NCBI GenBank assembly: GCA_003156805.1 | Contig: PMHV01000051.1 | Coordinates: forward strand, 1 to 64,000 | Length of the DNA: 64,000 nucleotides | Reading direction: 5' to 3' | DNA from: Acidobacteriaceae bacterium | Lineage (GTDB): Bacteria; Acidobacteriota; Terriglobia; Terriglobales; Acidobacteriaceae | Shown: positions 1 to 64,000 of the stretch, piece by piece | Layout of the letters: each line of letters starts with the position of its first letter | Position numbering within the stretch: position 1 is the stretch's first letter | Notes under the pieces: model-generated | The model's input: only the letters and a program-made list of their open reading frames with translations | Told to the model about the DNA's origin: nothing | Databases searched by the model: none | Position numbers and translations under genes: made by a program

Positions 1-389
1 TGGCCTATCCCGGCCGCGTGTTTCAAGGCAAGGTCTCGAAAATCTACGAGACGGTTGATCCGAACACTCATCGAGTGACGATCCGTTCTGAGATCGCGGA
101 CCCCAAAGATGAACTACGCCCCGGAATGCTCGCTAACTTCGTCATTCAGGTCCGCAACCCGGTGGAAGCCACAGCTATACCAGCGAATGGCGTGGTCCGC
201 GAAGCCGATGGCACGATGACGGCTTGGGTGACAACCGATCGGCACCGTTTTGCGCAAAGAATCATCGAGATCGGCCTGCGAAAGGACGATCGGGTTCAAG
301 TTCTCGATGGTTTGCAGCGCGGGGAACTGGTGGTAACGGACGACGCGGTGTTTCTTAGCAATATGCTGCAGGCGCCACCAACTGACTAG
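1..389 (+). CDS. RND efflux periplasmic adaptor subunit, C-terminal part (5' end outside window)
   Basis: Membrane-fusion protein that links an inner-membrane RND pump to an outer-membrane channel. The frame is open from base 3, so the gene starts upstream of the window. The visible part carries the beta-barrel and membrane-proximal regions typical of HlyD/AcrA-type adaptors: an ANPNTHRVTIR-like stretch (here DPNTHRVTIRSEI), then LRPGML and a closing GLQRGELVVTDD. It ends 38 bases before the CzcA-type pump gene, so the two are surely one operon. The family is clear from motifs and context; the substrate is not. The GTG at base 18 is only an internal codon of the longer frame. Confidence 0.88.
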   Translation, partial: AYPGRVFQGKVSKIYETVDPNTHRVTIRSEIADPKDELRPGMLANFVIQVRNPVEATAIPANGVVREADGTMTAWVTTDRHRFAQRIIEIGLRKDDRVQVLDGLQRGELVVTDDAVFLSNMLQAPPTD

Positions 390-427
390 ATCGAATGCCA
401 CTTTCATTTCATTAGAAGACAAGCCCC

Positions 428-3400
428 ATGTTCAAGTCTCTCATTGCGTTTTGCCTGAGCCGCCGCCCGATTGTAGTGGTGGGTTTGCTGCTGTTTGCCG
501 GCACCGGGCTCATTGCTTTCAAGATGCTCAACATTGATGCGTATCCAAACCCAACGCCTGTCATCTTGGAAATTACCGCGCAGGCGCCGGGCCTCTCTGC
601 CGAGGAGATGGAACGTTACTACACGCGCCCCACGGAGATTGGACTCTACACCACGCCCGGCATCGACGTCATCCGCTCTACTTCGTTTTATGGGCTGTCC
701 TTTGTTCGCGTCAGCTTCAAATATGGGGTGGACTATAACTTCGCCTATGCCCAGGCGTCGGTCGCGATGCAGCAGAACGTTAGCCTGCCCGGCGGCCAGG
801 TTCCGAACATCCAAGCCAACAGCTCGACTGGCGAAATCTATCGTTATCAGGTCGTCGGCCCCAAGCATTTCGGAGTCACGAATCTGCGGACGGTCCAGGA
901 TTGGATCGTGGCGCGCCGATTGTTGACTATTCCCGGCATCGCAGCCATCAACAGCTGGGGCGGCCCCACGAAGGAATTCCAGGTCGAGGTGGACCCTCAC
1001 AAGCTCGAAGCTTACAACGTCACCGTGCCGCAAGTCCTGACCGCGCTGGGCAATGCGAACATCAACGTGGGTGGACGCGAAATCCACATGGGCCAACAGT
1101 CCATCAACATCCGGGGCGTAGGTCTGATTGATGACGGCGGCAGTGACGATTTGGCCCAGGGTTACAAGGTCGACGACATCGAGAATGTGGTTCTGACCCA
1201 AGTCAATGGCGTCCCCGTGTTGATGAAGGATATCGGGAAGGTGTCGATCGGCTACAGGCCAAGGCTCGGCATTTTAGGCCGCGACCGACAGAGCGATGTC
1301 GTTGGATCGATCGTGGTGATGAGGCGTACAGAGCAGACCGCCGACATGATTCCAAAGGTCAAAGAGGAAATTGACAAATTGAATCACGACGGGAGTCTGC
1401 CGCCGGGAGTCAAGGTTGTTCCTTATTATGACCGCTCATCGCTGATCGCCATCACCACTCACACGGTTCTGCACAACTTGATATTCGGATGTCTGCTGGT
1501 CTTCTTGATTCAATGGATTTTCCTCGGCAATCTCCGCAGCGCCGTCATTGTTGGATTGAACATCCCGTTCGCGCTGTTCTTCGCCACCATTCTCCTGGTG
1601 ATTCTGGGGGAAAGCGCAAACCTGTTGTCGGTGGGGGCGGTGGATTTCGGCATCATCGTGGATTCAGCCGTGATCCTGGTCGAGAATGCGTTTCGCAATT
1701 TTCAACGAAACCAGGAAGAAAGACAGGGCCTGCTCCAACGTCTGGCGGGAGGTGCCTGGGGGCCGGACCCGACAACACCCGTGGAACACGAGGCGTCGGC
1801 CAACGGATGGACGGATCGTTTGCGGCTGATTCTGATCAGCGCGCTACAGGTGGACAAGGCGGTTCTATTCTCGGCGCTCATTACCGTGGCCGGTTTCGTG
1901 CCGCTCTTCACCATGCAGGGAGTCGAGGGTCAGATATTCGGCCCCATGGCGCGCACTTATGGTTACGCATTGGCCGGGGCGTTAATTGCAACCTTCACCA
2001 TCACGCCCGTGCTCGCTTCCATGCTGCTCCCTGAGCACGTGAAGGAGACCGAAACGATCGTTGTCCGTCTGTTGCACCGTCTCTACAATCCCGCACTGCG
2101 CTTCGCGCTGAAGTACCGTCCTCTCACGGTTGGCATCGGCATCGCCTTTCTTGCGGTGTCCGCATTTCTAGGATTGCGGCTCGGCAGCGAGTTTCTTCCG
2201 CATTTGGAAGAAGGCAACTTTTGGATTCGTGCCTCCATGCCGATCACGCTCTCGCTCGAAGACGGCGAGGCCGCTTCCAGAAAAATGCGCGAAATCCTAC
2301 TGAGGCACCCCGAAATCATTACGGTGGTTTCGCAGCATGGCCGGCCGGACGACGGCAGCGATGCGTCGCCATTCTCGAATGTGGAATTATTCGCACCTCT
2401 GAAGCCGCTTGACGAGTGGCCAAGGGGCTTGACCAAGGAGAAGTTAACCGATCAGATTCAAGCGGAGTTTAACAACGAGTTGCCCGGAGTTGTCTTCAAT
2501 TTCTCCCAATACATTCAGGACAACATCGAGGAAGGGATCTCGGGTGTAAAAGGCTCCAATTCGGTCAAGATCGTCGGCGCCAATCTCGAAGTTTTGACGA
2601 AGCTGGCCGAGCAGGTCCGCGACCAAATGAGCGCGGTTCGCGGCATCGCCGACCTAGGCATCTTCCCCGTGTTGGGGCAGCCCAACCTGAACATCAAGGT
2701 CGATCGTGCCAAAGCCGCACGCTATGGCCTCAATTCCGGCGATGTTAACACGGTCATTCAAGCGGCTATGGGCGGAGCGGTGGCTACACAGGTCTTGGAG
2801 GGCGAGCGGCAGTTCGATCTCGTCGTCCGCTATACGCCTGAGTACCGCAAGAGCATCGATAACATTCGAAACATCAAAGTGGCCTATCAAACCAGCGGCG
2901 GCGCCAATGCCTACATACCGTTGAGCGAACTGGCCACGATTACATTAGATACAGGAGCGGCCTGGATTTATCACGAGAGCGTGCAGCGCTTCATCCCGGT
3001 CAAGTTCGGCGTGCGTGGCCGTGACCTTGGCAGCACTGTTGAAGAAGCCCAGCAGCGAATCGCGAATAATGTGCAACTTCCCTCTGGATACCGGCTGATT
3101 TGGGCCGGCGAGTTCGGAGACCTGCAGGAAGCCAGGAAACGCCTGGAACTCATTGTGCCGATCAGCCTCGTGCTGATTATCGGTTTGCTCTACACATTGT
3201 TCAATAACTTGCGCGATTGTCTTCTGACGCTCGCAGGAATTCCCTTCGCAGTTGCTGGCGGTGTGTTGGCTCTTTATGTCTCCGGTCTCAATTTCAGCAT
3301 CTCCGCTGCCATCGGCTTCGTCTCGCTCTTCGGCGTGTCTGTCATGGACGGCATCCTGATGATTATTTTTTATAACCAGGAAAGAGTTCACGGCCTGGCG

Positions 3401-3658
3401 CCGGTGGATGCGATGTACCGCGCCGCCTCCACCCGCATGCGCCCGCTGTTGATGACCGCGCTTTCAGCATGCATCGGTCTCCTTCCCGCGGCGATTTCCA
3501 CGGGTATCGGCAGCCAGGTCCAGCGTCCGCTCGCCACCGTGATCGTGGGCGGCATGCTGGTCGGCCCCGTGATGCTGCTTCTCGCTGTGCCTGCGCTGAG
3601 AATGATATTTCTAGGCCGCGACAATCACCCTCATCCACCATCTGGGGAATTACTATGA
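428..3658 (+). CDS. RND efflux permease, CzcA/CusA (heavy-metal efflux) type
   Basis: Inner-membrane proton-driven pump of 1076 residues, the full length for the RND superfamily. A first membrane helix follows the start (RRPIVVVGLLLFAG), then the periplasmic porter domain, a second block of helices from about residue 340, the second porter domain and a last helix block. The fourth-helix motif VGAVDFGIIVDSAVILVEN, with Asp406 and Asp412, is the proton-relay signature of the heavy-metal (HME) branch, where hydrophobe-amphiphile pumps have a different DD motif. The stop overlaps the next start (ATGA at 3655-3658). Export of a metal cation is the usual role of this branch. I cannot name the metal, and acidobacterial members of this branch are often uncharacterised. 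Confidence 0.9.
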   Translation: MFKSLIAFCLSRRPIVVVGLLLFAGTGLIAFKMLNIDAYPNPTPVILEITAQAPGLSAEEMERYYTRPTEIGLYTTPGIDVIRSTSFYGLSFVRVSFKYGVDYNFAYAQASVAMQQNVSLPGGQVPNIQANSSTGEIYRYQVVGPKHFGVTNLRTVQDWIVARRLLTIPGIAAINSWGGPTKEFQVEVDPHKLEAYNVTVPQVLTALGNANINVGGREIHMGQQSINIRGVGLIDDGGSDDLAQGYKVDDIENVVLTQVNGVPVLMKDIGKVSIGYRPRLGILGRDRQSDVVGSIVVMRRTEQTADMIPKVKEEIDKLNHDGSLPPGVKVVPYYDRSSLIAITTHTVLHNLIFGCLLVFLIQWIFLGNLRSAVIVGLNIPFALFFATILLVILGESANLLSVGAVDFGIIVDSAVILVENAFRNFQRNQEERQGLLQRLAGGAWGPDPTTPVEHEASANGWTDRLRLILISALQVDKAVLFSALITVAGFVPLFTMQGVEGQIFGPMARTYGYALAGALIATFTITPVLASMLLPEHVKETETIVVRLLHRLYNPALRFALKYRPLTVGIGIAFLAVSAFLGLRLGSEFLPHLEEGNFWIRASMPITLSLEDGEAASRKMREILLRHPEIITVVSQHGRPDDGSDASPFSNVELFAPLKPLDEWPRGLTKEKLTDQIQAEFNNELPGVVFNFSQYIQDNIEEGISGVKGSNSVKIVGANLEVLTKLAEQVRDQMSAVRGIADLGIFPVLGQPNLNIKVDRAKAARYGLNSGDVNTVIQAAMGGAVATQVLEGERQFDLVVRYTPEYRKSIDNIRNIKVAYQTSGGANAYIPLSELATITLDTGAAWIYHESVQRFIPVKFGVRGRDLGSTVEEAQQRIANNVQLPSGYRLIWAGEFGDLQEARKRLELIVPISLVLIIGLLYTLFNNLRDCLLTLAGIPFAVAGGVLALYVSGLNFSISAAIGFVSLFGVSVMDGILMIIFYNQERVHGLAPVDAMYRAASTRMRPLLMTALSACIGLLPAAISTGIGSQVQRPLATVIVGGMLVGPVMLLLAVPALRMIFLGRDNHPHPPSGELL

Positions 3659-4179
3659 AGGTCGCCTGCCTTCTTTTTCCGAGCCTGATGGTGACGATGA
3701 TCTGGGCCGCGTTGACGCCTGGAATAAGTTATGCGGCCCCATCCCAACAAACATCGGCTGGAAGTTCCACGACCACACCAGTCGCAAGAAATCCCTCCAA
3801 GGAACAAAGATATCCCCGCCACGCTTCTGACAAGAATCATCCACGCAGCCGTGCAAGCCTAACCGCTGCAAATCATCCTAAGCAACTTCCAAATGGCCGG
3901 AAACGTTCCATACCTGGAAATGCCGCGAATTTCCATCAGTCTGATTCAGGCAAATCCGGTGCTGCTGCAAAAGGCGGGTTAATCCAGAATGAAACAGCCA
4001 GCAATGCCATGCTTGTTCGGCTGCCAGGTACCGTCGGGCCTACGGCAGCATCGCTCAACCCATCGCTCAACAACGTCCGCCATCGAGGACCCAACCCGGC
4101 GGTCGTTGGTGGATCGGCGAACTTAACTAGCAGCAATACCGGAGCAATCAACGGAACTCGTATGCACCGCAAGCCTTAA
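3655..4179 (+). CDS. exported protein of unknown function inside the RND operon
   Basis: A 174-residue product. The start is the ATG at 3655, which overlaps the pump stop by four bases; the same frame is open further upstream but only as antisense to the pump's own frame. The N-terminus is a clear signal peptide (MKVACLLFPSLMVTMIWAAL, cleavage likely after ISYA). The mature part is rich in Ser, Asn, Pro, Lys and His and looks disordered, with no domain I recognise. Translational coupling to the pump and a 13-base gap to the outer-membrane factor gene tie it to the efflux system. It may be an accessory periplasmic protein; the His-rich, low-complexity composition would suit metal binding, but that is inference. 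Confidence 0.7.
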   Translation: MKVACLLFPSLMVTMIWAALTPGISYAAPSQQTSAGSSTTTPVARNPSKEQRYPRHASDKNHPRSRASLTAANHPKQLPNGRKRSIPGNAANFHQSDSGKSGAAAKGGLIQNETASNAMLVRLPGTVGPTAASLNPSLNNVRHRGPNPAVVGGSANLTSSNTGAINGTRMHRKP

Positions 4180-4192
4180 GGAATCAACTCGC

Positions 4193-5677
4193 ATGATTCG
4201 CACTCGCAAATCGCTCCTTACCCGCTTCATCGCGATCTGTACCTTACTGTTCACGGCAGGGTGCGCGGTTGGGCCCAGGTTCAAGAGGCCCGCTGCTCCG
4301 GATGTCGGAGGTTATACGCCCGCTCCTATTTCGACCACCAGCAGCACGAACAACGTTGGTGGCGGAGAGGCGCAACACTTAGTTGAAGGCCACGATATTC
4401 CAGGAGAGTGGTGGACATTATTTCACTCGAAGCCGCTCAATGATTTGATTGAACGCTCGCTCAAAGTCAATCCCGACCTCAAGGCGGCACAAGCGGCACT
4501 GATAGTCGCAAGAGAGAATATGCTGGCCCAGCGGGGTGCTTACTATCCCAGTGTTAGTGGCGGTTTTTCGGCGAGCCGGGCGAAGTCATCGGCTGACATT
4601 TCACCTGTAACCAACACCAGTGCCTTGAATTACAGCCTCTACACGCCGCAGGTCAGCGTTTCGTTTGTGCCGGATGTTTTCGGTTTAAACCGGCGCACTG
4701 TGGAATCGCTGCAAGCACAAGAACAACAGGCGCGTTTTGCGCTGGCCGCAACGCATATCACGCTGAGCGCAAACGTCGCTGCCGGAGCTATCCAGGAGGC
4801 GTCGCTGCGGGGACAGATTGCCGCGACCCATGAACTCATCACCATCAATACCAACATGCTGCAGATTTTGCGGGACCAGTATGCGAAGGGGTATGCGAGT
4901 GAGCTCGATGTAGCGGCGCAGGAATCGCAGCTCGCGCAAGTCGCCGCCAACTTGCCCCCGCTGCTGAAGCAGTTGGCTCAACAACGCGATCTGCTGGCTG
5001 TGCTGGCGGGCTGGTTCCCCAACCAAGATTTGATCGAAAAGTTTGAGCTGTCGAGTCTACAGCTGCCGCAGGAACTGCCGGTGAGCCTTCCTTCGCAACT
5101 CGTGGAGCAGCGCCCGGATGTGCGCCAAGCCGAGGAAAACTTGCATTCAGCTAGCGCACAGATTGGAATTGCGCGTGCGAACCGCCTCCCGAGCTTTGCC
5201 CTGACTGCGGATGCTGGCAGCATGGCGGTGGTCCTCGGTCGGTTGTTCTCGGGAGGGAATGGCTTTTGGGATATAGCCGCAGGCGTCACGCAGCCCATCT
5301 TTGATGGCGGCACTCTCATGCATCGGGAGCGCGCCGCGAGAGCCGCTTATACTCAGGCCGACGAACAATATCGTGGTACCGTCCTCACCGCGTTCCAGAA
5401 TGTCGCGGACACGCTGAGTGCGCTCCAACAGGACGCCGACGCCTTGAAGGCCGCGGCCGCCGCCAAAGATGCCGCCAGCGTCACCCTCGACCTGACGAAA
5501 AAACAGCTTGAATCCGGGTATGCCAGCTACCTCGCGCTCTTGAGCGCGGAACAAGCCTATCAACAAGCCCTCATTAACCTTGTGCAGGCTCAGTCGAATC
5601 GTTACGCCGACACAGCCGCATTGTTTCAGGCTCTTGGCGGCGGATGGTGGAACCGGACCGATATTCCGAAGAGCTAG
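4193..5677 (+). CDS. RND efflux outer-membrane factor, NodT/OprM-type lipoprotein
   Basis: Outer-membrane channel (TolC fold) of 494 residues. The N-terminus is a lipoprotein signal (ICTLLFTAGCAVGPRF), so Cys25 is probably lipidated. The early motif VGPRFKRPAAP and the GEWWTLFHSKPLNDLI box are typical of the NodT family, and two long helical repeats follow (VNPDLKAAQAAL; RPDVRQAEENLHSASAQIG). Start ATG at 4193 follows an AAGGA 7 bases upstream. It completes the tripartite pump with the two upstream genes, three bases before the next small gene. Confidence 0.92.
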   Translation: MIRTRKSLLTRFIAICTLLFTAGCAVGPRFKRPAAPDVGGYTPAPISTTSSTNNVGGGEAQHLVEGHDIPGEWWTLFHSKPLNDLIERSLKVNPDLKAAQAALIVARENMLAQRGAYYPSVSGGFSASRAKSSADISPVTNTSALNYSLYTPQVSVSFVPDVFGLNRRTVESLQAQEQQARFALAATHITLSANVAAGAIQEASLRGQIAATHELITINTNMLQILRDQYAKGYASELDVAAQESQLAQVAANLPPLLKQLAQQRDLLAVLAGWFPNQDLIEKFELSSLQLPQELPVSLPSQLVEQRPDVRQAEENLHSASAQIGIARANRLPSFALTADAGSMAVVLGRLFSGGNGFWDIAAGVTQPIFDGGTLMHRERAARAAYTQADEQYRGTVLTAFQNVADTLSALQQDADALKAAAAAKDAASVTLDLTKKQLESGYASYLALLSAEQAYQQALINLVQAQSNRYADTAALFQALGGGWWNRTDIPKS

Positions 5678-5679
5678 CT

Positions 5680-6015
5680 ATGAAGGCGATACTAGTTGCA
5701 CCCTTGAGCGGTGGTACGCTAATGGCAACCTACCTTTCGGTGAGTGCCGTCGCCATGGCACTCGGAACTTTTGTGGCGGCCTCACCCCTTCGGGCAGCTA
5801 AGATTTGGGGCTCGCAACGACTCGGCAACTCGGCTCCTGAACGCAGGGCTTCGTTTGTACGCTGGTACCGCGCCTTCGGGATCCTTCTTTGTCTAGCAGG
5901 CCTGCTCGTAGCGGATTTCCGCTGGGGTTGCTGGGATAACTTCCTGTTTGCCCGTCACTCGACCAGAATCCGGACTTGGATCTCTCGGTGGCGAAGGCTC
6001 CGGCGATCATGGTAA
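5680..6015 (+). CDS. small membrane protein of unknown function, last gene of efflux operon
   Basis: A 111-residue product starting 2 bases after the outer-membrane factor stop. Hydrophobic segments occur at about residues 15-36 (TYLSVSAVAMALGTFVAA) and 65-82 (AFGILLCLAGLLVA). The last 25 residues are Arg/Trp-rich and look unlike natural coding sequence, so the gene may be damaged at its 3' end. ATG at 5722 is an alternative start. I do not recognise the family. Confidence 0.5.
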   Translation: MKAILVAPLSGGTLMATYLSVSAVAMALGTFVAASPLRAAKIWGSQRLGNSAPERRASFVRWYRAFGILLCLAGLLVADFRWGCWDNFLFARHSTRIRTWISRWRRLRRSW

Positions 6016-6029
6016 ACGAGCGGGTTCGC

Positions 6030-6749
6030 TTACTTCTTCAGATCCGCGGTAAAGTTCGTAACCACGGTGATGGATTGGCTGACCTGCTGCGAAACCCGGT
6101 CCAGCAGGATTTTCCGTCCGTCGGGAGTGACATCGTAAAAGGGCTGCCCCAGAACGGTCCATCGGCTGACCATGCTCTGAGGGGCACCGAATTCGAGGGC
6201 GCCGCCGGCATCCCTGACCCGCACCGCGAGAAGAGTTTGAGTCCCGTCCAAATAGTAGAACTCTCTGCCGTCCTTGCCCCACAGCGGAAGCATTCCTCCA
6301 TTGGCCGAGATCTGCCACTTGCCTTGCCCGCCGCCAAAGGCGACCACAAACACCTCATTTACACCGGACTCACTCGACTGGTAGGCCAGCCAATGGCCAT
6401 CGGGAGAAAGTTGTCCAACGGCACCGCGTAGCAGCACCATCGACGGTTTGCGCTCTCCCTCCAGCGGCAAGGCCCAGATCTGCCCCTGGCCTTCCGGCGT
6501 GCGCTGCGTATAGATCAAGGACTTGCCGTCGCTAGACCAACTGTCGGGCGCGATCTGCGCGTCAACGCTGACCAGAACCTCTTCGACGCCGCTACCGTCG
6601 GAGCGCTTGCGGTAGAGGCCAAAATGATCGCTGCGCCTGGACATGTAGGCGATCCACTTGCCATCGGGCGACCAGACTGGGGACGTGAAGGGTTGCCTGT
6701 CACTCGGGCACAATCGCCAAAGTTGCTCACTTCCCCGTTCTGTCCTTGC
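6030..6749 (-). pseudogene. truncated TolB/PD40 beta-propeller, probably C-terminal relic of a Ser/Thr kinase
   Basis: The frame encodes several PD40 propeller blades, each with the SPDGK-type turn (VWSPDGKWIAYMS, SWSSDGKSLIYTQ, LSPDGHWLAYQS, VTPDGRKILLD), and ends in the SITVVTNFTADLKK tail I associate with large acidobacterial Ser/Thr kinases that carry a C-terminal propeller. The reading frame is open only back to 6749, where a stop occurs; there is no ATG, only a TTG at 6713, and no kinase domain upstream. The propeller is thus cut in mid-structure and the promoter side is now occupied by the divergent TonB receptor gene. Best read as a degraded gene end. Confidence 0.72.
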
Positions 6750-6844
6750 CTATTTGTATTAACTATGGTTAACTGGGAAGCATCATCCTTGGTTAATGAT
6801 CGAAGCAGGGAACATTTCGCTTTAGGGCAAATGGTAAGGAATTC

Positions 6845-9800
6845 ATGGCGTGGGCAGTTCGCTTTGCTTTTCTCATGTTGACCGTGGCGTGTCTCCTCCC
6901 GGTGGAAGCAGTGGCACAAGGCGAGACAACGAGCGCCATCGTTGGCGAAGTAAGGGACATGACTAACGCAGTTGTGCCGGGCGCCACGGTGACGATCGCC
7001 AATCACGAGACCGGCCTAAAGCGCAGCGCCAGGACCGATGACGCGGGCCGGTTCAATTTCCCACAGTTGAAGCCTGGCGCCTACTCGGTCAAGGCGGAAG
7101 CTCCGGGATTCGAAACGCAGCAAAATGACAATGTCGTTTCGGGTCTGGGCCAGAAGCAGAGAGTAGATCTCACGCTCAAGATCGCTCGATCCAATGAGGT
7201 GGTTGAGGTAAGCAGTGAAGCTCCACTCATCAACCCGGAAAACGCAAACACATCCACCACTCTGAATGCGCCGGCGCTGGAGAATCTGCCGAATCCGGGC
7301 GGGGACCTGACCTACCCTCTGCAGTTTTCGCCTGGGGCCCTCATCAACACGGCGGGCAGCAGCAACGACTTCGTCGGCGGCACCAACGGGTATGGCAACG
7401 TGGAGTTTAACGGCCTGCCTGCTCTCTCAAACGGCTACATCGTTGACGGACTGGAAACGAACGACCCCCTCACGAATCTCAATAGCGGCCTTTCCACCAA
7501 TCTCGTCCTGGGATTGAATTCGATTTCGGAAGTGACTGTCAACACGCTTTCCTATTCCGTGGATCAAGGGCGCTATGGAGCATCCCAAATCGACTACGTC
7601 ACCAAGTCCGGCACCAATCAGTTTCACGGGAATCTCTATGAACTGTGGAATGGAGCGCTGCTGAATGCAGCGGACTACTTCACGAATGCGACGCCAGGAA
7701 ACCACAAGCCCGGTTCAACCGTGAATCATTTTGGAGGCAGCATCGGCGGCCCGATTGCGCACGATAAACTATTTTTCTTCTTCGACAGCGAGTGGGTGCG
7801 CATCGCACTGCCCATCGTCACCCCGGCGATCGTTCCCAGTGCGGCATTCCAACAATACGTCTTGCTGCAGCTTCCTCCCCAGTCGGTGCCGTTTTATCAG
7901 AAAATGTTCTCGCTCTATGAAAATACCAGCGGCACACCCACCGCGATACTTGGTTGTCCGCTTGCCGCAGGGGATGGTTGCGCCAACCGGCAAAGTGTTT
8001 CGCACTCCACCGACGATCACGAACAGGTGCAAACCGTCCGCATCGACTACAACATCAACCAGAAAGATACGACTTGGTTTCGTTTTCAGGCGGACACGGG
8101 TGTACAAGCTGCCTACACCGATCCCATCAACTCTTTGTTTGATGCGGTGTCTCCTCAGCCTCTCTATTCGTTCGCCGCAGGGCACACGCACATCTTTTCG
8201 CAGAACCTGGTGAACTACTTCAATCCCGCATTCTCCTGGTACGAAAGCCTGTTTGGACCGAGCAACTTTCAGGAGACACTTTCCGCTTTTCCGATCATGC
8301 TGCAGGGCAGCGGCGCAAATCCCTTCACGCCCATCGGGGGGCTTGACAACACCTGGGTTCAGGGGCGGCGAGCCTCTCGCTTCTTCATCAATGACAACCT
8401 CGCCTGGAGCCATGGCGCTCACGAACTCAGGTTTGGCACCAACACCCGCATTTTCCGCCTGAATGACTATGACTTCGGGGAAGGCACAGTTCCCACCGTC
8501 ACCTACGCGAACTTGCAGCAATTTATCGATGGAGTAGCGAACACGGCCTTGCAGACGTTCCCTTCAAACCCCAACCAGCCATTCAACTTTCTTAATCTCG
8601 ATCTCTACGCGCAAGACACATGGAAAGTGACTCGCAAGCTGACGTGGACGTTCGGTCTGCGCGACACCTTCAACTCCAATCCCCTGAATCCGCATGATCA
8701 AGTCGCCCGTCTCAGCGGTTCTTTCGGTTCCATCTCGCATAATGTCAATCAACCGCTGAACGCCGCGATTCAAACTCACCTCGGCAATCTATTCTCGTCT
8801 ACGCCGCTGGCGATTCTGCAACCGAGAATGGCGATTGCGTGGCAGTTCGAGCCGAAATCCGTCCTCCGCACTGGCTTTGGGATTTTCAGCGACATCTTGC
8901 CGGGCAGCGTAGCTGACCTGATCGGTACGAATCCACCGTATGACAAAACGTTTCAGGGAGGACTCCTCGGCACGGTCGGCGGCACAGCAATCGCGCCCGG
9001 GGTACCAAACAGTGCCGTAGACGCGCCCACTGCCGCGAATCAGCTTTTTACTTCAGGATTTCCTCAGGGCCAGCTCTCCTGTGCATCTCCGCAGGCAAAT
9101 CCCACAACTTGTCTTCCACCAGTCGCGATGACGGCAGTCCCCGATGGCAAACTCCACGCGCCGTACTTCATGGAGTGGAGCCTGGGAATGGAACATCAAT
9201 TCGGAACGGCGGCGAGTCTGCAGGCACAATATGTGGGCACGCGGGCCGTGAACCAGCCCTACTCAACCCAAGTCAATGGATACCAGACAGTGTGCCAGGG
9301 CTGTTTTGGACCGTTCCCCTACCTGCAGCCGAGCGATCCGCGATTCGGTGCGGTGACCCAGTTCTCCACCGGTGCAAACAGTCACTACAACGGCCTTCAA
9401 CTGACCGCGATGAAACGTCTCGGACGCGGCCTGCAGGGGCAAGTCAACTACACCTTCAGCCGTTGCATGGATACAGTCTCGAACGGCGGCTTTCTGCAAT
9501 TCTCCGCCGGAGGAATTCTATCGCCGCTGCCGGGAGAACTGGCCCGCGATTACGGTCCTTGCGATTACGACATCCGGCACAATTTCAACGCGCAGTATGT
9601 GTATCAGTTGCCGGTGAAGGTGCGGAATCATTCTCTCGGTTACGCGCTCAACGGCTGGCAGATTTCTGGAACGGTGTTTTCGCACAGTGGAGTGCCGTTC
9701 TCGGCGCTGAGCACGCCCTATTCCCCTACCAATCCCAGCACTGGGCAGCAAGAGGGTATTGTGCAGGGTAGCGGGCCGGAGTTCGCCAGCGTTGTTCCTG

Positions 9801-10228
9801 GCATTACGCTCTATCAGCATCATCCGATTCCCGGCGTCACACAAGCGGGAACACTTCAATGGCTCAATCCTGACGCTTTTGTCTCGGTTGTTGATCCGAG
9901 CACCGGGCAGTGCTATGGGGGTGACAGCCCGCAGAATTGCCAATTCGGAAACCTGGGCCGCAACGCCCTGCGCGGTCCTGATTTTCTCTGGAGTGACTTC
10001 TACCTGACAAAATGGTTCCCCTTGACCGAGCATGTGAAACTGCGGTTTGAGGGGCAGTTCTTTAATGTCTTCAACCATCCAAATTTCAGCCCTGCCCAAC
10101 GGTGGTGCAGGCCGGCATTCCGGGAGAGCCCTCCACGCAAACTGGATTCGGAGCGCTCACGTCCACAACTTCTCCGCCGACCGGTTTGCTGGGCGTGGGT
10201 TTGGGCGGCGACAGCACTCCCCGCATGA
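6845..10228 (+). CDS. TonB-dependent receptor, Oar-like, with carboxypeptidase-regulatory N-domain; 3' end frameshifted
   Basis: Outer-membrane receptor of 1127 residues as read. Signal peptide at 1-25 (cleavage near AVAQG); a carboxypeptidase-regulatory-like (SusD-like prealbumin) domain at about 27-120 (GEVRDMTNAVVPGATVTI, AGRFNFPQLKPGAYSV); a plug domain around 125-260; then the beta-barrel. Start ATG at 6845 has TAAGGA just upstream. These receptors are abundant in Acidobacteriota; substrates are often plant polysaccharide fragments, but none can be assigned. As read, the last residues after NHPNFS are nonsense (PAQRWCRP...). Another frame from 10096 to 10257 restores the family tail ending in FQARLEF with the C-terminal Phe needed for outer-membrane assembly, so a net shift lies at about 10088-10099. 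Confidence 0.9.
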   Translation: MAWAVRFAFLMLTVACLLPVEAVAQGETTSAIVGEVRDMTNAVVPGATVTIANHETGLKRSARTDDAGRFNFPQLKPGAYSVKAEAPGFETQQNDNVVSGLGQKQRVDLTLKIARSNEVVEVSSEAPLINPENANTSTTLNAPALENLPNPGGDLTYPLQFSPGALINTAGSSNDFVGGTNGYGNVEFNGLPALSNGYIVDGLETNDPLTNLNSGLSTNLVLGLNSISEVTVNTLSYSVDQGRYGASQIDYVTKSGTNQFHGNLYELWNGALLNAADYFTNATPGNHKPGSTVNHFGGSIGGPIAHDKLFFFFDSEWVRIALPIVTPAIVPSAAFQQYVLLQLPPQSVPFYQKMFSLYENTSGTPTAILGCPLAAGDGCANRQSVSHSTDDHEQVQTVRIDYNINQKDTTWFRFQADTGVQAAYTDPINSLFDAVSPQPLYSFAAGHTHIFSQNLVNYFNPAFSWYESLFGPSNFQETLSAFPIMLQGSGANPFTPIGGLDNTWVQGRRASRFFINDNLAWSHGAHELRFGTNTRIFRLNDYDFGEGTVPTVTYANLQQFIDGVANTALQTFPSNPNQPFNFLNLDLYAQDTWKVTRKLTWTFGLRDTFNSNPLNPHDQVARLSGSFGSISHNVNQPLNAAIQTHLGNLFSSTPLAILQPRMAIAWQFEPKSVLRTGFGIFSDILPGSVADLIGTNPPYDKTFQGGLLGTVGGTAIAPGVPNSAVDAPTAANQLFTSGFPQGQLSCASPQANPTTCLPPVAMTAVPDGKLHAPYFMEWSLGMEHQFGTAASLQAQYVGTRAVNQPYSTQVNGYQTVCQGCFGPFPYLQPSDPRFGAVTQFSTGANSHYNGLQLTAMKRLGRGLQGQVNYTFSRCMDTVSNGGFLQFSAGGILSPLPGELARDYGPCDYDIRHNFNAQYVYQLPVKVRNHSLGYALNGWQISGTVFSHSGVPFSALSTPYSPTNPSTGQQEGIVQGSGPEFASVVPGITLYQHHPIPGVTQAGTLQWLNPDAFVSVVDPSTGQCYGGDSPQNCQFGNLGRNALRGPDFLWSDFYLTKWFPLTEHVKLRFEGQFFNVFNHPNFSPAQRWCRPAFRESPPRKLDSERSRPQLLRRPVCWAWVWAATALPA

Positions 10229-10257
10229 TCGCCTTTCAAGCACGGCTAGAATTCTGA

Positions 10258-10675
10258 ACATTCCCAAAACAGATTCGCCAGTGGCAGCGGATCCGACGAT
10301 TCTGAACGTGTTGTCGCTAACCGTGAAAGGCATCCAAACATGACCTCGCAGTCGCAGTGCGGTGTACCACAGGATGGAACTAGCCTCAGTAGGTTTCCAT
10401 TCGGGGTCTCTGTGCTGAAGCAACGCCGAATCAATGGTTTAGATTCGAGATCCCTACGTTCTGTAGTGTCCCGAACCAGGTGCTCTACCAGGCTGAGCCA
10501 CTCCCCGACTGTGCTGCGGGCGGCGATTGGGAAGCGATCACCCGCGAACTGCAGCGTTTTCCCGCACTTAAAATTATGACATTCCAGTCGTCGGCTCGAT
10601 CATGTGTTGTTGGCATTGCCTCTTTCGTCGCCCACTCTTACGACCGCCGCTTTCGCGGTAGACTGATCTCGCATC
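10258..10675. other. intergenic stretch with no protein gene; holds half a tRNA
   Basis: No frame here resembles a protein. The only recognisable element is the minus-strand tRNA-Pro fragment at about 10468-10507. The remainder is the 3' flank of the TonB receptor and the 5' flank of nagA; no clear terminator hairpin was seen after the receptor. Confidence 0.5.
10468..10507 (-). pseudogene. truncated tRNA-Pro (5' half to anticodon loop)
   Basis: Read on the minus strand, 10507 downwards gives CGGGGAGTGGCTCAGCC then TGGTAGAGCACCTGGTTCGGG, i.e. the acceptor 5' strand, D-arm and anticodon stem/loop of bacterial tRNA-Pro with anticodon CGG. The 3' anticodon strand (CCAGG) and an acceptor strand matching CGGGGAG are absent. 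A poor T-arm-like stretch (TCGAATC) lies at about 10443-10452. The gene cannot fold as a tRNA and is a relic or a by-product of integration at a tRNA locus. Confidence 0.7.
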
Positions 10676-11845
10676 ATGCTCGTCCTCGCCGCAACTCGAC
10701 TCTTCACGCCCCTGGAAGAACTGCAGAATCCTCTTCTCTTTGTGGAAGACGGCCGCATCGCGGAGATCGCCTCGCGCAACCAGAAGGAGATCCCAAACGC
10801 TGCAACAGTCGTGGATTTCGGCGACTCCATTCTGGCGCCCGGTTTCGTCGACATCCACATGCACGGCGGGACTGGTCTGGACGTCATGCGCGCGTCGCCG
10901 GCCGAATTGCCGCGCCTCGGCAAGTGGCTCACCACGCACGGCGTAACCGGCTATTTCCCCACCACGGTCGCGGCACCGCTGGACCAGACTTGCACCGCGC
11001 TCGGGTGCCTGGCCGATGCGATCGAAGCCGGACGATCGCCCGCCAAAACAAACCGCGATGCGGTGCAGGCTCGACCGCTGGGCATTCATCTGGAGGGCCC
11101 GTTTCTCAGCCACAAACGCCGCGGCGTACATGCGCCGGAGAACCTGGTTGAGCCTACACCGCAAATTTTCGAGCGCCTGTGGCGAGCCGCGCGCGGTCAC
11201 GTCCGCATGATGACGATTGCGCCCGAGCTGCCCGGAGCGATCGAGGTCATTGCAGAAGCCGCGCGCCGCAATGTCTGCGTAAGCATCGGCCACTCCGACG
11301 CCGTGATGGAAGGCGCGCGCGCCGCAGTGCGCGCCGGCGCGCGCCACGCCACCCATACCTTTAACGCGATGCGGCCGCTCGACCACCGCGAGCCCGGAAT
11401 CGTCGGCGAAGTGCTGACCAACAAGCGGCTCACCGCCGATATCATCGCCGACGGAATCCATGTTGCTCCCGAAGTTGTGGAACTTTTTCTGCAAGCGAAA
11501 GGGATCGATGGATCGGTGCTGATCACCGACGCCACCTCCGCCGCCGGCATGCCCGATGGCACTTACCAGCTCGGCCCCATGCAGGTCGAGGTGAAAGATG
11601 GCAGGTGCACGATGGATGGCAAACTCGCCGGAAGCGTATTGACCATGGACCAGGCCGTCCGCAACGTGACCCGGTTCGCCGGCTGGCGCCTGCTGGACGC
11701 AGTGCGCGCCGCAACTCTGAATCCGGCGCGGGCCGCCGGTTTTGAGCAATCCGGAATTCTCGCTCCCGGAGTGGAGGCGAATCTCGTGGTTCTCACTCAC
11801 AGCGGAGAAGTGCAGAAAACGATTGTGCGCGGGCGAGGTTATTAG
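10676..11845 (+). CDS. nagA: N-acetylglucosamine-6-phosphate deacetylase
   Basis: Cytoplasmic amidohydrolase of 389 residues that removes acetate from GlcNAc-6-P in amino-sugar and peptidoglycan recycling. Metal and substrate motifs are all present in order: VDIHMHGGTGLDV (HxH), GIHLEGPFLS with the metal Glu, SIGHSDAV, HATHTFNAM and the catalytic Asp in LITDATSAAG. Length is normal for NagA. ATG at 10676 is the first in-frame start. It stands alone, without nagB or a transporter beside it. Confidence 0.95.
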   Translation: MLVLAATRLFTPLEELQNPLLFVEDGRIAEIASRNQKEIPNAATVVDFGDSILAPGFVDIHMHGGTGLDVMRASPAELPRLGKWLTTHGVTGYFPTTVAAPLDQTCTALGCLADAIEAGRSPAKTNRDAVQARPLGIHLEGPFLSHKRRGVHAPENLVEPTPQIFERLWRAARGHVRMMTIAPELPGAIEVIAEAARRNVCVSIGHSDAVMEGARAAVRAGARHATHTFNAMRPLDHREPGIVGEVLTNKRLTADIIADGIHVAPEVVELFLQAKGIDGSVLITDATSAAGMPDGTYQLGPMQVEVKDGRCTMDGKLAGSVLTMDQAVRNVTRFAGWRLLDAVRAATLNPARAAGFEQSGILAPGVEANLVVLTHSGEVQKTIVRGRGY

Positions 11846-11872
11846 AGTGCCGCCGGAGATTTCAAGTCCTGT

Positions 11873-12259
11873 CTAGTTGGGTTTTCGCTCTTTTGCGTCG
11901 ACCAGGTGGCGTAGCAGCACGGCTTCATCGGCGCGTGTCAGACGGTCTAGAAAAGAAGAATCTACGTTCGCGTCGCTCGACGCTGTCGCGGGTGCGGCTT
12001 GGCGCAACTTGTCGCCCAATTCCGGATCGTTGCTCATCACCTGCGAATAAAACCAAAGGAAGTGGCGCATCTGATCGAGAGACGAGCGCAGAACCTGAAT
12101 GGCTTCGGTTTCGGGAAGCGCGCTTAGAGCTTCCATCAATTCCGGGTCGCTGGGCACTTGCATGGCGGCGCAATTGAGTTCGCGCTGAATCACTCGCAGA
12201 TCCTCGGTGACCCGCACAATGCGGAGATGAAGGTCGTCCATCGGCACGTCTTTTCCCAT
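11873..12259 (-). CDS. conserved-looking hypothetical protein, helical
   Basis: A 128-residue acidic, helix-rich protein with no signal peptide or membrane segment. Notable stretches are MDDLHLRIVRVTEDLRVIQ and VLRSSLDQMRHFLWFYSQVM. ATG at 12241 (MDDLHL) is an alternative start that would drop six residues. It converges on nagA, with a 27-base gap. Codon use looks genuine, but I do not recognise the family. Confidence 0.6.
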   Translation of the reverse strand: MGKDVPMDDLHLRIVRVTEDLRVIQRELNCAAMQVPSDPELMEALSALPETEAIQVLRSSLDQMRHFLWFYSQVMSNDPELGDKLRQAAPATASSDANVDSSFLDRLTRADEAVLLRHLVDAKERKPN

Positions 12260-12571
12260 GGGAATCTTGCTGCCTCAACATCTCATCGGCAGCGCGCAGC
12301 GAATAGATGTCCCACGATCATGCGCTTTGGTAATTCAAGCCATTACTTTGGTATGACGGTTTGCGCCGAATGGTCACCCTGTGCTGAAACCATTGTCTGG
12401 CGCGGCTTTTAACGGATTGGCTGCGCGGATCTCGCACCGCGGCGTTGATTCTTTGCGCCTGATTTTCGACCGCAGCCAACAGTGCAGCGGTCTCTTGCTC
12501 CAAGGTCACATGCTCCAATGTTGCACCACCCTGGCTGCTCAGGATTGGCGCTTTTGTGATAAAAACGCACG
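12260..12571. other. divergent intergenic region before the APC permease; possible short minus-strand gene
   Basis: The region separates two divergent genes and should hold both promoters. A minus-strand frame (12318-12509 if begun at GTG) has coding-like composition with a helical LEQETAALLAAVENQAQRIN segment, but no convincing ribosome site, and the full frame would run into the permease start. I leave it unannotated as a gene. Confidence 0.3.
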
Positions 12572-13903
12572 ATGACTGAAGCCTCACAACCTGGAAACGG
12601 CCAGCAACTGCTCCGCGCCATCGGCCGCTGGAGCCTGGTCGCGCTGGTGGTGAACTCCATCATCGGCAGTGGCGTCTTCGGCTTGCCCTCAACCGTCGCC
12701 GCTCTCATCGGCAACTACAGCCCTTACGCTGTCCTCGCAGCCGGCGCTGGCATGTGCGTCATCATCGGCTGCTTCGCTGAAGTCGCCTCGCGCTTTCAGC
12801 AGGCTGGTGGTCCCTATCTCTACGCTCGCGTCGCCTTCGGACGCCTCATGGGAATCCAAACCGCCTGGATGCTCTGGCTTGGACAAGTAGCCGCGCCCGC
12901 CGCCAACGCCAACCTGTTTGTGATTTATCTGGGCGAGTTCTTTCCCCACGCCAAAGATCCTCTGCCCCGTGCCATTATTCTCACCGTGCTGGTCGGCTTT
13001 CTAACTTTGATCAACATTCGCGGCGTGCGCGCTGGAACGCAAGTCAGCAACCTGTTCACCGCGGCCAAGCTCGTGCCGCTGTTCGCCGTAATCGTTCTGG
13101 GCCTGTTCGTGCTTCAGCAGCACCACTGGAACATCGCGACCGCACCCATCGCGTCCCCCAGCACCAGTCAGTGGCTGAAAGCCATGCTGCTCCTGGTCTT
13201 CGCCTACGGCGGATTCGAAACCGCGCTCGCGCCCATGAGCGAAGCGAAAAATCCTCGCCGCGACGCTCCCTTCGCGCTCTTCACCGCGCTCGCGGCCTGC
13301 ACCGTGATCTACGCGCTCATTCAGTGGGTCGTCGTCGGAGTCCTGCCCGACGCCGCGCACAGCCAGCGCCCTCTGGCCGACGTGGCGCGCCTCGCGGTTG
13401 GTCCCGTAGGCGCCGCGCTGGTCGCCATCGGCGCGCTGATCTCTTTCTACGGATATCTCAGCGCAAAAATTCTCGCCATGCCCCGCGTTCCCTTCGCCCT
13501 AGCCGAGCAAGGGGATTTCCCCAAAGCCTTCGCCACGGTCCATCGCCGCTTTCACACGCCCTATGTCTCGATCTTCGTCTTCGCGGCCATGGTCTGGGGA
13601 TTAGCCCTGCTCGGCGACTTCAAATGGAACGTAACCCTTTCCGCCGTAGCCCGCCTCCTCTACTACGGCGTAGGCTGCGCAGCCCTGCCCATCCTGCGCC
13701 GCAAGCAGCCGGAAGGCGCAAACGCAATGTTCCACCTGCCCGCAGGAAATTTCTTCGCGGTGTTAGGCGTGATCCTGTGCGTGATCCTGATAACCCGCGT
13801 GGATTTCGGCCAGTCCCTGATCCTGATCGCGACGATCGCGCTGGCATTCGTGAACTGGCTAGTTGTTCGGAGTCACGAGGGCCGGCCCCGTTTACTCTCA
13901 TAG
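12572..13903 (+). CDS. APC-superfamily amino acid permease
   Basis: Inner-membrane transporter of 443 residues with about 12 hydrophobic helices. The first helix carries the SIIGSGVFGLPSTVAAL motif, the substrate-carboxylate-binding loop of the APC (LeuT-fold) family. Other hallmarks are AGGPYLYARVAFG at about residue 70 and FAYGGFETALAPMSEAKNP near 215, the conserved helix-6 break. Ends with a hydrophobic VLGVILCVILITRVDFGQSL stretch. The substrate is likely an amino acid or polyamine; nothing nearby narrows it. Confidence 0.9.
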   Translation: MTEASQPGNGQQLLRAIGRWSLVALVVNSIIGSGVFGLPSTVAALIGNYSPYAVLAAGAGMCVIIGCFAEVASRFQQAGGPYLYARVAFGRLMGIQTAWMLWLGQVAAPAANANLFVIYLGEFFPHAKDPLPRAIILTVLVGFLTLINIRGVRAGTQVSNLFTAAKLVPLFAVIVLGLFVLQQHHWNIATAPIASPSTSQWLKAMLLLVFAYGGFETALAPMSEAKNPRRDAPFALFTALAACTVIYALIQWVVVGVLPDAAHSQRPLADVARLAVGPVGAALVAIGALISFYGYLSAKILAMPRVPFALAEQGDFPKAFATVHRRFHTPYVSIFVFAAMVWGLALLGDFKWNVTLSAVARLLYYGVGCAALPILRRKQPEGANAMFHLPAGNFFAVLGVILCVILITRVDFGQSLILIATIALAFVNWLVVRSHEGRPRLLS

Positions 13904-14152
13904 GGAAGGAAATTCCCCTATTGGAGAAGATCGCAACACGAGATCATTTGTTACGGAAACCGAACACGAAAGCCTGCATTTAGCCAACCGACGTAGCCAT
14001 CACACATCTCGACTGGGAGCCACCCAAGACGCTTGCGGAGCGACCGTTCCATTTTCGTAAATATCTGGTTCTCCATGCAAGGCCCGGTCCACGACGAAGT
14101 TAAACTGTGCGCGATTGTTACGCAGAGCAGATACGCAAGAGGAGTGCCCGCG

Positions 14153-14653
14153 ATGAACATGTGGACGAAGCGTCTTGAAATCGCTGTGAATATTGCAATC
14201 CTGTGTGCCTTCATTACGGTCACGGTCTTGGCCGGGCAGCGGCTTTGGAGCGGTCGTGCCAACGCCCGAAACTCAAGACCGGAAATTGGTGCGAAAGTCG
14301 CACTCCCTGGCGTGGATTGGTCAAAGTCTGAGCGCAACCTAGTACTGGCTCTCAGCACAACATGCCATTTCTGTAGTGAGAGTGCTGGGTTTTACAAGAA
14401 GCTACTGATGGACGTCGCTGACCGGGGAATTCAGGTCATAGCGGTTCTGCCCCAAGCCCCTGCGGTAAGCCGTACATATCTGGATGGCCTGGGCATATCG
14501 GTACCGGAGGTTCTCCAGGGCCCGTTGGATTCGGTTGATGCGACCGGCACTCCGACCGTGCTGCTGGTTGATGCAAAAGGAAAGATACGCAAAGCCTGGG
14601 TCGGTAAGTTAGAACCCGAGCGAGAGGGAGAGGTCATTGCTAGCTTGCGGTAA
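14153..14653 (+). CDS. membrane-anchored thioredoxin-fold protein (TlpA/redoxin-like) with CHFC motif
   Basis: A 166-residue product. Start ATG at 14153 follows GAGGAGTG; the frame is open further upstream but without a site. One N-terminal membrane helix at about 8-28 (LEIAVNIAILCAFITVTVLAG) should anchor the domain on the periplasmic side. The thioredoxin fold is shown by the active-site pair Cys71-His-Phe-Cys74 after LVLALSTT and by the cis-proline loop TGTPTVLLVD near residue 140. Spacing to the next gene, a cysteine-rich exported peptide, is 65 bases, so it may act on it as a thiol-disulfide oxidoreductase; this is inference. Confidence 0.82.
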   Translation: MNMWTKRLEIAVNIAILCAFITVTVLAGQRLWSGRANARNSRPEIGAKVALPGVDWSKSERNLVLALSTTCHFCSESAGFYKKLLMDVADRGIQVIAVLPQAPAVSRTYLDGLGISVPEVLQGPLDSVDATGTPTVLLVDAKGKIRKAWVGKLEPEREGEVIASLR

Positions 14654-14718
14654 TTGCGTCGCCTTCCTTCAAAACAAGTTCTGACCGGACAAACGGTTAG
14701 AGGTTAAGGAGAAGAACC

Positions 14719-14961
14719 ATGAAGGTGATCTCACAAAATAAACTGGCAAAAAGGCTGTTGCTGCTTTTTGTGCTGACGGGAACGCTCATTTACCTGCGGG
14801 TCCCGACCAAGGCCCACGCAGATGAGAGGGAAACCTGCCTCGCTCTTTGTGCAGAGGCAGCCCCGAAATGCCTTGAAAAATGCGGTGATGACCAGTCATG
14901 CATAAACGCTTGTGACCTAGAAAACGAGGCGTGTATAGCATACTGTGACACCTTGCCGTAG
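14719..14961 (+). CDS. exported 80-residue peptide with four CX3C motifs
   Basis: Start ATG at 14719 has AAGGAGAAG 4 bases upstream. Residues 1-34 are a signal peptide (LLLLFVLTGTLIYL core, cleavage likely after KAHA). The mature 46 residues contain eight cysteines, C40, C44, C51, C55, C61, C65, C72 and C76, all paired as CX3C. Such spacing places each pair on one helix face, as in disulfide-stapled helical hairpins. It sits directly behind a CXXC thioredoxin-fold gene. I do not recognise the family; possible roles include a metal-binding, antimicrobial or structural periplasmic peptide. Confidence 0.72.
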   Translation: MKVISQNKLAKRLLLLFVLTGTLIYLRVPTKAHADERETCLALCAEAAPKCLEKCGDDQSCINACDLENEACIAYCDTLP

Positions 14962-14995
14962 GCACGGAAGAAACACCATCGAGCACGGAGCCTCA

Positions 14996-15026
14996 CCTCG
15001 CCCACCCTTCCTAAGAGTGGGCGAGG
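14996..15026. repeat. perfect inverted repeat / hairpin after the Cys-rich gene
   Basis: Arms CCTCGCCCAC (14996-15005) and GTGGGCGAGG (15017-15026) are exactly complementary around an 11-base loop. There is no T-run, so it is not a classical terminator, although it could stabilise the transcript end of the peptide gene 35 bases upstream. It resembles the short hairpins scattered in this accessory region. Confidence 0.6.
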
Positions 15027-15083
15027 CGCAGTTGATCCCCGCCCTGTGGCCCACATCTAGCGCTAGGCGGCGAGGATCGGGGT

Positions 15084-15117
15084 GCCCCATTTCTCTCGTT
15101 CTTTGCGAGAAGTGGGC
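15084..15117. repeat. REP-like hairpin repeat, copy 1
   Basis: GCCCCATTTCTCTCG ... GCGAGAAGTGGGC forms an imperfect hairpin. The same element with few changes recurs at 16120-16153, on the other side of the toxin-antitoxin genes and in the same orientation. Confidence 0.6.
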
Positions 15118-15166
15118 AAGGCGCGGCCGATCCCTGCCACTCTAAGCAACACCATCTCGCGAACGC

Positions 15167-15478
15167 TCACTGCCGCTCCTTCAGCACACGCCGCAGATTT
15201 CTCTTCCCGTGCAGAACGGCGACAACCTGAAGAGGAGACGTCCCGGGCCGGTAGACAACGGTGTAGTTGGGATAACGCGTCAGCGTCCAGAAACGCAGCG
15301 AACGGCTCGTGAGGTCGGAACGGGAGTGGCCGCGCATGGGAGCCTCGGCAACAAACGCACACTCGTCATAGATCGCTTGTTCGACGCGATCAGCGGCTTT
15401 CTCGCTGCCCTCGGCAATGTAAGACCAGATCTCGAAAATATCGGCTTTGGCAAGCGGCGTAAGAGCATAAACGCTCAT
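15167..15478 (-). CDS. type II toxin, RelE/ParE family
   Basis: A 103-residue protein of ParE size. Hallmarks are an N-terminal LTPLAKADIFEIWSYIAE helix pair, the central RSDLTSRSLRFWTL segment, and the C-terminal YTVVYRPGTSPLQVVAVLHGKRNLRRVL beta-strand/helix block with the family's Arg-rich end. ParE toxins usually poison gyrase, RelE toxins cleave mRNA on the ribosome; sequence alone favours ParE-like. Its ATG overlaps the antitoxin stop (TGA) by four bases, the normal coupled arrangement with the antitoxin first. Confidence 0.88.
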   Translation of the reverse strand: MSVYALTPLAKADIFEIWSYIAEGSEKAADRVEQAIYDECAFVAEAPMRGHSRSDLTSRSLRFWTLTRYPNYTVVYRPGTSPLQVVAVLHGKRNLRRVLKERQ

Positions 15479-15750
15479 CGTTTAGACGCGCGCTCTTGAT
15501 GCCAGTCGTCTTTCATCCCCTGAATTTCACGCCGGGCCTGGTCCCCGTCAATCAGTTCGCCGCGCTCGGCCTGTAGAAATCCTTCTTCGATGTGAGCCGT
15601 CAAGGCGCGGCGTTCTTCGTCGGTCCAGCTTTCCTCGGCGTCCTGAGCTTCAAGAGCCCGGCGGAAGACATCTTCGACGCTACTATAACCGCCGCTGGAA
15701 AGCCGTTTGTTGACTAACGTTTCAAGATCGGGGGGCAGGTTGACCTGCAT
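15475..15750 (-). CDS. type II antitoxin, ParD/CopG-like ribbon-helix-helix
   Basis: A 91-residue protein. The N-terminus (MQVNLPPDLETLVNKRLSSG then GYSSVEDVFRRAL) is the ribbon-helix-helix DNA-binding domain of ParD/CC2985-type antitoxins. The acidic, flexible C-terminal half would wrap the toxin. The ATG at 15750 has GAAGGGAGA about 8 bases upstream. It presumably represses its own promoter, located within the remains of the DUF5615 gene just upstream. Confidence 0.88.
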   Translation of the reverse strand: MQVNLPPDLETLVNKRLSSGGYSSVEDVFRRALEAQDAEESWTDEERRALTAHIEEGFLQAERGELIDGDQARREIQGMKDDWHQERASKR

Positions 15751-15800
15751 GGCCAGTTCTCCCTTCGCTTTCCATCATAATCTTTTGGAGCGTCAAGCCC

Positions 15801-15839
15801 AAGCGGCGCGGGCGTGTCTTGATCAAAGAGAATGTGCAT
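15801..15839 (-). pseudogene. first 13 codons of a DUF5615 (PIN-like) toxin gene
   Basis: Starting at ATG 15839, overlapping the DUF433 stop by 17 bases as such pairs usually do, the frame reads MHILFDQDTPAPL, the conserved opening of DUF5615 PIN-like proteins with the first catalytic Asp. After that the sequence no longer matches the family and runs straight into the parD promoter and start. About 100 residues are missing. Confidence 0.6.
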
Positions 15840-16090
15840 CGGCGGAAACCGGCGAATGGCTGGCGGGCGGCGGGGCGTCAAGACTGCGGGCCGCAAAGTC
15901 GAGCACGGCAACAATTTGTTCCCGCGTCACGCCGAACCACTCCATGATTTCTTCGACACTTGCGCCGGATTCGAGGTTCTCAAAAACGGTGGAAACCGGC
16001 ATGCGAGTGTCCTTAAACACCCACGCGCCACTGCGCTTGCCGGGAACGCTCCCCCACGGCGGGACACTTGGACCAGTCGAGGTTCGCCAT
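15823..16090 (-). pseudogene. DUF433-family antitoxin, frameshifted
   Basis: The start ATG at 16090 with AAGGTGAGAAC upstream begins MANLDWSKCPAV, the normal DUF433 N-terminus. The rest (PGKRSGAWVFKDTRMPVST, then SVEEIMEWFGVTREQIVAV) lies in another frame. The 268-base span is one base too long, and the excess falls in a run of five C on the plus strand at 16051-16055; four would restore a family-like AV-GSVPGKRSG junction. DUF433 proteins are antitoxins for DUF5615 PIN-like partners, and that partner here is also truncated. Confidence 0.72.
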
Positions 16091-16119
16091 GTTCTCACCT
16101 TTCATCATCTTAGCCGGGT

Positions 16120-16153
16120 GCCCCATTTCTCGCGTCCTTTGCGAGAAGTGGGC
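16120..16153. repeat. REP-like hairpin repeat, copy 2
   Basis: GCCCCATTTCTCGC, loop GTCCTTT, GCGAGAAGTGGGC. The stem is nearly perfect, and the sequence matches the copy at 15084-15117 at almost every base. Confidence 0.6.
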
Positions 16154-16204
16154 GATACCGCCGCCGCAGGTTTTCCACAGGTCCAGCGCAAGACCACGTG
16201 ACAT

Positions 16205-16522
16205 CCAACCTTGTTATCCACAGGCCCATCAACCGACAATGGTTGAGGCCGTGACGGTTGGCACAAGCCAACTCGGCTCGCCACTAAGTCATTGGTTCTA
16301 AAGAGCTTAATATTTAAGTGATTTGACATCAGTACTTTGCGGGGAATTTCCCGCTAAGGTGTTGAGTCCAGATATTTTAGAAAATGGGGGGGAGGGGGGC
16401 AGCCTCCAACGGGTACAGACCGGGCGCATCCCTGACAAAGACAGACCGGGGCATTCCTGACACTTTCGTAGATTTTCGCAGGCGTGTAGAGGCGCGACAC
16501 GCCCTGCAAAGCGAGCAGTGTC
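16205..16522. other. gene-free stretch with AT-rich segment, G-tract and short direct repeats
   Basis: No gene seen. An AT-rich stretch at about 16290-16330 is followed by a G-tract (16386-16399, seven G, A, six G) and two near-identical 21-22 base direct repeats, ACAGACCGGGCGCATCCCTG-like, at 16415-16436 and 16441-16461. The last part is the upstream flank of the IS481-type relic and may be its left end. Confidence 0.45.
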
Positions 16523-16628
16523 ATGGACGAGAAAGCGCGGTTTATCTTCAGAGTATGAACAGGATGAGCGCACGATGAGTGAGCTCTGTGGGCGCTACGG
16601 AGTGGGACGGGAGACCGGCTACGTGTGG
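16523..16628 (+). pseudogene. N-terminal fragment of an IS481-family transposase
   Basis: ATG at 16523 opens MDEKARFI, then after a one-base shift (extra T near 16544) continues SEYEQDERTMSELCGRYGV-GRETGYVW. This is the leading helix-turn-helix of IS481/IS3-like transposases (usual pattern MSELCRRYGVSRKTGYKW). The match ends at about 16628, immediately before the ada stop; the catalytic DDE domain is missing. A dead insertion-sequence end. Confidence 0.7.
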
Positions 16629-16652
16629 GCTGCGGCGGTATCGGGAGCGCGG

Positions 16653-17858
16653 TCAGAGCCCTTGTTGCTCCATCTCCAGCAGGGTTTTCTTGCGCTCCAC
16701 GCCCCAGCGATAGCCGCTGACGTTGCCATCTTCGCGGACCACGCGATGACACGGAATCGCAACCGCGACGGGATTCGTGGCGCAGGCACGCGCCACAGCG
16801 CGAGTGGCGCGCGGCTTGCCGATCGCCTTGGCGACCTGACTGTAAGACCGCGTCGCGCCAAACGGGATCGATTGCAAATAGGTCCACACGCGCCGCTGAA
16901 ACGCGGTCGCGCGAATGTCGAGGGGCAGAGCAGAACTCAGTTCCCTGCCCTTCATCTTCCCTCGCAGCGCGTCGAGCAGCGTATTGACCCATGACCTCAA
17001 TCCGCCTTCGTCGAGCTTGCGCGTTGCAAAAGGGAATTCGCGCTTCAGTCCTTCGATCAACTCGCCATCGGACCGGGCAAACTGAATGGCGCAAACGCCG
17101 CGATCGGTGGCCGCGATCAGCATGCGGCCAAGCGGCGACTCGGCGCAGGTATAGCGAATCGCGGCAGCGATTGCGCCGCGGCGATACTTATCGGGAGTCA
17201 TTCCCAGCTGCGACGCGGTCTTTTCATACAGGCGGCTGCTGGAGCCGTAGCCAGCGTCGTACATGGCGCGTGTAACGTTATCTCCGGCCTGCAGATTGCG
17301 CTTGAGTTGGCGCAGACGGCAGGAGTCGGCATACTCGCGTGGGCTGATGCCGAGAACCACTTTGAAGCGCCGCTGCAAATGAAACGGGCTTTGGCGGAAT
17401 GCTTTGCCGAGACTGCCAAGAGTGATCGGCTCGTCCAGATGCTGCTCGATGTAGCGGCAGATCGCCTTCACTCCATCCGATTGCGGATTGCCGCTGATCG
17501 ATTTGGGCCGGCAACGCAAACAGGCTCGATAGCCGGCTTGCTCGGCCTGTTCGGGCATTTCAAAAAAACTGACGCTCTCGCGGCGCGGCCGACGCGCCGG
17601 ACACGACGGCCGGCAATAAATACCGGTGCTGGAAACGGCGAACACGAACTCTTCGTCGCGCGATGGGTCGCGTGCGACCACGGCCTTCCAGCGCTGGTCG
17701 CGCGCGTGGTTGCCGCGGATTTGGCTATCTCGGCCCAGATCATCGCGTTGACCGTGTTCCGGCCGCCGGTCATCTTGCTGGCTCGAAAGCCTAACTTGCG
17801 AAACCTTAGCCTGCGAGATTTTGGGTTGCGATGCCGACATTTCCGTTCCAGTCTTCAT
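16653..17858 (-). CDS. ada: bifunctional Ada: methyl-phosphotriester/O6-methylguanine-DNA methyltransferase and AraC-type regulator
   Basis: Suicide repair protein and activator of the adaptive response to alkylation. In order: the N-terminal Ada zinc domain with GIYCRPSC and ACLRCRP (four Zn-Cys, the first being the methyl acceptor), an AraC-type DNA-binding domain (AGYGSSSRLYEK, MTPDKYRRG), the linker RNase-H-like domain, and the C-terminal methyltransferase with active-site PCHRV and the ATRAVARACATNP region. The frame extends upstream to a GTG at 17957, and ATGs exist at 17882, 17858 and 17840; none has a strong ribosome site, so the start is uncertain. Relative to typical Ada there is an extra Gln/Ser/Arg-rich N-terminal segment of about 40 residues. 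Confidence 0.92.
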   Translation of the reverse strand: MKTGTEMSASQPKISQAKVSQVRLSSQQDDRRPEHGQRDDLGRDSQIRGNHARDQRWKAVVARDPSRDEEFVFAVSSTGIYCRPSCPARRPRRESVSFFEMPEQAEQAGYRACLRCRPKSISGNPQSDGVKAICRYIEQHLDEPITLGSLGKAFRQSPFHLQRRFKVVLGISPREYADSCRLRQLKRNLQAGDNVTRAMYDAGYGSSSRLYEKTASQLGMTPDKYRRGAIAAAIRYTCAESPLGRMLIAATDRGVCAIQFARSDGELIEGLKREFPFATRKLDEGGLRSWVNTLLDALRGKMKGRELSSALPLDIRATAFQRRVWTYLQSIPFGATRSYSQVAKAIGKPRATRAVARACATNPVAVAIPCHRVVREDGNVSGYRWGVERKKTLLEMEQQGL

Positions 17859-18017
17859 GGCAAGTACGGTGTTGGAGAACATGAAGGAAGCGTACGACAG
17901 CCCCGTTTGGCGAACTATCCGAATCTTGCGGTCAAAGTGAATTCGTGACGCGGCCACGTAAGCCTCGGCGGACTGGAGCGTCGCGATCGCGTCAATTTAG
18001 GCATTCAGGAGGAACTT

Positions 18018-18200
18018 ATGCTTAGAATCGATCCTACAGCCCAATTCTATGAACCAAGCCCTTATGACCTGCCGCTTAGTGTGGAGCAGTCGAGCGCTGC
18101 ATCCAGAAGTCACTTCAGCCGCGCGTACTCTGCTTTGGCTTCTTTCAGAACGGGGATGCCGGGGTCGGCATCTTTCCAGAGTGTGAGAAAATCTTTGTAA
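18018..18200 (+). CDS. possible 60-residue protein with a strong ribosome site, antiparallel to the TPR gene end
   Basis: CAGGAGGAACTT precedes ATG 18018, one of the best Shine-Dalgarno sites in the window. The first 28 residues (MLRIDPTAQFYEPSPYDLPL...) lie in otherwise empty DNA, but the rest overlaps the 3' end of the winged-helix/TPR gene on the other strand. It could be the stump of a gene whose body was replaced, or an actual short gene. I recognise no family. Confidence 0.3.
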   Translation: MLRIDPTAQFYEPSPYDLPLSVEQSSAASRSHFSRAYSALASFRTGMPGSASFQSVRKSL

Positions 18201-20590
18201 GCAGCGAGCGCGCGCACGCGGGCGGCGTCGGCATCCGCGCCCTGCGAGGTCCTCGACTGCAAGGCGTTCGCGCGCGCCAATCCCAGATGGGCCAACGCTC
18301 CCGTCCAGCAGTTCCAGACAATGCCATTGTGGTCGAGGAGCTTCTGAAACTCGCCGGCGGCAGCGCCGCCCTGTCCGGCTGCCAGGTATGCTTCTCCGCG
18401 TACATACACAGGATAGAGGCAAGAAATATTGTTGACGAATGGAATCAGTCCCAGACTGAGGACGGAAGTGCTTTGAAGAGCATTCAGGGCGATAGCCGGA
18501 TTTTTTCTGTCCAGCGCTAATTGCGCCTGGATCGCGGGCAGCCAAAGCGACTGCACCTGGGTATCCAGGGGAAAGCGTTTGTTCAGGCTTCGCACGCTGG
18601 ATTCGGCTTGAGCCACATCGCCCGCCATGGCGAACGCGAGTGCCGCTTCGACTTCAACTCCCTGACTCGCGGGAGCGAGTTTTAGGACCGCTGCCGCCGT
18701 CTTCCGCGCTTCCGCAGCGTACCCGTAAGCGGCATCGCGCAATGCGCCATTCTCCAGCCATATTGCCGCGTTTTCCTTGCTATCGGCGCGCATAGCGGAG
18801 TCCAGGGCCCGCTGAGTCAGTTCCCGCGCTTTGGCCAGGTGACCAGCATAGGCCTCAGTGTCGGAGGCAAGCGCAAGTCCGTAGTTCTCTTCGGGTCTGC
18901 CGGAAAACCATTTTTCCTGCTCCGCCATAGCGGCGGAGTCCGCGCCGAGAAACCCAAGCGCGTAGAGCGCATTGTGGAGCAGCAAATTATCGAGCTTTCG
19001 CGTTTGTGCCTCATGAATAATCTGCCGCGCTTCGTCGAAGCGCTGAGAGGCGAGCGCGTAGTTAGCCAGGTCGTCGTAAGGAACTACATGATCGGGGGCG
19101 AGGCGCAGGGCGTCGCGAGTTACCTCAATGGCTTTCTCATACAGCCCCTGCGAGGCAAAATCGGTGCCCAAACTGATATACCCTCGGAATTCGCGCGGGT
19201 AACTTGCAACCAATTCCTGACGCGTCTGCGCCGCTTTATCCAGTTCCCCAGTTACATTGCGGTAATAGAGGGCGGCGATCGCCAGCCTTTCGCGCTCGCT
19301 GGCATGTTCCCGCAACTGGAAGGCTTTGGTGAAGTATTCTTCGGCCCGACCTACCTCACCGAGACTGGAATAGTCCATGCCCGCCTCATCGTAGGCGATG
19401 GCGAAATTAGGATCGAGTCCGATGGCACGTTGAGCGTAAGGCAGGGCGGCAGCGGGGCCGTTTTCACGAAAGGCCTCCGCGCCCAGGCTGTACGCTTTCA
19501 GCGCTTCCAGCGAAGACGTGGTGGCCTCTACCAGAGGAACGTCAAATCTCTGCACGGTAGCCAGCGACTCGCCCAGTTCGCCGCGCAGCCTGGACGCCGC
19601 CTCGCCCAGCACGTTCAATACTTTCTCTTTGGACGCGGCCGTAACCTGCTGCTGCGCCAGCGTGTCCCCGTTCTGGCAGTTCACCGCTCTCAACCCCACC
19701 ACATATTCGCTGCCCAGGCTGCCAATCGCTCCGGCAATATAGGCTTTGCTGCCCGCCCGTTGGCACAGCTCGCGGGTTTCGTCGGCCGTGAGTTTGGTGC
19801 CGGCGGGACGGGTCATGGTCCGCAAGGTCGCTGCCACCTTTTGGTCGGAGAGCACATTCAGGAAGGGTGACTGCTGCAACGAAACGACGAGCGCGGTCTT
19901 CAAGGTATCGTCAAACACCGGATCGCCAGTGCTGTTGGCGAAGTCGGCGAGAACGATGGTGTCCTTGTCGGTCAGGGGCCTGGTTTGGCGGGAGCGATAG
20001 TAAAAGCCTCCCGCCAGCAGTGCGGCACTCACCAAGACTACCGCGGCAGCCAGGGTCCGCTTGCGAAGCCCCGGGACCATCGCCGTCCGCTCCGGGCTGC
20101 GCCGATCGACTTGCCCCGCCAAATCGCGTCCGGCTATATCCCCGCTCTCAGCCACCTCGGCCGTGGGAGCGGCAACAAAGCAGGCGGCATAGCCGCCCTT
20201 GGGAATTTCGATGCGGATGGGATCCTGGCGGCCTTCGTTCTCGTAGTATTCCTGCAACTTCTGCCGCAGCCGCCGGGCGGCCATTCTGACCACCGGATCA
20301 AGCCGCGGATCGAACGAATCCTTCCGGTCGAATACATCGATTCCCAAACGGTACTCTTTGAGTTGGTCTCCTTTGCCCGCCAGGGTCTGCTCGACGGCGT
20401 ATCGAAGAAAGCGTTTCAAGAGCTCGGAATCACGGAGAGATCCGGCGGCTAGAGCCTTTCCCAGCTCGGCGCGCGCGTCCGCCGCGCGCACGTCCGCCGG
20501 GGACGTGACGCTTTCCGGTCCCTGGCCGAGGACTGGCGTAGAAACATTCTCGGAGGTCGAAGAATCCACCCGGTTGCCCCCTATTTGCAA
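18110..20590 (-). CDS. winged-helix DNA-binding, TPR-repeat membrane protein (CadC-like regulator)
   Basis: 826 residues. An N-terminal winged-helix-like region at about 40-140 (LLKRFLRYAVEQTLAGKG, MAARRLRQKLQEYYENEG, IRIEIPKGGY) is followed by one membrane helix at about 178-198 (TLAAAVVLVSAALLAGGFYY), an alpha/beta sensor region at 205-345 (VLADFANSTGDPVFDDTLK) and a long C-terminal TPR array from about 360. The layout is that of acidobacterial TPR regulators with a cytoplasmic DNA-binding head and an exported sensor. The first possible start is TTG at 20590; no ATG occurs before the winged helix, so the start is unsure. The first 20 codons are duplicated at 24.8 kb. Confidence 0.8.
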   Translation of the reverse strand: MQIGGNRVDSSTSENVSTPVLGQGPESVTSPADVRAADARAELGKALAAGSLRDSELLKRFLRYAVEQTLAGKGDQLKEYRLGIDVFDRKDSFDPRLDPVVRMAARRLRQKLQEYYENEGRQDPIRIEIPKGGYAACFVAAPTAEVAESGDIAGRDLAGQVDRRSPERTAMVPGLRKRTLAAAVVLVSAALLAGGFYYRSRQTRPLTDKDTIVLADFANSTGDPVFDDTLKTALVVSLQQSPFLNVLSDQKVAATLRTMTRPAGTKLTADETRELCQRAGSKAYIAGAIGSLGSEYVVGLRAVNCQNGDTLAQQQVTAASKEKVLNVLGEAASRLRGELGESLATVQRFDVPLVEATTSSLEALKAYSLGAEAFRENGPAAALPYAQRAIGLDPNFAIAYDEAGMDYSSLGEVGRAEEYFTKAFQLREHASERERLAIAALYYRNVTGELDKAAQTRQELVASYPREFRGYISLGTDFASQGLYEKAIEVTRDALRLAPDHVVPYDDLANYALASQRFDEARQIIHEAQTRKLDNLLLHNALYALGFLGADSAAMAEQEKWFSGRPEENYGLALASDTEAYAGHLAKARELTQRALDSAMRADSKENAAIWLENGALRDAAYGYAAEARKTAAAVLKLAPASQGVEVEAALAFAMAGDVAQAESSVRSLNKRFPLDTQVQSLWLPAIQAQLALDRKNPAIALNALQSTSVLSLGLIPFVNNISCLYPVYVRGEAYLAAGQGGAAAGEFQKLLDHNGIVWNCWTGALAHLGLARANALQSRTSQGADADAARVRALAAYKDFLTLWKDADPGIPVLKEAKAEYARLK
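20524..20580. repeat. direct repeat, copy 1 (5' end of the TPR regulator)
   Basis: GGCCGAGGACTGGCGTAGAA onwards matches 24781-24836 with three mismatches in the first 47 bases and one indel after that. Weaker similarity continues to about 20625. Both copies point the same way. Confidence 0.8.
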
Positions 20591-20770
20591 TCGAAACGCC
20601 TTCGGGAGGAGGGTCGCTGAGGTCCAGCGCCCTCAGTTTACCGTAACTTTACCCCCAAATGCTTGTGGAAACGGCTTGGGCCGACGCAAAATGCGCCCTC
20701 GGGTCAGGCAGTGCCCGATCCGCGTAACCCAGCGACCCCGAGAAAGATCAGGAAAGAAACGGAGAAGACC

Positions 20771-23700
20771 ATGCGATCCTTGATCAGCGCCCTTTGCGCC
20801 GTGCGTTCTTTTACCAGCCCAGCCACCGTAGCCCACTGGACTGTGAAAATTCTTTCACCTACCCTGGTTTTCTCCGCTTTAGTCTTTTCCTGTCCGGCAC
20901 AGAACTCGGTGTTCGCTTCCCCCCAAGCAACCCAGCCGAAGGTTGCGCAGTCCAAAGCAGTTCAAAGCACGGGCCAACGTAAGGCCGTCCAGCCCCCGGC
21001 AGCGCAAACTGCCGCTCAACCGCACGTGGCTGCGCCTCCTGCCAACCCGCTCAACAATGTCACCCTGCCAGCCCCGCACCCGCAGACGGGATCGCGGCGA
21101 GCGCGCCGTAACCAGCCCGGCACGGCAGACACGTTTACTAACGCCGACGCCAATGGCCTATGGAGCGACGCCAATAACTGGTCTGCGGGAGAGCCTAATA
21201 GCAGCGACAATGTGCTGATTACAGGAACAGGGTCGGCGGCCGCGGCAACCCAGGACGTAAACGACACGGTCGACGATCTGGCTCTAAACTCAGGCGACAG
21301 CCTGGGTCTCAATAACGGCATCACCTTGACACTCGATGGAACCGCCGTCAGGAACGCCGGAACCATTAATTTGAATGCCAGCGCCGCCTATACGGGCCTC
21401 TACTTCAACGGCAACGTGATACTGAGCGGCGCCGGCACTGTCAACATGTCGGATGACGTTCACAACTACCTCCAGAACGGCAGTGGCACGTTCGTGAATC
21501 AGAGCACCATTCAGGGAACCGGCACCCTTTACCCAAGCGGAGACTCCTTTGCAAACTCCGGAGTCATCAACGCTACCTCGGCCGCCGGAAATCCCATCAC
21601 GATTTCGATGGGAGGCCAGACCTTCACTAACACCGGAACTATGGAAGCCACCGGCGGAGGTGCGCTGGTTCTGACGGGCACAAACTACGCCAACACGAGA
21701 GGCACGATTGCCGCCTTTGGAGCCGGATCGACCGTCCAACTGAATCAGCCGACGATTACCGGCGGCACGTTTACCAGCAGTGGCGGAGGCGTGATTGAAT
21801 CCACCGAGAACTACACCACGCTCGACGGAGTGACCATCAGCGCTGGCAGCACCTACGAAGCGACCAACGATTCGATCACAAACTTAGAAGGCACTATCAC
21901 CAACAACGGTTCCATCCTGGTGCAGAACACGGGCAATGGCAGTTCCCTGGATGTTGCGAACAGCAGCGGGGCCACGCTGCAAGGCAGCGGTACCGTGACT
22001 TTGTCGGATGCCCCCTACAACTACAACTATATAGGCCTGAACAATGGAAATCTGACCAACCACAGCACCATCCAGGGAGCGGGTACGATCAATACCGCCA
22101 ACAACGTTCTAACCAACACGGGCACGATTGACGCGACCTCGACTTCCGGCAATGCTCTGTTGATTCAGACCGGCGGCGCACCGGCAGGGGTCACCAATAC
22201 GGGCATACTGGAAGCCACCGGCGGCGCGCCGCTGGTGCTCCAAGGGCTTTATAACAACACCAACGGCACGATCAAGGCAGTTGGCGCCGGCTCGACCGTC
22301 CAACTGAACCAACCGACGATCACCGGCGGCACACTAAGCTCCAGCAACGGGGGATTGATCGAATCTGTCGCAAACTATACCACCCTCAACGGAGTAACCA
22401 TCAGCGCCGGCAGCACCTACGAGGTGGTCAACGACTCGATCACAAACTTAGAGGGCACCATCACCAACAACGGTTCCATCCTGGTGCAAAGCACGGGAAA
22501 CAATGGCAGTTCCCTGGATGTTGCGAACAGCAGCGGGGCTACGCTGCAAGGCAGCGGTACCGTGACTTTGTCGGATGCCCCCTACAACTATATAGGCCTG
22601 AACAACGGAAATCTGACCAACCATATCACCATCCAGGGCGCGGGCACGATCACTACCGGCAACAACGTTCTAACCAACACGGGCACGATCAATGCGACCT
22701 CGACTTCCGGCAATATGCTGCTGATCCAGACCGGGGGTGCACCGGCCGGTCTCACCAATACGGGGACGCTGGAGGCTACGGGTGGCGCGCAAATCCAACT
22801 AAACGGTAACTACACTAATACCGGGGGCACAATCCAGGCGGTGGGTGCAGGTTCAATCGTCGAGTTGAACCAACCGACGATTACTGGCGGCACGTTCACC
22901 AGCAGTGGCGGTGGCATCATCGAGTCGCTGTACGAAACGAATCTCAGCAATCTCAGCATCAGCAGCGGCAGTACCGTCGTGGTCACCAACACCGGTTATG
23001 CCACTACTATCTCCGGCACCATCAGGAACAACGGCAGCATCCTTGTCGGGCAGGGCACAAACGGCAATGGCGCGCTCTTCGTGCCGAGCAACACCACCCT
23101 GAGCGGCAGCGGGACGGTAACGCTCTCGAACTCCAGCGGCAACTCGATCTTCGGCGGAAGCAATAACGCAGTGTTCACCAACGCCAGCACAATTCAGGGA
23201 GGCGGAACCATCGGATCGGGAAACATATTCGATCTATTTACCATTGTGAACAGTGGAAAGATCATCGCGAACCAGAGCACGCCGCTGATCATTCAGGGAT
23301 ATAACGCTTCTCCCACCGGGAGTGGATTGCTGAACACCGGCACGCTGCAAGCGACGGGCGGCGCCACGATGCAGATCGACCAGACAGGTGGCAGCGGTCT
23401 TTTCACCAACAACGGGACGCTGAATGTTGGAACGAGCAGCACCATGACGATTTCCGGCGGATCTGGATATTTCGCCAACTATGGCGGAGGCGGCAACACC
23501 TATTGCGCAGGGCCTCTGACCGGAGGTACTTACACGATCAGCGGAACGCTGAACATTAACGTCACTTCACTATGCGGCGGCAGCAACCAGCCCGTAGTCA
23601 TTACTTCCAACGCCGCCAACATTACGCTGAATGGCACTGCTGCCGCGATTTATGGCAACGGAGTCAACGCTCTGAGTTGGGGTGGGACGGAGGGCGCATG

Positions 23701-24709
23701 GCTGCAAACCAACAACGCCGGCGCTACGTTGAGCCTTCAGGGAGGAGCGTCGGTGGCGGAATTCGCTTCTGGCTTCGTTCAGGACGCCCCGGCGTTTCAA
23801 AACTCTGGCACGCTAACGATTGGCAAGCTCAGCAGCTTCACGCTAGGGGGCGGCAACTGCGAATTCGGATGGTGTGGGGCGAGCTATACGCAGTTGAGCG
23901 GCGGCAAGATGACCGTTGACGGAACTCTCACTGTCAGCAATCCTGCACTAGCGGGGCCCGACAGCATCAACATTCAGGGAGGTTCGGTTTTTGGCAACGG
24001 CGGGACGATCTCCGGCGTCGTCCTCAACAGCAGCGGCAGTTTCAACATCGGCGATGCGCTGCTAACCCCCGGAAAGGTCAGAGTTAGCGGCACTTACCAG
24101 CAGACTTCCGGCGGGGCGCTCACCATCGACATCGGAGGCGCCGCGGCCGGCACGCAATTCGATCAACTGACCGCCACACAGTTCATGCTGGGAGGAACTC
24201 TAAACATTGATCTGATTAACAGTTTCGTTCCCACCGTCGACGAGTCGTTCGTAATTCTGACGGGAGGACCGGTGACCGGCACTTTCGCAACGGTCAACGG
24301 CGTGGCCATTAACAGCGGCGAGCACTTCGAAGTTGTTTACAGCACGAACAGCGTCGGGCTCAAAGTAGTGTCGGGCCAGGCGATGGAAAAGCCGAATCGC
24401 GCGCCCAGCTTCGCGCCGGAAAACCTCACCTACGCGGTGTTGAAGGCGCGCAGTTCCAATCAGATCGAAACACTCACCCTGACCAACAACCCGAGCGTGC
24501 CGCTGGCCATCCAGGACATGCTCCTCGACGGCCCGGCTGCGGGCGACTTCGCCTTCACTTCGGACTGCCCGAATACGCTGTTGCCCGGCGCCGAGTGCAC
24601 CATCTCGGTCATGTTCGCGCCGGTAAAGGCTGGCGCAAGAACGGCCACGCTCGTCATCACTGACAGCGCGGGTCAGCAATCTATACCACTCAGCGGATTC
24701 GGAAGATGA
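20771..24709 (+). CDS. large exported Gly/Asn/Thr-rich repeat protein with C-terminal choice-of-anchor (ASH-like) domain
   Basis: 1312 residues from ATG 20771 (GGAGAAGACC upstream); the open frame begins earlier at 20663, but that part lies over the divergent promoter region. After an N-terminal signal region (hydrophobic LSPTLVFSALVFSC, cleavage near FAS) and a Gln/Ala/Pro-rich linker, the body from about residue 115 to 1190 is a beta-helix-like repeat (NTGTI, NNGSI, GSGTVTLS motifs), with a tandem 187-188-residue unit. The last 80 residues (LTLTNNPSVPLAIQDM, CTISVMFAP, GARTATLVITDSAG) form a choice-of-anchor/ASH-like beta-sandwich. No autotransporter barrel or sorting signal is present. Likely a cell-surface or matrix adhesin. 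Confidence 0.85.
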   Translation: MRSLISALCAVRSFTSPATVAHWTVKILSPTLVFSALVFSCPAQNSVFASPQATQPKVAQSKAVQSTGQRKAVQPPAAQTAAQPHVAAPPANPLNNVTLPAPHPQTGSRRARRNQPGTADTFTNADANGLWSDANNWSAGEPNSSDNVLITGTGSAAAATQDVNDTVDDLALNSGDSLGLNNGITLTLDGTAVRNAGTINLNASAAYTGLYFNGNVILSGAGTVNMSDDVHNYLQNGSGTFVNQSTIQGTGTLYPSGDSFANSGVINATSAAGNPITISMGGQTFTNTGTMEATGGGALVLTGTNYANTRGTIAAFGAGSTVQLNQPTITGGTFTSSGGGVIESTENYTTLDGVTISAGSTYEATNDSITNLEGTITNNGSILVQNTGNGSSLDVANSSGATLQGSGTVTLSDAPYNYNYIGLNNGNLTNHSTIQGAGTINTANNVLTNTGTIDATSTSGNALLIQTGGAPAGVTNTGILEATGGAPLVLQGLYNNTNGTIKAVGAGSTVQLNQPTITGGTLSSSNGGLIESVANYTTLNGVTISAGSTYEVVNDSITNLEGTITNNGSILVQSTGNNGSSLDVANSSGATLQGSGTVTLSDAPYNYIGLNNGNLTNHITIQGAGTITTGNNVLTNTGTINATSTSGNMLLIQTGGAPAGLTNTGTLEATGGAQIQLNGNYTNTGGTIQAVGAGSIVELNQPTITGGTFTSSGGGIIESLYETNLSNLSISSGSTVVVTNTGYATTISGTIRNNGSILVGQGTNGNGALFVPSNTTLSGSGTVTLSNSSGNSIFGGSNNAVFTNASTIQGGGTIGSGNIFDLFTIVNSGKIIANQSTPLIIQGYNASPTGSGLLNTGTLQATGGATMQIDQTGGSGLFTNNGTLNVGTSSTMTISGGSGYFANYGGGGNTYCAGPLTGGTYTISGTLNINVTSLCGGSNQPVVITSNAANITLNGTAAAIYGNGVNALSWGGTEGAWLQTNNAGATLSLQGGASVAEFASGFVQDAPAFQNSGTLTIGKLSSFTLGGGNCEFGWCGASYTQLSGGKMTVDGTLTVSNPALAGPDSINIQGGSVFGNGGTISGVVLNSSGSFNIGDALLTPGKVRVSGTYQQTSGGALTIDIGGAAAGTQFDQLTATQFMLGGTLNIDLINSFVPTVDESFVILTGGPVTGTFATVNGVAINSGEHFEVVYSTNSVGLKVVSGQAMEKPNRAPSFAPENLTYAVLKARSSNQIETLTLTNNPSVPLAIQDMLLDGPAAGDFAFTSDCPNTLLPGAECTISVMFAPVKAGARTATLVITDSAGQQSIPLSGFGR
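21722..22846 (+). repeat. tandem ~562-bp repeats within the surface-protein gene
   Basis: The block starting GCCGGATCGACCGTCCAACT at 21722 recurs at 22286 and, more diverged, at 22847, giving periods of 564 and 561 bases (188 and 187 codons). Units 1 and 2 are nearly identical around 21911-22020 and 22473-22590; the third copy decays after about 300 bases. All spacing differences are multiples of three. Confidence 0.9.
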
Positions 24710-25092
24710 AGTTGCCATTCTGTCGGCAGCGCCTCGTTGGAATTCAGCGCCGCCGGAAGCTGCGACGCGATTCGGCTGCCGGCCGAGGACTAGCGTGGAA
24801 ACATTCTCGGAGGTCGAAGAATCGACCGATTGCCCCAGTGTGTAATACGAAGTGCTCCGGAAGGGCGGTCGTCTGCTGAGATCATGTCGGAGCTTGGACA
24901 CTTCCGTGCGCATTGGGACTAAAAGGAAGTTGACGTTCGCCGCCGGCTGGATCCGTTTGGCCTTCGCCCATCATCCGTAAGATCACTTCTTGCTGAAGCA
25001 GACCTATCGGGTCCGAGCAGCTTTGAACTTTGGCCTTGACACGATTTCAGTCTCGACGCTAGCCTACCTCGCCCATCAATTCAGGAGAAAGA
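24710..25092. other. gene-free region with a duplicated gene end and the GRP transporter promoter
   Basis: Contains the second copy of the direct repeat (24781-24836) and the upstream region of the sugar transporter gene, whose ribosome site CAGGAGAAAG lies just before 25093. A minus-strand frame here reproduces only the first 15-20 residues of the TPR regulator (VDSSTSENVSTLVLG) and then loses similarity. Confidence 0.5.
24781..24836. repeat. direct repeat, copy 2
   Basis: GGCCGAGGACTAGCGTGGAA onwards, matching 20524-20580 in the same orientation. With copy 1 it brackets the 1312-residue surface protein gene. Confidence 0.8.
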
Positions 25093-26070
25093 ATGTTCAC
25101 GCCACAGAGTCTGTATATTGCGCTGTTGATGATGTTCACAAGTGCCGTCTGCTGGGGATCGTGGGCGAACACGTACAAAGGAGTGAAGAATTATCGCTTC
25201 GAGCTTTTTTACTGGGATTATGCGGTCGGAATATTTCTGATTTCTCTTTTTCTGGCGTTCACGATGGGAAGCGCGGGGCACGATTCGTCGAGCTTTCTCA
25301 ATAACGTTCACGCCGCCGACAATTCGAACATTGTGAATGCTCTCATCGGCGGAGCTTTATTTAATCTGGCCAATCTTTTGTTGGTCGCTGCCATCGATAT
25401 GGCTGGACTGGCCGTCGCGTTTCCCATTTCGATTGGCATCGCACTCGTGGTCGGGGTTGTGCTGAGCTACGCGCTTCAACCCAGAGGCAATGCGGTCTTT
25501 CTGGCGCTGGGTGTTGCCTGCGCGTTCATCGCGGTGGTTCTGGACGGCAAAGCTTATGGAAGCCTGGCCAGCGCCGGGCGTTCGGTCTCGAGAAAAAGCG
25601 TGATTGTTTGCGTCATTTCCGGAGTGCTGATGGGATTGTGGGCTCCATTTATGACGCACGCGATGACCCGCGGCAATTCACTTGGACCATACAGCGCTGC
25701 CGTATTTCTGACTCTCGGCGCGCTGCTCTCCTGTTTTGTTTGGAATGTGTACTTCATGAAACATCCTCTCGTCGGCAAACCGGTGAGCTTCGCGGGATTT
25801 TTCCGCGGGCCCACGTCCGGACATTTGCTGGGCGTTCTCGGCGGATGCATCTGGGGCGTGGGCACAGTTTTCAATCTGGTTGCGGCAAGCTTTACCGGAG
25901 TTGCTATTTCGTACGCGATCGGCCAGTCGGCGCCGATGGTCGCGGCGTTGTGGGGAGTGCTCGCGTGGAAAGAATTTGCGGGCTCAGGTTCGCGCGCAAG
26001 AATGTATCTTGTGCTGATGTTCGTTTTCTATGGGTTCGCGATTCTGCTGGTGGCGCGAGCAAACGGATGA
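25093..26070 (+). CDS. GRP-family (glucose/ribose porter, RhaT-like) sugar transporter
   Basis: Ten-helix inner-membrane permease of 325 residues. Helix 1 carries SAVCWGSWANTYK, and helix 4-5 has DMAGLAVAFPISIGIALVVG; both are typical of GRP/RhaT carriers in the drug/metabolite superfamily. ATG 25093 follows CAGGAGAAAGA. The next genes, on the opposite strand and converging on it, hydrolyse and carry nucleosides, so ribose released by the exported nucleoside hydrolase is a sensible substrate; this is inferred from context. Confidence 0.85.
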   Translation: MFTPQSLYIALLMMFTSAVCWGSWANTYKGVKNYRFELFYWDYAVGIFLISLFLAFTMGSAGHDSSSFLNNVHAADNSNIVNALIGGALFNLANLLLVAAIDMAGLAVAFPISIGIALVVGVVLSYALQPRGNAVFLALGVACAFIAVVLDGKAYGSLASAGRSVSRKSVIVCVISGVLMGLWAPFMTHAMTRGNSLGPYSAAVFLTLGALLSCFVWNVYFMKHPLVGKPVSFAGFFRGPTSGHLLGVLGGCIWGVGTVFNLVAASFTGVAISYAIGQSAPMVAALWGVLAWKEFAGSGSRARMYLVLMFVFYGFAILLVARANG

Positions 26071-26106
26071 GCGCGTTCTTTGACATGCAAGAGAGCAGGG
26101 GCGTTG

Positions 26107-27165
26107 CTATTTTCCTTTAATGCGGCTGACGAATAGCTGCAGGAACCGGTCAGCATCCGAGGCCACGCAAACGCGCGCATTCGGCTTCAGGTAGTCGAAG
26201 CCTTCGATTACGTAACGATCACCGTGCAACACGTTTTTTTCGTTGTACCCCATGCGATTCGCGACCGTTTCTCCGCGCGTAAACTCGCCTTTCGTTTCTA
26301 CGTCGACGTGCATCTCTTTCAGGGTCACTAATGTTGGGTCGAGAGCAACTCCTACTGCGAGGGGATCGTACATGGCCGCGCCGCTGTATCCGCTTTTTTC
26401 GCTGCGCGAAAGATAGAACTCACCCAGCTTGGAAACGAAGTCAGTTTCAGGACCGTGAGCGGATTGCAACTCCGCGAGTTCTTTGCGCGTCAGCAGCGTG
26501 CGCTCGCCGATATCGGAGCCAACCATGGTTACCATCCAGCTGGCATTGAACACAATCGACGCAGCTTCGGGGTCGTTGTAGATATTTGCCTCGGCTGCTC
26601 CGTCGACGTTGCCGCCGGAAATGGAGCCGCCCATGACGACAATATTTTTCACCAGCCCCGCAATCGACGGATCTTTCGAAACCGCAAGCGCAATGTTGGT
26701 GAGCGGTCCTACGGGAATCAACGTGATTTCATGCGGATATTTATGGACCATCTCGATGATGAGGTCCGGCCCAAAGCGGGGATCGACTTTGCATTTGGAG
26801 GCCGGCAATTCTATATCGGCAAGACCGTTTTGTCCGTGCCAATACTCCGCCGTAATCAACTTCTGATTCAGAGGATGTTGCGCTCCGGCGGCGACGGCGA
26901 CATCACACCGGTTCGCCAGCGAAACAATCTTGAGCGCGTTTTCCAAACCTTGAGCCGCGACCACGTTGCCCGGGACAACAGTCAACGCCTCGACCTTAAA
27001 CTCTGGTGAATTGAGCGCTAACAAAATCGCCAGCGCATCGTCCGTGCCGGGATCGGTATCGATGATGACGCGCCGCGGCGCAGACTGGGCGAAGGCGTTG
27101 GTTACGTTCGGTACAACGGCCACGATCAAAATAATCAGAACGGAGGAAAAACGAAATTGCTTCAC
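26107..27165 (-). CDS. exported nucleoside hydrolase (IUNH family)
   Basis: Cleaves the N-glycosidic bond of ribonucleosides to base and ribose. 352 residues. The calcium-binding signature is intact: IDTDPGTDDALAILLAL at about 36-52, with later family motifs LTVVPGNV, LIPVGPLTNIALAV and a MYDPLAVGVAL segment carrying the distal metal-ligand Asp. The N-terminus is a signal peptide (VLIILIVAVVPNVTNAFA), unlike the cytoplasmic enzymes of most bacteria, so it probably acts in the periplasm. Start is GTG at 27165 with AAGGAAGTTGTC before it. It precedes, downstream, the GRP transporter (convergent, 36 bases apart) and follows nupC by 53 bases. Confidence 0.93.
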   Translation of the reverse strand: MKQFRFSSVLIILIVAVVPNVTNAFAQSAPRRVIIDTDPGTDDALAILLALNSPEFKVEALTVVPGNVVAAQGLENALKIVSLANRCDVAVAAGAQHPLNQKLITAEYWHGQNGLADIELPASKCKVDPRFGPDLIIEMVHKYPHEITLIPVGPLTNIALAVSKDPSIAGLVKNIVVMGGSISGGNVDGAAEANIYNDPEAASIVFNASWMVTMVGSDIGERTLLTRKELAELQSAHGPETDFVSKLGEFYLSRSEKSGYSGAAMYDPLAVGVALDPTLVTLKEMHVDVETKGEFTRGETVANRMGYNEKNVLHGDRYVIEGFDYLKPNARVCVASDADRFLQLFVSRIKGK

Positions 27166-27218
27166 GACAACTTCCTTTCTTGGATGACCACTTTTGAAAG
27201 ACCAATGGCAGTCTTAAC

Positions 27219-28448
27219 TTACAGCAACATGCCTGCGATGGACGCCGACATCAGATTCGCCATGGTTCCCGCGAGCATGGCGCGGATGCCAAGGCGGGCG
27301 AGTTCAGCTCTTTTGTTCGGCGCGAGCGCTCCGATGCCACCGATCTGAATGCCGATCGAACTCAGGTTGGCGAAGCCGCAAAGCGCGAATGTGGCAATGG
27401 TGAAAGAGCGCGGATCAAGCCCCGCTTTCATCGGCCCCAGCATCGAAAATGCCACCAATTCATTCAGCACCATGCGTGTGCCAAGCAGGGTTCCGATCAG
27501 ACCGCAGTCACGCCAGGGAACCCCAATCACCCAGGCAATGGGCGCGAAGAGGGCGCCGAAAATCTTCTCGAGACTCTCTGGAAACCAGGCCAGCCAGTGA
27601 TGGATTCCACCGAAGATGCCGTCCACCAGCGCGACCAGCGCCAGAAACGCAATCAGCATGGCAGCGATGTTCAAAGCCATATGCAGGCCATCGGTGGTTC
27701 CCCGCGCGACTGCGCCCAAAAGGTTTTCTTCCTTCTCGGCTTTCTCTTCGTCCTCGGGCATCACGACGCGTCCGGCGGTTCGCGACTGCTCGGTTTCGGG
27801 CACGAGCATCTTCGCCATCAACAGCGTGCCGGGCGCGGTCATAATCACCGCGCTCAGCAGGTGTTTGGGCTCGATGCCGAATGCGATGTAGGCCGCCATG
27901 ATTGCGCCGGAAACGTGGGCCATTCCGCTGGTCATCACGGTCATGAGTTCCGAGCGTGTCAGATCGGGCAGAAACGGGCGGATGGTCACGGGCGCTTCGG
28001 TTTGTCCCATGAAAATACTGGCCGCGATGTTGAGCGATTCGGCGCCGCTGGCGCCCATTACGCGGGTCATCACCCATGCCGCAAGCTTAATGATGGGTTG
28101 CATGATCCCGAAGTGATAGAGCACGGCGAACAACGCGCAGATGAAAATGACGGTCGGCAACACCTGAAACGCGAAAAAGAAGCCGAGATGAGAGCTCTGC
28201 CGGCCGAGATCGCCGAAAACAAATTGCGACCCGACAAATGAATAATTCAGCAAACGTGTGACTACGTCGCCGGCTTTCTGAAAAACCCGCCGCCCGGCGT
28301 CGATTCGCAACACACATACCGCAAACGCGAACTGCAAACCTAATCCCCACGCCACGGTTTTCAGGCGAATGGCGCGCCGGTTGGTAGAGAATGCGTAGGC
28401 CAGAGCCAGCATCGCCAAAAGCCCGAGAATTCCAGTGTAGCGTCCCAT
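27219..28448 (-). CDS. concentrative nucleoside transporter, NupC/CNT family
   Basis: Cation-coupled nucleoside uptake across the inner membrane. 409 residues with about 10 hydrophobic segments. Family motifs are the central SLNIAASIFMGQTEAPVTI and the late CGFANLSSIGIQIGGI. ATG at 28448. It lies 27 bases after the pyrimidine-nucleoside phosphorylase gene in a cdd-deoA-nupC-hydrolase order that fits one nucleoside-salvage operon. Confidence 0.93.
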   Translation of the reverse strand: MGRYTGILGLLAMLALAYAFSTNRRAIRLKTVAWGLGLQFAFAVCVLRIDAGRRVFQKAGDVVTRLLNYSFVGSQFVFGDLGRQSSHLGFFFAFQVLPTVIFICALFAVLYHFGIMQPIIKLAAWVMTRVMGASGAESLNIAASIFMGQTEAPVTIRPFLPDLTRSELMTVMTSGMAHVSGAIMAAYIAFGIEPKHLLSAVIMTAPGTLLMAKMLVPETEQSRTAGRVVMPEDEEKAEKEENLLGAVARGTTDGLHMALNIAAMLIAFLALVALVDGIFGGIHHWLAWFPESLEKIFGALFAPIAWVIGVPWRDCGLIGTLLGTRMVLNELVAFSMLGPMKAGLDPRSFTIATFALCGFANLSSIGIQIGGIGALAPNKRAELARLGIRAMLAGTMANLMSASIAGMLL

Positions 28449-28475
28449 TCAGTTTCTCTTTTCAGTTTCTCACTG

Positions 28476-29828
28476 TCAGTTTGTTTTGCCGGATTTTTCG
28501 ATCACGCGATGGATCAACGGCCTTTTCTCGCGCGGCGGCGAATCCGCAATCTGGCAACTTTCCTCGATCAACTGCCTGGCCCTTGCCGCGCGGTTTTCCA
28601 CGCGATAGTGAATGGTGGCAAGCGGCTCGCCCGCGGAAACCCGGTCGCCAACTTTCTTGTGAAGAACGATTCCTACCGCCGGGTCCACCGAATCTTCTTT
28701 GCGTTCGCGACCTCCGCCGAGAATGACGCAGGCCGTTCCAACCTGCTCACACTGTAGAGAAGCGAGATAACCGTTCTTCGGGCTGGGAACCGCCATTGTA
28801 TGCGGCGCCCGAGGCAGTTTTCTGGGATCGTCGATGGTTCGGGGATCTCCGCCCTGCAATTCCACCATCTGCCGAAACTTCTCCAGAGCCTGGCCGGAAG
28901 AAATCAATTTCTCGCTCCTCTGTTTTCCATCGGCGACTGTACCGGAAACTCCACCGAGATACAGCATCCATCCCGCAAGCTCCAGGCAGAGTAGCCGCAG
29001 ATCCTCTGGACCTCCGGCGCGAAGAACATCGACCGCTTCCACAACTTCGAGCGCATTTCCAATCATGTTTCCCAGCGGCTGATCCATATCGGTGATGAGC
29101 GCAACCGTTCGTTTGCCCATGCGCTCGCCGGTTTCCACCATAAGTTCCGCAAGAAAAACGGCATCGGCTTCTTTCTTCATAAATGCGCCGGAGCCGGTTT
29201 TGACGTCGAGCACCAGCGCCTCGATGCCTTCGGCGAGTTTCTTGCTCATGATGGAAGCGCAGATCAGGTAGGGGCTTTCCACCGTGCCGGTCACATCGCG
29301 CAGAGCATAGAGTTTGCGATCGGCAGGGGCGATCTCCGCGGTTTGGCCGATCATGGCGCAGCCACAAGTCTCGAGCACGCGACGGAACTGAGTTACAGAA
29401 AGATTCACGTTGAAGCCGGGGATGGATTCAAGCTTATCCAGCGTGCCACCCGTGTGACCGAGGCCGCGGCCGCTGATCATCGGCACAGCCACTCCGGCAG
29501 CAGCGGCCAGCGGAGCTAGCACCAGCGAAGTTTTGTCGCCAACGCCGCCGGTGGAGTGCTTATCGACCTTTTTCGCTGGAAGCGAAGATAGATCGAGCAC
29601 CTCGCCCGAGTGCAGCATGGCATCGGTGAGGACGGCGGTTTCGACTTTTGTCATGCCGCGAAGAACAACCGCCATCAGCCACGCTGAAACCTGGTAGTCG
29701 GGAATTTCGTCGCGGGTGTAAGCGCTGATCAAAGACTCGATTTCGTGCCGCGACAACTCGCCGCCATCGCGTTTCTTGCGAATCACGTCAATGGCACGGA
29801 AGGTTTGTGCGGCCGAAGCTTGGCTCAC
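28476..29828 (-). CDS. deoA: thymidine / pyrimidine-nucleoside phosphorylase
   Basis: Phosphorolysis of thymidine, uridine or deoxyuridine to base and (deoxy)ribose-1-phosphate. 450 residues, family-normal. The signature SGRGLGHTGGTLDKLE is at about 118-133, preceded by the phosphate-binding KHSTGGVGDKTSLVLAP; the C-terminal domain has the GGGRERKEDSVDPAVG turn. Start is GTG at 29828, sharing GTGA with the stop of cdd, so the two are translationally coupled. Whether it prefers thymidine or uridine cannot be told by eye. Confidence 0.94.
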   Translation of the reverse strand: MSQASAAQTFRAIDVIRKKRDGGELSRHEIESLISAYTRDEIPDYQVSAWLMAVVLRGMTKVETAVLTDAMLHSGEVLDLSSLPAKKVDKHSTGGVGDKTSLVLAPLAAAAGVAVPMISGRGLGHTGGTLDKLESIPGFNVNLSVTQFRRVLETCGCAMIGQTAEIAPADRKLYALRDVTGTVESPYLICASIMSKKLAEGIEALVLDVKTGSGAFMKKEADAVFLAELMVETGERMGKRTVALITDMDQPLGNMIGNALEVVEAVDVLRAGGPEDLRLLCLELAGWMLYLGGVSGTVADGKQRSEKLISSGQALEKFRQMVELQGGDPRTIDDPRKLPRAPHTMAVPSPKNGYLASLQCEQVGTACVILGGGRERKEDSVDPAVGIVLHKKVGDRVSAGEPLATIHYRVENRAARARQLIEESCQIADSPPREKRPLIHRVIEKSGKTN

Positions 29829-30277
29829 TGGAGGCGGAATCCTTCGGGAAGAAGTTCGGTGATGTGAGCGTGCCTCGGTCCATTGGACCCATGAAAGAAG
29901 ATGACGGCATCAGGGCCGAACTCATAAATTACCTGACGGCATGCGCCACACGGCGCGCAGGGAGCGCCCTTGTCATTGGCCACGGCAACTGCGCGAATCT
30001 CGATCTTCGGCCCCAATTGCGCGACCGCGGAGAAAATCGCGGTTCGCTCTGCACAATTGGTCATTCCATAGGACGCGTTTTCCACGTTGCAGCCGGAGAA
30101 GATGTCGCCGCTTGCCGTCAAGATCGCAGCGCCGACCCGGAAGTTCGAGTAGGGAGCGTGGGCGTTTTTCATCACATTCTTTGCGCACTGCAACAACTTT
30201 TCGCGCATGTCATCCGAAACAGTTATTTGGGGCATGACAAGAAAGTCTCGCACAGTCTTCGCAAAATTGTGCGCCAT
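29825..30277 (-). CDS. cdd: cytidine deaminase
   Basis: Zinc enzyme converting (deoxy)cytidine to (deoxy)uridine, the step before DeoA. 150 residues, the homotetrameric short form. Zinc-site motifs NCAERTAIF (Cys and catalytic Glu) and PCGACRQV (two Cys) are present, and SNFRVGAAI is the nucleoside-binding entry. ATG 30277 is preceded by TGAGGG at good spacing; ATG 30235 is a weaker alternative. First gene of the salvage operon. Confidence 0.95.
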   Translation of the reverse strand: MAHNFAKTVRDFLVMPQITVSDDMREKLLQCAKNVMKNAHAPYSNFRVGAAILTASGDIFSGCNVENASYGMTNCAERTAIFSAVAQLGPKIEIRAVAVANDKGAPCAPCGACRQVIYEFGPDAVIFFHGSNGPRHAHITELLPEGFRLQ

Positions 30278-30479
30278 TGTAAACCCTCAGGGCGGGAGCG
30301 CGCGCGTTTTCTTGAAACAGGCGGCGGCGCGGCAGGCCAATTCAATCGGAATTGCTTTTGTCTGGCCTGAGGGCTAGCATAACTCCCGGCGCTTTTGTGC
30401 CATTCGGCAGCACACGATTTTGTTCGCGCGAGTCGTGTGCAGTTCCAAGTCTTTCAAATCTTTTGTAGATCCTTTGTCG

Positions 30480-30501
30480 CAGATCTTAAGCAGATCTTAA
30501 G
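30480..30501 (+). repeat. 11-bp tandem repeat abutting the aldehyde dehydrogenase ribosome site
   Basis: CAGATCTTAAG occurs twice in a row (30480-30490, 30491-30501); the second copy runs directly into GAGG of the AAGGAGGT Shine-Dalgarno site. Each unit holds the palindromes AGATCT and CTTAAG. It could be an operator or simple slippage. Confidence 0.7.
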
Positions 30502-30511
30502 GAGGTCCCGT

Positions 30512-32017
30512 ATGGGCATCGCAGTTTCCCCGCAAATCCACCCGCGGGTTGCAGATTTTCTCGAGCAACCACGGAAAATGTTAATCAACGGCAAGTGGGT
30601 GAACGCCGCTTCCGGCAAGACTTTCCCCACATACAATCCTGCCACCGGCGAGGTTCTGGCCCGCGTGGCCGAAGGCGATCGTGAAGATATTGAGCAGGCC
30701 GTGAAGGCGGCCCGCAAGGCGTTCGATCACGGACCTTGGCGGCGCATGACCGCCTCGGAACGCGGACGCCTGATCTGGAAGCTCGCCGATCTTCTGGAAC
30801 AACACACCGAGGAGTTCGGCTATATCGAAGCGCTCGACAACGGCAAGCCGCTGGCCATCGCGAAAGCCGCCGACGTACCGCTGGCAGTCGATCTGTTCCG
30901 CTACATGGCGGGTTGGGCAACCAAGATTGAGGGGAACACAATTCCAATCTCGGTTCCCTACACGCCTCGCGCAAAATATCTGGCCTATACCCTCCGCGAA
31001 CCGGTGGGAGTAGTTGGACAAATCATCCCCTGGAACTTTCCGCTTCTCATGGCTGCGTGGAAGTTAGGTCCTGCGCTGGCGACAGGTTGCACCGTGGTAC
31101 TGAAGCCGGCCGAGCAAACGCCGCTTTCCGCGTTGCGCCTGGGCGACCTGATTCTGGAAGCTGGTTTTCCAGAAGGCGTAGTCAACATCGTGCCCGGTTA
31201 TGGCGAAACGGCTGGCGCGGCTCTGGCCGCTCATCCTGACGTAGACAAGATCGCCTTTACCGGTTCCACCGAAGTCGGCAAGCTGATTGTTCACGCTGCG
31301 ACCGGAAACTTGAAGAAGGTTTCGCTCGAACTGGGCGGAAAATCGCCGAACGTCGTGTTCAAGGACGCGGACCTCGACGAGGCCATCCCCGGTTCTGCCA
31401 GCGCGATCTTCTTTAACCAGGGTCAGTGCTGCTGCGCCGGGTCGCGACTCTATGTGGAGCGGCCGGTCTACGACCGCGTGATCCAGGGAGTCGCGGAGAA
31501 CGCCAAGAAAATTAAGGTGGGCTCAGGTCTCGATCCGGAGACGCAAATGGGGCCGCTGGTCTCGGAGGAGCAGTTGAAACGGGTCTGCGGTTACCTGGAA
31601 GCGGGTTTCTCCGAGGGAGCCAAGGCCATTGTGGGCGGCCACAAGGGTAGCGATAAGGGCTACTTCGTAGAGCCTACCGTCTTGGTCGACACTCGCGAGA
31701 ACATGAAGGTAGTCAAAGAGGAAATCTTCGGACCGGTCGTGGTCGCGATGCCGTTCGACGATCTCGAGGAGATCCTGCCTCGGGCTAACGACAGCGAGTA
31801 CGGGCTGGCGGCCGCGGTTTGGACACGCGATATCAGCAAAGCACATCGTGTGGCCGAATACCTGCGCGCCGGCACGGTGTGGATCAACTGCTACAACATC
31901 TTCGATGCGGCGCTGCCGTTCGGCGGATACAAGCAGTCCGGATGGGGGCGCGAGATGGGACACGACGTCCTCAACAACTACACCCAGACGAAAGCGGTGT
32001 GCGCGAGGCTGGCATAG
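30512..32017 (+). CDS. NAD(P)-dependent aldehyde dehydrogenase (ALDH1/2-like)
   Basis: 501 residues from ATG 30512, placed by a near-perfect AAGGAGGT 5 bases upstream; the open frame goes back to 30395 without a site. Conserved elements: VGQIIPWNFPLLMA (cofactor loop), FTGSTEVGKLI (NAD phosphate contact), LELGGKSPNVVF (general-base Glu) and FFNQGQCCCAGSRLYVE with the catalytic Cys. The closing FGGYKQSGWGREMG is typical of the class. It stands alone between the nucleoside and kynurenine gene groups; the natural aldehyde is unknown. Confidence 0.94.
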   Translation: MGIAVSPQIHPRVADFLEQPRKMLINGKWVNAASGKTFPTYNPATGEVLARVAEGDREDIEQAVKAARKAFDHGPWRRMTASERGRLIWKLADLLEQHTEEFGYIEALDNGKPLAIAKAADVPLAVDLFRYMAGWATKIEGNTIPISVPYTPRAKYLAYTLREPVGVVGQIIPWNFPLLMAAWKLGPALATGCTVVLKPAEQTPLSALRLGDLILEAGFPEGVVNIVPGYGETAGAALAAHPDVDKIAFTGSTEVGKLIVHAATGNLKKVSLELGGKSPNVVFKDADLDEAIPGSASAIFFNQGQCCCAGSRLYVERPVYDRVIQGVAENAKKIKVGSGLDPETQMGPLVSEEQLKRVCGYLEAGFSEGAKAIVGGHKGSDKGYFVEPTVLVDTRENMKVVKEEIFGPVVVAMPFDDLEEILPRANDSEYGLAAAVWTRDISKAHRVAEYLRAGTVWINCYNIFDAALPFGGYKQSGWGREMGHDVLNNYTQTKAVCARLA

Positions 32018-32043
32018 CTGACTGAGCGCAATCTGAATACGCG

Positions 32044-32077
32044 CAAAAGGACGGCGGTTGAAGCCGCCGTCCTTTTG
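32044..32077 (+). terminator. rho-independent terminator after the aldehyde dehydrogenase gene
   Basis: Perfect 14-base stem CAAAAGGACGGCGG / CCGCCGTCCTTTTG with a six-base loop TTGAAG; A-run and T-run flanks make it active from both sides, so it can also end the convergent pyrR transcript. Confidence 0.9.
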
Positions 32078-32124
32078 ACTTGCCGTCGTCCTAACTTATC
32101 GCGGGCCCTGTTTCTTCCCCGTCC

Positions 32125-32694
32125 CTATCTCTCCATCAACAAAACTTTCTCCGCGCCGTCAACCTCGGTTAACTTCACTTCGATCACCTCGTTCATTGTT
32201 GTCTGGACGTTTCGGCCCACGAAGCTGGCCTCGACCGGCAACTCACGATGTCCGCGGTCAATCAGTACGCAGAGCTGCACTCGCCGCGGCCGCCCGTGCG
32301 AGAACAATGCATCCAGCGCGGCGCGCGTCGTGCGTCCGGTAAAGAGAACATCATCGACCAGAACAATGTTCTGGTCCTCGATGGAAATCCCGATCTCTTT
32401 TTCTTGTACCACGGGCTTGGGCCCGAGCGTCGATAAATCGTCGCGATAGAAAGTAATATCGAGCGTTCCGACGGGGACCTTGGCATTTTCGATGCGGGCG
32501 ACGATCTTGCCCAGGCGTTCCGCGATCGGCACACCCCGGCGGCGAATCCCCACCAGCGCCAGTCGTTCGATACCGCCGTTCTTTTCCACGATTTCGTAGG
32601 CGAGCCGCACCAGCGTGCGATCGATTTCCGATGCGGACATCAATTGCGCTTTCTGGCGCAGCCCGGTATCTCGAGAAACATTTTCAGCATTCAT
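32125..32694 (-). CDS. pyrR: bifunctional PyrR: pyr regulator / uracil phosphoribosyltransferase
   Basis: 189 residues of the PyrR family. The PRPP-binding signature VLVDDVLFTGRTTRAA is present, with the LVGIRRRGVPIAERL loop and a dimer-face DLSTLGPKP segment. In many bacteria PyrR attenuates pyr transcription by binding mRNA in response to UMP; no pyrB or pyrC is next to it here. ATG at 32694. It lies 120 bases downstream of kynureninase, so may be transcribed from the same long minus-strand run. Confidence 0.92.
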   Translation of the reverse strand: MNAENVSRDTGLRQKAQLMSASEIDRTLVRLAYEIVEKNGGIERLALVGIRRRGVPIAERLGKIVARIENAKVPVGTLDITFYRDDLSTLGPKPVVQEKEIGISIEDQNIVLVDDVLFTGRTTRAALDALFSHGRPRRVQLCVLIDRGHRELPVEASFVGRNVQTTMNEVIEVKLTEVDGAEKVLLMER

Positions 32695-32814
32695 GCCGTT
32701 GTGCCTCGTAAGAGTGGACTATTTCTCCTGAGCGTTTTCACCATGACAGCCACAGTGCGCAATTCGAACGTCGCGGCAGCAGGTCCTCACTGTATTCAAC
32801 TCGTCTCTTCGCGG

Positions 32815-34098
32815 TCAAGCGACCGAGCCCACAGCAGCCACAAAGCGTTGCGCGAAACGGTAAACATCTTGATAGGAATTGTAAAGTGGCACTGGAGCAA
32901 CCCGAAAAGTATCCCGCGATCTCCAGTCGCCAAAGATTCCTTCTCCGGCCAGACGCTCACAAAGCGATTGCCCACCACGGGGAACTCGAAGGGAAAGCTG
33001 CGCGCCGCGCCTTTCACTTTCATGCGGAGTGATGATGGAAAACGCAGCAGATTCAGCCTGATTCAACAGGAACTCCAAATAACCTGTGAGCTTCACGCTC
33101 TTTGCGCGCAAACTCTCCATGCCCACGGCGTGAAAAATATCCATCGACGCCCGTAGCGGCGCCAGGCTGAGAATGGGCGGATTGCTCAACTGCCATCCCT
33201 CGGCCCCCGCCATCGCCCGAAAGTTTGGCCCCATCTCGAAACGAGTCTGCTCCTCATGTCCCCACCAGCCGGCGAAACGCGGCAACGTTTCGGCATGCGC
33301 GTGCCTCTCATGAACAAAACAGCCCGCCACCGCTCCCGGCCCGCCGTTCAAGTACTTGTAGCTGCACCACACGGCGAAGTCCGGCCCCCAATCGTGGAGT
33401 TTGAGCCGCAAATTGCCGGCGGCATGCGCCAGGTCGAAACCGACCACGCAGCCCTGCGCATGGCCCGCCCGCGTGATGCGCTCCATGTTGAATGCCTGGC
33501 CGGTCGCATAGTTCACACCGCCCAGAAGGATCAGTGCAATCGACTCGCCTTCGTTCCCGATCAACTCTTCAATATCCTCATCGCGAAGGCAGGACTCATC
33601 TGGACGAGGCGTCAGTTCTATCAACGATGTTGCAGCGTCGAGCTCGTGAAATCCGATCTGCGATTTAATTGCATACTGATCGGATGGGAAAGCCGCGCGC
33701 TCGATGACGATTTTGTGTCTGTTACGCGTCGGCCGGTAAAACGAAACCATCATCACGTGCAGATTTACCGTGAGCGAATTCATTACTACAACTTCGACCG
33801 GCTTCGCACCCACCAGCTCAGCCGTTTGCTCGGTGACCAGCCGGTGATAGGGCATCCATGGATTTCGTGCATGAAAGTGTGCCTCTACGCCAAGCTGCGC
33901 CCAGTCGCGCAATTCCTGATGGATGGACTCTCTCGCCGTTTTGGGCTGCAGTCCGAGAGAATGGCCGCACAAATAAATGCAGTTGTCACCGCTTGCCGTC
34001 TTCGGAATCCAGAACTCATGGCGGTAAGTCGCCAGCGGGTCGCTGGCGTCCAACCGCATGGCAAACTCTTCGCCGGATTCAAAGCGGAAGTCGGTCAC
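32815..34098 (-). CDS. kynU: kynureninase
   Basis: PLP enzyme that splits kynurenine / 3-hydroxykynurenine into (3-hydroxy)anthranilate and alanine. 427 residues, family-normal. The PLP lysine lies in AVWCSYKYLNGGPG, preceded by VVGFDLAHAAGNL (Asp to pyridine N). Other marks are YLCGHSLGLQPK at the N-terminus and FGDWRSRDTFRVAPVPLYN at the C-terminus. Start GTG at 34098 overlaps the kynurenine monooxygenase stop by four bases (GTGA), so the two are coupled. Confidence 0.95.
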   Translation of the reverse strand: MTDFRFESGEEFAMRLDASDPLATYRHEFWIPKTASGDNCIYLCGHSLGLQPKTARESIHQELRDWAQLGVEAHFHARNPWMPYHRLVTEQTAELVGAKPVEVVVMNSLTVNLHVMMVSFYRPTRNRHKIVIERAAFPSDQYAIKSQIGFHELDAATSLIELTPRPDESCLRDEDIEELIGNEGESIALILLGGVNYATGQAFNMERITRAGHAQGCVVGFDLAHAAGNLRLKLHDWGPDFAVWCSYKYLNGGPGAVAGCFVHERHAHAETLPRFAGWWGHEEQTRFEMGPNFRAMAGAEGWQLSNPPILSLAPLRASMDIFHAVGMESLRAKSVKLTGYLEFLLNQAESAAFSIITPHESERRGAQLSLRVPRGGQSLCERLAGEGIFGDWRSRDTFRVAPVPLYNSYQDVYRFAQRFVAAVGSVA

Positions 34099-35456
34099 TG
34101 TGCTTGCACCAGTGGAGTGAGCTCGCGTTGAATCAAATCTCGAGCTTTGGTCCAGTCCAACTCTTCAACGCGATCGATGTTGCTACAAAGTTCGGTCAGC
34201 AAACGTTCTTGAGCCGCACCCCGGGCCAGCGCGAGCGAATACGGAATCCGATGGAAAGTCACCATCGCATATTTCGGCACAAAGAGTTGCGGATACTTAG
34301 CCTCGAGCGCCAACTCAACTTTCTTCCGAAATAAGAACCTGGGGTCCGCAACGCGGTCGCGCATCTCCGCGAAATTTTCGATCGCCATGGCGGCGATCGC
34401 ATCAGTATTGATTTTCCGCGCTCTTTCGAACTCTTCGAAGACGCGCGCCCATCGCGGACCGAACTTGTCCAGCAATTCCGCCAGACAAACGCAGTCTTCA
34501 AATCCGCAATTCAATCCCTGTCCGAAGAATGGAACGATCGCATGCGCCGCGTCGCCCAGAAGCAGAGCTCTGCCCTCCACATGCCATGGGGAGCACTTGA
34601 TCGTCACCATGGTCCCGGTTGGGTTGGCAAAATAGTTTTCCGCGAGCTGCGGCATCAGACGGAACGCGTCGGGAAAACGCGCCTGAAAGAATCGGGTCAC
34701 GTCCTCTCGCGCCGCCAGGCTGGCAAAACTGTCAGCGCCCTCGAATGGCAGAAACAAAATGCACGCGAAAGTTCCGTCGATGTTCGGCAGCGCGATGAGC
34801 ATGTAGTTGCCGCGCGGCCAGATATGCAGGGCGTGAGTCTCCAGCCGATGACGCCCTTCGGAATCCGCTGGAATGGTCAATTCTTTGTAGCCATAATCGA
34901 GATACTGTTGCGAGAAATTGAAGCGGTTCAGCTTCAGCATCTCCGCGCGAATGGGCGAGGCCGAGCCATCGCAGCCGATTACAACATCGGAAGCTACCGT
35001 TGTTTCGCCGCCATTGTCTTCGTTGCGCAATCGAAGTGCGCCCGTCTTCAAATCATATTCCGTGCAGCGTCGCTGAAAGTGAATTGCAACGCCTTGCGCT
35101 TCGGCTGCATTCAGGAGCTCCATGTTCAGTTCCGCCCGCGAGATCGAGTTGATGACCTCCTCTTCGTTTTTCCCGTACGGTTGGAAGGTAATCTCGCCGT
35201 TTAACCCGTGCATCATCCGCCCTCGCATCGGAATAATGATATTCCGCATGCGTTCCCACAACTCCGCCTGCTGCAATGCGAAAATGCCGCGGGTCGAAAG
35301 GGCGAGGTTGATGGAGCGCCCTGCATCAATTCGCGTTCGCCGCATATCGGCTCGGCGTTCATAGATTTCAACGGCCAATCCCCGTTTCACCAGCAGCATG
35401 GCCAACAGTGGGCCGTTCAGTCCGGCGCCGATGAGCGTTATTTTAGGAGAACTCAT
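34095..35456 (-). CDS. kmo: kynurenine 3-monooxygenase
   Basis: FAD- and NADPH-dependent aromatic hydroxylase that makes 3-hydroxykynurenine. 453 residues. The Rossmann FAD site LIGAGLNGPLLAMLL is at the N-terminus, followed by RRTRIDAGRSINLALS, and the second FAD motif is LLGDAAHAIVPFFGQGLNCG with FEDC. The C-terminal KARDLIQRELTPL region is typical of KMO. ATG at 35456. Gap of 40 bases after the fused ACMSD-TDO gene and coupled overlap with kynU. Confidence 0.94.
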   Translation of the reverse strand: MSSPKITLIGAGLNGPLLAMLLVKRGLAVEIYERRADMRRTRIDAGRSINLALSTRGIFALQQAELWERMRNIIIPMRGRMMHGLNGEITFQPYGKNEEEVINSISRAELNMELLNAAEAQGVAIHFQRRCTEYDLKTGALRLRNEDNGGETTVASDVVIGCDGSASPIRAEMLKLNRFNFSQQYLDYGYKELTIPADSEGRHRLETHALHIWPRGNYMLIALPNIDGTFACILFLPFEGADSFASLAAREDVTRFFQARFPDAFRLMPQLAENYFANPTGTMVTIKCSPWHVEGRALLLGDAAHAIVPFFGQGLNCGFEDCVCLAELLDKFGPRWARVFEEFERARKINTDAIAAMAIENFAEMRDRVADPRFLFRKKVELALEAKYPQLFVPKYAMVTFHRIPYSLALARGAAQERLLTELCSNIDRVEELDWTKARDLIQRELTPLVQAQ

Positions 35457-35496
35457 TCTCGTGTACGGGAAAAGGCGAAGCGAAAGACTCGCAGCT

Positions 35497-37380
35497 TCAT
35501 TCGGCCAACAACGTTCTCGCCTCCCACAATTCGGGAAAGAATTTTTTATCCAGGGTCAGCTTGAGATACGAAGCTCCGGCAGTGCCGCCGGTGCCCATGC
35601 GCACGCCAATGACCCGCTCCACCAGTTGAATGTGGCGCAGTCTCCAACTCACCACCAACTCGTCAAACTCGGTGAGCCTCTCACACACGTCAATCCAGTC
35701 GCGATGATGAAGCTCATCGTTGTAGAGCGCCCTTACCGCGCGTGCTCTCGCTTGAAATTGGTCGCTCGCGCTCTCGTTCTCCCCGGCCGGCGCCAGTTTG
35801 CCGATCTTCCGCAAGGCCGCGAAGAACACGTCATGCAAGGATGGCTCTCGCAGCCGCCGCTCCAGCCGCGCGTGAGCCTCAGGCGTGGGCTTGTGGTAAC
35901 GCAGCATTTTCTCATCTTTCAGCCCACACAGGAATTCGAGCTCCCGGAATTGCTCAGACTGAAATCCGCTCGCCGGCTCCAGCTTGTCGCGAAACGCCAG
36001 AAAATGCGTGGGCAACATGGTTTCCAGAATCGTGAATTGCTCCACCAGCACGCGCGTGATCTCGGTGCAGCGCCGCAGCAGCCGCGCCGCCTCATACACT
36101 CCATCCCACGAATTCGCGTTTCCGCTCACCGCGCTCAAATTCGCAACCACGGCGTCAAGGTCGTGCAACAGCTCCTTGAACCAGAGCTCGTAAGTTTGGT
36201 GGGTGATGATAAACAGCAACTCATCGTGATGTGGCGGAGAGGACTGCATATCCTGCAAGCTGAGCAACTCGGGAACTTTCAGATAGGAGCTGTAGGTAAG
36301 CTGGCGGGTTTCCACGGACTTTGGCGAACCAACTACGGCCGTTGCTTCCCTTTCAGAGATTTGATTGTCCGCACTACGGTCCAGTTCACGGTCGAGCCTG
36401 AGAAACTGACGTGCGTTTGCGCTCAACAGCCTGGTTTTCGTCGATTCCGGCAAGAGGCTCTCACGGATGAGCGCTCCAACCCGTTCTTCGCCCAGCGGAA
36501 ACGGATAATCCGAGCCCAGCAGCACATGGTCCTCGCCCATTGTTACCACCAGAAATTGCAGCGTACGATCGTCGAACACGGCGGAGTCAACATTGATGCG
36601 GTTCAGATAATAGCTTGGCGGAAACTCACAATGACCACGCGCCACGGGATGATGATGCCACGCGTTTTCCAAGCGTCCCAGCAGAAAGGCAAAGCTTCCT
36701 CCGCCGTGGGCGAAGCAGATCCGCAGAGTCGGCGGCAAGCGGTCGAGAGCCCCGCTCAGAATCAGCGCAACCATCGAAAGCTGCGTCTCGGCAGGCATGC
36801 CCACCGTCCACGGCATCATGTAGTTCGGCATGCGCGAGGGCGCCATCATCTCCCAGGGATGTACCAGCACGGCGGCATTTTCATCGGCGCAGTGATGAAG
36901 AAATGTCACGATCCCGGGATCGTCAAGATTCTTTCGGCCAACGTGATTTCCGATTTGCACACCCAGATGTCCAGCGCGCATGCAGCGGCTGAGTTCCTTG
37001 CACGCCACATCAATATCCTGCAGCGGAACCTGGCACAGCGATTTCAGCCTGCCTTTTCCCTGGCTGCACAGATCGAGAGCTGCGTCGTTAAATAACTGCG
37101 CGCAATCTAGTGCGTGTTCCACGGGACGGCCGTAAGCAAACAACACGGGCGTCGCAGAAATCACCTGCAGGTCTACGCCGTCACGGTCCATCTCCTGAAG
37201 GCGAACCTCAGCATCCCAGCACGCGGAGTAAATGTGGCGGAAAAAACGGTCGCCGACCATGATGTCGGCCTTCCCCGGCTCCGTATGTTTGATCCACGGC
37301 CAGTTCGGCGTACCGAAGCGTTCGGCAAGATCAGGCCACGAGCGCGGGAAGAAGTGATTGTGAATGTCGATGACTTGCAT
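35497..37380 (-). CDS. fusion protein: ACMS decarboxylase (N-terminal) + tryptophan 2,3-dioxygenase (C-terminal)
   Basis: A single 627-residue frame encoding two pathway enzymes. Residues 1 to about 330 are 2-amino-3-carboxymuconate-6-semialdehyde decarboxylase: metal ligands His7 and His9 (IDIHNHFFP), His174 (VLVHPWEM), His225 (CFAHGGGSF) and Asp291 (LLGSDYPFP), numbering that falls on the known ACMSD ligands. A linker of about 30 polar residues follows. From about 362 it is heme tryptophan 2,3-dioxygenase: HDELLFIITHQTYELWFKEL, SGFQSEQFRELEFL, the proximal heme His in SWRLRHIQLVERVIG and GTGGTAG. Both halves look complete. Start chosen at ATG 37380, two bases after the 3-hydroxyanthranilate dioxygenase stop; the frame extends to a GTG at 37419. 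TDO starts the pathway and ACMSD acts late, diverting ACMS from NAD synthesis to catabolism. Confidence 0.93.
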   Translation of the reverse strand: MQVIDIHNHFFPRSWPDLAERFGTPNWPWIKHTEPGKADIMVGDRFFRHIYSACWDAEVRLQEMDRDGVDLQVISATPVLFAYGRPVEHALDCAQLFNDAALDLCSQGKGRLKSLCQVPLQDIDVACKELSRCMRAGHLGVQIGNHVGRKNLDDPGIVTFLHHCADENAAVLVHPWEMMAPSRMPNYMMPWTVGMPAETQLSMVALILSGALDRLPPTLRICFAHGGGSFAFLLGRLENAWHHHPVARGHCEFPPSYYLNRINVDSAVFDDRTLQFLVVTMGEDHVLLGSDYPFPLGEERVGALIRESLLPESTKTRLLSANARQFLRLDRELDRSADNQISEREATAVVGSPKSVETRQLTYSSYLKVPELLSLQDMQSSPPHHDELLFIITHQTYELWFKELLHDLDAVVANLSAVSGNANSWDGVYEAARLLRRCTEITRVLVEQFTILETMLPTHFLAFRDKLEPASGFQSEQFRELEFLCGLKDEKMLRYHKPTPEAHARLERRLREPSLHDVFFAALRKIGKLAPAGENESASDQFQARARAVRALYNDELHHRDWIDVCERLTEFDELVVSWRLRHIQLVERVIGVRMGTGGTAGASYLKLTLDKKFFPELWEARTLLAE

Positions 37381-37382
37381 GT

Positions 37383-37913
<531 letters not shown>

Positions 37914-38345
37914 TCATGGCTCCTCTGTCAGCGGCTTGTAAGCTATAGCTTTGATCTCGATGAGCAAGTGCGGATGCGGCAATTGATGTACGGCTACCGT
38001 GGTTCGTGCCGGACCGTCGTAGTTGAAATATTGCCCGTACACCTCGTTGTAGCCGGCGAAGTCGTTCATGTTCACAAGATAGGTCGAAATCTCCACCACA
38101 TCTTCCAGTCCCGCCTGCGCACTCTCCAGAATATCGCGGATGTTCTCGATCACGGCGCTGGTCTGTACGCGAATGTCGAGCCGGGTTGTTCCGAACTCAT
38201 CGGCCTCGGCGCCGGCAATCGTGTTATCGGCGCGGCGCGCGCTGGTTCCCGACACAAACAGAAAATCTCCGGCGCGCTTGATGTGCGGAAACTTGCCCCG
38301 CGGCAGCGCTTTTCCCTCGACGACTTTGCCTGCTGTTCTATTCAT
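37914..38345 (-). CDS. RidA-family 2-aminomuconate deaminase
   Basis: 143 residues from ATG 38345 (GTG at 38369 is an alternative). The RidA/YjgF fold is marked by [39 protein letters not shown] and the closing [13 protein letters not shown]. The [16 protein letters not shown] form is that of aminomuconate deaminases such as AmnD, which convert 2-aminomuconate to 4-oxalocrotonate with ammonia release. Its place between 2-aminomuconate semialdehyde dehydrogenase and 3-hydroxyanthranilate dioxygenase agrees. Stop 37914-37916 abuts the next start. Confidence 0.9.
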
Positions 38346-38382
38346 TTCTTCAACGCCGCGTTCAGCCACGGTTCTTAAAGCA

Positions 38383-39837
38383 TCACAGCTGAATGCAAAT
38401 ATTGTTCAGCTCCGAATAAAAATTCAGTGAGTGGATTCCGCCTTCGCGTCCAATGCCCGATAGCCCCACGCCACCAAACGGCGTCCTCAGATCGCGCAAG
38501 AACCAGCAATTCACCCACGTAATTCCAACGTTCATGCTTTGCGCCACGCGGTGGCCTCGTTTGAGGTCACTCGTCCAGATCGAAGCTGCCAACCCGTACT
38601 TCGTGTCGTTGGCCATCGCGATCGCCTGCTCTTCCGAATCAAACGCAGCAATGTGGCACACCGGTCCGAAGATCTCTTCCTTTACGCACCGGGCCGATTC
38701 CGGCAAACCAGTATAGATCGTCGGTTGAACGTAGAATCCCTGGTCGCGGCCGTCGCCGAACTGAGGAACTCCGCCGCCGGTTACAACAACCGCTCCTTCT
38801 TCGCGCGCCAGCCGATAGTACGAAAGCACTTTCTCTCGATGCTGCGCCGAGATCAACGGCCCAAGCTCAGTGCTGCGATCCGTGGGCCAGCCCGCATTTA
38901 ATCGTTCTGCCTTCTGCTTCAGCGCCTCGACGAATCGATCGAAAATGTTTCGTTCCACATAAACGCGTTCCGCGCACAAGCAGACTTGTCCCGTGTTGAG
39001 AAACACCGCTTCGGCCAATCCATCAACCGCGTTTTCAAAATTGCAATCGGCAAAAACGATCGCGGCATTCTTTCCGCCCAGTTCAAACGAGACCGGTTTC
39101 ACGGCCGAAGCCACCGCTTGCATAATGGCCGCTCCAGTCTTCGATTCGCCGGTGAAGGTGACCGCGTTCACGTCGGCATGTTGCGTGAGAAACTCTCCCG
39201 CCGACCCCGGCCCAAAACCGTGAACCACGTTGTAAGCCCCATTCGGAATCCCCGCTTTTTGCATCGCCTCCGCAAGAAGCGTGGCTGTGGCGGGAGTCTC
39301 TTCCGAAGGCTTAACCACCACCGCGTTCCCGCAAGCCAGCGCCGGCGCCACTTTCCACGTAAGCAAAAGCAGAGGCAGGTTCCAGGGAGTGATTACTCCG
39401 ACCACGCCCAGCGGCTTGCGCACCGCATAGTTCAGCGCGCTCTTCCCATCTGGAGTTTCGGTCTGAAACGCTTCCACCCCCGCCATCTTCACGAGATCGG
39501 CAAAGACGCGGAAATTGGCCGCCGCGCGGGGAACGTCAAGCCTCGAAGCTAGTGAAATCGGTTTGCCCGTGTCGGCAACTTCCGCCTGGACGAAGCAATC
39601 AAACCTCTTCTCGATTGCGTCCGCAACCTTGTGTAGTCGCGCCGCCCGTTCGCGAACTGTGAGCCCGCCCCATTCTCCCCGCAACGCGCGCCGGGCCGCG
39701 TGCACTGCCTCGTCCACTTGCTCCTGATCGGCTTCGGTGACTTGCGCGATTACGCTGCCGTCCGCCGGATTCACGTCCGCGAACTCGCGCTTGCCGCGTA
39801 CAAACCGGCCATCAATATAGTTTAGGAATGACTTCAC
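38383..39837 (-). CDS. 2-aminomuconic 6-semialdehyde dehydrogenase (ALDH8-like)
   Basis: NAD-dependent dehydrogenase oxidising the ACMSD product to 2-aminomuconate. 484 residues from GTG 39837 ([13 protein letters not shown], the usual family opening). The open frame runs back to 39954, but that would overlap rfbD and add an Arg-rich tail foreign to the family. Motifs: [38 protein letters not shown] (Glu) and [17 protein letters not shown] with catalytic Cys. First kynurenine-pathway gene in the run, 71 bases after rfbD and 13 bases ahead of the deaminase stop-side neighbour. Confidence 0.9.
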
Positions 39838-39908
39838 GAAATCCCCGGCAGGCCTCGCCAATCGTAGCAGGCGGCAAGAGCACGAGGCAATCTTGCGAAG
39901 GCTTCTTC

Positions 39909-40745
39909 TTAACTCCGCCGCTCTTCCAAGTAACGCCGCAGCGCGTCTTGCCACGCTGGCATTTCAATTCCGAGACGACGCAAACTCTCCGCAGACAAAA
40001 CCGAATACGCGGGCCGCGCCGCAGGCCGTACAAATTGCTGGCTGGTTACCGGCCGCACAATCGTTGCCACGCCCAAGCCCCGCAGAATCTCAACCGCAAA
40101 TTCAAACCAGGTACAGGCGCCCGCGTTCGTAACGTGAACGATTCCGTTCGCGTGCTCCCGGCACAGCCGGATGACGGCACGCGCTAAATCGACCACATAG
40201 GTTGGAGAGCCCCGCTGGTCATTTACCACATCGATCGCCGGACGGTTCGCCGCCAGTTTGAGAATCGTATCCGGAAAACACTTTCCGCCGGTTCCGAACA
40301 GCCACGACGTTCTCACGATGCAGCATTCCGGCATCAACTCGAGCAGCTTGATTTCCGCTTCCGCCTTGGTCCGCCCATAAACGCTCTGCGGATTGCGCGC
40401 GTCGCCGGTCTCATAGGGAGTCGTCTTCTTTCCGTCGAAAACATAGTCGGAGCTGAGGAACAAAAGTCTTGCGTTGACTTCTTTCGCTGCTCTCGCCACG
40501 CTCACCGCTCCGTCGCGATTCACTCGGAACGCCAACTCTGGATTGCCTTCGCATCCATCTACGTCCGTGTATGCGGCCGCCAGAACTACCCACTCCGGGC
40601 GCGCTCCCGCCAGCGCTTCGCGCACGCTCTCTTCATCGCGAATGTCGGCGTCGCGCGACCCAAGTCCAATTACGTCGTCCCCGCTCCACTCCCGCATGAG
40701 CGCTTTTCCCAGCAGCCCGGAGGCGCCAAAGATCGTGACTCTCAT
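39909..40745 (-). CDS. rfbD: dTDP-4-dehydrorhamnose reductase
   Basis: Last step of dTDP-L-rhamnose synthesis. 278 residues. NAD(P) site IFGASGLLGKALM at the N-terminus and the catalytic YGRTKAEAE (Tyr, Lys), with LSSDYVFDGKKTTPYE before it, are diagnostic of RmlD. Last gene of the rfbB-A-C-D set, 18 bases after rfbC. Confidence 0.95.
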   Translation of the reverse strand: MRVTIFGASGLLGKALMREWSGDDVIGLGSRDADIRDEESVREALAGARPEWVVLAAAYTDVDGCEGNPELAFRVNRDGAVSVARAAKEVNARLLFLSSDYVFDGKKTTPYETGDARNPQSVYGRTKAEAEIKLLELMPECCIVRTSWLFGTGGKCFPDTILKLAANRPAIDVVNDQRGSPTYVVDLARAVIRLCREHANGIVHVTNAGACTWFEFAVEILRGLGVATIVRPVTSQQFVRPAARPAYSVLSAESLRRLGIEMPAWQDALRRYLEERRS

Positions 40746-40763
40746 TTCAATGGTTTCCGCAGG

Positions 40764-41345
40764 TCAGTCAAAGACTTCGGCGTCGCGAAAGGCCACGCCG
40801 CGCTGGTCCCTCGCCGATATGATCGGTTCGCCGGATAGCTCCCAGCTAATTCCAAGGTCGGGATCGTTCCAGGCCAGCGTCCGCTCGTATTCTGGCGCGT
40901 AAAAGTCCGTTGCTTTGTAGAGCACGTGAGCCTTCTCGGAGATCACGCGAAAGCCATGCGCGAAGCCCACCGGAATCCACAGCATGCGCTTGTTCTCGCC
41001 CGACAATCGCACAGCCTCCCATCGGCCAAAGCTCGACGAACTCCGGCGCAAATCCACGGCCACGTCCAGGATTTCGCCATCGGCGGCGCGCACCAGCTTT
41101 CCCTGCGGTTGTTGAATCTGATAGTGCAGCCCGCGCAGCACATTGCGGCCCGAGCAGGAATGGTTATCCTGCACAAACTTTTCGTCAATTCCAACTGAGG
41201 AGAAAGCTTGTTCGTTGTAGCTTTCAAAGAAAAACCCGCGCTCATCTCCGAACACGCGCGGTTCGAGGAGCAACACGCCGGGTAGCGAAGTCGGAATTCT
41301 CTTGATAGCATCCATTCTCAGGCCAAGTACGCGAACTGCATTCAT
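40764..41345 (-). CDS. rfbC: dTDP-4-dehydrorhamnose 3,5-epimerase
   Basis: 193 residues. Cupin epimerase with the conserved DERGFFFESYN opening, catalytic His in NVLRGLHYQIQQPQGKLV, and WIPVGFAHGFRV. ATG 41345 is one base after the rfbA stop; ATG 41315 (MDAIKRIP) is the family-like alternative start. Confidence 0.95.
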   Translation of the reverse strand: MNAVRVLGLRMDAIKRIPTSLPGVLLLEPRVFGDERGFFFESYNEQAFSSVGIDEKFVQDNHSCSGRNVLRGLHYQIQQPQGKLVRAADGEILDVAVDLRRSSSSFGRWEAVRLSGENKRMLWIPVGFAHGFRVISEKAHVLYKATDFYAPEYERTLAWNDPDLGISWELSGEPIISARDQRGVAFRDAEVFD

Positions 41346-41346
41346 C

Positions 41347-42246
41347 TCAGAATACCTTTTCCCGCAGTAGTTGCAGCAGATAGGTTCCGTAACTGTTATT
41401 TTTCATCGAGGCGCCGATTCGCTCCACCTGCTCTGCCGTGATGTAGCCGGAGCGGTAGGCGATTTCTTCAGGACACGCCACCATCAACCCCTGCCGCTTT
41501 TCAATGGCTTGGATGTAGAGCGACGCTTCCATCAACGATTCGTGCGTGCCAGTGTCCAGCCACGCCATGCCGCGTCCCATTACAATGACTTCCAGTTCGC
41601 CGCGCTTCAGATACGCCTGGTTGACGTCCGTGATCTCCAGTTCGCCGCGAGCGCTTGGCTTCAGCGACTTCGCGATTCGCACCACCTGGTTATCGTAAAA
41701 ATAAAGTCCGGTAACCGCGTAGCACGACTTCGGCTTGCGGGGTTTTTCTTCGATGCTCAAGGCCCGTCCGTGGTCATCAAATTCCACCACGCCATAGCGC
41801 TCCGGATCGTGCACTCGATACGCGAATACTCGCGCACCTTGAGTTTTCTGCGCGGCTTCTCGCAGGTCTTTGGCCAGGTCGTGCCCATAAAAAAGGTTGT
41901 CGCCCAATACCAGCGCGCACGCGCTGGACCCAATGAACGTCTCGCCCAAAATAAATGCCTGTGCTATTCCTTCGGGCTTCGGCTGCACTTGATACTGCAG
42001 CCGGATTCCGAACTGACTTCCGTCTCCCAGCAGCACACGGAATTTGGGGACATCTTCAGGAGTGGAGATAATAAGAATGTCGCGAATTCCCGCCAGCATC
42101 AGCGTGCACAGCGGGTAGTAGATCATGGGCTTGTTGTAAACCGGCAGCAGGCTTTTTCCCATCGCCTGCGTCACCGGATACAAGCGAGTGCCCGACCCGC
42201 CCGCCAGAATGATGCCTTTGTAGTTTGTGCTTTCGGAAGGTTTCAT
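41347..42246 (-). CDS. rfbA: glucose-1-phosphate thymidylyltransferase
   Basis: First enzyme of dTDP-rhamnose synthesis. 299 residues from ATG 42246 ([17 protein letters not shown]); the open frame to 42318 overlaps rfbB and adds an Arg-rich stretch foreign to the family. Signature [15 protein letters not shown], then [21 protein letters not shown] and [11 protein letters not shown]. Confidence 0.95.
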
Positions 42247-42274
42247 GATGCCGGATGATCTTACCCTGCGGCGC

Positions 42275-43360
42275 TCAACTGCGCCGCGGTTCCGCTTCTG
42301 GCGAATAGTGGGTTTCAATCCATTTGCGATAACTTCCGCTGGTCACGTCACGCACCCACTCTTCGTTCTCCAAATACCACCGCACCGTCTTGCGGATTCC
42401 ACTCTCGAACGTTTCCTTTGGCTTCCAGTTCAATTCCCGCTCAATCTTGCGTGCGTCCATAGCGTAGCGCCGATCGTGCCCGGGACGGTCTTTCACGAAT
42501 GTAATCAATTCGCGGCGCGAAGCGCCGCCGCGCGGCGCAAACTCATCCACCAGATCGCAGATCGTCTCCACGATCTCAAGATTCTTCTTCTCATTCCAAC
42601 CACCGACGTTATAGGTTTCGCCGGCGCGCCCGCGCGCCAGCACCGTAGCGATCGCCTCGCAATGGTCTTCCACATAAAGCCAGTCACGCACGTTCTGCCC
42701 ATCGCCGTAAACCGGCAGCGGCTTGCCGTCGCGCGCATTCAGAATCATCAGGGGAATCAACTTCTCCGGAAACTGAAAACGCCCGTAATTGTTGGAACAG
42801 TTCGTGGTCAGAGTCGGCAAGCCGTAAGTGTGGCGATAAGCTCGCACCAGATGATCCGACGCCGCTTTCGATGCCGCATAGGGACTGTTTGGAGCATAGG
42901 CCGTGGTCTCACGAAACGGCCGGTCGTCAGGCCCCAGCGAGCCATACACCTCGTCGGTCGAAACCTGCAGAAAGCGAAAATCAGCGCGCTCGCGTTCGTC
43001 CAGACCTGGCCAGTACGCGCGCGTTTCTTCCAGCAGCGCAAAGGTCCCATCGACATTGGTGCGGATGAAATCATCCGGCCCGCGAATGGACCGGTCCACA
43101 TGGCTTTCGGCGGCAAAGTGGACGATCGCGCGTGGCCGGCAACGTTGCAGCAAACTTCGAACCAGACCGCGGTCTCCGATGTCACCATGCACAAACTCAT
43201 ACCGCGGATTGCCGGCGATCGCATCCAGGTTGCGAAGGTTCCCAGCGTAGGTCAGACCATCCAGATTCACAATCGAAGCCGCATCCCGCTCCATCCTCTG
43301 CAGAATGAAGTTCGATCCGATAAAGCCGGCGCCTCCCGTGACCAGAATGGTGTTCTGCAT
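42275..43360 (-). CDS. rfbB: dTDP-glucose 4,6-dehydratase
   Basis: Extended SDR of 361 residues from ATG 43360 ([19 protein letters not shown]). NAD site [18 protein letters not shown], and catalytic [12 protein letters not shown] (Tyr, Lys). The GTG/TTG-led extension to 43408 is not needed. Leads the four-gene rhamnose set; L-rhamnose is used in O-antigen or exopolysaccharide. Confidence 0.96.
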
Positions 43361-43398
43361 GAAGTAGAAACATGTTACACGGACGATGGCCGTCCGGG

Positions 43399-44385
43399 TT
43401 AGGCGCATTCCTCGGACGTTTCGATTTCCGCACGCGGTCCCGCAAACTCATTTTGGCCTGCCGCCGCCGCTCGTTCTCCCCTGCGGATCAGCATGATCGC
43501 TCCCAGAATCGCCACCGAGGCGAGCGCCACGCGCATCGTCAAAGCCTCTCGCGCCAGCAGCCAACCCAACAGCACTGCCACTACCGGATTCGCATACGTG
43601 TGCGTCGCCACCAGCGCCGGTGGGCACCGCTGCAGCAGCCAGGTGTAGGCCGTGAACGCCACCACCGATCCGAAGATGATCAGATAGCCAAGCCCGAACA
43701 GCGACCGCAGCGAAATGCTTGCCCAGTGCGTGTGCTGGAACTCGCCTGTAACTCCCGCCGCTGTCAGCAGCATGGCTGCGCCGCAGATCGTGGGCAGCGC
43801 CGTGCGCCCCAGCGCGTCGGAAGGCAGTTTGAGTTTTGGCGAAAGGACCACGCCGACCGACCACGACAGCGAACCCAGCAGCACTGCCAGCAACCCCAAC
43901 AGGCTTGAGCCCTTAACCGTGAGTTCCGCTCCGGTAAGCATTGCCACGCCGACCACGCCCAGTCCCAATCCCATCGCGCTCAGCCGGCTGATCTTCTGCT
44001 GCCCCATCATCCAGGCCAGCACCAGAATAAACATCGGCTCGGTCGCGATCAGCAGCGCCGCCAATCCCGATCCCACGTACTGCTCCGCCCAGTGCAGGGT
44101 TCCGTGGCCGATCAGAAAGAACAGCGCGCCCAGCGCGAAGCCAGCAATCCAGTTCTGGCGCGTCGGACGAAATCCGCGGGCCCACGCCCAAGTCAGCATG
44201 ATCGCGCCTGCAATCGAATGCCTGATCCCCGCCGTCACCAGCGGCGGAATCGTTTCCACCGCATAGCGGATCGCCAGATACGTCGATCCCCATACCAGGT
44301 AAATCGCAGCAAACGCCAGGCCCAGCTCCAGGGCATATCCAGCTTCGCGGGCGGTTGCGGGTTTGCGCGGTGCGGACACAATCAC
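43399..44385 (-). CDS. DMT-superfamily EamA transporter
   Basis: Ten-helix permease of 328 residues with two EamA repeats ([19 protein letters not shown] near the N-terminus; [15 protein letters not shown] in the second half). Start GTG 44385 follows GGAGGTAGACTC. Resembles YedA/RhaT-type exporters of metabolites or amino acids. It is the first gene of the minus-strand run that continues into rfbB 38 bases on, but a role in sugar metabolism is only suggested by that. Confidence 0.85.
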
Positions 44386-44782
44386 GAGTCTACCTCCAAG
44401 TGTTTATCGTCTTTCCGTTTCGCAAAAGGACTTTGACTTGGGCTGATCAATCGAGAGACATAGCATAACCGCTCGGCCGCGGAACTGCTCGCCTCTGACC
44501 CGGTCGGTCTGTGGATGAAGTGCTGGAAAGCGCCAAAGTGGTCACGATGGTTGCGCTAGAAACAGGCAAGCAATTCACGTCGATGCCCCTCCACAAGAAG
44601 CTTTGGCGATGAGCGCTGAGCATCAAGAGAGAAATGGATGGTCAGCCTAGCGAAATTCCGGAGTGATGGCGGGCCGCCCTTGGATTTCTCCGTCGCGCAG
44701 CAAGCGCGGAAAGGAGCCCCGCGGATCTACCCACGCTGGACTCCTTCGGGATCCAACTCCTTGCAAATAAGTGGCGCCTGCC
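44386..44782. other. gene-free stretch between the DMT permease and the oligopeptidase
   Basis: Holds the upstream region of the minus-strand permease and the 3' flank of the oligopeptidase gene. Frames here are short and unconvincing; a plus-strand piece at about 44510-44610 has fair codon use but no start or family. No hairpin or RNA seen. Confidence 0.4.
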
Positions 44783-46984
44783 TTAGCGTGCGGGCTGGAA
44801 GTCGGCCTCGCCGAACTGCCATAACAGAAACGACATTTCGTCGGCGAACTCGAGGTCGTGCTGGCTGCGAGTCGAACCCATGCCGTGGCCGGCGTCGTAA
44901 TCCACGCGCAGCAGGATGGGCTTTTTGCTGGAAGTGGAGGCTTGCAGCCGCGCCGCCATCTTGGCGGGCTGCGAAGGATCGACGCGCGGATCGTTGATGC
45001 CCGCGGTGAGCAGCACGCCCGGATAAGCCGTACCGTTTTTGACGTGTTGATAGGCGTCCATGGCGTAAAGGCCTTTGAAGCCGTCTGGAGTTGTGACGGT
45101 ACCGAACTCCGAGATATTGGGCGGACCGTTGGGAGTGAACTCCATGCGCAGAGCGTTGGAGCAGCCCACGCGGATCAGCGCTCCGGCGAACAGGTCGGGC
45201 CGCTGCGTGATGGCCCCGCCGATCAGAATGCCACCGGCGCTGGTGCCTTCGCCGGAGAGACGATGCGGACTCGTATACTTGTTTGCGATGAGGTATTGGG
45301 CGCTGGCGATGAAGTCGTCGATGGTGTGCTGCTTGGTGAGTTTGTAGCCCGCGCGATACCACTCTTCACCGTATTCACCGCCGCCGCGGACGTGGGCGAA
45401 TGCGATCACGCCGCCGCGCTCCAGCCAAGCCAGCCAAACCGGATCGAAGTAGGCGTCGTAGGAAATGCCGTAGGCGCCGTAGCCGACGAGATGCGTGGGA
45501 TGGTTGCCATCCAGTTTGAGGTTTTTAGGGCGGATGATGGAAAGCGGAATCATGGTGCCATCGTCGCTCTTGGCCTTTACTTCCACTGACTCATAAGCCG
45601 ATGTATCGATCGGCAACGGCGGTTGGATTCCCGTGTCGCTGACGGTTTTTTGCTTCGCATCGTATTTCATCCAAAGCGGAGAAGTAGTCCAGGAAACGAC
45701 GTGGACCAGAGCGCCGGCTTCGGTGGGCGTGACCGAAATGTCGGCCACAGATTTGCCTTCGCCCGCGGGGATGGGTTCGATTCTTCCGTCGAAGGAGAGA
45801 CGCCTCATCCGGCCAATGCCCCCGTCAAGATCGCGGATGTAGATGCCGTCCGCGGCCACGTCGGCTTCCTGGATTACGACTTCGCTCGCGGGCACGACGA
45901 CCGTGGCGTGGGCGACCTCGGGATCCTTGAGGCTGGTGCGGACGACTTCGTAGCGCGGCTTGTTCTTATGAGTGAGAAGGTAAATGTCGTCTTTGTAGAC
46001 GTCGTAGCGAATCACGGCGTCATCCACATCAACGAGCTTTTTCCACGCGACGACGGATGATTTCAGCTGATCGAACGGAACGTAGTAAGCAGTGAGCTCG
46101 TTCTGGGTTCCGTGGGCCACGAGGCCGAAGAAATAGGGCGAGGCCGGCGAGAAAGTGACGAAGCTGAGGTCGTTATCGTCGATTTTGACGTCTGGCGAAT
46201 AACCGTAACCGAAGATGAAGCGATCGTGGTCGGGATCGTCGCCGAGTTGGTGAATGTAGACGCGGCTGCGCTGCTCGAAGGCGGTCTTGGGCATGTCGGG
46301 CGTAACCTTCTGCAGGCGGTTGTAGACGAACGACTTGTTCCCCGGCAGCCAGCCAATGGCGCCGAAGCGGGCGCGGTCGATCGCATCGGGGAGCACCTTG
46401 CCTGAGGCCGTTTCGAGAACACGAATGACGCTATTTTCCGAACCTCCGGGCGAGATGCCATAGGCTACGAGCGCGCCATCGAGCGAGGGCTGAAAATAAT
46501 CGATGGAATAGTGGACGCCGTCTTTCGTCAGAAGTTCGGGATCGACGAGCAGGCGCTCTTTGGCTCCGGTGCTGTCCTGAACATAGAGCTTGACGTTGTC
46601 GGCGCCGACATCGGCTTTGAGATAAAACGTCTTTCCGCCCCAAACCTGCGTGCCTCGGACCCGGGTGCTCGCCGTATCCAGAGCCTTTACCCGCGCCAGG
46701 AATTTCTCGCGTCCCGGGATGCCGGTCAAAGTGGAGCGGGTGTAGTCGTCCTGCGCCTTCAGCCACTGCGCGACTTTGGCGTCGTGCCAGTTCTCAAGCC
46801 CGCGATAGGGGTCGGTGATACTCTGGCCGTAGAAGACTTCGGTTACGTCGTGACGCTCGGCGGGTGGAGGTCCAGACTGGCCTCTGGATAGTGAGGGCGC
46901 GACGCACGCTGCAATTACAGCCGAGGCAAGGGCGATGTGGAAAGAAAGCGCGGTCCGGGCTTGAGGAAGTTCGCTGGACGGCAT
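44783..46984 (-). CDS. exported prolyl oligopeptidase (S9A family)
   Basis: Serine peptidase of 733 residues cleaving after proline in short peptides. A signal peptide is visible (ALSFHIALASAVIAACVAPS). The N-terminal 7-blade propeller runs to about 440; the alpha/beta-hydrolase part follows. Catalytic Ser is in GEGTSAGGILIGGA, Asp in GINDPRVDPSQPAK and His in DYDAGHGMG. Start ATG 46984 has CAGGAG 7 bases upstream. Stands alone, probably used to take up peptide amino acids. Confidence 0.95.
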   Translation of the reverse strand: MPSSELPQARTALSFHIALASAVIAACVAPSLSRGQSGPPPAERHDVTEVFYGQSITDPYRGLENWHDAKVAQWLKAQDDYTRSTLTGIPGREKFLARVKALDTASTRVRGTQVWGGKTFYLKADVGADNVKLYVQDSTGAKERLLVDPELLTKDGVHYSIDYFQPSLDGALVAYGISPGGSENSVIRVLETASGKVLPDAIDRARFGAIGWLPGNKSFVYNRLQKVTPDMPKTAFEQRSRVYIHQLGDDPDHDRFIFGYGYSPDVKIDDNDLSFVTFSPASPYFFGLVAHGTQNELTAYYVPFDQLKSSVVAWKKLVDVDDAVIRYDVYKDDIYLLTHKNKPRYEVVRTSLKDPEVAHATVVVPASEVVIQEADVAADGIYIRDLDGGIGRMRRLSFDGRIEPIPAGEGKSVADISVTPTEAGALVHVVSWTTSPLWMKYDAKQKTVSDTGIQPPLPIDTSAYESVEVKAKSDDGTMIPLSIIRPKNLKLDGNHPTHLVGYGAYGISYDAYFDPVWLAWLERGGVIAFAHVRGGGEYGEEWYRAGYKLTKQHTIDDFIASAQYLIANKYTSPHRLSGEGTSAGGILIGGAITQRPDLFAGALIRVGCSNALRMEFTPNGPPNISEFGTVTTPDGFKGLYAMDAYQHVKNGTAYPGVLLTAGINDPRVDPSQPAKMAARLQASTSSKKPILLRVDYDAGHGMGSTRSQHDLEFADEMSFLLWQFGEADFQPAR

Positions 46985-47231
46985 TGTAGGCTCCTGTTGG
47001 GACCTGAACTTAGGATGGATTCCTCGACTGAGGATGATACCAGACGGCGGCGGACCCGACCCTCCCAGGCGGGGTTGTTACCTTCGCTTCGACCAGCTTC
47101 TTGACACTGCGCCCGCCCCGAGCGAGACTCCAATTATTGCCGTTCGAAAGTTGACGGGCATTCTCTCGCGACGCCGGGCCGGATTGCGTCACATTCTGCC
47201 GGTTCACGAGATATAGCAGCACGCTTGCGCC

Positions 47232-48779
47232 ATGGATAACCGCTCAATTCTGGATCGCAGTTCTACATCGCCAGCGGCGGAGAAGGATGTGCGGGACAAA
47301 AGCGCAAGCCGGAGCGCGACTGCGGGCGTTTCGTCGGGAATCGCCGGGGCGGATGCATTGAACGCGGCAAGCGGGTCGAGTCCTGCGGCTTCTCCGTCAG
47401 CCGAAGAGGGGCTGCGGTTTCCCGGCGAGGACGCCGGCCGTTCTCTCGCGGAAGTGGCGCAACGGGACCTCGATGCCGCATTGCAGCTGCTGGCCGAGCG
47501 CGCGAAGTACATTACCGGCGCAACAGGAGCGGCCATCGCTTTGCGCCGCGGCCAACTGCATGACATGCTCTGCCGGGCCAGCGACGGTGCAAACGCGCCG
47601 GAACTGGGCGCGCTGCTTTCGACCGAACAAGGACTTTCGGGCGAGAGCGTGCGCACGCGCAAGCCGCTGCGCTGCGACAATGCCGAGACCGACGCGCGCG
47701 TGAACCGCGAGAGCTGCCGTGAGTTGGGCATCGCGTCAGTGGTGATTATGCCAATCTTGAGCGGGGAGCAAGTGCTGGGCGTTTTTGAGTTGTTTTCCGA
47801 GAAGCCCAATGCCTTCGATGAGCGCGATCTCTCGGCGCTCGAGCGCCTGGGAGAAATGGTGGAAACGGCGGTGGCGCATGCGGTGGCAGCGCAGCTGCTG
47901 CCCGGCTTGCGTCCGGTTACGCCTGAGAGCAGCGTGGTGAACGCTGAAGCGAGCCAGCGCGAGGCAAGGCCTGCGGCATCCCGTGCCGAAGCTGCGCCTT
48001 CGACTCCGTCTTCCTCAGTTGGGTCTGCCTTGGTTTCACCTGTCGCGGCGGAGCCTGCCGCATTTCCACCTGCGGCAGTCGGGCCGAAGGATTCGGCTGG
48101 GAAAGACGAGACTGGGAAGAAGCCGCTGTTCTGGACGGCACCAGTGCGCGCCGAGAGTGCGTCGCACCCGGCTGCGGGGGACCCCAAGCCTGTCACGGTT
48201 CCGCCGGGACTGAGCAGTCTGCAGAAGTGCCAGGCTTGCGGCTTTCCCGTGTCCAGGGGACGCGTGCTTTGTGTGGAGTGTGAACAGAAGCAAAGTCGCG
48301 GGGAGCAACTTCCCCAGCCGCCGCTGGCGACCAATGCCGCGGAAGAGCGAGATCGGCAAAAGCCTGTACCGGAGGCGGAGATTCCGCTTGCTACAGCGAA
48401 TGTTCGGGCGGGCGCTGTCGCCGCGACGGTTCCTTCGGTTGCGTTACAAAACCAGCCCGCAGTTTCGCTGCGTCACGAGGCTTCTGCGCCGATCCCCAAC
48501 GCATTGGCGACTGCCGGCTCCCCCCACTTGGCGGTCTCTTTGCCGGATGAGGCTGTCGTTACGAAAGAAGCGGAGGTCGAGCAAAAGACCGCAGCCAAGC
48601 CTGAAAGATCTGAAAGTTCCGTACCTGCGTCCGATTCCGGACCGTCTTCCGACAACCGGCCGACGTTGTTCGAGGCCCCGGCTGAGCCTTCCCGATCGTG
48701 GCTCGTGGCCAACAAATACCTACTGGGAGCAATGCTGGTGGTCGTGATCGTCGTGGCAGCCATTGTATGGCTGCGGTAG
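47232..48779 (+). CDS. GAF-domain protein with zinc-ribbon and C-terminal membrane anchor
   Basis: 515 residues of unknown role. A GAF domain at about 70-215 (LLAERAKYITGATGAAIALR, SVVIMPILSGEQVLGVFELF) is followed by a long Pro/Ala/Ser-rich linker, a four-cysteine zinc-ribbon at about 330-352 (CQACGFPVSRGRVLCVECE), another disordered stretch and a single membrane helix at the very end (YLLGAMLVVVIVVAAIVWL). The anchor at the C-terminus would leave the GAF and zinc-ribbon in the cytoplasm. No kinase or cyclase output domain is present. I do not know a named family with this order. Confidence 0.8.
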   Translation: MDNRSILDRSSTSPAAEKDVRDKSASRSATAGVSSGIAGADALNAASGSSPAASPSAEEGLRFPGEDAGRSLAEVAQRDLDAALQLLAERAKYITGATGAAIALRRGQLHDMLCRASDGANAPELGALLSTEQGLSGESVRTRKPLRCDNAETDARVNRESCRELGIASVVIMPILSGEQVLGVFELFSEKPNAFDERDLSALERLGEMVETAVAHAVAAQLLPGLRPVTPESSVVNAEASQREARPAASRAEAAPSTPSSSVGSALVSPVAAEPAAFPPAAVGPKDSAGKDETGKKPLFWTAPVRAESASHPAAGDPKPVTVPPGLSSLQKCQACGFPVSRGRVLCVECEQKQSRGEQLPQPPLATNAAEERDRQKPVPEAEIPLATANVRAGAVAATVPSVALQNQPAVSLRHEASAPIPNALATAGSPHLAVSLPDEAVVTKEAEVEQKTAAKPERSESSVPASDSGPSSDNRPTLFEAPAEPSRSWLVANKYLLGAMLVVVIVVAAIVWLR

Positions 48780-49001
48780 CTCTCGACCTTAATCTTTGAC
48801 GTTTAGTCTACGTTCCTGTCTGCATTCCTTCTGGGCGAGTTTCCCGGCATGTCGATTTCTCGCGGGTCGGCCGAAGCGGCGTCCCCGCCTGCAGCGGCTC
48901 CTGCAGCTGCTTCTGCGTATGTCTCGCGTTCATTGTCGCGGTACAAGCCAAGCGATTACAATCCGTGTCCTGAGCTTTGGAGGGCTGACTTGCAACACTC
49001 G

Positions 49002-50519
49002 ATGTCTGCAGTGCTGCGCCGTTGCTTTGCATTTGTCATTTTGACCGCGCTGGCTGTTGCGCAGACCGCCGAACAGCGCGCGGCCCGGTATCTCGATTCT
49101 GTGCGCAAGCAGCCTCCGTTGCTGCTGGCGTTTTTGCGCGACCTGCCCAAGGGCGGAGATCTGCACAACCATCTGGACGGAGCCATCTATGCCGAGGATC
49201 TGATCGACTTCGCGGCCTCGAGCGGGCTGTGTGTGGATCGAACGTCTTCGCTCCTGATCGCGCCGCCATGCGATCCGTGCGAAAACTACACCGCCAAACC
49301 TGCGGCGCAGTGCGCCTACGGCGATCACGTGCTTTACGGCCAGATGATCGACGCGTGGTCGATGCGGAACTGGAGGCCCGGCGATGAATCGGGCCACGAT
49401 CACTTCTTTGCCACGTTCGACAAGTTTAGGCTGGCTTCGCACTTGCACGCAGCCGAGGGAATTGCGGCAGCCACGAATCGCGCGGGCATGGATCATTTGC
49501 AGTACGTGGAGTTCATGCACACCGCCGATGGCGGCGCGACGGTGCAACTCGGAATGAAAGTGGGATGGGAGCCGGACTTTCCCAAGATGCGTGACAGGCT
49601 GCTGGCTGGCGGTTTGAAGGATGTAGTTGTGGAAACCAGCAAGAAGCTCGCAGCCGACCAAGCTCGCGCGTTGGAAATTCTCAAATGCGGCACGCCCGAG
49701 GCCGCGCCCGGATGCAACGTAACTGTGCGCTATCTTTATCAAGTGCTGCGCGGATTGCCGAAGGAAGTTGTGTTCACGCAGATTTTGCTGGGCTTTGAGC
49801 TGGCTTCGTCGGATCCTCATTTTGTCGGATTGAACCTGGTGATGCCCGAGGATTGGTATGTGCCCCTCCGCGACTTCGATGAGCACATGGCGATGCTGGA
49901 TTATCTGCACGGCATTTATCCCAAGGTGCACATCAGCCTTCACGCGGGCGAACTCGCGATGGGCCTGGTGCCACCCGAAGACTTGACGTTTCACATTCGC
50001 GCGTCAGTGGAGCAGGGTCACGCCGAGCGCATTGGACACGGCGTGGATGTGATGAATGAGAAAGATCCGATTAGGTTGCTCAAGGAGATGGCTGACCGCA
50101 ACGTGCTGGTCGAGATCTGCCTGACCTCGAATGATCTGATCCTGGGGGTGAGTGGGGACGACGATCCCCTGCCGGTTTATATGAAATATGGCGTGCCGGT
50201 GGCGCTGGCCACAGACGATGAAGGCGTGTCGCGATCGGACATGACGCATGAATATCTCCGGGCGGTGGAAACCTACCATCTCTCGTATGCCGACTTGAAG
50301 CGCATGGCGCGGCAAGGCCTGGAGCACAGCTTTTTGCCGGGAAAAAGTTTGTGGACGGAGACTAAGCCGATGTTTCGCATGGTCGCGGCGTGCTCCGCCA
50401 ATCCTGCGAATGTCGGGAAATCCTCCGCCGATTGCGAGAAGTTTCTTTCGGCAAACGAACGGGCGCGCATGCAGTGGAAACTGGAGCGCGAGTTCGCGAA
50501 TTTCGAAAAGAAGTATTAG
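49002..50519 (+). CDS. exported adenosine deaminase-family protein
   Basis: 505 residues. The start is set at ATG 49002, giving a signal peptide (MSAVLRRCFAFVILTALAVA, cleavage near AVAQ); an in-frame TTG at 48990 has GGAGGG at better spacing, and the frame opens at 48849. Metal and catalytic motifs of the ADA/ADGF superfamily are present: GDLHNHLDGAIY (HxH), ISLHAGE (His and catalytic Glu), ERIGHGVDV and ALATDDEGVSRSD (Asp pair). Length exceeds cytosolic ADA, as in secreted ADGF-type enzymes. Likely deaminates adenosine outside the cytoplasm. It is followed closely by purine nucleoside phosphorylase. Confidence 0.88.
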   Translation: MSAVLRRCFAFVILTALAVAQTAEQRAARYLDSVRKQPPLLLAFLRDLPKGGDLHNHLDGAIYAEDLIDFAASSGLCVDRTSSLLIAPPCDPCENYTAKPAAQCAYGDHVLYGQMIDAWSMRNWRPGDESGHDHFFATFDKFRLASHLHAAEGIAAATNRAGMDHLQYVEFMHTADGGATVQLGMKVGWEPDFPKMRDRLLAGGLKDVVVETSKKLAADQARALEILKCGTPEAAPGCNVTVRYLYQVLRGLPKEVVFTQILLGFELASSDPHFVGLNLVMPEDWYVPLRDFDEHMAMLDYLHGIYPKVHISLHAGELAMGLVPPEDLTFHIRASVEQGHAERIGHGVDVMNEKDPIRLLKEMADRNVLVEICLTSNDLILGVSGDDDPLPVYMKYGVPVALATDDEGVSRSDMTHEYLRAVETYHLSYADLKRMARQGLEHSFLPGKSLWTETKPMFRMVAACSANPANVGKSSADCEKFLSANERARMQWKLEREFANFEKKY

Positions 50520-50548
50520 CAGCGCTGAAGAGACTGAGTCGCCCTCTT

Positions 50549-51388
50549 ATGGACGAACAATTCACGCTCGCGGAAACGGCTGCAAGGTCTGTTTTAGAAC
50601 GGACTCCGCTGCGTCCACGGATTGGTCTTGTTCTCGGTTCGGGCCTGGGCGGCTTTGCCGATTCCCTCGACGACGCGGCGCGAATCCCCTATGCAGAGAT
50701 TCCCGCGTTTCCGCGCTCGACTGCGATCGGCCACGCCGGACAGATGGTGGTTGGCAACGCGGGCGCCGTGCCTGTGGCCGTGATGCAGGGGCGTGTCCAT
50801 CTTTACGAAGGTTACACGGCGCAGGAGGTTGCATTTCCGATGCGAGTATTCAGCCGCATGGGAATTCGCTCCGTCATTCTTACCAACGCGGCGGGCGGAA
50901 TCAATCTCAGCTATTCGCAGGGAGCGCTGGTGCTGATTCGCGACCACATCAATTTGCAGGGGCAGAATCCGCTGACCGGAGCCAATGACGACCGCTTCGG
51001 CATGTGCTTCCCCGACATGACGCAAGCCTATGCGAGGGCGTATCGCGAGATGGCGCGCGAGGAAGCGAACAAGCTTGGGACGATGCTGCACGAAGGCATT
51101 TATGCCGGACTGCTGGGGCCGAGTTACGAGACTCCGGCGGAGATCGAATACTTGCGCAGGATTGGCGCGGACCTGGTGGGAATGTCAACCGTTTGCGAGG
51201 TGATCGCGGCGCGGCACACGGGAATCAAAGTATTGGCGATCTCCTGCGTCACCAACATGGCTGCGGGAATTCTCGATCAGCCGCTCTCGCACGCCGAGGT
51301 GATGGAGACCGGAGAGCGGGTGAAGACTACGTTCGAAGCTTTGCTGCGAGCCGTGCTGCCGCGCGTGGCGCAGGATATCGGTTCGTAG
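50549..51388 (+). CDS. purine nucleoside phosphorylase (trimeric PNP family)
   Basis: 279 residues from ATG 50549, 29 bases after the adenosine deaminase stop; the frame opens earlier at 50390 within that gene. Converts inosine or guanosine plus phosphate to base and ribose-1-phosphate. Marks: LVLGSGLGGFADS (phosphate loop), GHAGQMVVG, GRVHLYEGY, TNAAGGINL, GPSYETPAEIEYL and ISCVTNMAAGIL. The deaminase-PNP pairing suits the order adenosine to inosine to hypoxanthine. No signal peptide, so it acts in the cytoplasm. Confidence 0.95.
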   Translation: MDEQFTLAETAARSVLERTPLRPRIGLVLGSGLGGFADSLDDAARIPYAEIPAFPRSTAIGHAGQMVVGNAGAVPVAVMQGRVHLYEGYTAQEVAFPMRVFSRMGIRSVILTNAAGGINLSYSQGALVLIRDHINLQGQNPLTGANDDRFGMCFPDMTQAYARAYREMAREEANKLGTMLHEGIYAGLLGPSYETPAEIEYLRRIGADLVGMSTVCEVIAARHTGIKVLAISCVTNMAAGILDQPLSHAEVMETGERVKTTFEALLRAVLPRVAQDIGS

Positions 51389-51425
51389 CCTTCGGTCGCC
51401 GCGGAAATGCGAGCTCCCTCGAAAC

Positions 51426-52373
51426 TCATTTTGCTGCGCGCGGAATTGAGAATTCCACCGGCGGAATTATGCCGTAGGTTGCGGAAAAGCTGTCCTGATT
51501 TACGGCCAGCGCCAGATATCCGCGCGAGTCGATATAGAACAATGGTTGCTTCAGCGGCACATCGCTGAAAGTATTGACGAACTTCATCGTCATTTTCTTT
51601 CCGCCCAGTTCCACTGGAACATCCTGGCCGTGCTGGTAGCCGAGTTTGAAGAAAACGCCTTCCTCGACGTTGGTTACCAGGTTGCCGAATGGGCCGTCGG
51701 TGGCAATTACTTCGCCGGTCAATCCATGATCGTCGAGCTTCGCCGCTTTCAAATTCAAGCGCACAAGATTCTTGATCGGGATTTCGGGACCGACTGTGGT
51801 CCAGTCGTCGCCGCGGGCCAAATGCGCGCCGGCCGGCGAGAAAACATCGCGGCCGTGAAAGGTGGAGGAAAGTTTGGCGCCGATCATCCAGTTGGTATTG
51901 GTGATTTCGCGCGCCGCTTCGATGCCGTCGCGCTGCTCGATCAGCGTGAGCAGGCCGTTATCGGGGAGCACGAAATATTGTCCGCGCTTCGATTTGGCCA
52001 CGATGGCTTTGCGCGCGCTGCCCACGCCGGGATCGATAACCACCACGAACACCGTTCCCGCCGGATAATAGGGCGCGGCGCCGTCAAGAAAACGTGCGCC
52101 ATCGAGAATCGAAAACGGCGTGACCTGGTGGCTGAGGTCGACGATACGAACGTCCGGCATGATCGAATACATCACGCCGCGGCAGATCGCGACGGAGTCG
52201 TCTACCACTCCAAAGTCGGTCATGAAGACGATGGTCGGCGGATATTTCTGAGTTGGCTCGCTGGCGGCCAAGATGGACGGGGCAAAAGCCGCCAGCGAAA
52301 CGAGAGCCAACAGTGCCGGAAGAATTTTTCGCTGATGCATGTGAGCGCGGCGGGATGAATTCATCGCGTGCAT
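51426..52373 (-). CDS. exported SAM hydroxide adenosyltransferase (DUF62/chlorinase-like)
   Basis: 315 residues. Family members use S-adenosylmethionine and water to give adenosine and methionine. Motifs: TIVFMTDFGVVDDSVAICRG, IVDLSHQV, VVVIDPGVGSARK, VLPDNGLLTL and STFHGRDVFSPAGA, with IATDGPFGNLVTNV in the C-terminal barrel. A signal peptide (ILPALLALVSLAAFAPSILA) precedes the domain, unusual because SAM is cytoplasmic. Convergent with the adenosine deaminase/PNP pair; stop-to-stop gap 37 bases. ATG 52373 is the first start; ATGs at 52364 and 52340 are alternatives. Confidence 0.88.
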   Translation of the reverse strand: MHAMNSSRRAHMHQRKILPALLALVSLAAFAPSILAASEPTQKYPPTIVFMTDFGVVDDSVAICRGVMYSIMPDVRIVDLSHQVTPFSILDGARFLDGAAPYYPAGTVFVVVIDPGVGSARKAIVAKSKRGQYFVLPDNGLLTLIEQRDGIEAAREITNTNWMIGAKLSSTFHGRDVFSPAGAHLARGDDWTTVGPEIPIKNLVRLNLKAAKLDDHGLTGEVIATDGPFGNLVTNVEEGVFFKLGYQHGQDVPVELGGKKMTMKFVNTFSDVPLKQPLFYIDSRGYLALAVNQDSFSATYGIIPPVEFSIPRAAK

Positions 52374-52468
52374 TCCCTGGAAAATATTTCAAATTAAAAC
52401 CGGGATTCCGACTGAGGCGCAATTGTAAACGGAGAAGGCTCAGAACGGAACGACGTGGGTAAACAGAA

Positions 52469-52497
52469 TCAGGGACAGCCCAAGTGACTGTCCCTGA
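52469..52497 (-). terminator. hairpin terminator of the superoxide dismutase gene
   Basis: Perfect 10-base stem TCAGGGACAG / CTGTCCCTGA around a 9-base loop, 22 bases past the sod stop. Minus-strand sequence continues TTCTGTTT, a modest T-rich tail. Confidence 0.65.
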
Positions 52498-52518
52498 CGG
52501 GTTGTGCTGGTTTCGATC

Positions 52519-53169
52519 CTATCGCGCCGCTAACGCGGGCTCGTGGACTGCCTTGCCGGACTTGAAGGCTTCGTAACGGGCGTTGATTTCGTCCCAGTTG
52601 ACGACATTCCACCAAGCCGCGAGGTATTCGGGACGGCGGTTGTTGTACTTGAGATAGTAGGCGTGTTCCCAGACGTCGTTGCCGAAGATGGGATGGAGGC
52701 CTTGCGAGATCGGATTGTCCTGGTTCGGCGTGGAGATAATTTGCACTTCGCCGCCCGTTTTTCCCGCGAGCCAGACCCATCCCGAGCCGAACTGCTTGAC
52801 GCCGGCATCGTTGAACTTGGTTTGAAAATCCTTGAAGTTGCCGAAGGCTTTGGTGATAGCTTGCGCGATGGGGCCGGTAGGATCGCCGCCTCCTTTGGGC
52901 TTCATGATCTTCCAGAACATGGTGTGGTTGACGTGGCCGCCGCCATTGTTGCGGACCGCGCCGCGAATGTCTTCGGGAATGGAGTTGAGGTCACGGATGA
53001 GGTCTTCGGGACTCTTCTTGAAGAGGTCGGGATGCTTCTCCAGCGCGGCGTTGAGGTTCTTCACGTATGCGCCGTGATGCAGGTCGTGATGGATGGTCAT
53101 TGTCTGCTTGTCGATGCTGGGTTCGAGCGCCGCATAGTCATACGGCAGGGGCGGTAGTTCATGAGCCAT
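52519..53169 (-). CDS. superoxide dismutase, Fe/Mn family
   Basis: 216 residues. Metal ligands: His in [11 protein letters not shown] and MFWKIM-upstream NHTMFW, Asp and His in [28 protein letters not shown] is a family signature. Full length for Fe/MnSOD. ATG 53169 is followed on the plus side by a 149-base gap to msrQ, likely the promoter. Metal preference cannot be read reliably. Neighbours msrQ and msrP also fight oxidative damage. Confidence 0.95.
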
Positions 53170-53318
53170 GATTGTTTCCTCCAGATTTTCTCGATCTCTA
53201 GTTTCTGATGACGGGATCAGGGGTACGGATTCAGACGGAAATTAGTCTCCCGGGTCAAAAATTGGATGACGGGAATCTCGTCGTGGTTGCGACAAAAGAT
53301 GATCTTACACCCACGCGG

Positions 53319-53951
53319 TCAGTTGCCGGAGATTTCGACCTTGGCTTGCGGTGTTAATGGTCGAGTCGGGCGTAGTTTGGGGGCGAGCCAGGCGACAACC
53401 CGATAGAGCAGAAGCAGAGCCAGAACGAAAGCGTATTCGAGCGGTTTGCGGAGATCGGCTTTGACCAGCCAGATGTAATGAATGACTCCGGCGGTCGCAC
53501 TGAGATAAATCAGGCGATGCAGCCATTGCCAGCGTTTCCCGCCGAGGCGACGAATCCAGCCTTTGGTGGAAGTGAGGGCCAGCGGAATCATGAGGACAAA
53601 GCCGGTGAATCCTGCGGTGATGAAACGGCGCTTGGCGACATCAGCGAGCATGGCGTGGAAGTCGAAGAACTTGTCGAGCCAAACGTAAGTGAGGAAGTGG
53701 AGCGTGCCGTAGAAAAAAGCGAACAGGCCGAACATGCGGCGGAGGTTGATGAGCCAGTACTGGCGGGTGAGTTTCCTCAGCGGCGTGATGGAAAGAGTGA
53801 CGAGGAGAAAAATAAGCGTCCAGTTGCCGGTGGAGTGCGTGATGAACTCGATGGGATTGGCGCCTAGACCGGCGTGAAAAGCCTTCCACACCAGCAGCGC
53901 CAGCGGAACCAGCGCGGCGAAGAAGAGAACGGGCTTGAGGTAGCGAAGCAT
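53319..53951 (-). CDS. msrQ: MsrQ, heme-binding membrane subunit of methionine sulfoxide reductase
   Basis: 210 residues from ATG 53951. Six membrane helices of the ferric-reductase type (GNWTLIFLLVTLSITPLRKLT, MFGLFAFFYGTLHFLTYVW, WLHRLIYLSATAGVIHYIW) with conserved His for heme b. Passes electrons from the quinone pool to MsrP; msrP starts upstream and ends 37 bases before this start. Confidence 0.94.
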   Translation of the reverse strand: MLRYLKPVLFFAALVPLALLVWKAFHAGLGANPIEFITHSTGNWTLIFLLVTLSITPLRKLTRQYWLINLRRMFGLFAFFYGTLHFLTYVWLDKFFDFHAMLADVAKRRFITAGFTGFVLMIPLALTSTKGWIRRLGGKRWQWLHRLIYLSATAGVIHYIWLVKADLRKPLEYAFVLALLLLYRVVAWLAPKLRPTRPLTPQAKVEISGN

Positions 53952-53988
53952 ACAATACAAGTTCGGATACTGGATGTCTCAGCGGCCG

Positions 53989-54951
53989 CTAGAAATTCTT
54001 GCGTAGATCCATGCCGTTGTACAAGCTGGCCACCTGGTCTCCGTAGCCGTTGAACATCAGCGTGGGGCGCTTGAAGAATTCGCCCAGACGGCGCTCTTTG
54101 GCCTGGCTCCAGCGCGGGTGGTCAACGGTCGGATTCACGTTGGAATAAAAGCCATATTCTCTGGGAGCGGAGATGTTCCAGGTATTGACTGGCTGCTTTT
54201 CAGTAAAGCGGATACGTACGATCGCCTTGGCGCTCTTGAAGCCGTATTTCCAGGGCACCACGATCCGCAGCGGAGCGCCGTCCTGATTGGGAAGGTCTTC
54301 GCCGTACATGCCAAAGCAGAGTAACGCGAGAGGATGCATGGCTTCATCCATGCGCAGGCCTTCGACGTAGGGCCAATCGAGAACCTGCCGGCGCTGGCCG
54401 GGCATCTGCGTCATGTCGAGAATGGTGGTGAACTCGACGAATTGCGCCTTGCCCAGAGGGTTCGCCCGTTTGATCAATTCGCTGAGCGAGAAGCCGACCC
54501 AGGGAACCACGATCGACCAGCCCTCAACGCAACGATGGCGGTAAATACGTTCCTCGGGCGGCGCCATCTTGAGGATGGTGTCGATGTCGAGTTGCTGTTT
54601 CTTGGCGACAAGTCCGTCAACGGTCACCTTCCAGGGACGGGTGCGGAAGTTTTTCGCCAGAGTCGCAGGCTCCGTTTTTTCTACTGAGAATTCGTAATAG
54701 TTGTTGTAGTTGGTGACGTCTTTGTAGGGAGTCACTGTTTCCGTGGTGCTGAAGGCGCTCTTCTTGATGCCATCGATCTTGTTGCCCGCGAAGACGGTGG
54801 TCGAAGGAGAAACCAGTTCCCGCAAACCCACTCCGGTCGCGGCAGCAGTTCCTGCGATGGCTGCGCCCGCAAGGAAGTTGCGCCGGTTCAAATACAGGTG
54901 CTGGGGCGTGATTTCAGAAGACGGAATGTCGGGAGCTTTCTTAAACAGCAT
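53989..54951 (-). CDS. msrP: MsrP, molybdopterin-dependent protein-methionine-sulfoxide reductase
   Basis: 320 residues. Twin-arginine signal [20 protein letters not shown] near residues 23-42, so it is folded before Tat export to the periplasm. The Mo-ligand Cys lies in [17 protein letters not shown]; further marks are [32 protein letters not shown] and [17 protein letters not shown]. Repairs oxidised Met in envelope proteins with MsrQ, encoded just downstream. ATG 54951. Confidence 0.95.
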
Positions 54952-55141
54952 GGTCGATTTCCTGTGGGAAGTACGTTAGCCGGCGGATTGTGGATTTGTA
55001 GAGAGACACCCAGTCGCCACACGATAAGACGCGAAGCCCGGAGAAAAGTTGCATCGATAAGACGATTCTAGCGGAAGCAAAGTCCCGAGATATACATCCC
55101 CGAATCGGCGCCGGCAAATGGAACGCAGCTGCAACTGGCTT

Positions 55142-57688
55142 TCAGACAGTGGCTAGCTTGCCCAGGATCTCGCGGACCTTGCGCGACAGGCTGTGTAAAG
55201 TAAAGGGCTTTTGCAGGAAAGCCTTGCTGGCCGCGGCGGCGCCGGCTTCGCCGAAGGCATCTTCAGTGTAGCCGGAAAGATATAGTACTTTGATCTCGGG
55301 CCGCGCGGCAACGAGCTGCTGCGCGAGCTCATGGCCGCTCATGCCCGGCATAACCACGTCGGTAATAACCAGATGTATTGTATCCCGGTTGTTGGCCGCG
55401 ATGGCGAGGCCGGCTTCGCCATTCTGCGCTTCGAGGACGCGGTATCCTTGGGTCGCGAGCGTCTCGCGAACCAGTTGCCGGACGGATTCTTCATCTTCGA
55501 CGAGCAAAACAGTTTCTGAACCGCGGGCGGCATTGGGAGGCGACGGAGCGGAGCCGTGCGGTTCCGACATCTCTTCGACGCGCGGCAGATAAATAGTAAA
55601 GACGGAACCACGGCCGACTTCGCTCTGCACAAAGACGTATCCGCCACTCTGCTTGATGATTCCGTAGACCGTCGAAAGTCCCAGGCCGGTGCCCTTGCCT
55701 TTTTCCTTGGTGGTAAAAAACGGCTCGAAAATCCGAGCCTGGGTTTCGCGGTCCATCCCGTGGCCGGTGTCGCTGACCGAAAGTATGATGTAGGGTCCGG
55801 GCCGAATGAACGTGTGCTCGCGGTGGTAAGACTCGTCAAGACTGACGTTTGTGGTACGAATGGAAATTTTGCCGCCGTGGGGCATGGCATCCCTGGCGTT
55901 GACCACGAGGTTCATGATGATCTGCTCGATCTGTCCAGCGTCGGCGCGCGTGCAGCCGATGCTGGGATCCAAATGCGTGGTCAGTGCGACATTCTCGCCG
56001 ATCAGCGGGCGCAGAAGCCGCTCCATGTCCGACACGATGGAATTCACGTCAATGACCTTGAGTTCAAGGAGCTGCTTGCGGCTGAAAGCAAGAAGCTGGC
56101 GAGTTAGGGTGGTAGCGCGGTCCGAGGCTTGCTGAATGGCTTCCGCTTTGGCGTGGAGTGGATGGGCGGAATCAAGTTGGCCGAGGAGGACCTCGGTGTA
56201 GCCGCTGATCACCATGAGCAGGTTATTGAAGTCGTGCGCGATTCCCCCCGCGAGACGGCCAACCGCCTCCATTTTCTGGGCCTGCCGGAACTGATCCTCG
56301 AGAACCCGGCGCTCGGTAACATCCTCCGCAATAGCTTCGAGCACATCGGCCGGCTCCTCGGCGCTGGCCACGGCGCGCCCGCTGATGCGTACGGTAATCG
56401 CATTTCCATCCTTCCGCTTCCAGCGGACTTCGAAACCATCCATCCGCCCAGTGCGGCGAAATTCCTCCGTCAGAAGGGCATGTTCCCGCGGATCGAGGAA
56501 GACCTGCCGCTCGGGATCGAGAGCCAGGACTTCCAAAGCCGAGTTGTAGCCGAGCATCCCGATCAGAGCCGGGTTCACATCGAGAAAGCGGCCTTCCAAA
56601 CTGGCGCGATAAATTCCGTAAACGGCGGTTTGCACCAGCGAGCGGTAGCGTGCCTCGGAGCGACGCAAGCTCTGCTCGTTGCGTCTGTGTTCAATGGCGC
56701 TGGCCAATTGCTGCGAGACGGAGGTGAGGATTTCCCGGTCGCGCTCGCCAAAGCGAACGTCGGGTGAATAGTTCCTTACCACCAGAACTCCGAAGGCGTG
56801 TTGATTGACCTTGAGCGGAACTCCCATCCAGTGCAGCCAGGGCGTGGGCACGTGCTGGAGTTCGCCGCGCTGAGCCATCTGGCGAAACAAGTCCGGAGTG
56901 CATAACAAGGGTTCGCCGGTGCGCAGCACGTGATCGGTGAGGCCGCGGCCGGGCTTTCTGGGAGCGGGCGCCGAATCCTGTTCGTCCACGAAGTAAGGGA
57001 AGCTCACGAGTTGCGATTCCCGATCGTAAAGGGCGATATGGAAGTTGCGGGCATACATCAGCTCATCGATGATGCTGTGTATGGCGGCGAAGAACTGCTG
57101 CAGATCGTGCGCCGAACTGGTTCTTTCCGCGATGCGGCAGAGCGCCGAACTGAGAGCTTGCGCTTGCTTGCGCTCGGAGATGTCGCGATAGATGGTGTAA
57201 GAGTCGCCGCCTTTACCTTCAACCACAAGCGGCGCGCTGCACACGGAAACATCGAGCAGCGTGCCATCTCTGCGAATGCGCTGGGTTTCGAGCGTGATTC
57301 TCTCGCCGCGTTGCAGACATTCCGCAATCCAGCGAGCTTCGGCGGTCCGCTCGGCAGGAAGAATCAGCGAATCGGCCGTGTGGCCGATGAGATCCTGCGC
57401 GCTATAGCCGAAGACCCGCTGAAACTCCCGATTCACATATTGGATACAGTGGTTCGAGTCGACGATGGTGAGGCCATCGGGTGAGTTCTCGAAAATCTGC
57501 TCGAGGTATTGGCGGCGGACCTCGGAGTCTTCTTCCGGTTTCCAGCATGAAAGGAATGGCTGGTGAGAAATGGGTTCAGGACACGTCGGTTGGAACGCAG
57601 GCGCAGACCCGCCCTCAAGCGCCTGCTGCAACCGCCTGGCGCGCACAAATTCCTCCGACTGCGGCGACTGGGTGAAACGATCACCCAT
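55142..57688 (-). CDS. hybrid sensor histidine kinase (PAS-GAF-PAS-HisKA-HATPase-REC)
   Basis: 848 residues, no membrane segments. PAS at about 66-175 ([16 protein letters not shown]), GAF at about 190-345 ([15 protein letters not shown]), second PAS at about 350-465 ([16 protein letters not shown]), H-box [18 protein letters not shown] near 480 with the phospho-His, N-box [15 protein letters not shown] boxes SDTGHGMD and [13 protein letters not shown], then a receiver at about 725-845 with Asp in [12 protein letters not shown] and Lys in FLQKPF. Typical of acidobacterial/deltaproteobacterial soluble hybrid kinases. The signal is unknown. ATG 57688. Confidence 0.93.
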
Positions 57689-57774
57689 GCGGGAAGCTCC
57701 CCCCTCCGGAGCTCAGCCTGAGGCATAGTAGAATGGCAGAGATTTACTCGAAAGTTACTGAGGTCATATCGGAA

Positions 57775-58149
57775 TTAGCTGCTGGCAAGCATTTCGCAGA
57801 CGCGGCGGACCATGTCCCGCTGGCCTTCGCTCAAGGTGAGGAATTCAAAGCCATAACGGAGACCCTGGCGGTAGCGCACGATGGCGCGGATTTTCAGCGG
57901 GTAGGGACTTAAGGGCAGAGGAACTTCGAGGGCAACGATTTCCCCAGGTTCGAGGTCGCCGGTGAGAGTAGCGCCGATGCCATCCTGGCCAAGTTCAGTG
58001 GAACGGCCCCAGCAACTGCGGAATTCTCCGCCCTGAAACATGCGCACCTGCACCCGTACATCGAGCGCGAAGCGCGTGTAGCGGCGGGTGTAAGTGCGTG
58101 CCGGACTCCGGTGTTGTTTCGCGAGCTTTGGGCGTGGAGAAGCTGTCAT
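57775..58149 (-). CDS. PilZ-domain protein (probable c-di-GMP receptor)
   Basis: 124 residues. The N-terminal RRYTRFALDVRVQV supplies the RxxxR of the PilZ c-di-GMP site and GRSTELGQDGIGATLTG the D/NxSxxG element, here with DGIG. The beta-barrel continues to YRQGLRYGFEFLTL. ATG 58149. It lies 86 bases upstream of the hybrid kinase on the same strand and may be read with it. Confidence 0.85.
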   Translation of the reverse strand: MTASPRPKLAKQHRSPARTYTRRYTRFALDVRVQVRMFQGGEFRSCWGRSTELGQDGIGATLTGDLEPGEIVALEVPLPLSPYPLKIRAIVRYRQGLRYGFEFLTLSEGQRDMVRRVCEMLASS

Positions 58150-58244
58150 TATCCTGCCAACCAGATTTTGCCAACCGGGGTCCCTGAGAACGTTGCTCTG
58201 TATTTATTGTCGCAGGGTCGCGGGACTGACTGCCGCCGCCGCGC

Positions 58245-58721
58245 TCAGTTGCCGTGCAGCAGGTATCCAGGCTCCAAGGGGAGCTTGCCTGCAATTTTGA
58301 CCACCGCTACGCTGCTATTGATCGCATACACGTCCACGACACCCACCGCTCCGGGGATAGCAGCCACTCGGTCCACGAGCTCATCGTCGGAACTCACCAG
58401 CATGATCGCGGGATGGCCCGTGCGTCCGTGGTTGGCGGAGGCGATGAGATCGTTCGCTTCCCTCTCGGACATGGCGTAAACCTTTTCCAGCACCAGCTTC
58501 ATCTCCGGCGTGGACGGGGCGCGCATGATGAAGATGACCGGCTTGCCATCGGGCCAGCGATCGGTCTGAGCCTTGCAAACCTTCACGAGATCGGCGATGC
58601 CGATCGAGTTTACCGAATTGGTTTTGTTGGAGACCAGCGCAAGATCGCGCGCCGCCGCCAGCGACGTGCCCAGCAGAACCATTACAAAAACACGCAGAGC
58701 GCGTTGATGAAACAGCGTCAT
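58245..58721 (-). CDS. exported phosphate/substrate-binding-like protein (PstS-like fold)
   Basis: 158 residues from ATG 58721 (frame opens to 58745). Signal peptide at the start (LRVFVMVLLGTSLAAA). The rest resembles the small PstS-like substrate-binding domains that appear singly in such genomes: IADLVKVCKAQTDRWPDGKP, VYAMSEREANDLI and AAIPGAVGVVDVYAINSSV. The DLVKVCKAQTDRWPDGKP piece is the usual phosphate-binding-protein loop (...WPDG...). Ligand unknown; half the length of full PstS. Confidence 0.7.
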   Translation of the reverse strand: MTLFHQRALRVFVMVLLGTSLAAARDLALVSNKTNSVNSIGIADLVKVCKAQTDRWPDGKPVIFIMRAPSTPEMKLVLEKVYAMSEREANDLIASANHGRTGHPAIMLVSSDDELVDRVAAIPGAVGVVDVYAINSSVAVVKIAGKLPLEPGYLLHGN

Positions 58722-59362
58722 TATTCTCCCGCCAGCCGCAAACAAGCCTGCCGAGATTGTCGTCGAAGTCGGCTAGGTACTGAAAGGGTACGAAGGTCAC
58801 CGCGATGCGCGGGGGCACGGCAGCGGCGCGTTCGGAACCTAATGCCAGCGCGTGATGCAGATTGACGTTGATGGAGCGATGGCGTGGGACCGAAGTCTTT
58901 CGCAGCCAGGCGTTCGCAGACGACCCACGAGCCCCCGTTCCTGCCTGTGGAAATCTGCCGGAAAGATATCGGCAGCGGTCGGCTTTGCGGTTACCGGGAA
59001 GGCGCAGATTGTCGTGGTCTGAGAGCTGGTTGTGAACGGCCCCCCTCCCCCTATTTCGCGAATCGCCAGTAAACATGCGGGTTTGAGTGATTGCAAATGC
59101 GCATTCAGCGCGTTTGATCTTTATTTTCAATAACTTGCGGGCAAAATATTGCCAACAAAGCACTTAGCTCTGCCGCCGGGAGTTAACCGTACTGCCTCCG
59201 CTTTGACTATGATCTGCCGATTCCGGTTTGGCCGCAAGGTCAGACGTCACAGGCGTCTGTGGATCAAGAGCGGGGGCTAGAGGGCCTTCGCCATCGGCGA
59301 AATCAGCATCGACATCTGTCGGGCCGGCGAAGCCCATTATTTCCGGCGCACTACACTTAGGC
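58722..59362. other. 640-base stretch without a recognised gene
   Basis: Long open frames cross this interval on the minus strand (for example to 59163), but their translation is Arg-rich and lacks family features. A frame at 59164-59337 (MGFAGPTDVDADFADGEGPL...) has coding-like acidic composition with only a weak ribosome site. An AT-rich patch at about 59090-59160 may hold a promoter for the substrate-binding protein. Confidence 0.35.
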
Positions 59363-59398
59363 GAGAAAAGGCGCGGCCTTTGGGCCGCGCCTTTTCTC
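59363..59398. terminator. strong bidirectional hairpin terminator after the repeat lipoprotein gene
   Basis: 16-base perfect stem GAGAAAAGGCGCGGCC / GGCCGCGCCTTTTCTC with loop TTTG. It lies 24 bases after the stop of the minus-strand gene at 59422. Confidence 0.85.
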
Positions 59399-59421
59399 TG
59401 CATCTAATCGTCTTCGATTCG

Positions 59422-61056
59422 TCATTTCTTCTGCTGCTTCGCCGAGTGTGGACGCACCAGGGGCCGCACTATAAACATGTTCGACCGCGCCACTCCCGGA
59501 GAAGCCGAGGAGGAGTTCTGCAGGACAAATACCCCGGTCGCGATCTGGCCGCTGTCCGACTCTATGAACGGGAAGGTTGTGCCATCCACGGTGTAGAAGG
59601 TGAGGCCGAATTCGCCGTTTAGGGTATTCCCGGTTGTGGCTGCGATCGCGCCGCGGCCATTGGAATCTGGGACCGCGTAGGTACCGGTGAGCACCTGGTC
59701 AAAAATCCGGCTGCCCCCGGGATCATCGTTCTCGTCGATCAGGCCGTTTACGGTCAATCCGCTGCTGGTGGCGGTGAACTCGGCAATGTCATCCACCTCG
59801 ACACCATCAGCGAGGTTGTCGCCTGTAAGGTTTAGCCCATAGCCTTGCGCGGCGGCGAACGTCGTACTCGACTGCGGGTATGCCGCGCCGGTCATGATCC
59901 CAGCGTCGTCGTTTTCCAGCAGGAGCAAGCCTCCGCTGGAAGGATAGGCGGCGAACCCTGAGCCGCCGAAGAAACCGGCTAGAGTCAGCACGGATCGTCC
60001 AGCGATAAGAGATCCCGCGGAAGTGTACGTGCCAGAAAAAGACAACGGGGACGTTGAAGCTACTCCTGCGCCGTTGACATCTTGGTTGACATCTTCGGTG
60101 GAGGCGGTGGTGATGTTACCCGCGCCGTCGGTCACCAGGAAGCCCCCAGCCGCGGCCGGGGCGCCGCCCGACACGAAACCCGCCAGGGTGAAGGCCATGG
60201 TGCCGGTAATGGCGGTGCTCGGCTGAGAGTACGCATCCCCGGAGAAAATTGGGGCAGCCTGCGTGTCCATCTCGATAAACTTCAGATGGGTGGAATCAAT
60301 AGCGTAAACGTCGAAGGTAAGAGTACCGAACGCGGCGGTTGTGAGCGTCGTTGCTGGCGTGGACGACGGTCCCAGGGCCACCAGGCCTGATAGTGACTCG
60401 TTGGGGTAGGCAAGATCGCTGTCATTGAAATCCTCAGCACCCGTACCGGGGGAAATCGCGCCGCTGGCGCCGAGTGTAAAGCCGCCCACGGTGGCGAAAG
60501 CGGAGCCATTCGCGTCGACGCCAGAAAAGCTGAAGGCATAGGGGCCGGTGAGCGAACTCTGGGTTAGGCCGGCTGTCTGCAAATCCAGGGTACCGCTGCC
60601 GCTGGCGTTGCCATCGAATTCGGTGATGAGCCCGTGCGTGCTGGAAGTCAGTACGAAATCAAGGGTGATGTTGCCGAACCCAGTGGAGGAGGCGGTGCCG
60701 ATTGTCGCGGTTCCCCGTCCGTCGACTCCAACGGTGTAATAACTGTTGCCGTTGATCGCTACGGCGGCCACTGGCGGCGAAAATTCCTCGTCGTTGATGT
60801 CAATTGAGCCGCCGGTGATCCCGCCCTTGCCGTTGCCGCCGCTGCCATTGGCGACGAGCGTGCCAACGATCGCGAAAGCGGCTCCGTTAACGTCGACGCC
60901 GGAGACGGAGAAAACGTATGTGCCGCTCAAATTGCTGTTGCTAAAACCTCCGCTGGGCGGCGCGACCGCGGTAGGAGGGCTGCTCCCTCCGCAGGCGATT
61001 AGGAGTGCGAGCGCGGAAAGCGAGAAGAGCAAACCGATCCCATTGCGTAAAGACAT
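59422..61056 (-). CDS. lipoprotein with repeated acidobacterial surface modules
   Basis: 544 residues from ATG 61056, which has AGGGGGA at good spacing; the frame opens to 61134. Lipoprotein signal with lipobox LLIACGGSS (Cys near residue 21). The mature protein consists of about four modules of 110-130 residues opening with LSGTYVFSVSGVDVNG, LTGPYAFSFSGVDANG, ITGTMAFTLAGF and LTGTYAVPDSNGRG, each closing with a TFYTVDGTTFPFIESD-like strand. Such proteins are common and unnamed in Acidobacteriota. No enzyme motif; probably an outer-surface structural or binding lipoprotein. Confidence 0.8.
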   Translation of the reverse strand: MSLRNGIGLLFSLSALALLIACGGSSPPTAVAPPSGGFSNSNLSGTYVFSVSGVDVNGAAFAIVGTLVANGSGGNGKGGITGGSIDINDEEFSPPVAAVAINGNSYYTVGVDGRGTATIGTASSTGFGNITLDFVLTSSTHGLITEFDGNASGSGTLDLQTAGLTQSSLTGPYAFSFSGVDANGSAFATVGGFTLGASGAISPGTGAEDFNDSDLAYPNESLSGLVALGPSSTPATTLTTAAFGTLTFDVYAIDSTHLKFIEMDTQAAPIFSGDAYSQPSTAITGTMAFTLAGFVSGGAPAAAGGFLVTDGAGNITTASTEDVNQDVNGAGVASTSPLSFSGTYTSAGSLIAGRSVLTLAGFFGGSGFAAYPSSGGLLLLENDDAGIMTGAAYPQSSTTFAAAQGYGLNLTGDNLADGVEVDDIAEFTATSSGLTVNGLIDENDDPGGSRIFDQVLTGTYAVPDSNGRGAIAATTGNTLNGEFGLTFYTVDGTTFPFIESDSGQIATGVFVLQNSSSASPGVARSNMFIVRPLVRPHSAKQQKK

Positions 61057-61457
61057 AAAAATCCCCCTGACGAAAAGCTGGCGCGGAACCGCTAGTTCTA
61101 CGCTTAAGGTTAGCACGGGTAACCTACGCAGCATCTAAACCCGTACCAAGTGAATAAGTAGCGCGGCCGGGGAAAAAAGATGCCCGCGCCGTGAGTAAGT
61201 GTGAGATTTACACTGGGAGACGGAACTCTACATTTCTTTACCTTGGTTCTCTAAATTGGTGCGCCGCCTGGAGGCTGGCTCCCGGCAAGAATTCGCGCTC
61301 GGGACGTTCTTAGGAAGCGGTTTCACGGCTTCAGGGGTTTCCCGCTTCGGGCAGTCTAGTTCGGGATCCGGCATTTTGAAATTGGTCTTTAAGAACTGAT
61401 CTTTAAGACCGGCACTCAAGCATCGGGTTCGCGCTACTATTTGAGGAGAGCGAAATT
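61057..61457. other. divergent promoter region, gene-free
   Basis: Separates the lipoprotein gene and the Ig-like exported protein gene, so should hold both promoters. A TTG-led minus-strand frame at 61228-61419 has plausible composition but no ribosome site or family. Confidence 0.4.
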
Positions 61458-62237
61458 GTGAATATGGAATCGAGATTTCAGCGGGCGGGTTTCTGCGCCG
61501 CCGTGACGTGCGCGCTGGGAATGGCTGCTTGCCAGTTCAATTACGCCGCAGCCGAAGAACCGTCGGGCGCGCAGACTACAGGCGCGCAGAGCAGGGGAAC
61601 GGCACCAGCAACGGCTGGGCAAAACAACAGCGGCAGCCCAGGTCTGCTGATCGAAAACAATTCCCCGCTGCCGGACACCTATCCGCACGGGCGATACGAG
61701 TTTTCATTTCATGCCCGGGGCGGGGTGCCGACGCTGCACTGGAGATTGGAGAAAGGCGCATTGCCGCCGGGGATAAAGCTGGAGGACAACGGCCTGCTGC
61801 ACGGAGAGGCGCAGCGCGCTGGGGAATACAACTTTACGGTCTCGGTGAGAGACAGCGGCAGTCCGCGGCAGGGGTTCGAGAAAGAGTTTTCGCTGCGCGT
61901 GGTCGAGGCGATCACGCTGAATTGGAAAACGCCCGCGCACGTGACTGGGAACCGGATTGACGGCAGTGTGGAAGTCTCGAACACAACCGCAGATGACGTC
62001 GATTTAACTTTCATTGTGGCGGCTGTAGCTGAGAATGGGCGGGCAACCGCGATCGGCTATCAGCATTTTCCGTTGAAGAAGGGGACGACCGGCATGGAGC
62101 TGCCCTTCGGCGAGACCCTGCCGCCGGGTGCCTACGTTGTGCACGTGGACGTGGTGGGTGAGGTGGCGGAAAGAGACGCGATCTACCGGAAACGGATGCA
62201 AACGCCCGGGCCCCTAAGCGTGACGGTGGGACCATAG
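61458..62237 (+). CDS. exported Ig-like (putative Ig / He_PIG) domain protein
   Basis: 259 residues. GTG 61458 with GAGGAGAG 7-9 bases upstream, or ATG 61464. N-terminal signal (FCAAVTCALGMAACQFNY, possible lipobox GMAAC), then a Gln/Thr-rich spacer. Residues 70-150 form a cadherin/He_PIG-type Ig domain with the marks WRLEKGALPPGIKLEDNGLLHG and AGEYNFTVSVRDSGSP. A second beta-sandwich follows (VTGNRIDGSVEVSNTTADDV). Likely surface or periplasmic; partner unknown. Confidence 0.8.
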   Translation: MNMESRFQRAGFCAAVTCALGMAACQFNYAAAEEPSGAQTTGAQSRGTAPATAGQNNSGSPGLLIENNSPLPDTYPHGRYEFSFHARGGVPTLHWRLEKGALPPGIKLEDNGLLHGEAQRAGEYNFTVSVRDSGSPRQGFEKEFSLRVVEAITLNWKTPAHVTGNRIDGSVEVSNTTADDVDLTFIVAAVAENGRATAIGYQHFPLKKGTTGMELPFGETLPPGAYVVHVDVVGEVAERDAIYRKRMQTPGPLSVTVGP

Positions 62238-62329
62238 CGGTAATGGCTGAATTTGGGGTTGCCTAGCGCGACAAAAACCAAGATTTCAGAGTGAGCGTCG
62301 GAATGCCCATCTGTGCCTAACAACCAATT

Positions 62330-62488
62330 ATGAAAGCAATCCATGTGTGTTTCGCGCTTATGGCCGTGATTGGGGGACTGCATATGCTGTTTACCGTACA
62401 CCCCCATGGCTGGATGTTCGGGATTCCCATGTTATCCGGAGGTTTGACTTATTTGTGGTATCGCACAGGGTTTCGTGGCCTGAAATAG
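62330..62488 (+). CDS. 52-residue membrane protein
   Basis: ATG 62330 to TAG 62486-62488. The product starts MKAIHVCFALMAVIGGLHML and has two short hydrophobic helices with a Trp/Gly turn (PHGWMFGIPMLSGG), ending in YLWYRTGFRGLK. The frame is too regular in hydrophobicity to be chance and is followed directly by a terminator hairpin. No family recognised; ribosome site weak. Confidence 0.55.
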   Translation: MKAIHVCFALMAVIGGLHMLFTVHPHGWMFGIPMLSGGLTYLWYRTGFRGLK

Positions 62489-62492
62489 AAAA

Positions 62493-62516
62493 GCCCGGAT
62501 TCCCGTCCGGGCCTTT
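62493..62516 (+). terminator. rho-independent terminator after the 52-residue gene
   Basis: Stem GCCCGGA / TCCGGGC, loop TTCCCG, followed by CTTTCTC; A-run AAAA precedes it. Confidence 0.8.
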
Positions 62517-62518
62517 CT

Positions 62519-62907
62519 CACCAACTTAGAATTGTTCGCCGCGTCCTTTTCAGCCGCGCCTGAGGAGGATTATGCCACAGACGGCGCGGGTTAACTCATC
62601 TCTTTCAAGTCCTTTTTTGGCATCGTTTTTGCAAGCTGTGCTGCTGCAGGGTCATCTTCCTCAAGACGCTTTCGTACTTCTTCGCGTTCGTCATGTTTCC
62701 GCTTTCTCCTTTGAGTTTTTACTGCTGTTGAGAACTGACCGATTCAAATTCAGCCACTACCGACCATAGCGGTTTCCTTGACACTTTCCGCGGGGCCACC
62801 GTATCCTTTGACTATCGTTCCTTGCGGTACTTGCGCCTCTGAATGTGTTTCCGCGAGGCGTGCTTCCGCGGGCCTGGCACGACAATATACGGGGCGCGGA
62901 GTTCCCG
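62519..62907. other. region before yceD; two overlapping short frames, neither certain
   Basis: Upstream region for the yceD-rpmF-plsX set. Plus strand: GAGGAGGATT before ATG 62572 opens a 65-residue Leu/Phe-rich frame. Minus strand: a frame ending at 62591 reads DEREEVRKRLEEDDPAAAQL with highly polar, coding-like composition but only a TTG (62746) start. They are antisense to each other, so at most one is real; the minus-strand one looks better. Confidence 0.35.
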
Positions 62908-63459
62908 ATGTTCTTCAACGTCAGAGAACTGGAAATTCAGGCGGTGGACTTTGCGGAAGAGTTTCCGCCGAACGCCATCGATTTTGGCGCCGACATGCGC
63001 CAGATTATCGCGCTCGAGAGCAGCGGCCACGCCGAAGTCGTCGAGGAGCATCACGGCAAGCATAAGATAATAAAGGATCTGCGGCTTAGGGGCCGCCTCG
63101 CCACCAGCTTTGAATTGAATTGTGCCCGCTGCCTGGATCCGGTCCGGCAGGACGTGGAGCGGGAGTTTGAATTGCTTTACCGTCCCCAGGGCTCCGACGC
63201 CGGCCGCGACGAGCTTTCCGTGACCGATGCCGAAGCCGAGATCGGTTATTATCAGGGGGATGGCATTTTGCTCGAAGATGTTTTGCGCGAGCAGGTGGTG
63301 CTGGCGGTTCCCGTGAAAGTCATTTGCCGGCAGGATTGCAAAGGGCTGTGCCCACACTGCGGCAAGAACCTGAACCTGGAGCAATGTTCCTGCGCCGTGC
63401 CGCTGGAAGATCCGCGATGGGCCGCGCTCAAAGAATTGCGCGCCCGGTTCGACCATTGA
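62908..63459 (+). CDS. yceD: YceD/DUF177 family protein
   Basis: 183 residues from ATG 62908 (MFFNVRELEIQAVDFAEEF). DUF177 proteins assist 23S rRNA maturation and are nearly always upstream of rpmF. Zinc-ribbon-like cysteines appear in LNCARCLDPV and CRQDCKGLCPHCGKNLN. The frame opens at 62845 but lacks a family-like start there. Followed by rpmF after 92 bases. Confidence 0.9.
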   Translation: MFFNVRELEIQAVDFAEEFPPNAIDFGADMRQIIALESSGHAEVVEEHHGKHKIIKDLRLRGRLATSFELNCARCLDPVRQDVEREFELLYRPQGSDAGRDELSVTDAEAEIGYYQGDGILLEDVLREQVVLAVPVKVICRQDCKGLCPHCGKNLNLEQCSCAVPLEDPRWAALKELRARFDH

Positions 63460-63551
63460 ACCTAAATCATGGCGAGGTGCTGGGTACGAGACCGATCTGT
63501 ACGAGACTCTGGTACAGAGAAAACGGCCCCGGCGAGAGGAATCCATAGACT

Positions 63552-63737
63552 ATGCCGAATCCGAAACGGAGACATTCCCAGAAGCGCACCTCCACGCGGC
63601 GCGCTCACGATGCGCTCAAGGGACATTCCCTTTCCGAGTGCCCCAATTGCCACGAAAAGAAGATGCCACACCGCGCCTGCCCTAAATGCGGCTACTATAA
63701 GGGCCGCGAGGTGCTGGACGTGGGAGAAGCCAGCTAA
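63552..63737 (+). CDS. rpmF: 50S ribosomal protein L32
   Basis: 61 residues, zinc-binding (C+) form with CPNCHEKKMPHRACPKCGYY (two CXXC pairs) and the basic opening MPNPKRRHSQKRTSTRR. ATG 63552. The order yceD-rpmF-plsX is conserved in bacteria. Confidence 0.97.
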   Translation: MPNPKRRHSQKRTSTRRAHDALKGHSLSECPNCHEKKMPHRACPKCGYYKGREVLDVGEAS

Positions 63738-63760
63738 CCGCCGAGTCGTTTTCGCCAACA

Positions 63761-64000
63761 ATGCCTAGCGTGATCGCGCTGGATGCGATGGGTTCCGACC
63801 GTGCGCCCAAGCCTGAGATCGAGGGCGCGATCCATGCCGCCCGTCACTATGGGGTGCGGGTGCTGTTGGTGGGCCCGGAAGCCGTTCTCAAGGCGGAACT
63901 TGATCGTCACCCCGCGGCCTCGCGGCTACCCCTTCAGATTGTCCATGCCGGCGAATTCATCACCATGGAAGATAAAGCGGTGCAGGCCGTGCGCGCCAAG
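63761..64000 (+). CDS. plsX: phosphate acyltransferase PlsX (3' end outside window)
   Basis: First 80 codons of the acyl-ACP:phosphate transacylase that feeds phosphatidic acid synthesis. ATG 63761 opens MPSVIALDAMGSDRAPKPEI, matching the family's LDAMGGDhaP start with Ser for the second Gly. HAGEFITMEDKAVQAVRAK follows at the window edge. 23 bases after rpmF. Confidence 0.94.
   Translation, partial: MPSVIALDAMGSDRAPKPEIEGAIHAARHYGVRVLLVGPEAVLKAELDRHPAASRLPLQIVHAGEFITMEDKAVQAVRAK

Follow-up and report, generated by a model that had tools for sequence, protein, structure and literature searches.

The window, a stretch of 64,000 nucleotides from an Acidobacteriaceae contig, carries a genuine fusion gene that places two tryptophan-degradation enzymes in one chain: tryptophan 2,3-dioxygenase (TDO), which catalyzes pathway entry, and ACMS decarboxylase (ACMSD), which acts near the end of the pathway. 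A preliminary description of this DNA had given the correct coordinates for the gene without naming its strand, which is minus. Translated from the ATG at 37380 to the stop ending at 35497, the gene yields a 627-residue product with a stop only at its end, confirming that the frame is single and uninterrupted. The plus-strand reading of the interval does not give this protein. The gene, its domains, and the neighboring pathway genes are listed in Table 1.

Table 1. Coordinates of the fusion gene, its parts, and the surrounding kynurenine pathway genes in the window.
Feature	Positions	Strand	Residues	Basis
2-Aminomuconate semialdehyde dehydrogenase-like (AMSDH)	38383–39954	minus		Best NCBIfam match 2-hydroxymuconic semialdehyde dehydrogenase, above cut-off; conserved neighbor; role from position
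Rid family protein, probable 2-aminomuconate deaminase	37914–38369	minus		Pfam Ribonuc_L-PSP; role inferred from position
3-Hydroxyanthranilate 3,4-dioxygenase (3-HAO)	37383–37913	minus		Pfam; above NCBIfam cut-offs
ACMSD-TDO fusion gene	35497–37380	minus	627 aa	Translation, Pfam, nearest solved chains
ACMSD domain	36394–37380	minus	1–329	Pfam, nearest solved chain, structure match
Linker, hypervariable	36301–36393	minus	330–360	Alignment, low model confidence
TDO domain	35500–36300	minus	361–627	Pfam, alignment, structure match
FAD monooxygenase, probable kynurenine 3-monooxygenase (KMO)	34095–35456	minus		Pfam FAD_binding_3; role from position
Kynureninase (KYNU)	32815–34098	minus		TIGR01814, 447.7 bits (cut-off 246.4)

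Both halves of the protein fall in known Pfam families. Residues 4–329 matched Amidohydro_2 (PF04909) with 101.8 bits against a gathering cut-off of 26.4, and the best stretch for Trp_dioxygenase (PF03301) began at residue 355 and scored 189.4 bits (cut-off 34.9). The TDO half is not assignable to the NCBIfam equivalog TIGR03036 (trp_2_3_diox), since it scored 237.1 bits against a cut-off of 390.7, although the match covers model positions 4–263 of 264. The nearest solved chains were Pseudomonas ACMSD for the first half (392.7 bits, residues 4–329) and Xanthomonas TDO for the second (183.5 bits, residues 360–624). When the whole 627-residue protein was searched against its own genome, no second match was found at E 0.001. 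A single-chain structural model made with an alignment of 39 rows (mean pLDDT 85.4, pTM 0.55) contained two mostly confident domains that matched ACMSD and TDO structures, with the same two nearest relatives as by sequence. Residues 340–365, in the linker region, had pLDDT values below 50, and the linker is predicted to be loose.

The active sites of both enzymes are intact. Structure alignment with the ACMSD of Pseudomonas fluorescens (PDB 2HBV and 6MGT) revealed a common fold over 327–329 aligned columns at approximately 52% identity. The fusion shares with this protein the metal ligands His7, His9, His174, and Asp291, as well as His225, Arg48, and Arg236, which correspond to His9, His11, His177, Asp294, His228, Arg51, and Arg239* in P. 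fluorescens numbering. Arg51, Arg239*, and the active-site histidine are named in the titles of PDB entries for ACMSD structures, and the human equivalents of the active-site residues are given in PMC9021598. Unlike the fusion, in which TDO follows in the same chain, the P. fluorescens enzyme stands alone. The five ACMSD residues named in the preliminary description (His7, His9, His174, His225, and Asp291) are at those positions in the translation and alignment, and the two TDO histidines that it had reported are also present, at His394 and His583.

For the TDO half, we checked Tyr363, Tyr366, Leu367, Phe390, His394, Phe460, Arg464, His583, and Thr597 by alignment. We take His394 to be the distal histidine and His583 the heme histidine. 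His583, His394, Phe390, Arg464, and Thr597 are the equivalents of His240, His55, Phe51, Arg117, and Thr254 in the TDO of Xanthomonas campestris, of which His240 is the heme ligand and His55 the distal histidine; these five are the same in 43 of 43 relatives. Tyr113 of X. campestris TDO is replaced by Phe in the fusion, and human TDO also has Phe at this position. The X. campestris enzyme (PDB 2NW7 and 7P46) has the same helical fold, and its distal and proximal histidines, Arg117, Thr254, Tyr24, and Tyr27 all have equivalents in the fusion. It is a stand-alone protein, whereas the N-terminus of TDO in the fusion is tied to ACMSD.

Together, these 16 residues (seven in ACMSD and nine in TDO) are invariant in every covering sequence among 43 relatives. 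The ACMSD residues are the same in 42 or 43 of 43; the only shortfall comes from a partial sequence that is gapped at six of the positions. We also estimated dN/dS for fused pairs, 12 of which had dS between 0.05 and 0.9; these were thinned to five pairs sharing no sequence. Values were 0.06–0.08 for ACMSD and 0.02–0.06 for TDO and were higher for the linker, where one of the five pairs exceeded 1 on 27 codons. In these five pairs, strong purifying selection thus acts on both halves. A protein in which one half persists as a dead scaffold could explain the score of TDO below the TIGR03036 cut-off, but such selection on both halves, along with 16 invariant active-site residues, makes this explanation extremely unlikely.

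The two conserved halves flank a linker of a different character. Our alignment contained 44 fused sequences, including a partial one, and 42 were scored against the window sequence. Mean identity to the window was 0.80 for ACMSD and 0.81 for TDO but 0.15 for the linker block, which ranges from 9 to 51 residues in length and has a high content of Ala, Pro, Ser, and Glu. The polar linker of about 30 residues described earlier is confirmed. A Gly-Cys-Pro motif occurs in six of the 44 fused linkers (L203, L204, L205, L049, L061, and L110) and in the leaders of both unfused TDO genes of genus g2 (L111 and L207), and is absent from the leaders of L055–L059 and L127–L129. Cys-Pro motifs can bind heme, and TDO is a heme enzyme.

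A loose linker could be accessible to proteases, and the linker in the window contains one GTG, although without a Shine-Dalgarno (SD)-like 4-mer. Cleavage after translation, or an internal start, might then release free TDO, leaving two separate mature enzymes. However, the linker is poorly conserved, with the mean identity of 0.15 given above, and 19 of the 44 fused genes have no ATG, GTG, or TTG within it. A start codon behind an SD-like 4-mer was found in three of the 44 and was absent in 41. Because so few linkers contain such a start, most fused genes are unlikely to yield a separately translated TDO, and we regard release of TDO by either route as very improbable.

We examined the distribution of the fusion in the window genus, the family, and the phylum. 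In the genus, 38 of 45 genomes, including the one that contains the window, had a match and seven did not. The fusion was full length in one frame in 35; in G015 and G022 a frame break divides it into two pieces, and its pieces were on separate contigs in G031. The breaks in G015 and G022 (loci L112 and L113) lie in or near the join, and both are draft genomes; either error or decay could be responsible. In a scan of 398 genomes of the family, 62 had a match at E 1e-50 and 40 carried the fusion at full length in one frame. These 40 comprise the 35 genus genomes and G058, G500, G505, G555, and G634 from four other genera, for a total of five genera. The G500 genome is one contig of 5,650,368 bases. 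A one-frame join in 40 of 398 genomes, including this single contig, rules out a sequencing or assembly artifact. The join is also beyond chance, as it recurs in 44 fused sequences; apart from the partial one, no two of these are more than 97% identical.

In a phylum sample of 396 genomes, 108 had a TDO match at E 1e-20, and G000 and G014 carried the fusion. We compared the pathway proteins of the window other than TDO with TDO frames over 400 aa (E 1e-8) and found no other TDO fusion in the 15 further frames of that length in the phylum sample or in L085 and L106. These 15 frames and the two loci look like chance open frames.

The fusion gene and the five neighboring genes in Table 1 form a six-gene kynurenine operon in the order AMSDH, Rid, 3-HAO, ACMSD-TDO, KMO, and KYNU, with intergenic gaps of 13, 0, 2, 40, and −4 bases. 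This order is conserved wherever a fused locus extends far enough to show it. Since the fused frame begins 2 bases past the 3-HAO stop, translation of the ACMS-forming enzyme is probably coordinated with that of the ACMS-consuming domain. The KMO candidate had no match above cut-off among the best 25 of 60 NCBIfam families; its best score was to the violacein oxygenase VioC, far under the cut-off of that family. A candidate kynurenine formamidase (PF04199) was found in 22 of 37 genus genomes scanned and is on another contig in the window genome. By eye, positions 27219–30277 of the window hold a row of genes that we take to encode a nucleoside transporter, a pyrimidine phosphorylase, and a cytidine deaminase, with pyrR not far away at 32125–32694.

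Outside the fused loci, the two genes occur in several arrangements. In the loci listed from other phyla, ACMSD and TDO are separate genes, either flanking KYNU and KMO (L063, L065, L066, L070, and L071), side by side on opposite strands (L062, L064, L069, L072, and L074), or otherwise apart (L068). Closer to the fusion, two genomes from genus g2 of the same family, G045 and G542, carry ACMSD and TDO as separate, adjacent, unfused genes whose frames overlap, in contrast to the single frame of the fusion. Gene order around this tandem pair matches that of the fused loci where covered (the G542 stretch begins inside the cluster). The unfused halves are related to those of the fusion, at 61% for ACMSD and 75% and 71% for TDO. 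As these genomes manage with separate adjacent genes, the join is dispensable.

The tandem pair was considered as the state that preceded fusion and was set aside, as the TDO tree points instead to a later split. In the careful TDO tree, the AU test rejected a single clade of fused rows (P = 0.0055, or 0.0495 when L051 is excluded), and the unfused genes of G045 and G542 were placed among the fused rows. A single fused clade was not rejected in the careful ACMSD tree (P = 0.217), and in the quick ACMSD tree, the fused rows grouped together (SH-aLRT 85) next to the tandem pair. The first TDO tree included L060, whose sequence begins at the edge of a contig, as an unfused row, and the second omitted it; L097 was omitted from the second ACMSD tree, and the partial sequence L073 has a long branch. 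Both one fusion with a later split and repeated fusion are possible origins. L051, which has the shortest linker, has an ACMSD half that clusters with the fused genes, and its TDO half pairs with the unfused TDO of L128 in the first tree and falls outside the rest in the second. Exchange of one half, or an independent fusion event, may explain this pattern.

The hypervariable linker, in both length and letters, and the unfused adjacent genes in G045 and G542 would both be expected if neighboring operon genes simply came to share a frame, with both halves working and no gain from the tether; the operon by itself already suggests co-expression. We consider a neutral join of this kind a real possibility, if a somewhat unlikely one, because one frame has been kept in 40 of 398 family genomes and five genera through many changes in linker length, and frame breaks occur only in the two draft genomes.

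We favor the interpretation that the fusion is a genuinely bifunctional enzyme whose TDO tetramer brings the dimer-only ACMSD together in pairs and in equal dose, and assign it a probability of about 0.55. TDO is a tetramer in other species. The calculated mass of one chain is approximately 71 kDa and that of four chains approximately 285 kDa. The heme-containing C-terminal half would open the pathway by converting tryptophan to N-formylkynurenine, and the N-terminal half would decarboxylate ACMS, the unstable product of the adjoining upstream 3-HAO, before it cyclizes to quinolinate. The two steps are not consecutive in the kynurenine pathway, as the preliminary description had pointed out, and with no common intermediate, direct hand-over is not expected. 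The join would instead act through assembly and dose. A TDO tetramer could hold four flexibly tethered ACMSD domains, close enough to give two ACMSD dimers, and the tether would keep ACMSD paired and equal in number to TDO, so that capacity for tryptophan entry and functional branch-point enzyme would come in matched amounts. We infer the activity of both halves, the quaternary structure, and the benefit of the join.

Published work on the component enzymes and on other fusions is consistent with such a role. According to PMC9021598, the ACMSD monomer is inactive because the neighboring subunit supplies one arginine, and activity depends on concentration; both arginines (Arg48 and Arg236) are kept in the fused relatives that cover them. 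The same text reports that ACMS turns into quinolinate by spontaneous cyclization. Since this reaction proceeds unaided, ACMSD kept at hand by its attachment to the first enzyme of the pathway would guard a reactive branch point. Metabolic fusions often bring together successive steps or components of one complex, and those at branch points and around problematic intermediates form a noted class (PMC4921024); the same source cites work in which fusion by itself yielded no channeling. Besides this cited case, the TDO score under the TIGR03036 cut-off, the pTM of 0.55 for a single-chain model, and the separate genes of G045 and G542 count against the bifunctional model.

What the join would mean for NAD depends on where quinolinate comes from. 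3-HAO was found in 38 of 45 genus genomes, the same 38 that have the fusion or its pieces. Quinolinate synthase (NadA) was found in three (G011, G030, and G042), none of them among the 38 with the pathway. The seven without the pathway include all three with NadA and four without it (G001, G006, G020, and G039). A Fisher test of this contrast gave P = 0.0025 (post hoc and uncorrected for kinship). In a 12-row tree, NadA of G030 and G042 is distant from its G011 counterpart, which clusters with those of other family members; with the genes on two such unlike branches, more than one event probably underlies the contrast. NadC was present in 40 of 45 genus genomes and 35 of the 38 with the pathway, and nicotinate salvage (PF04095) in 40 of 45 and 34 of 38. 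Across the genus (G000–G044), NadA is thus absent in 42 genomes and NadC retained in 40.

These data bear on a possible alternative in which the kynurenine route is the sole source of new quinolinate in the window genus, and the dose of ACMSD per TDO sets the share of ACMS that passes to quinolinate and NAD. The absence of NadA from all 38 pathway genomes against its presence in three of seven others, the retention of NadC, and the two unlike NadA branches agree with a fixed split. On the other hand, four of the seven genomes without the pathway also lack NadA, and salvage is available in 34 of 38. NadC also persists in eight genomes without NadA or an above-cut-off 3-HAO (G020, G039, G046, G048, G049, G052, G053, and G054; the G049 match to 3-HAO is under cut-off), so NadC alone is no proof of quinolinate supply. 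Of the five fused genomes checked outside the window genus, four have NadA (G058, G500, G505, and G555, but not G634); the fusion therefore also exists in bacteria that do not require the pathway to make NAD. Among genomes whose completeness is not given, NadA was not seen in those of the fused loci L049, L051, L061, and L073, and when those of L054, L060, and L055 are included, it was seen only in that of L055. In the unfused pair, NadA is absent in G045 and present in G542. On balance, we consider a fixed split unlikely as the reason for the join.

A more elaborate version is a built-in flux splitter in Acidobacteria that lack NadA. The N-terminal segment of TDO lines the active site of the neighboring subunit, and the linker would enter TDO at this segment. 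Tryptophan or heme occupancy of TDO might then alter ACMSD pairing, and thus the allocation of ACMS to energy or to NAD, with the tryptophan route as the only source of new quinolinate. We regard this idea as highly speculative.

The preliminary description was therefore right about a true fusion with intact sites and a polar linker. Its proposal that tryptophan degradation is paired with diversion of ACMS away from quinolinate and NAD fared less well, as the NadA evidence cuts both ways; a coupling of tryptophan breakdown to ACMS diversion is putative. With NadA absent from all 38 pathway genomes, a complete shut-off of quinolinate could be costly there, and a fixed split would describe the window genus better than simple diversion.

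The preliminary description was also unaware of any described enzyme of this type. We found no description of an ACMSD-TDO fusion among the titles and abstract openings listed in a search of one open-access library. Within the literature covered, the joining of ACMSD to TDO is not described, while the component families are known. A related case is KYU-HAAO of the alga Prasinoderma coloniale, in which two kynurenine pathway enzymes are also fused (PMC7455551), but this protein differs in that it joins other enzymes, catalyzes consecutive steps, and belongs to a eukaryote.

Collectively, our results indicate that the joint is real and conserved in some soil Acidobacteria, where it links the entry step of a pathway to a branch-point step several reactions later and has been kept by selection across five genera. 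As ACMSD activity depends on pairing in other species, the fusion offers a natural test of dose and assembly control at a branch point. In the window genus, the kynurenine pathway may also feed NAD synthesis, and a genus of Acidobacteria may thus make NAD from tryptophan, as animals do.
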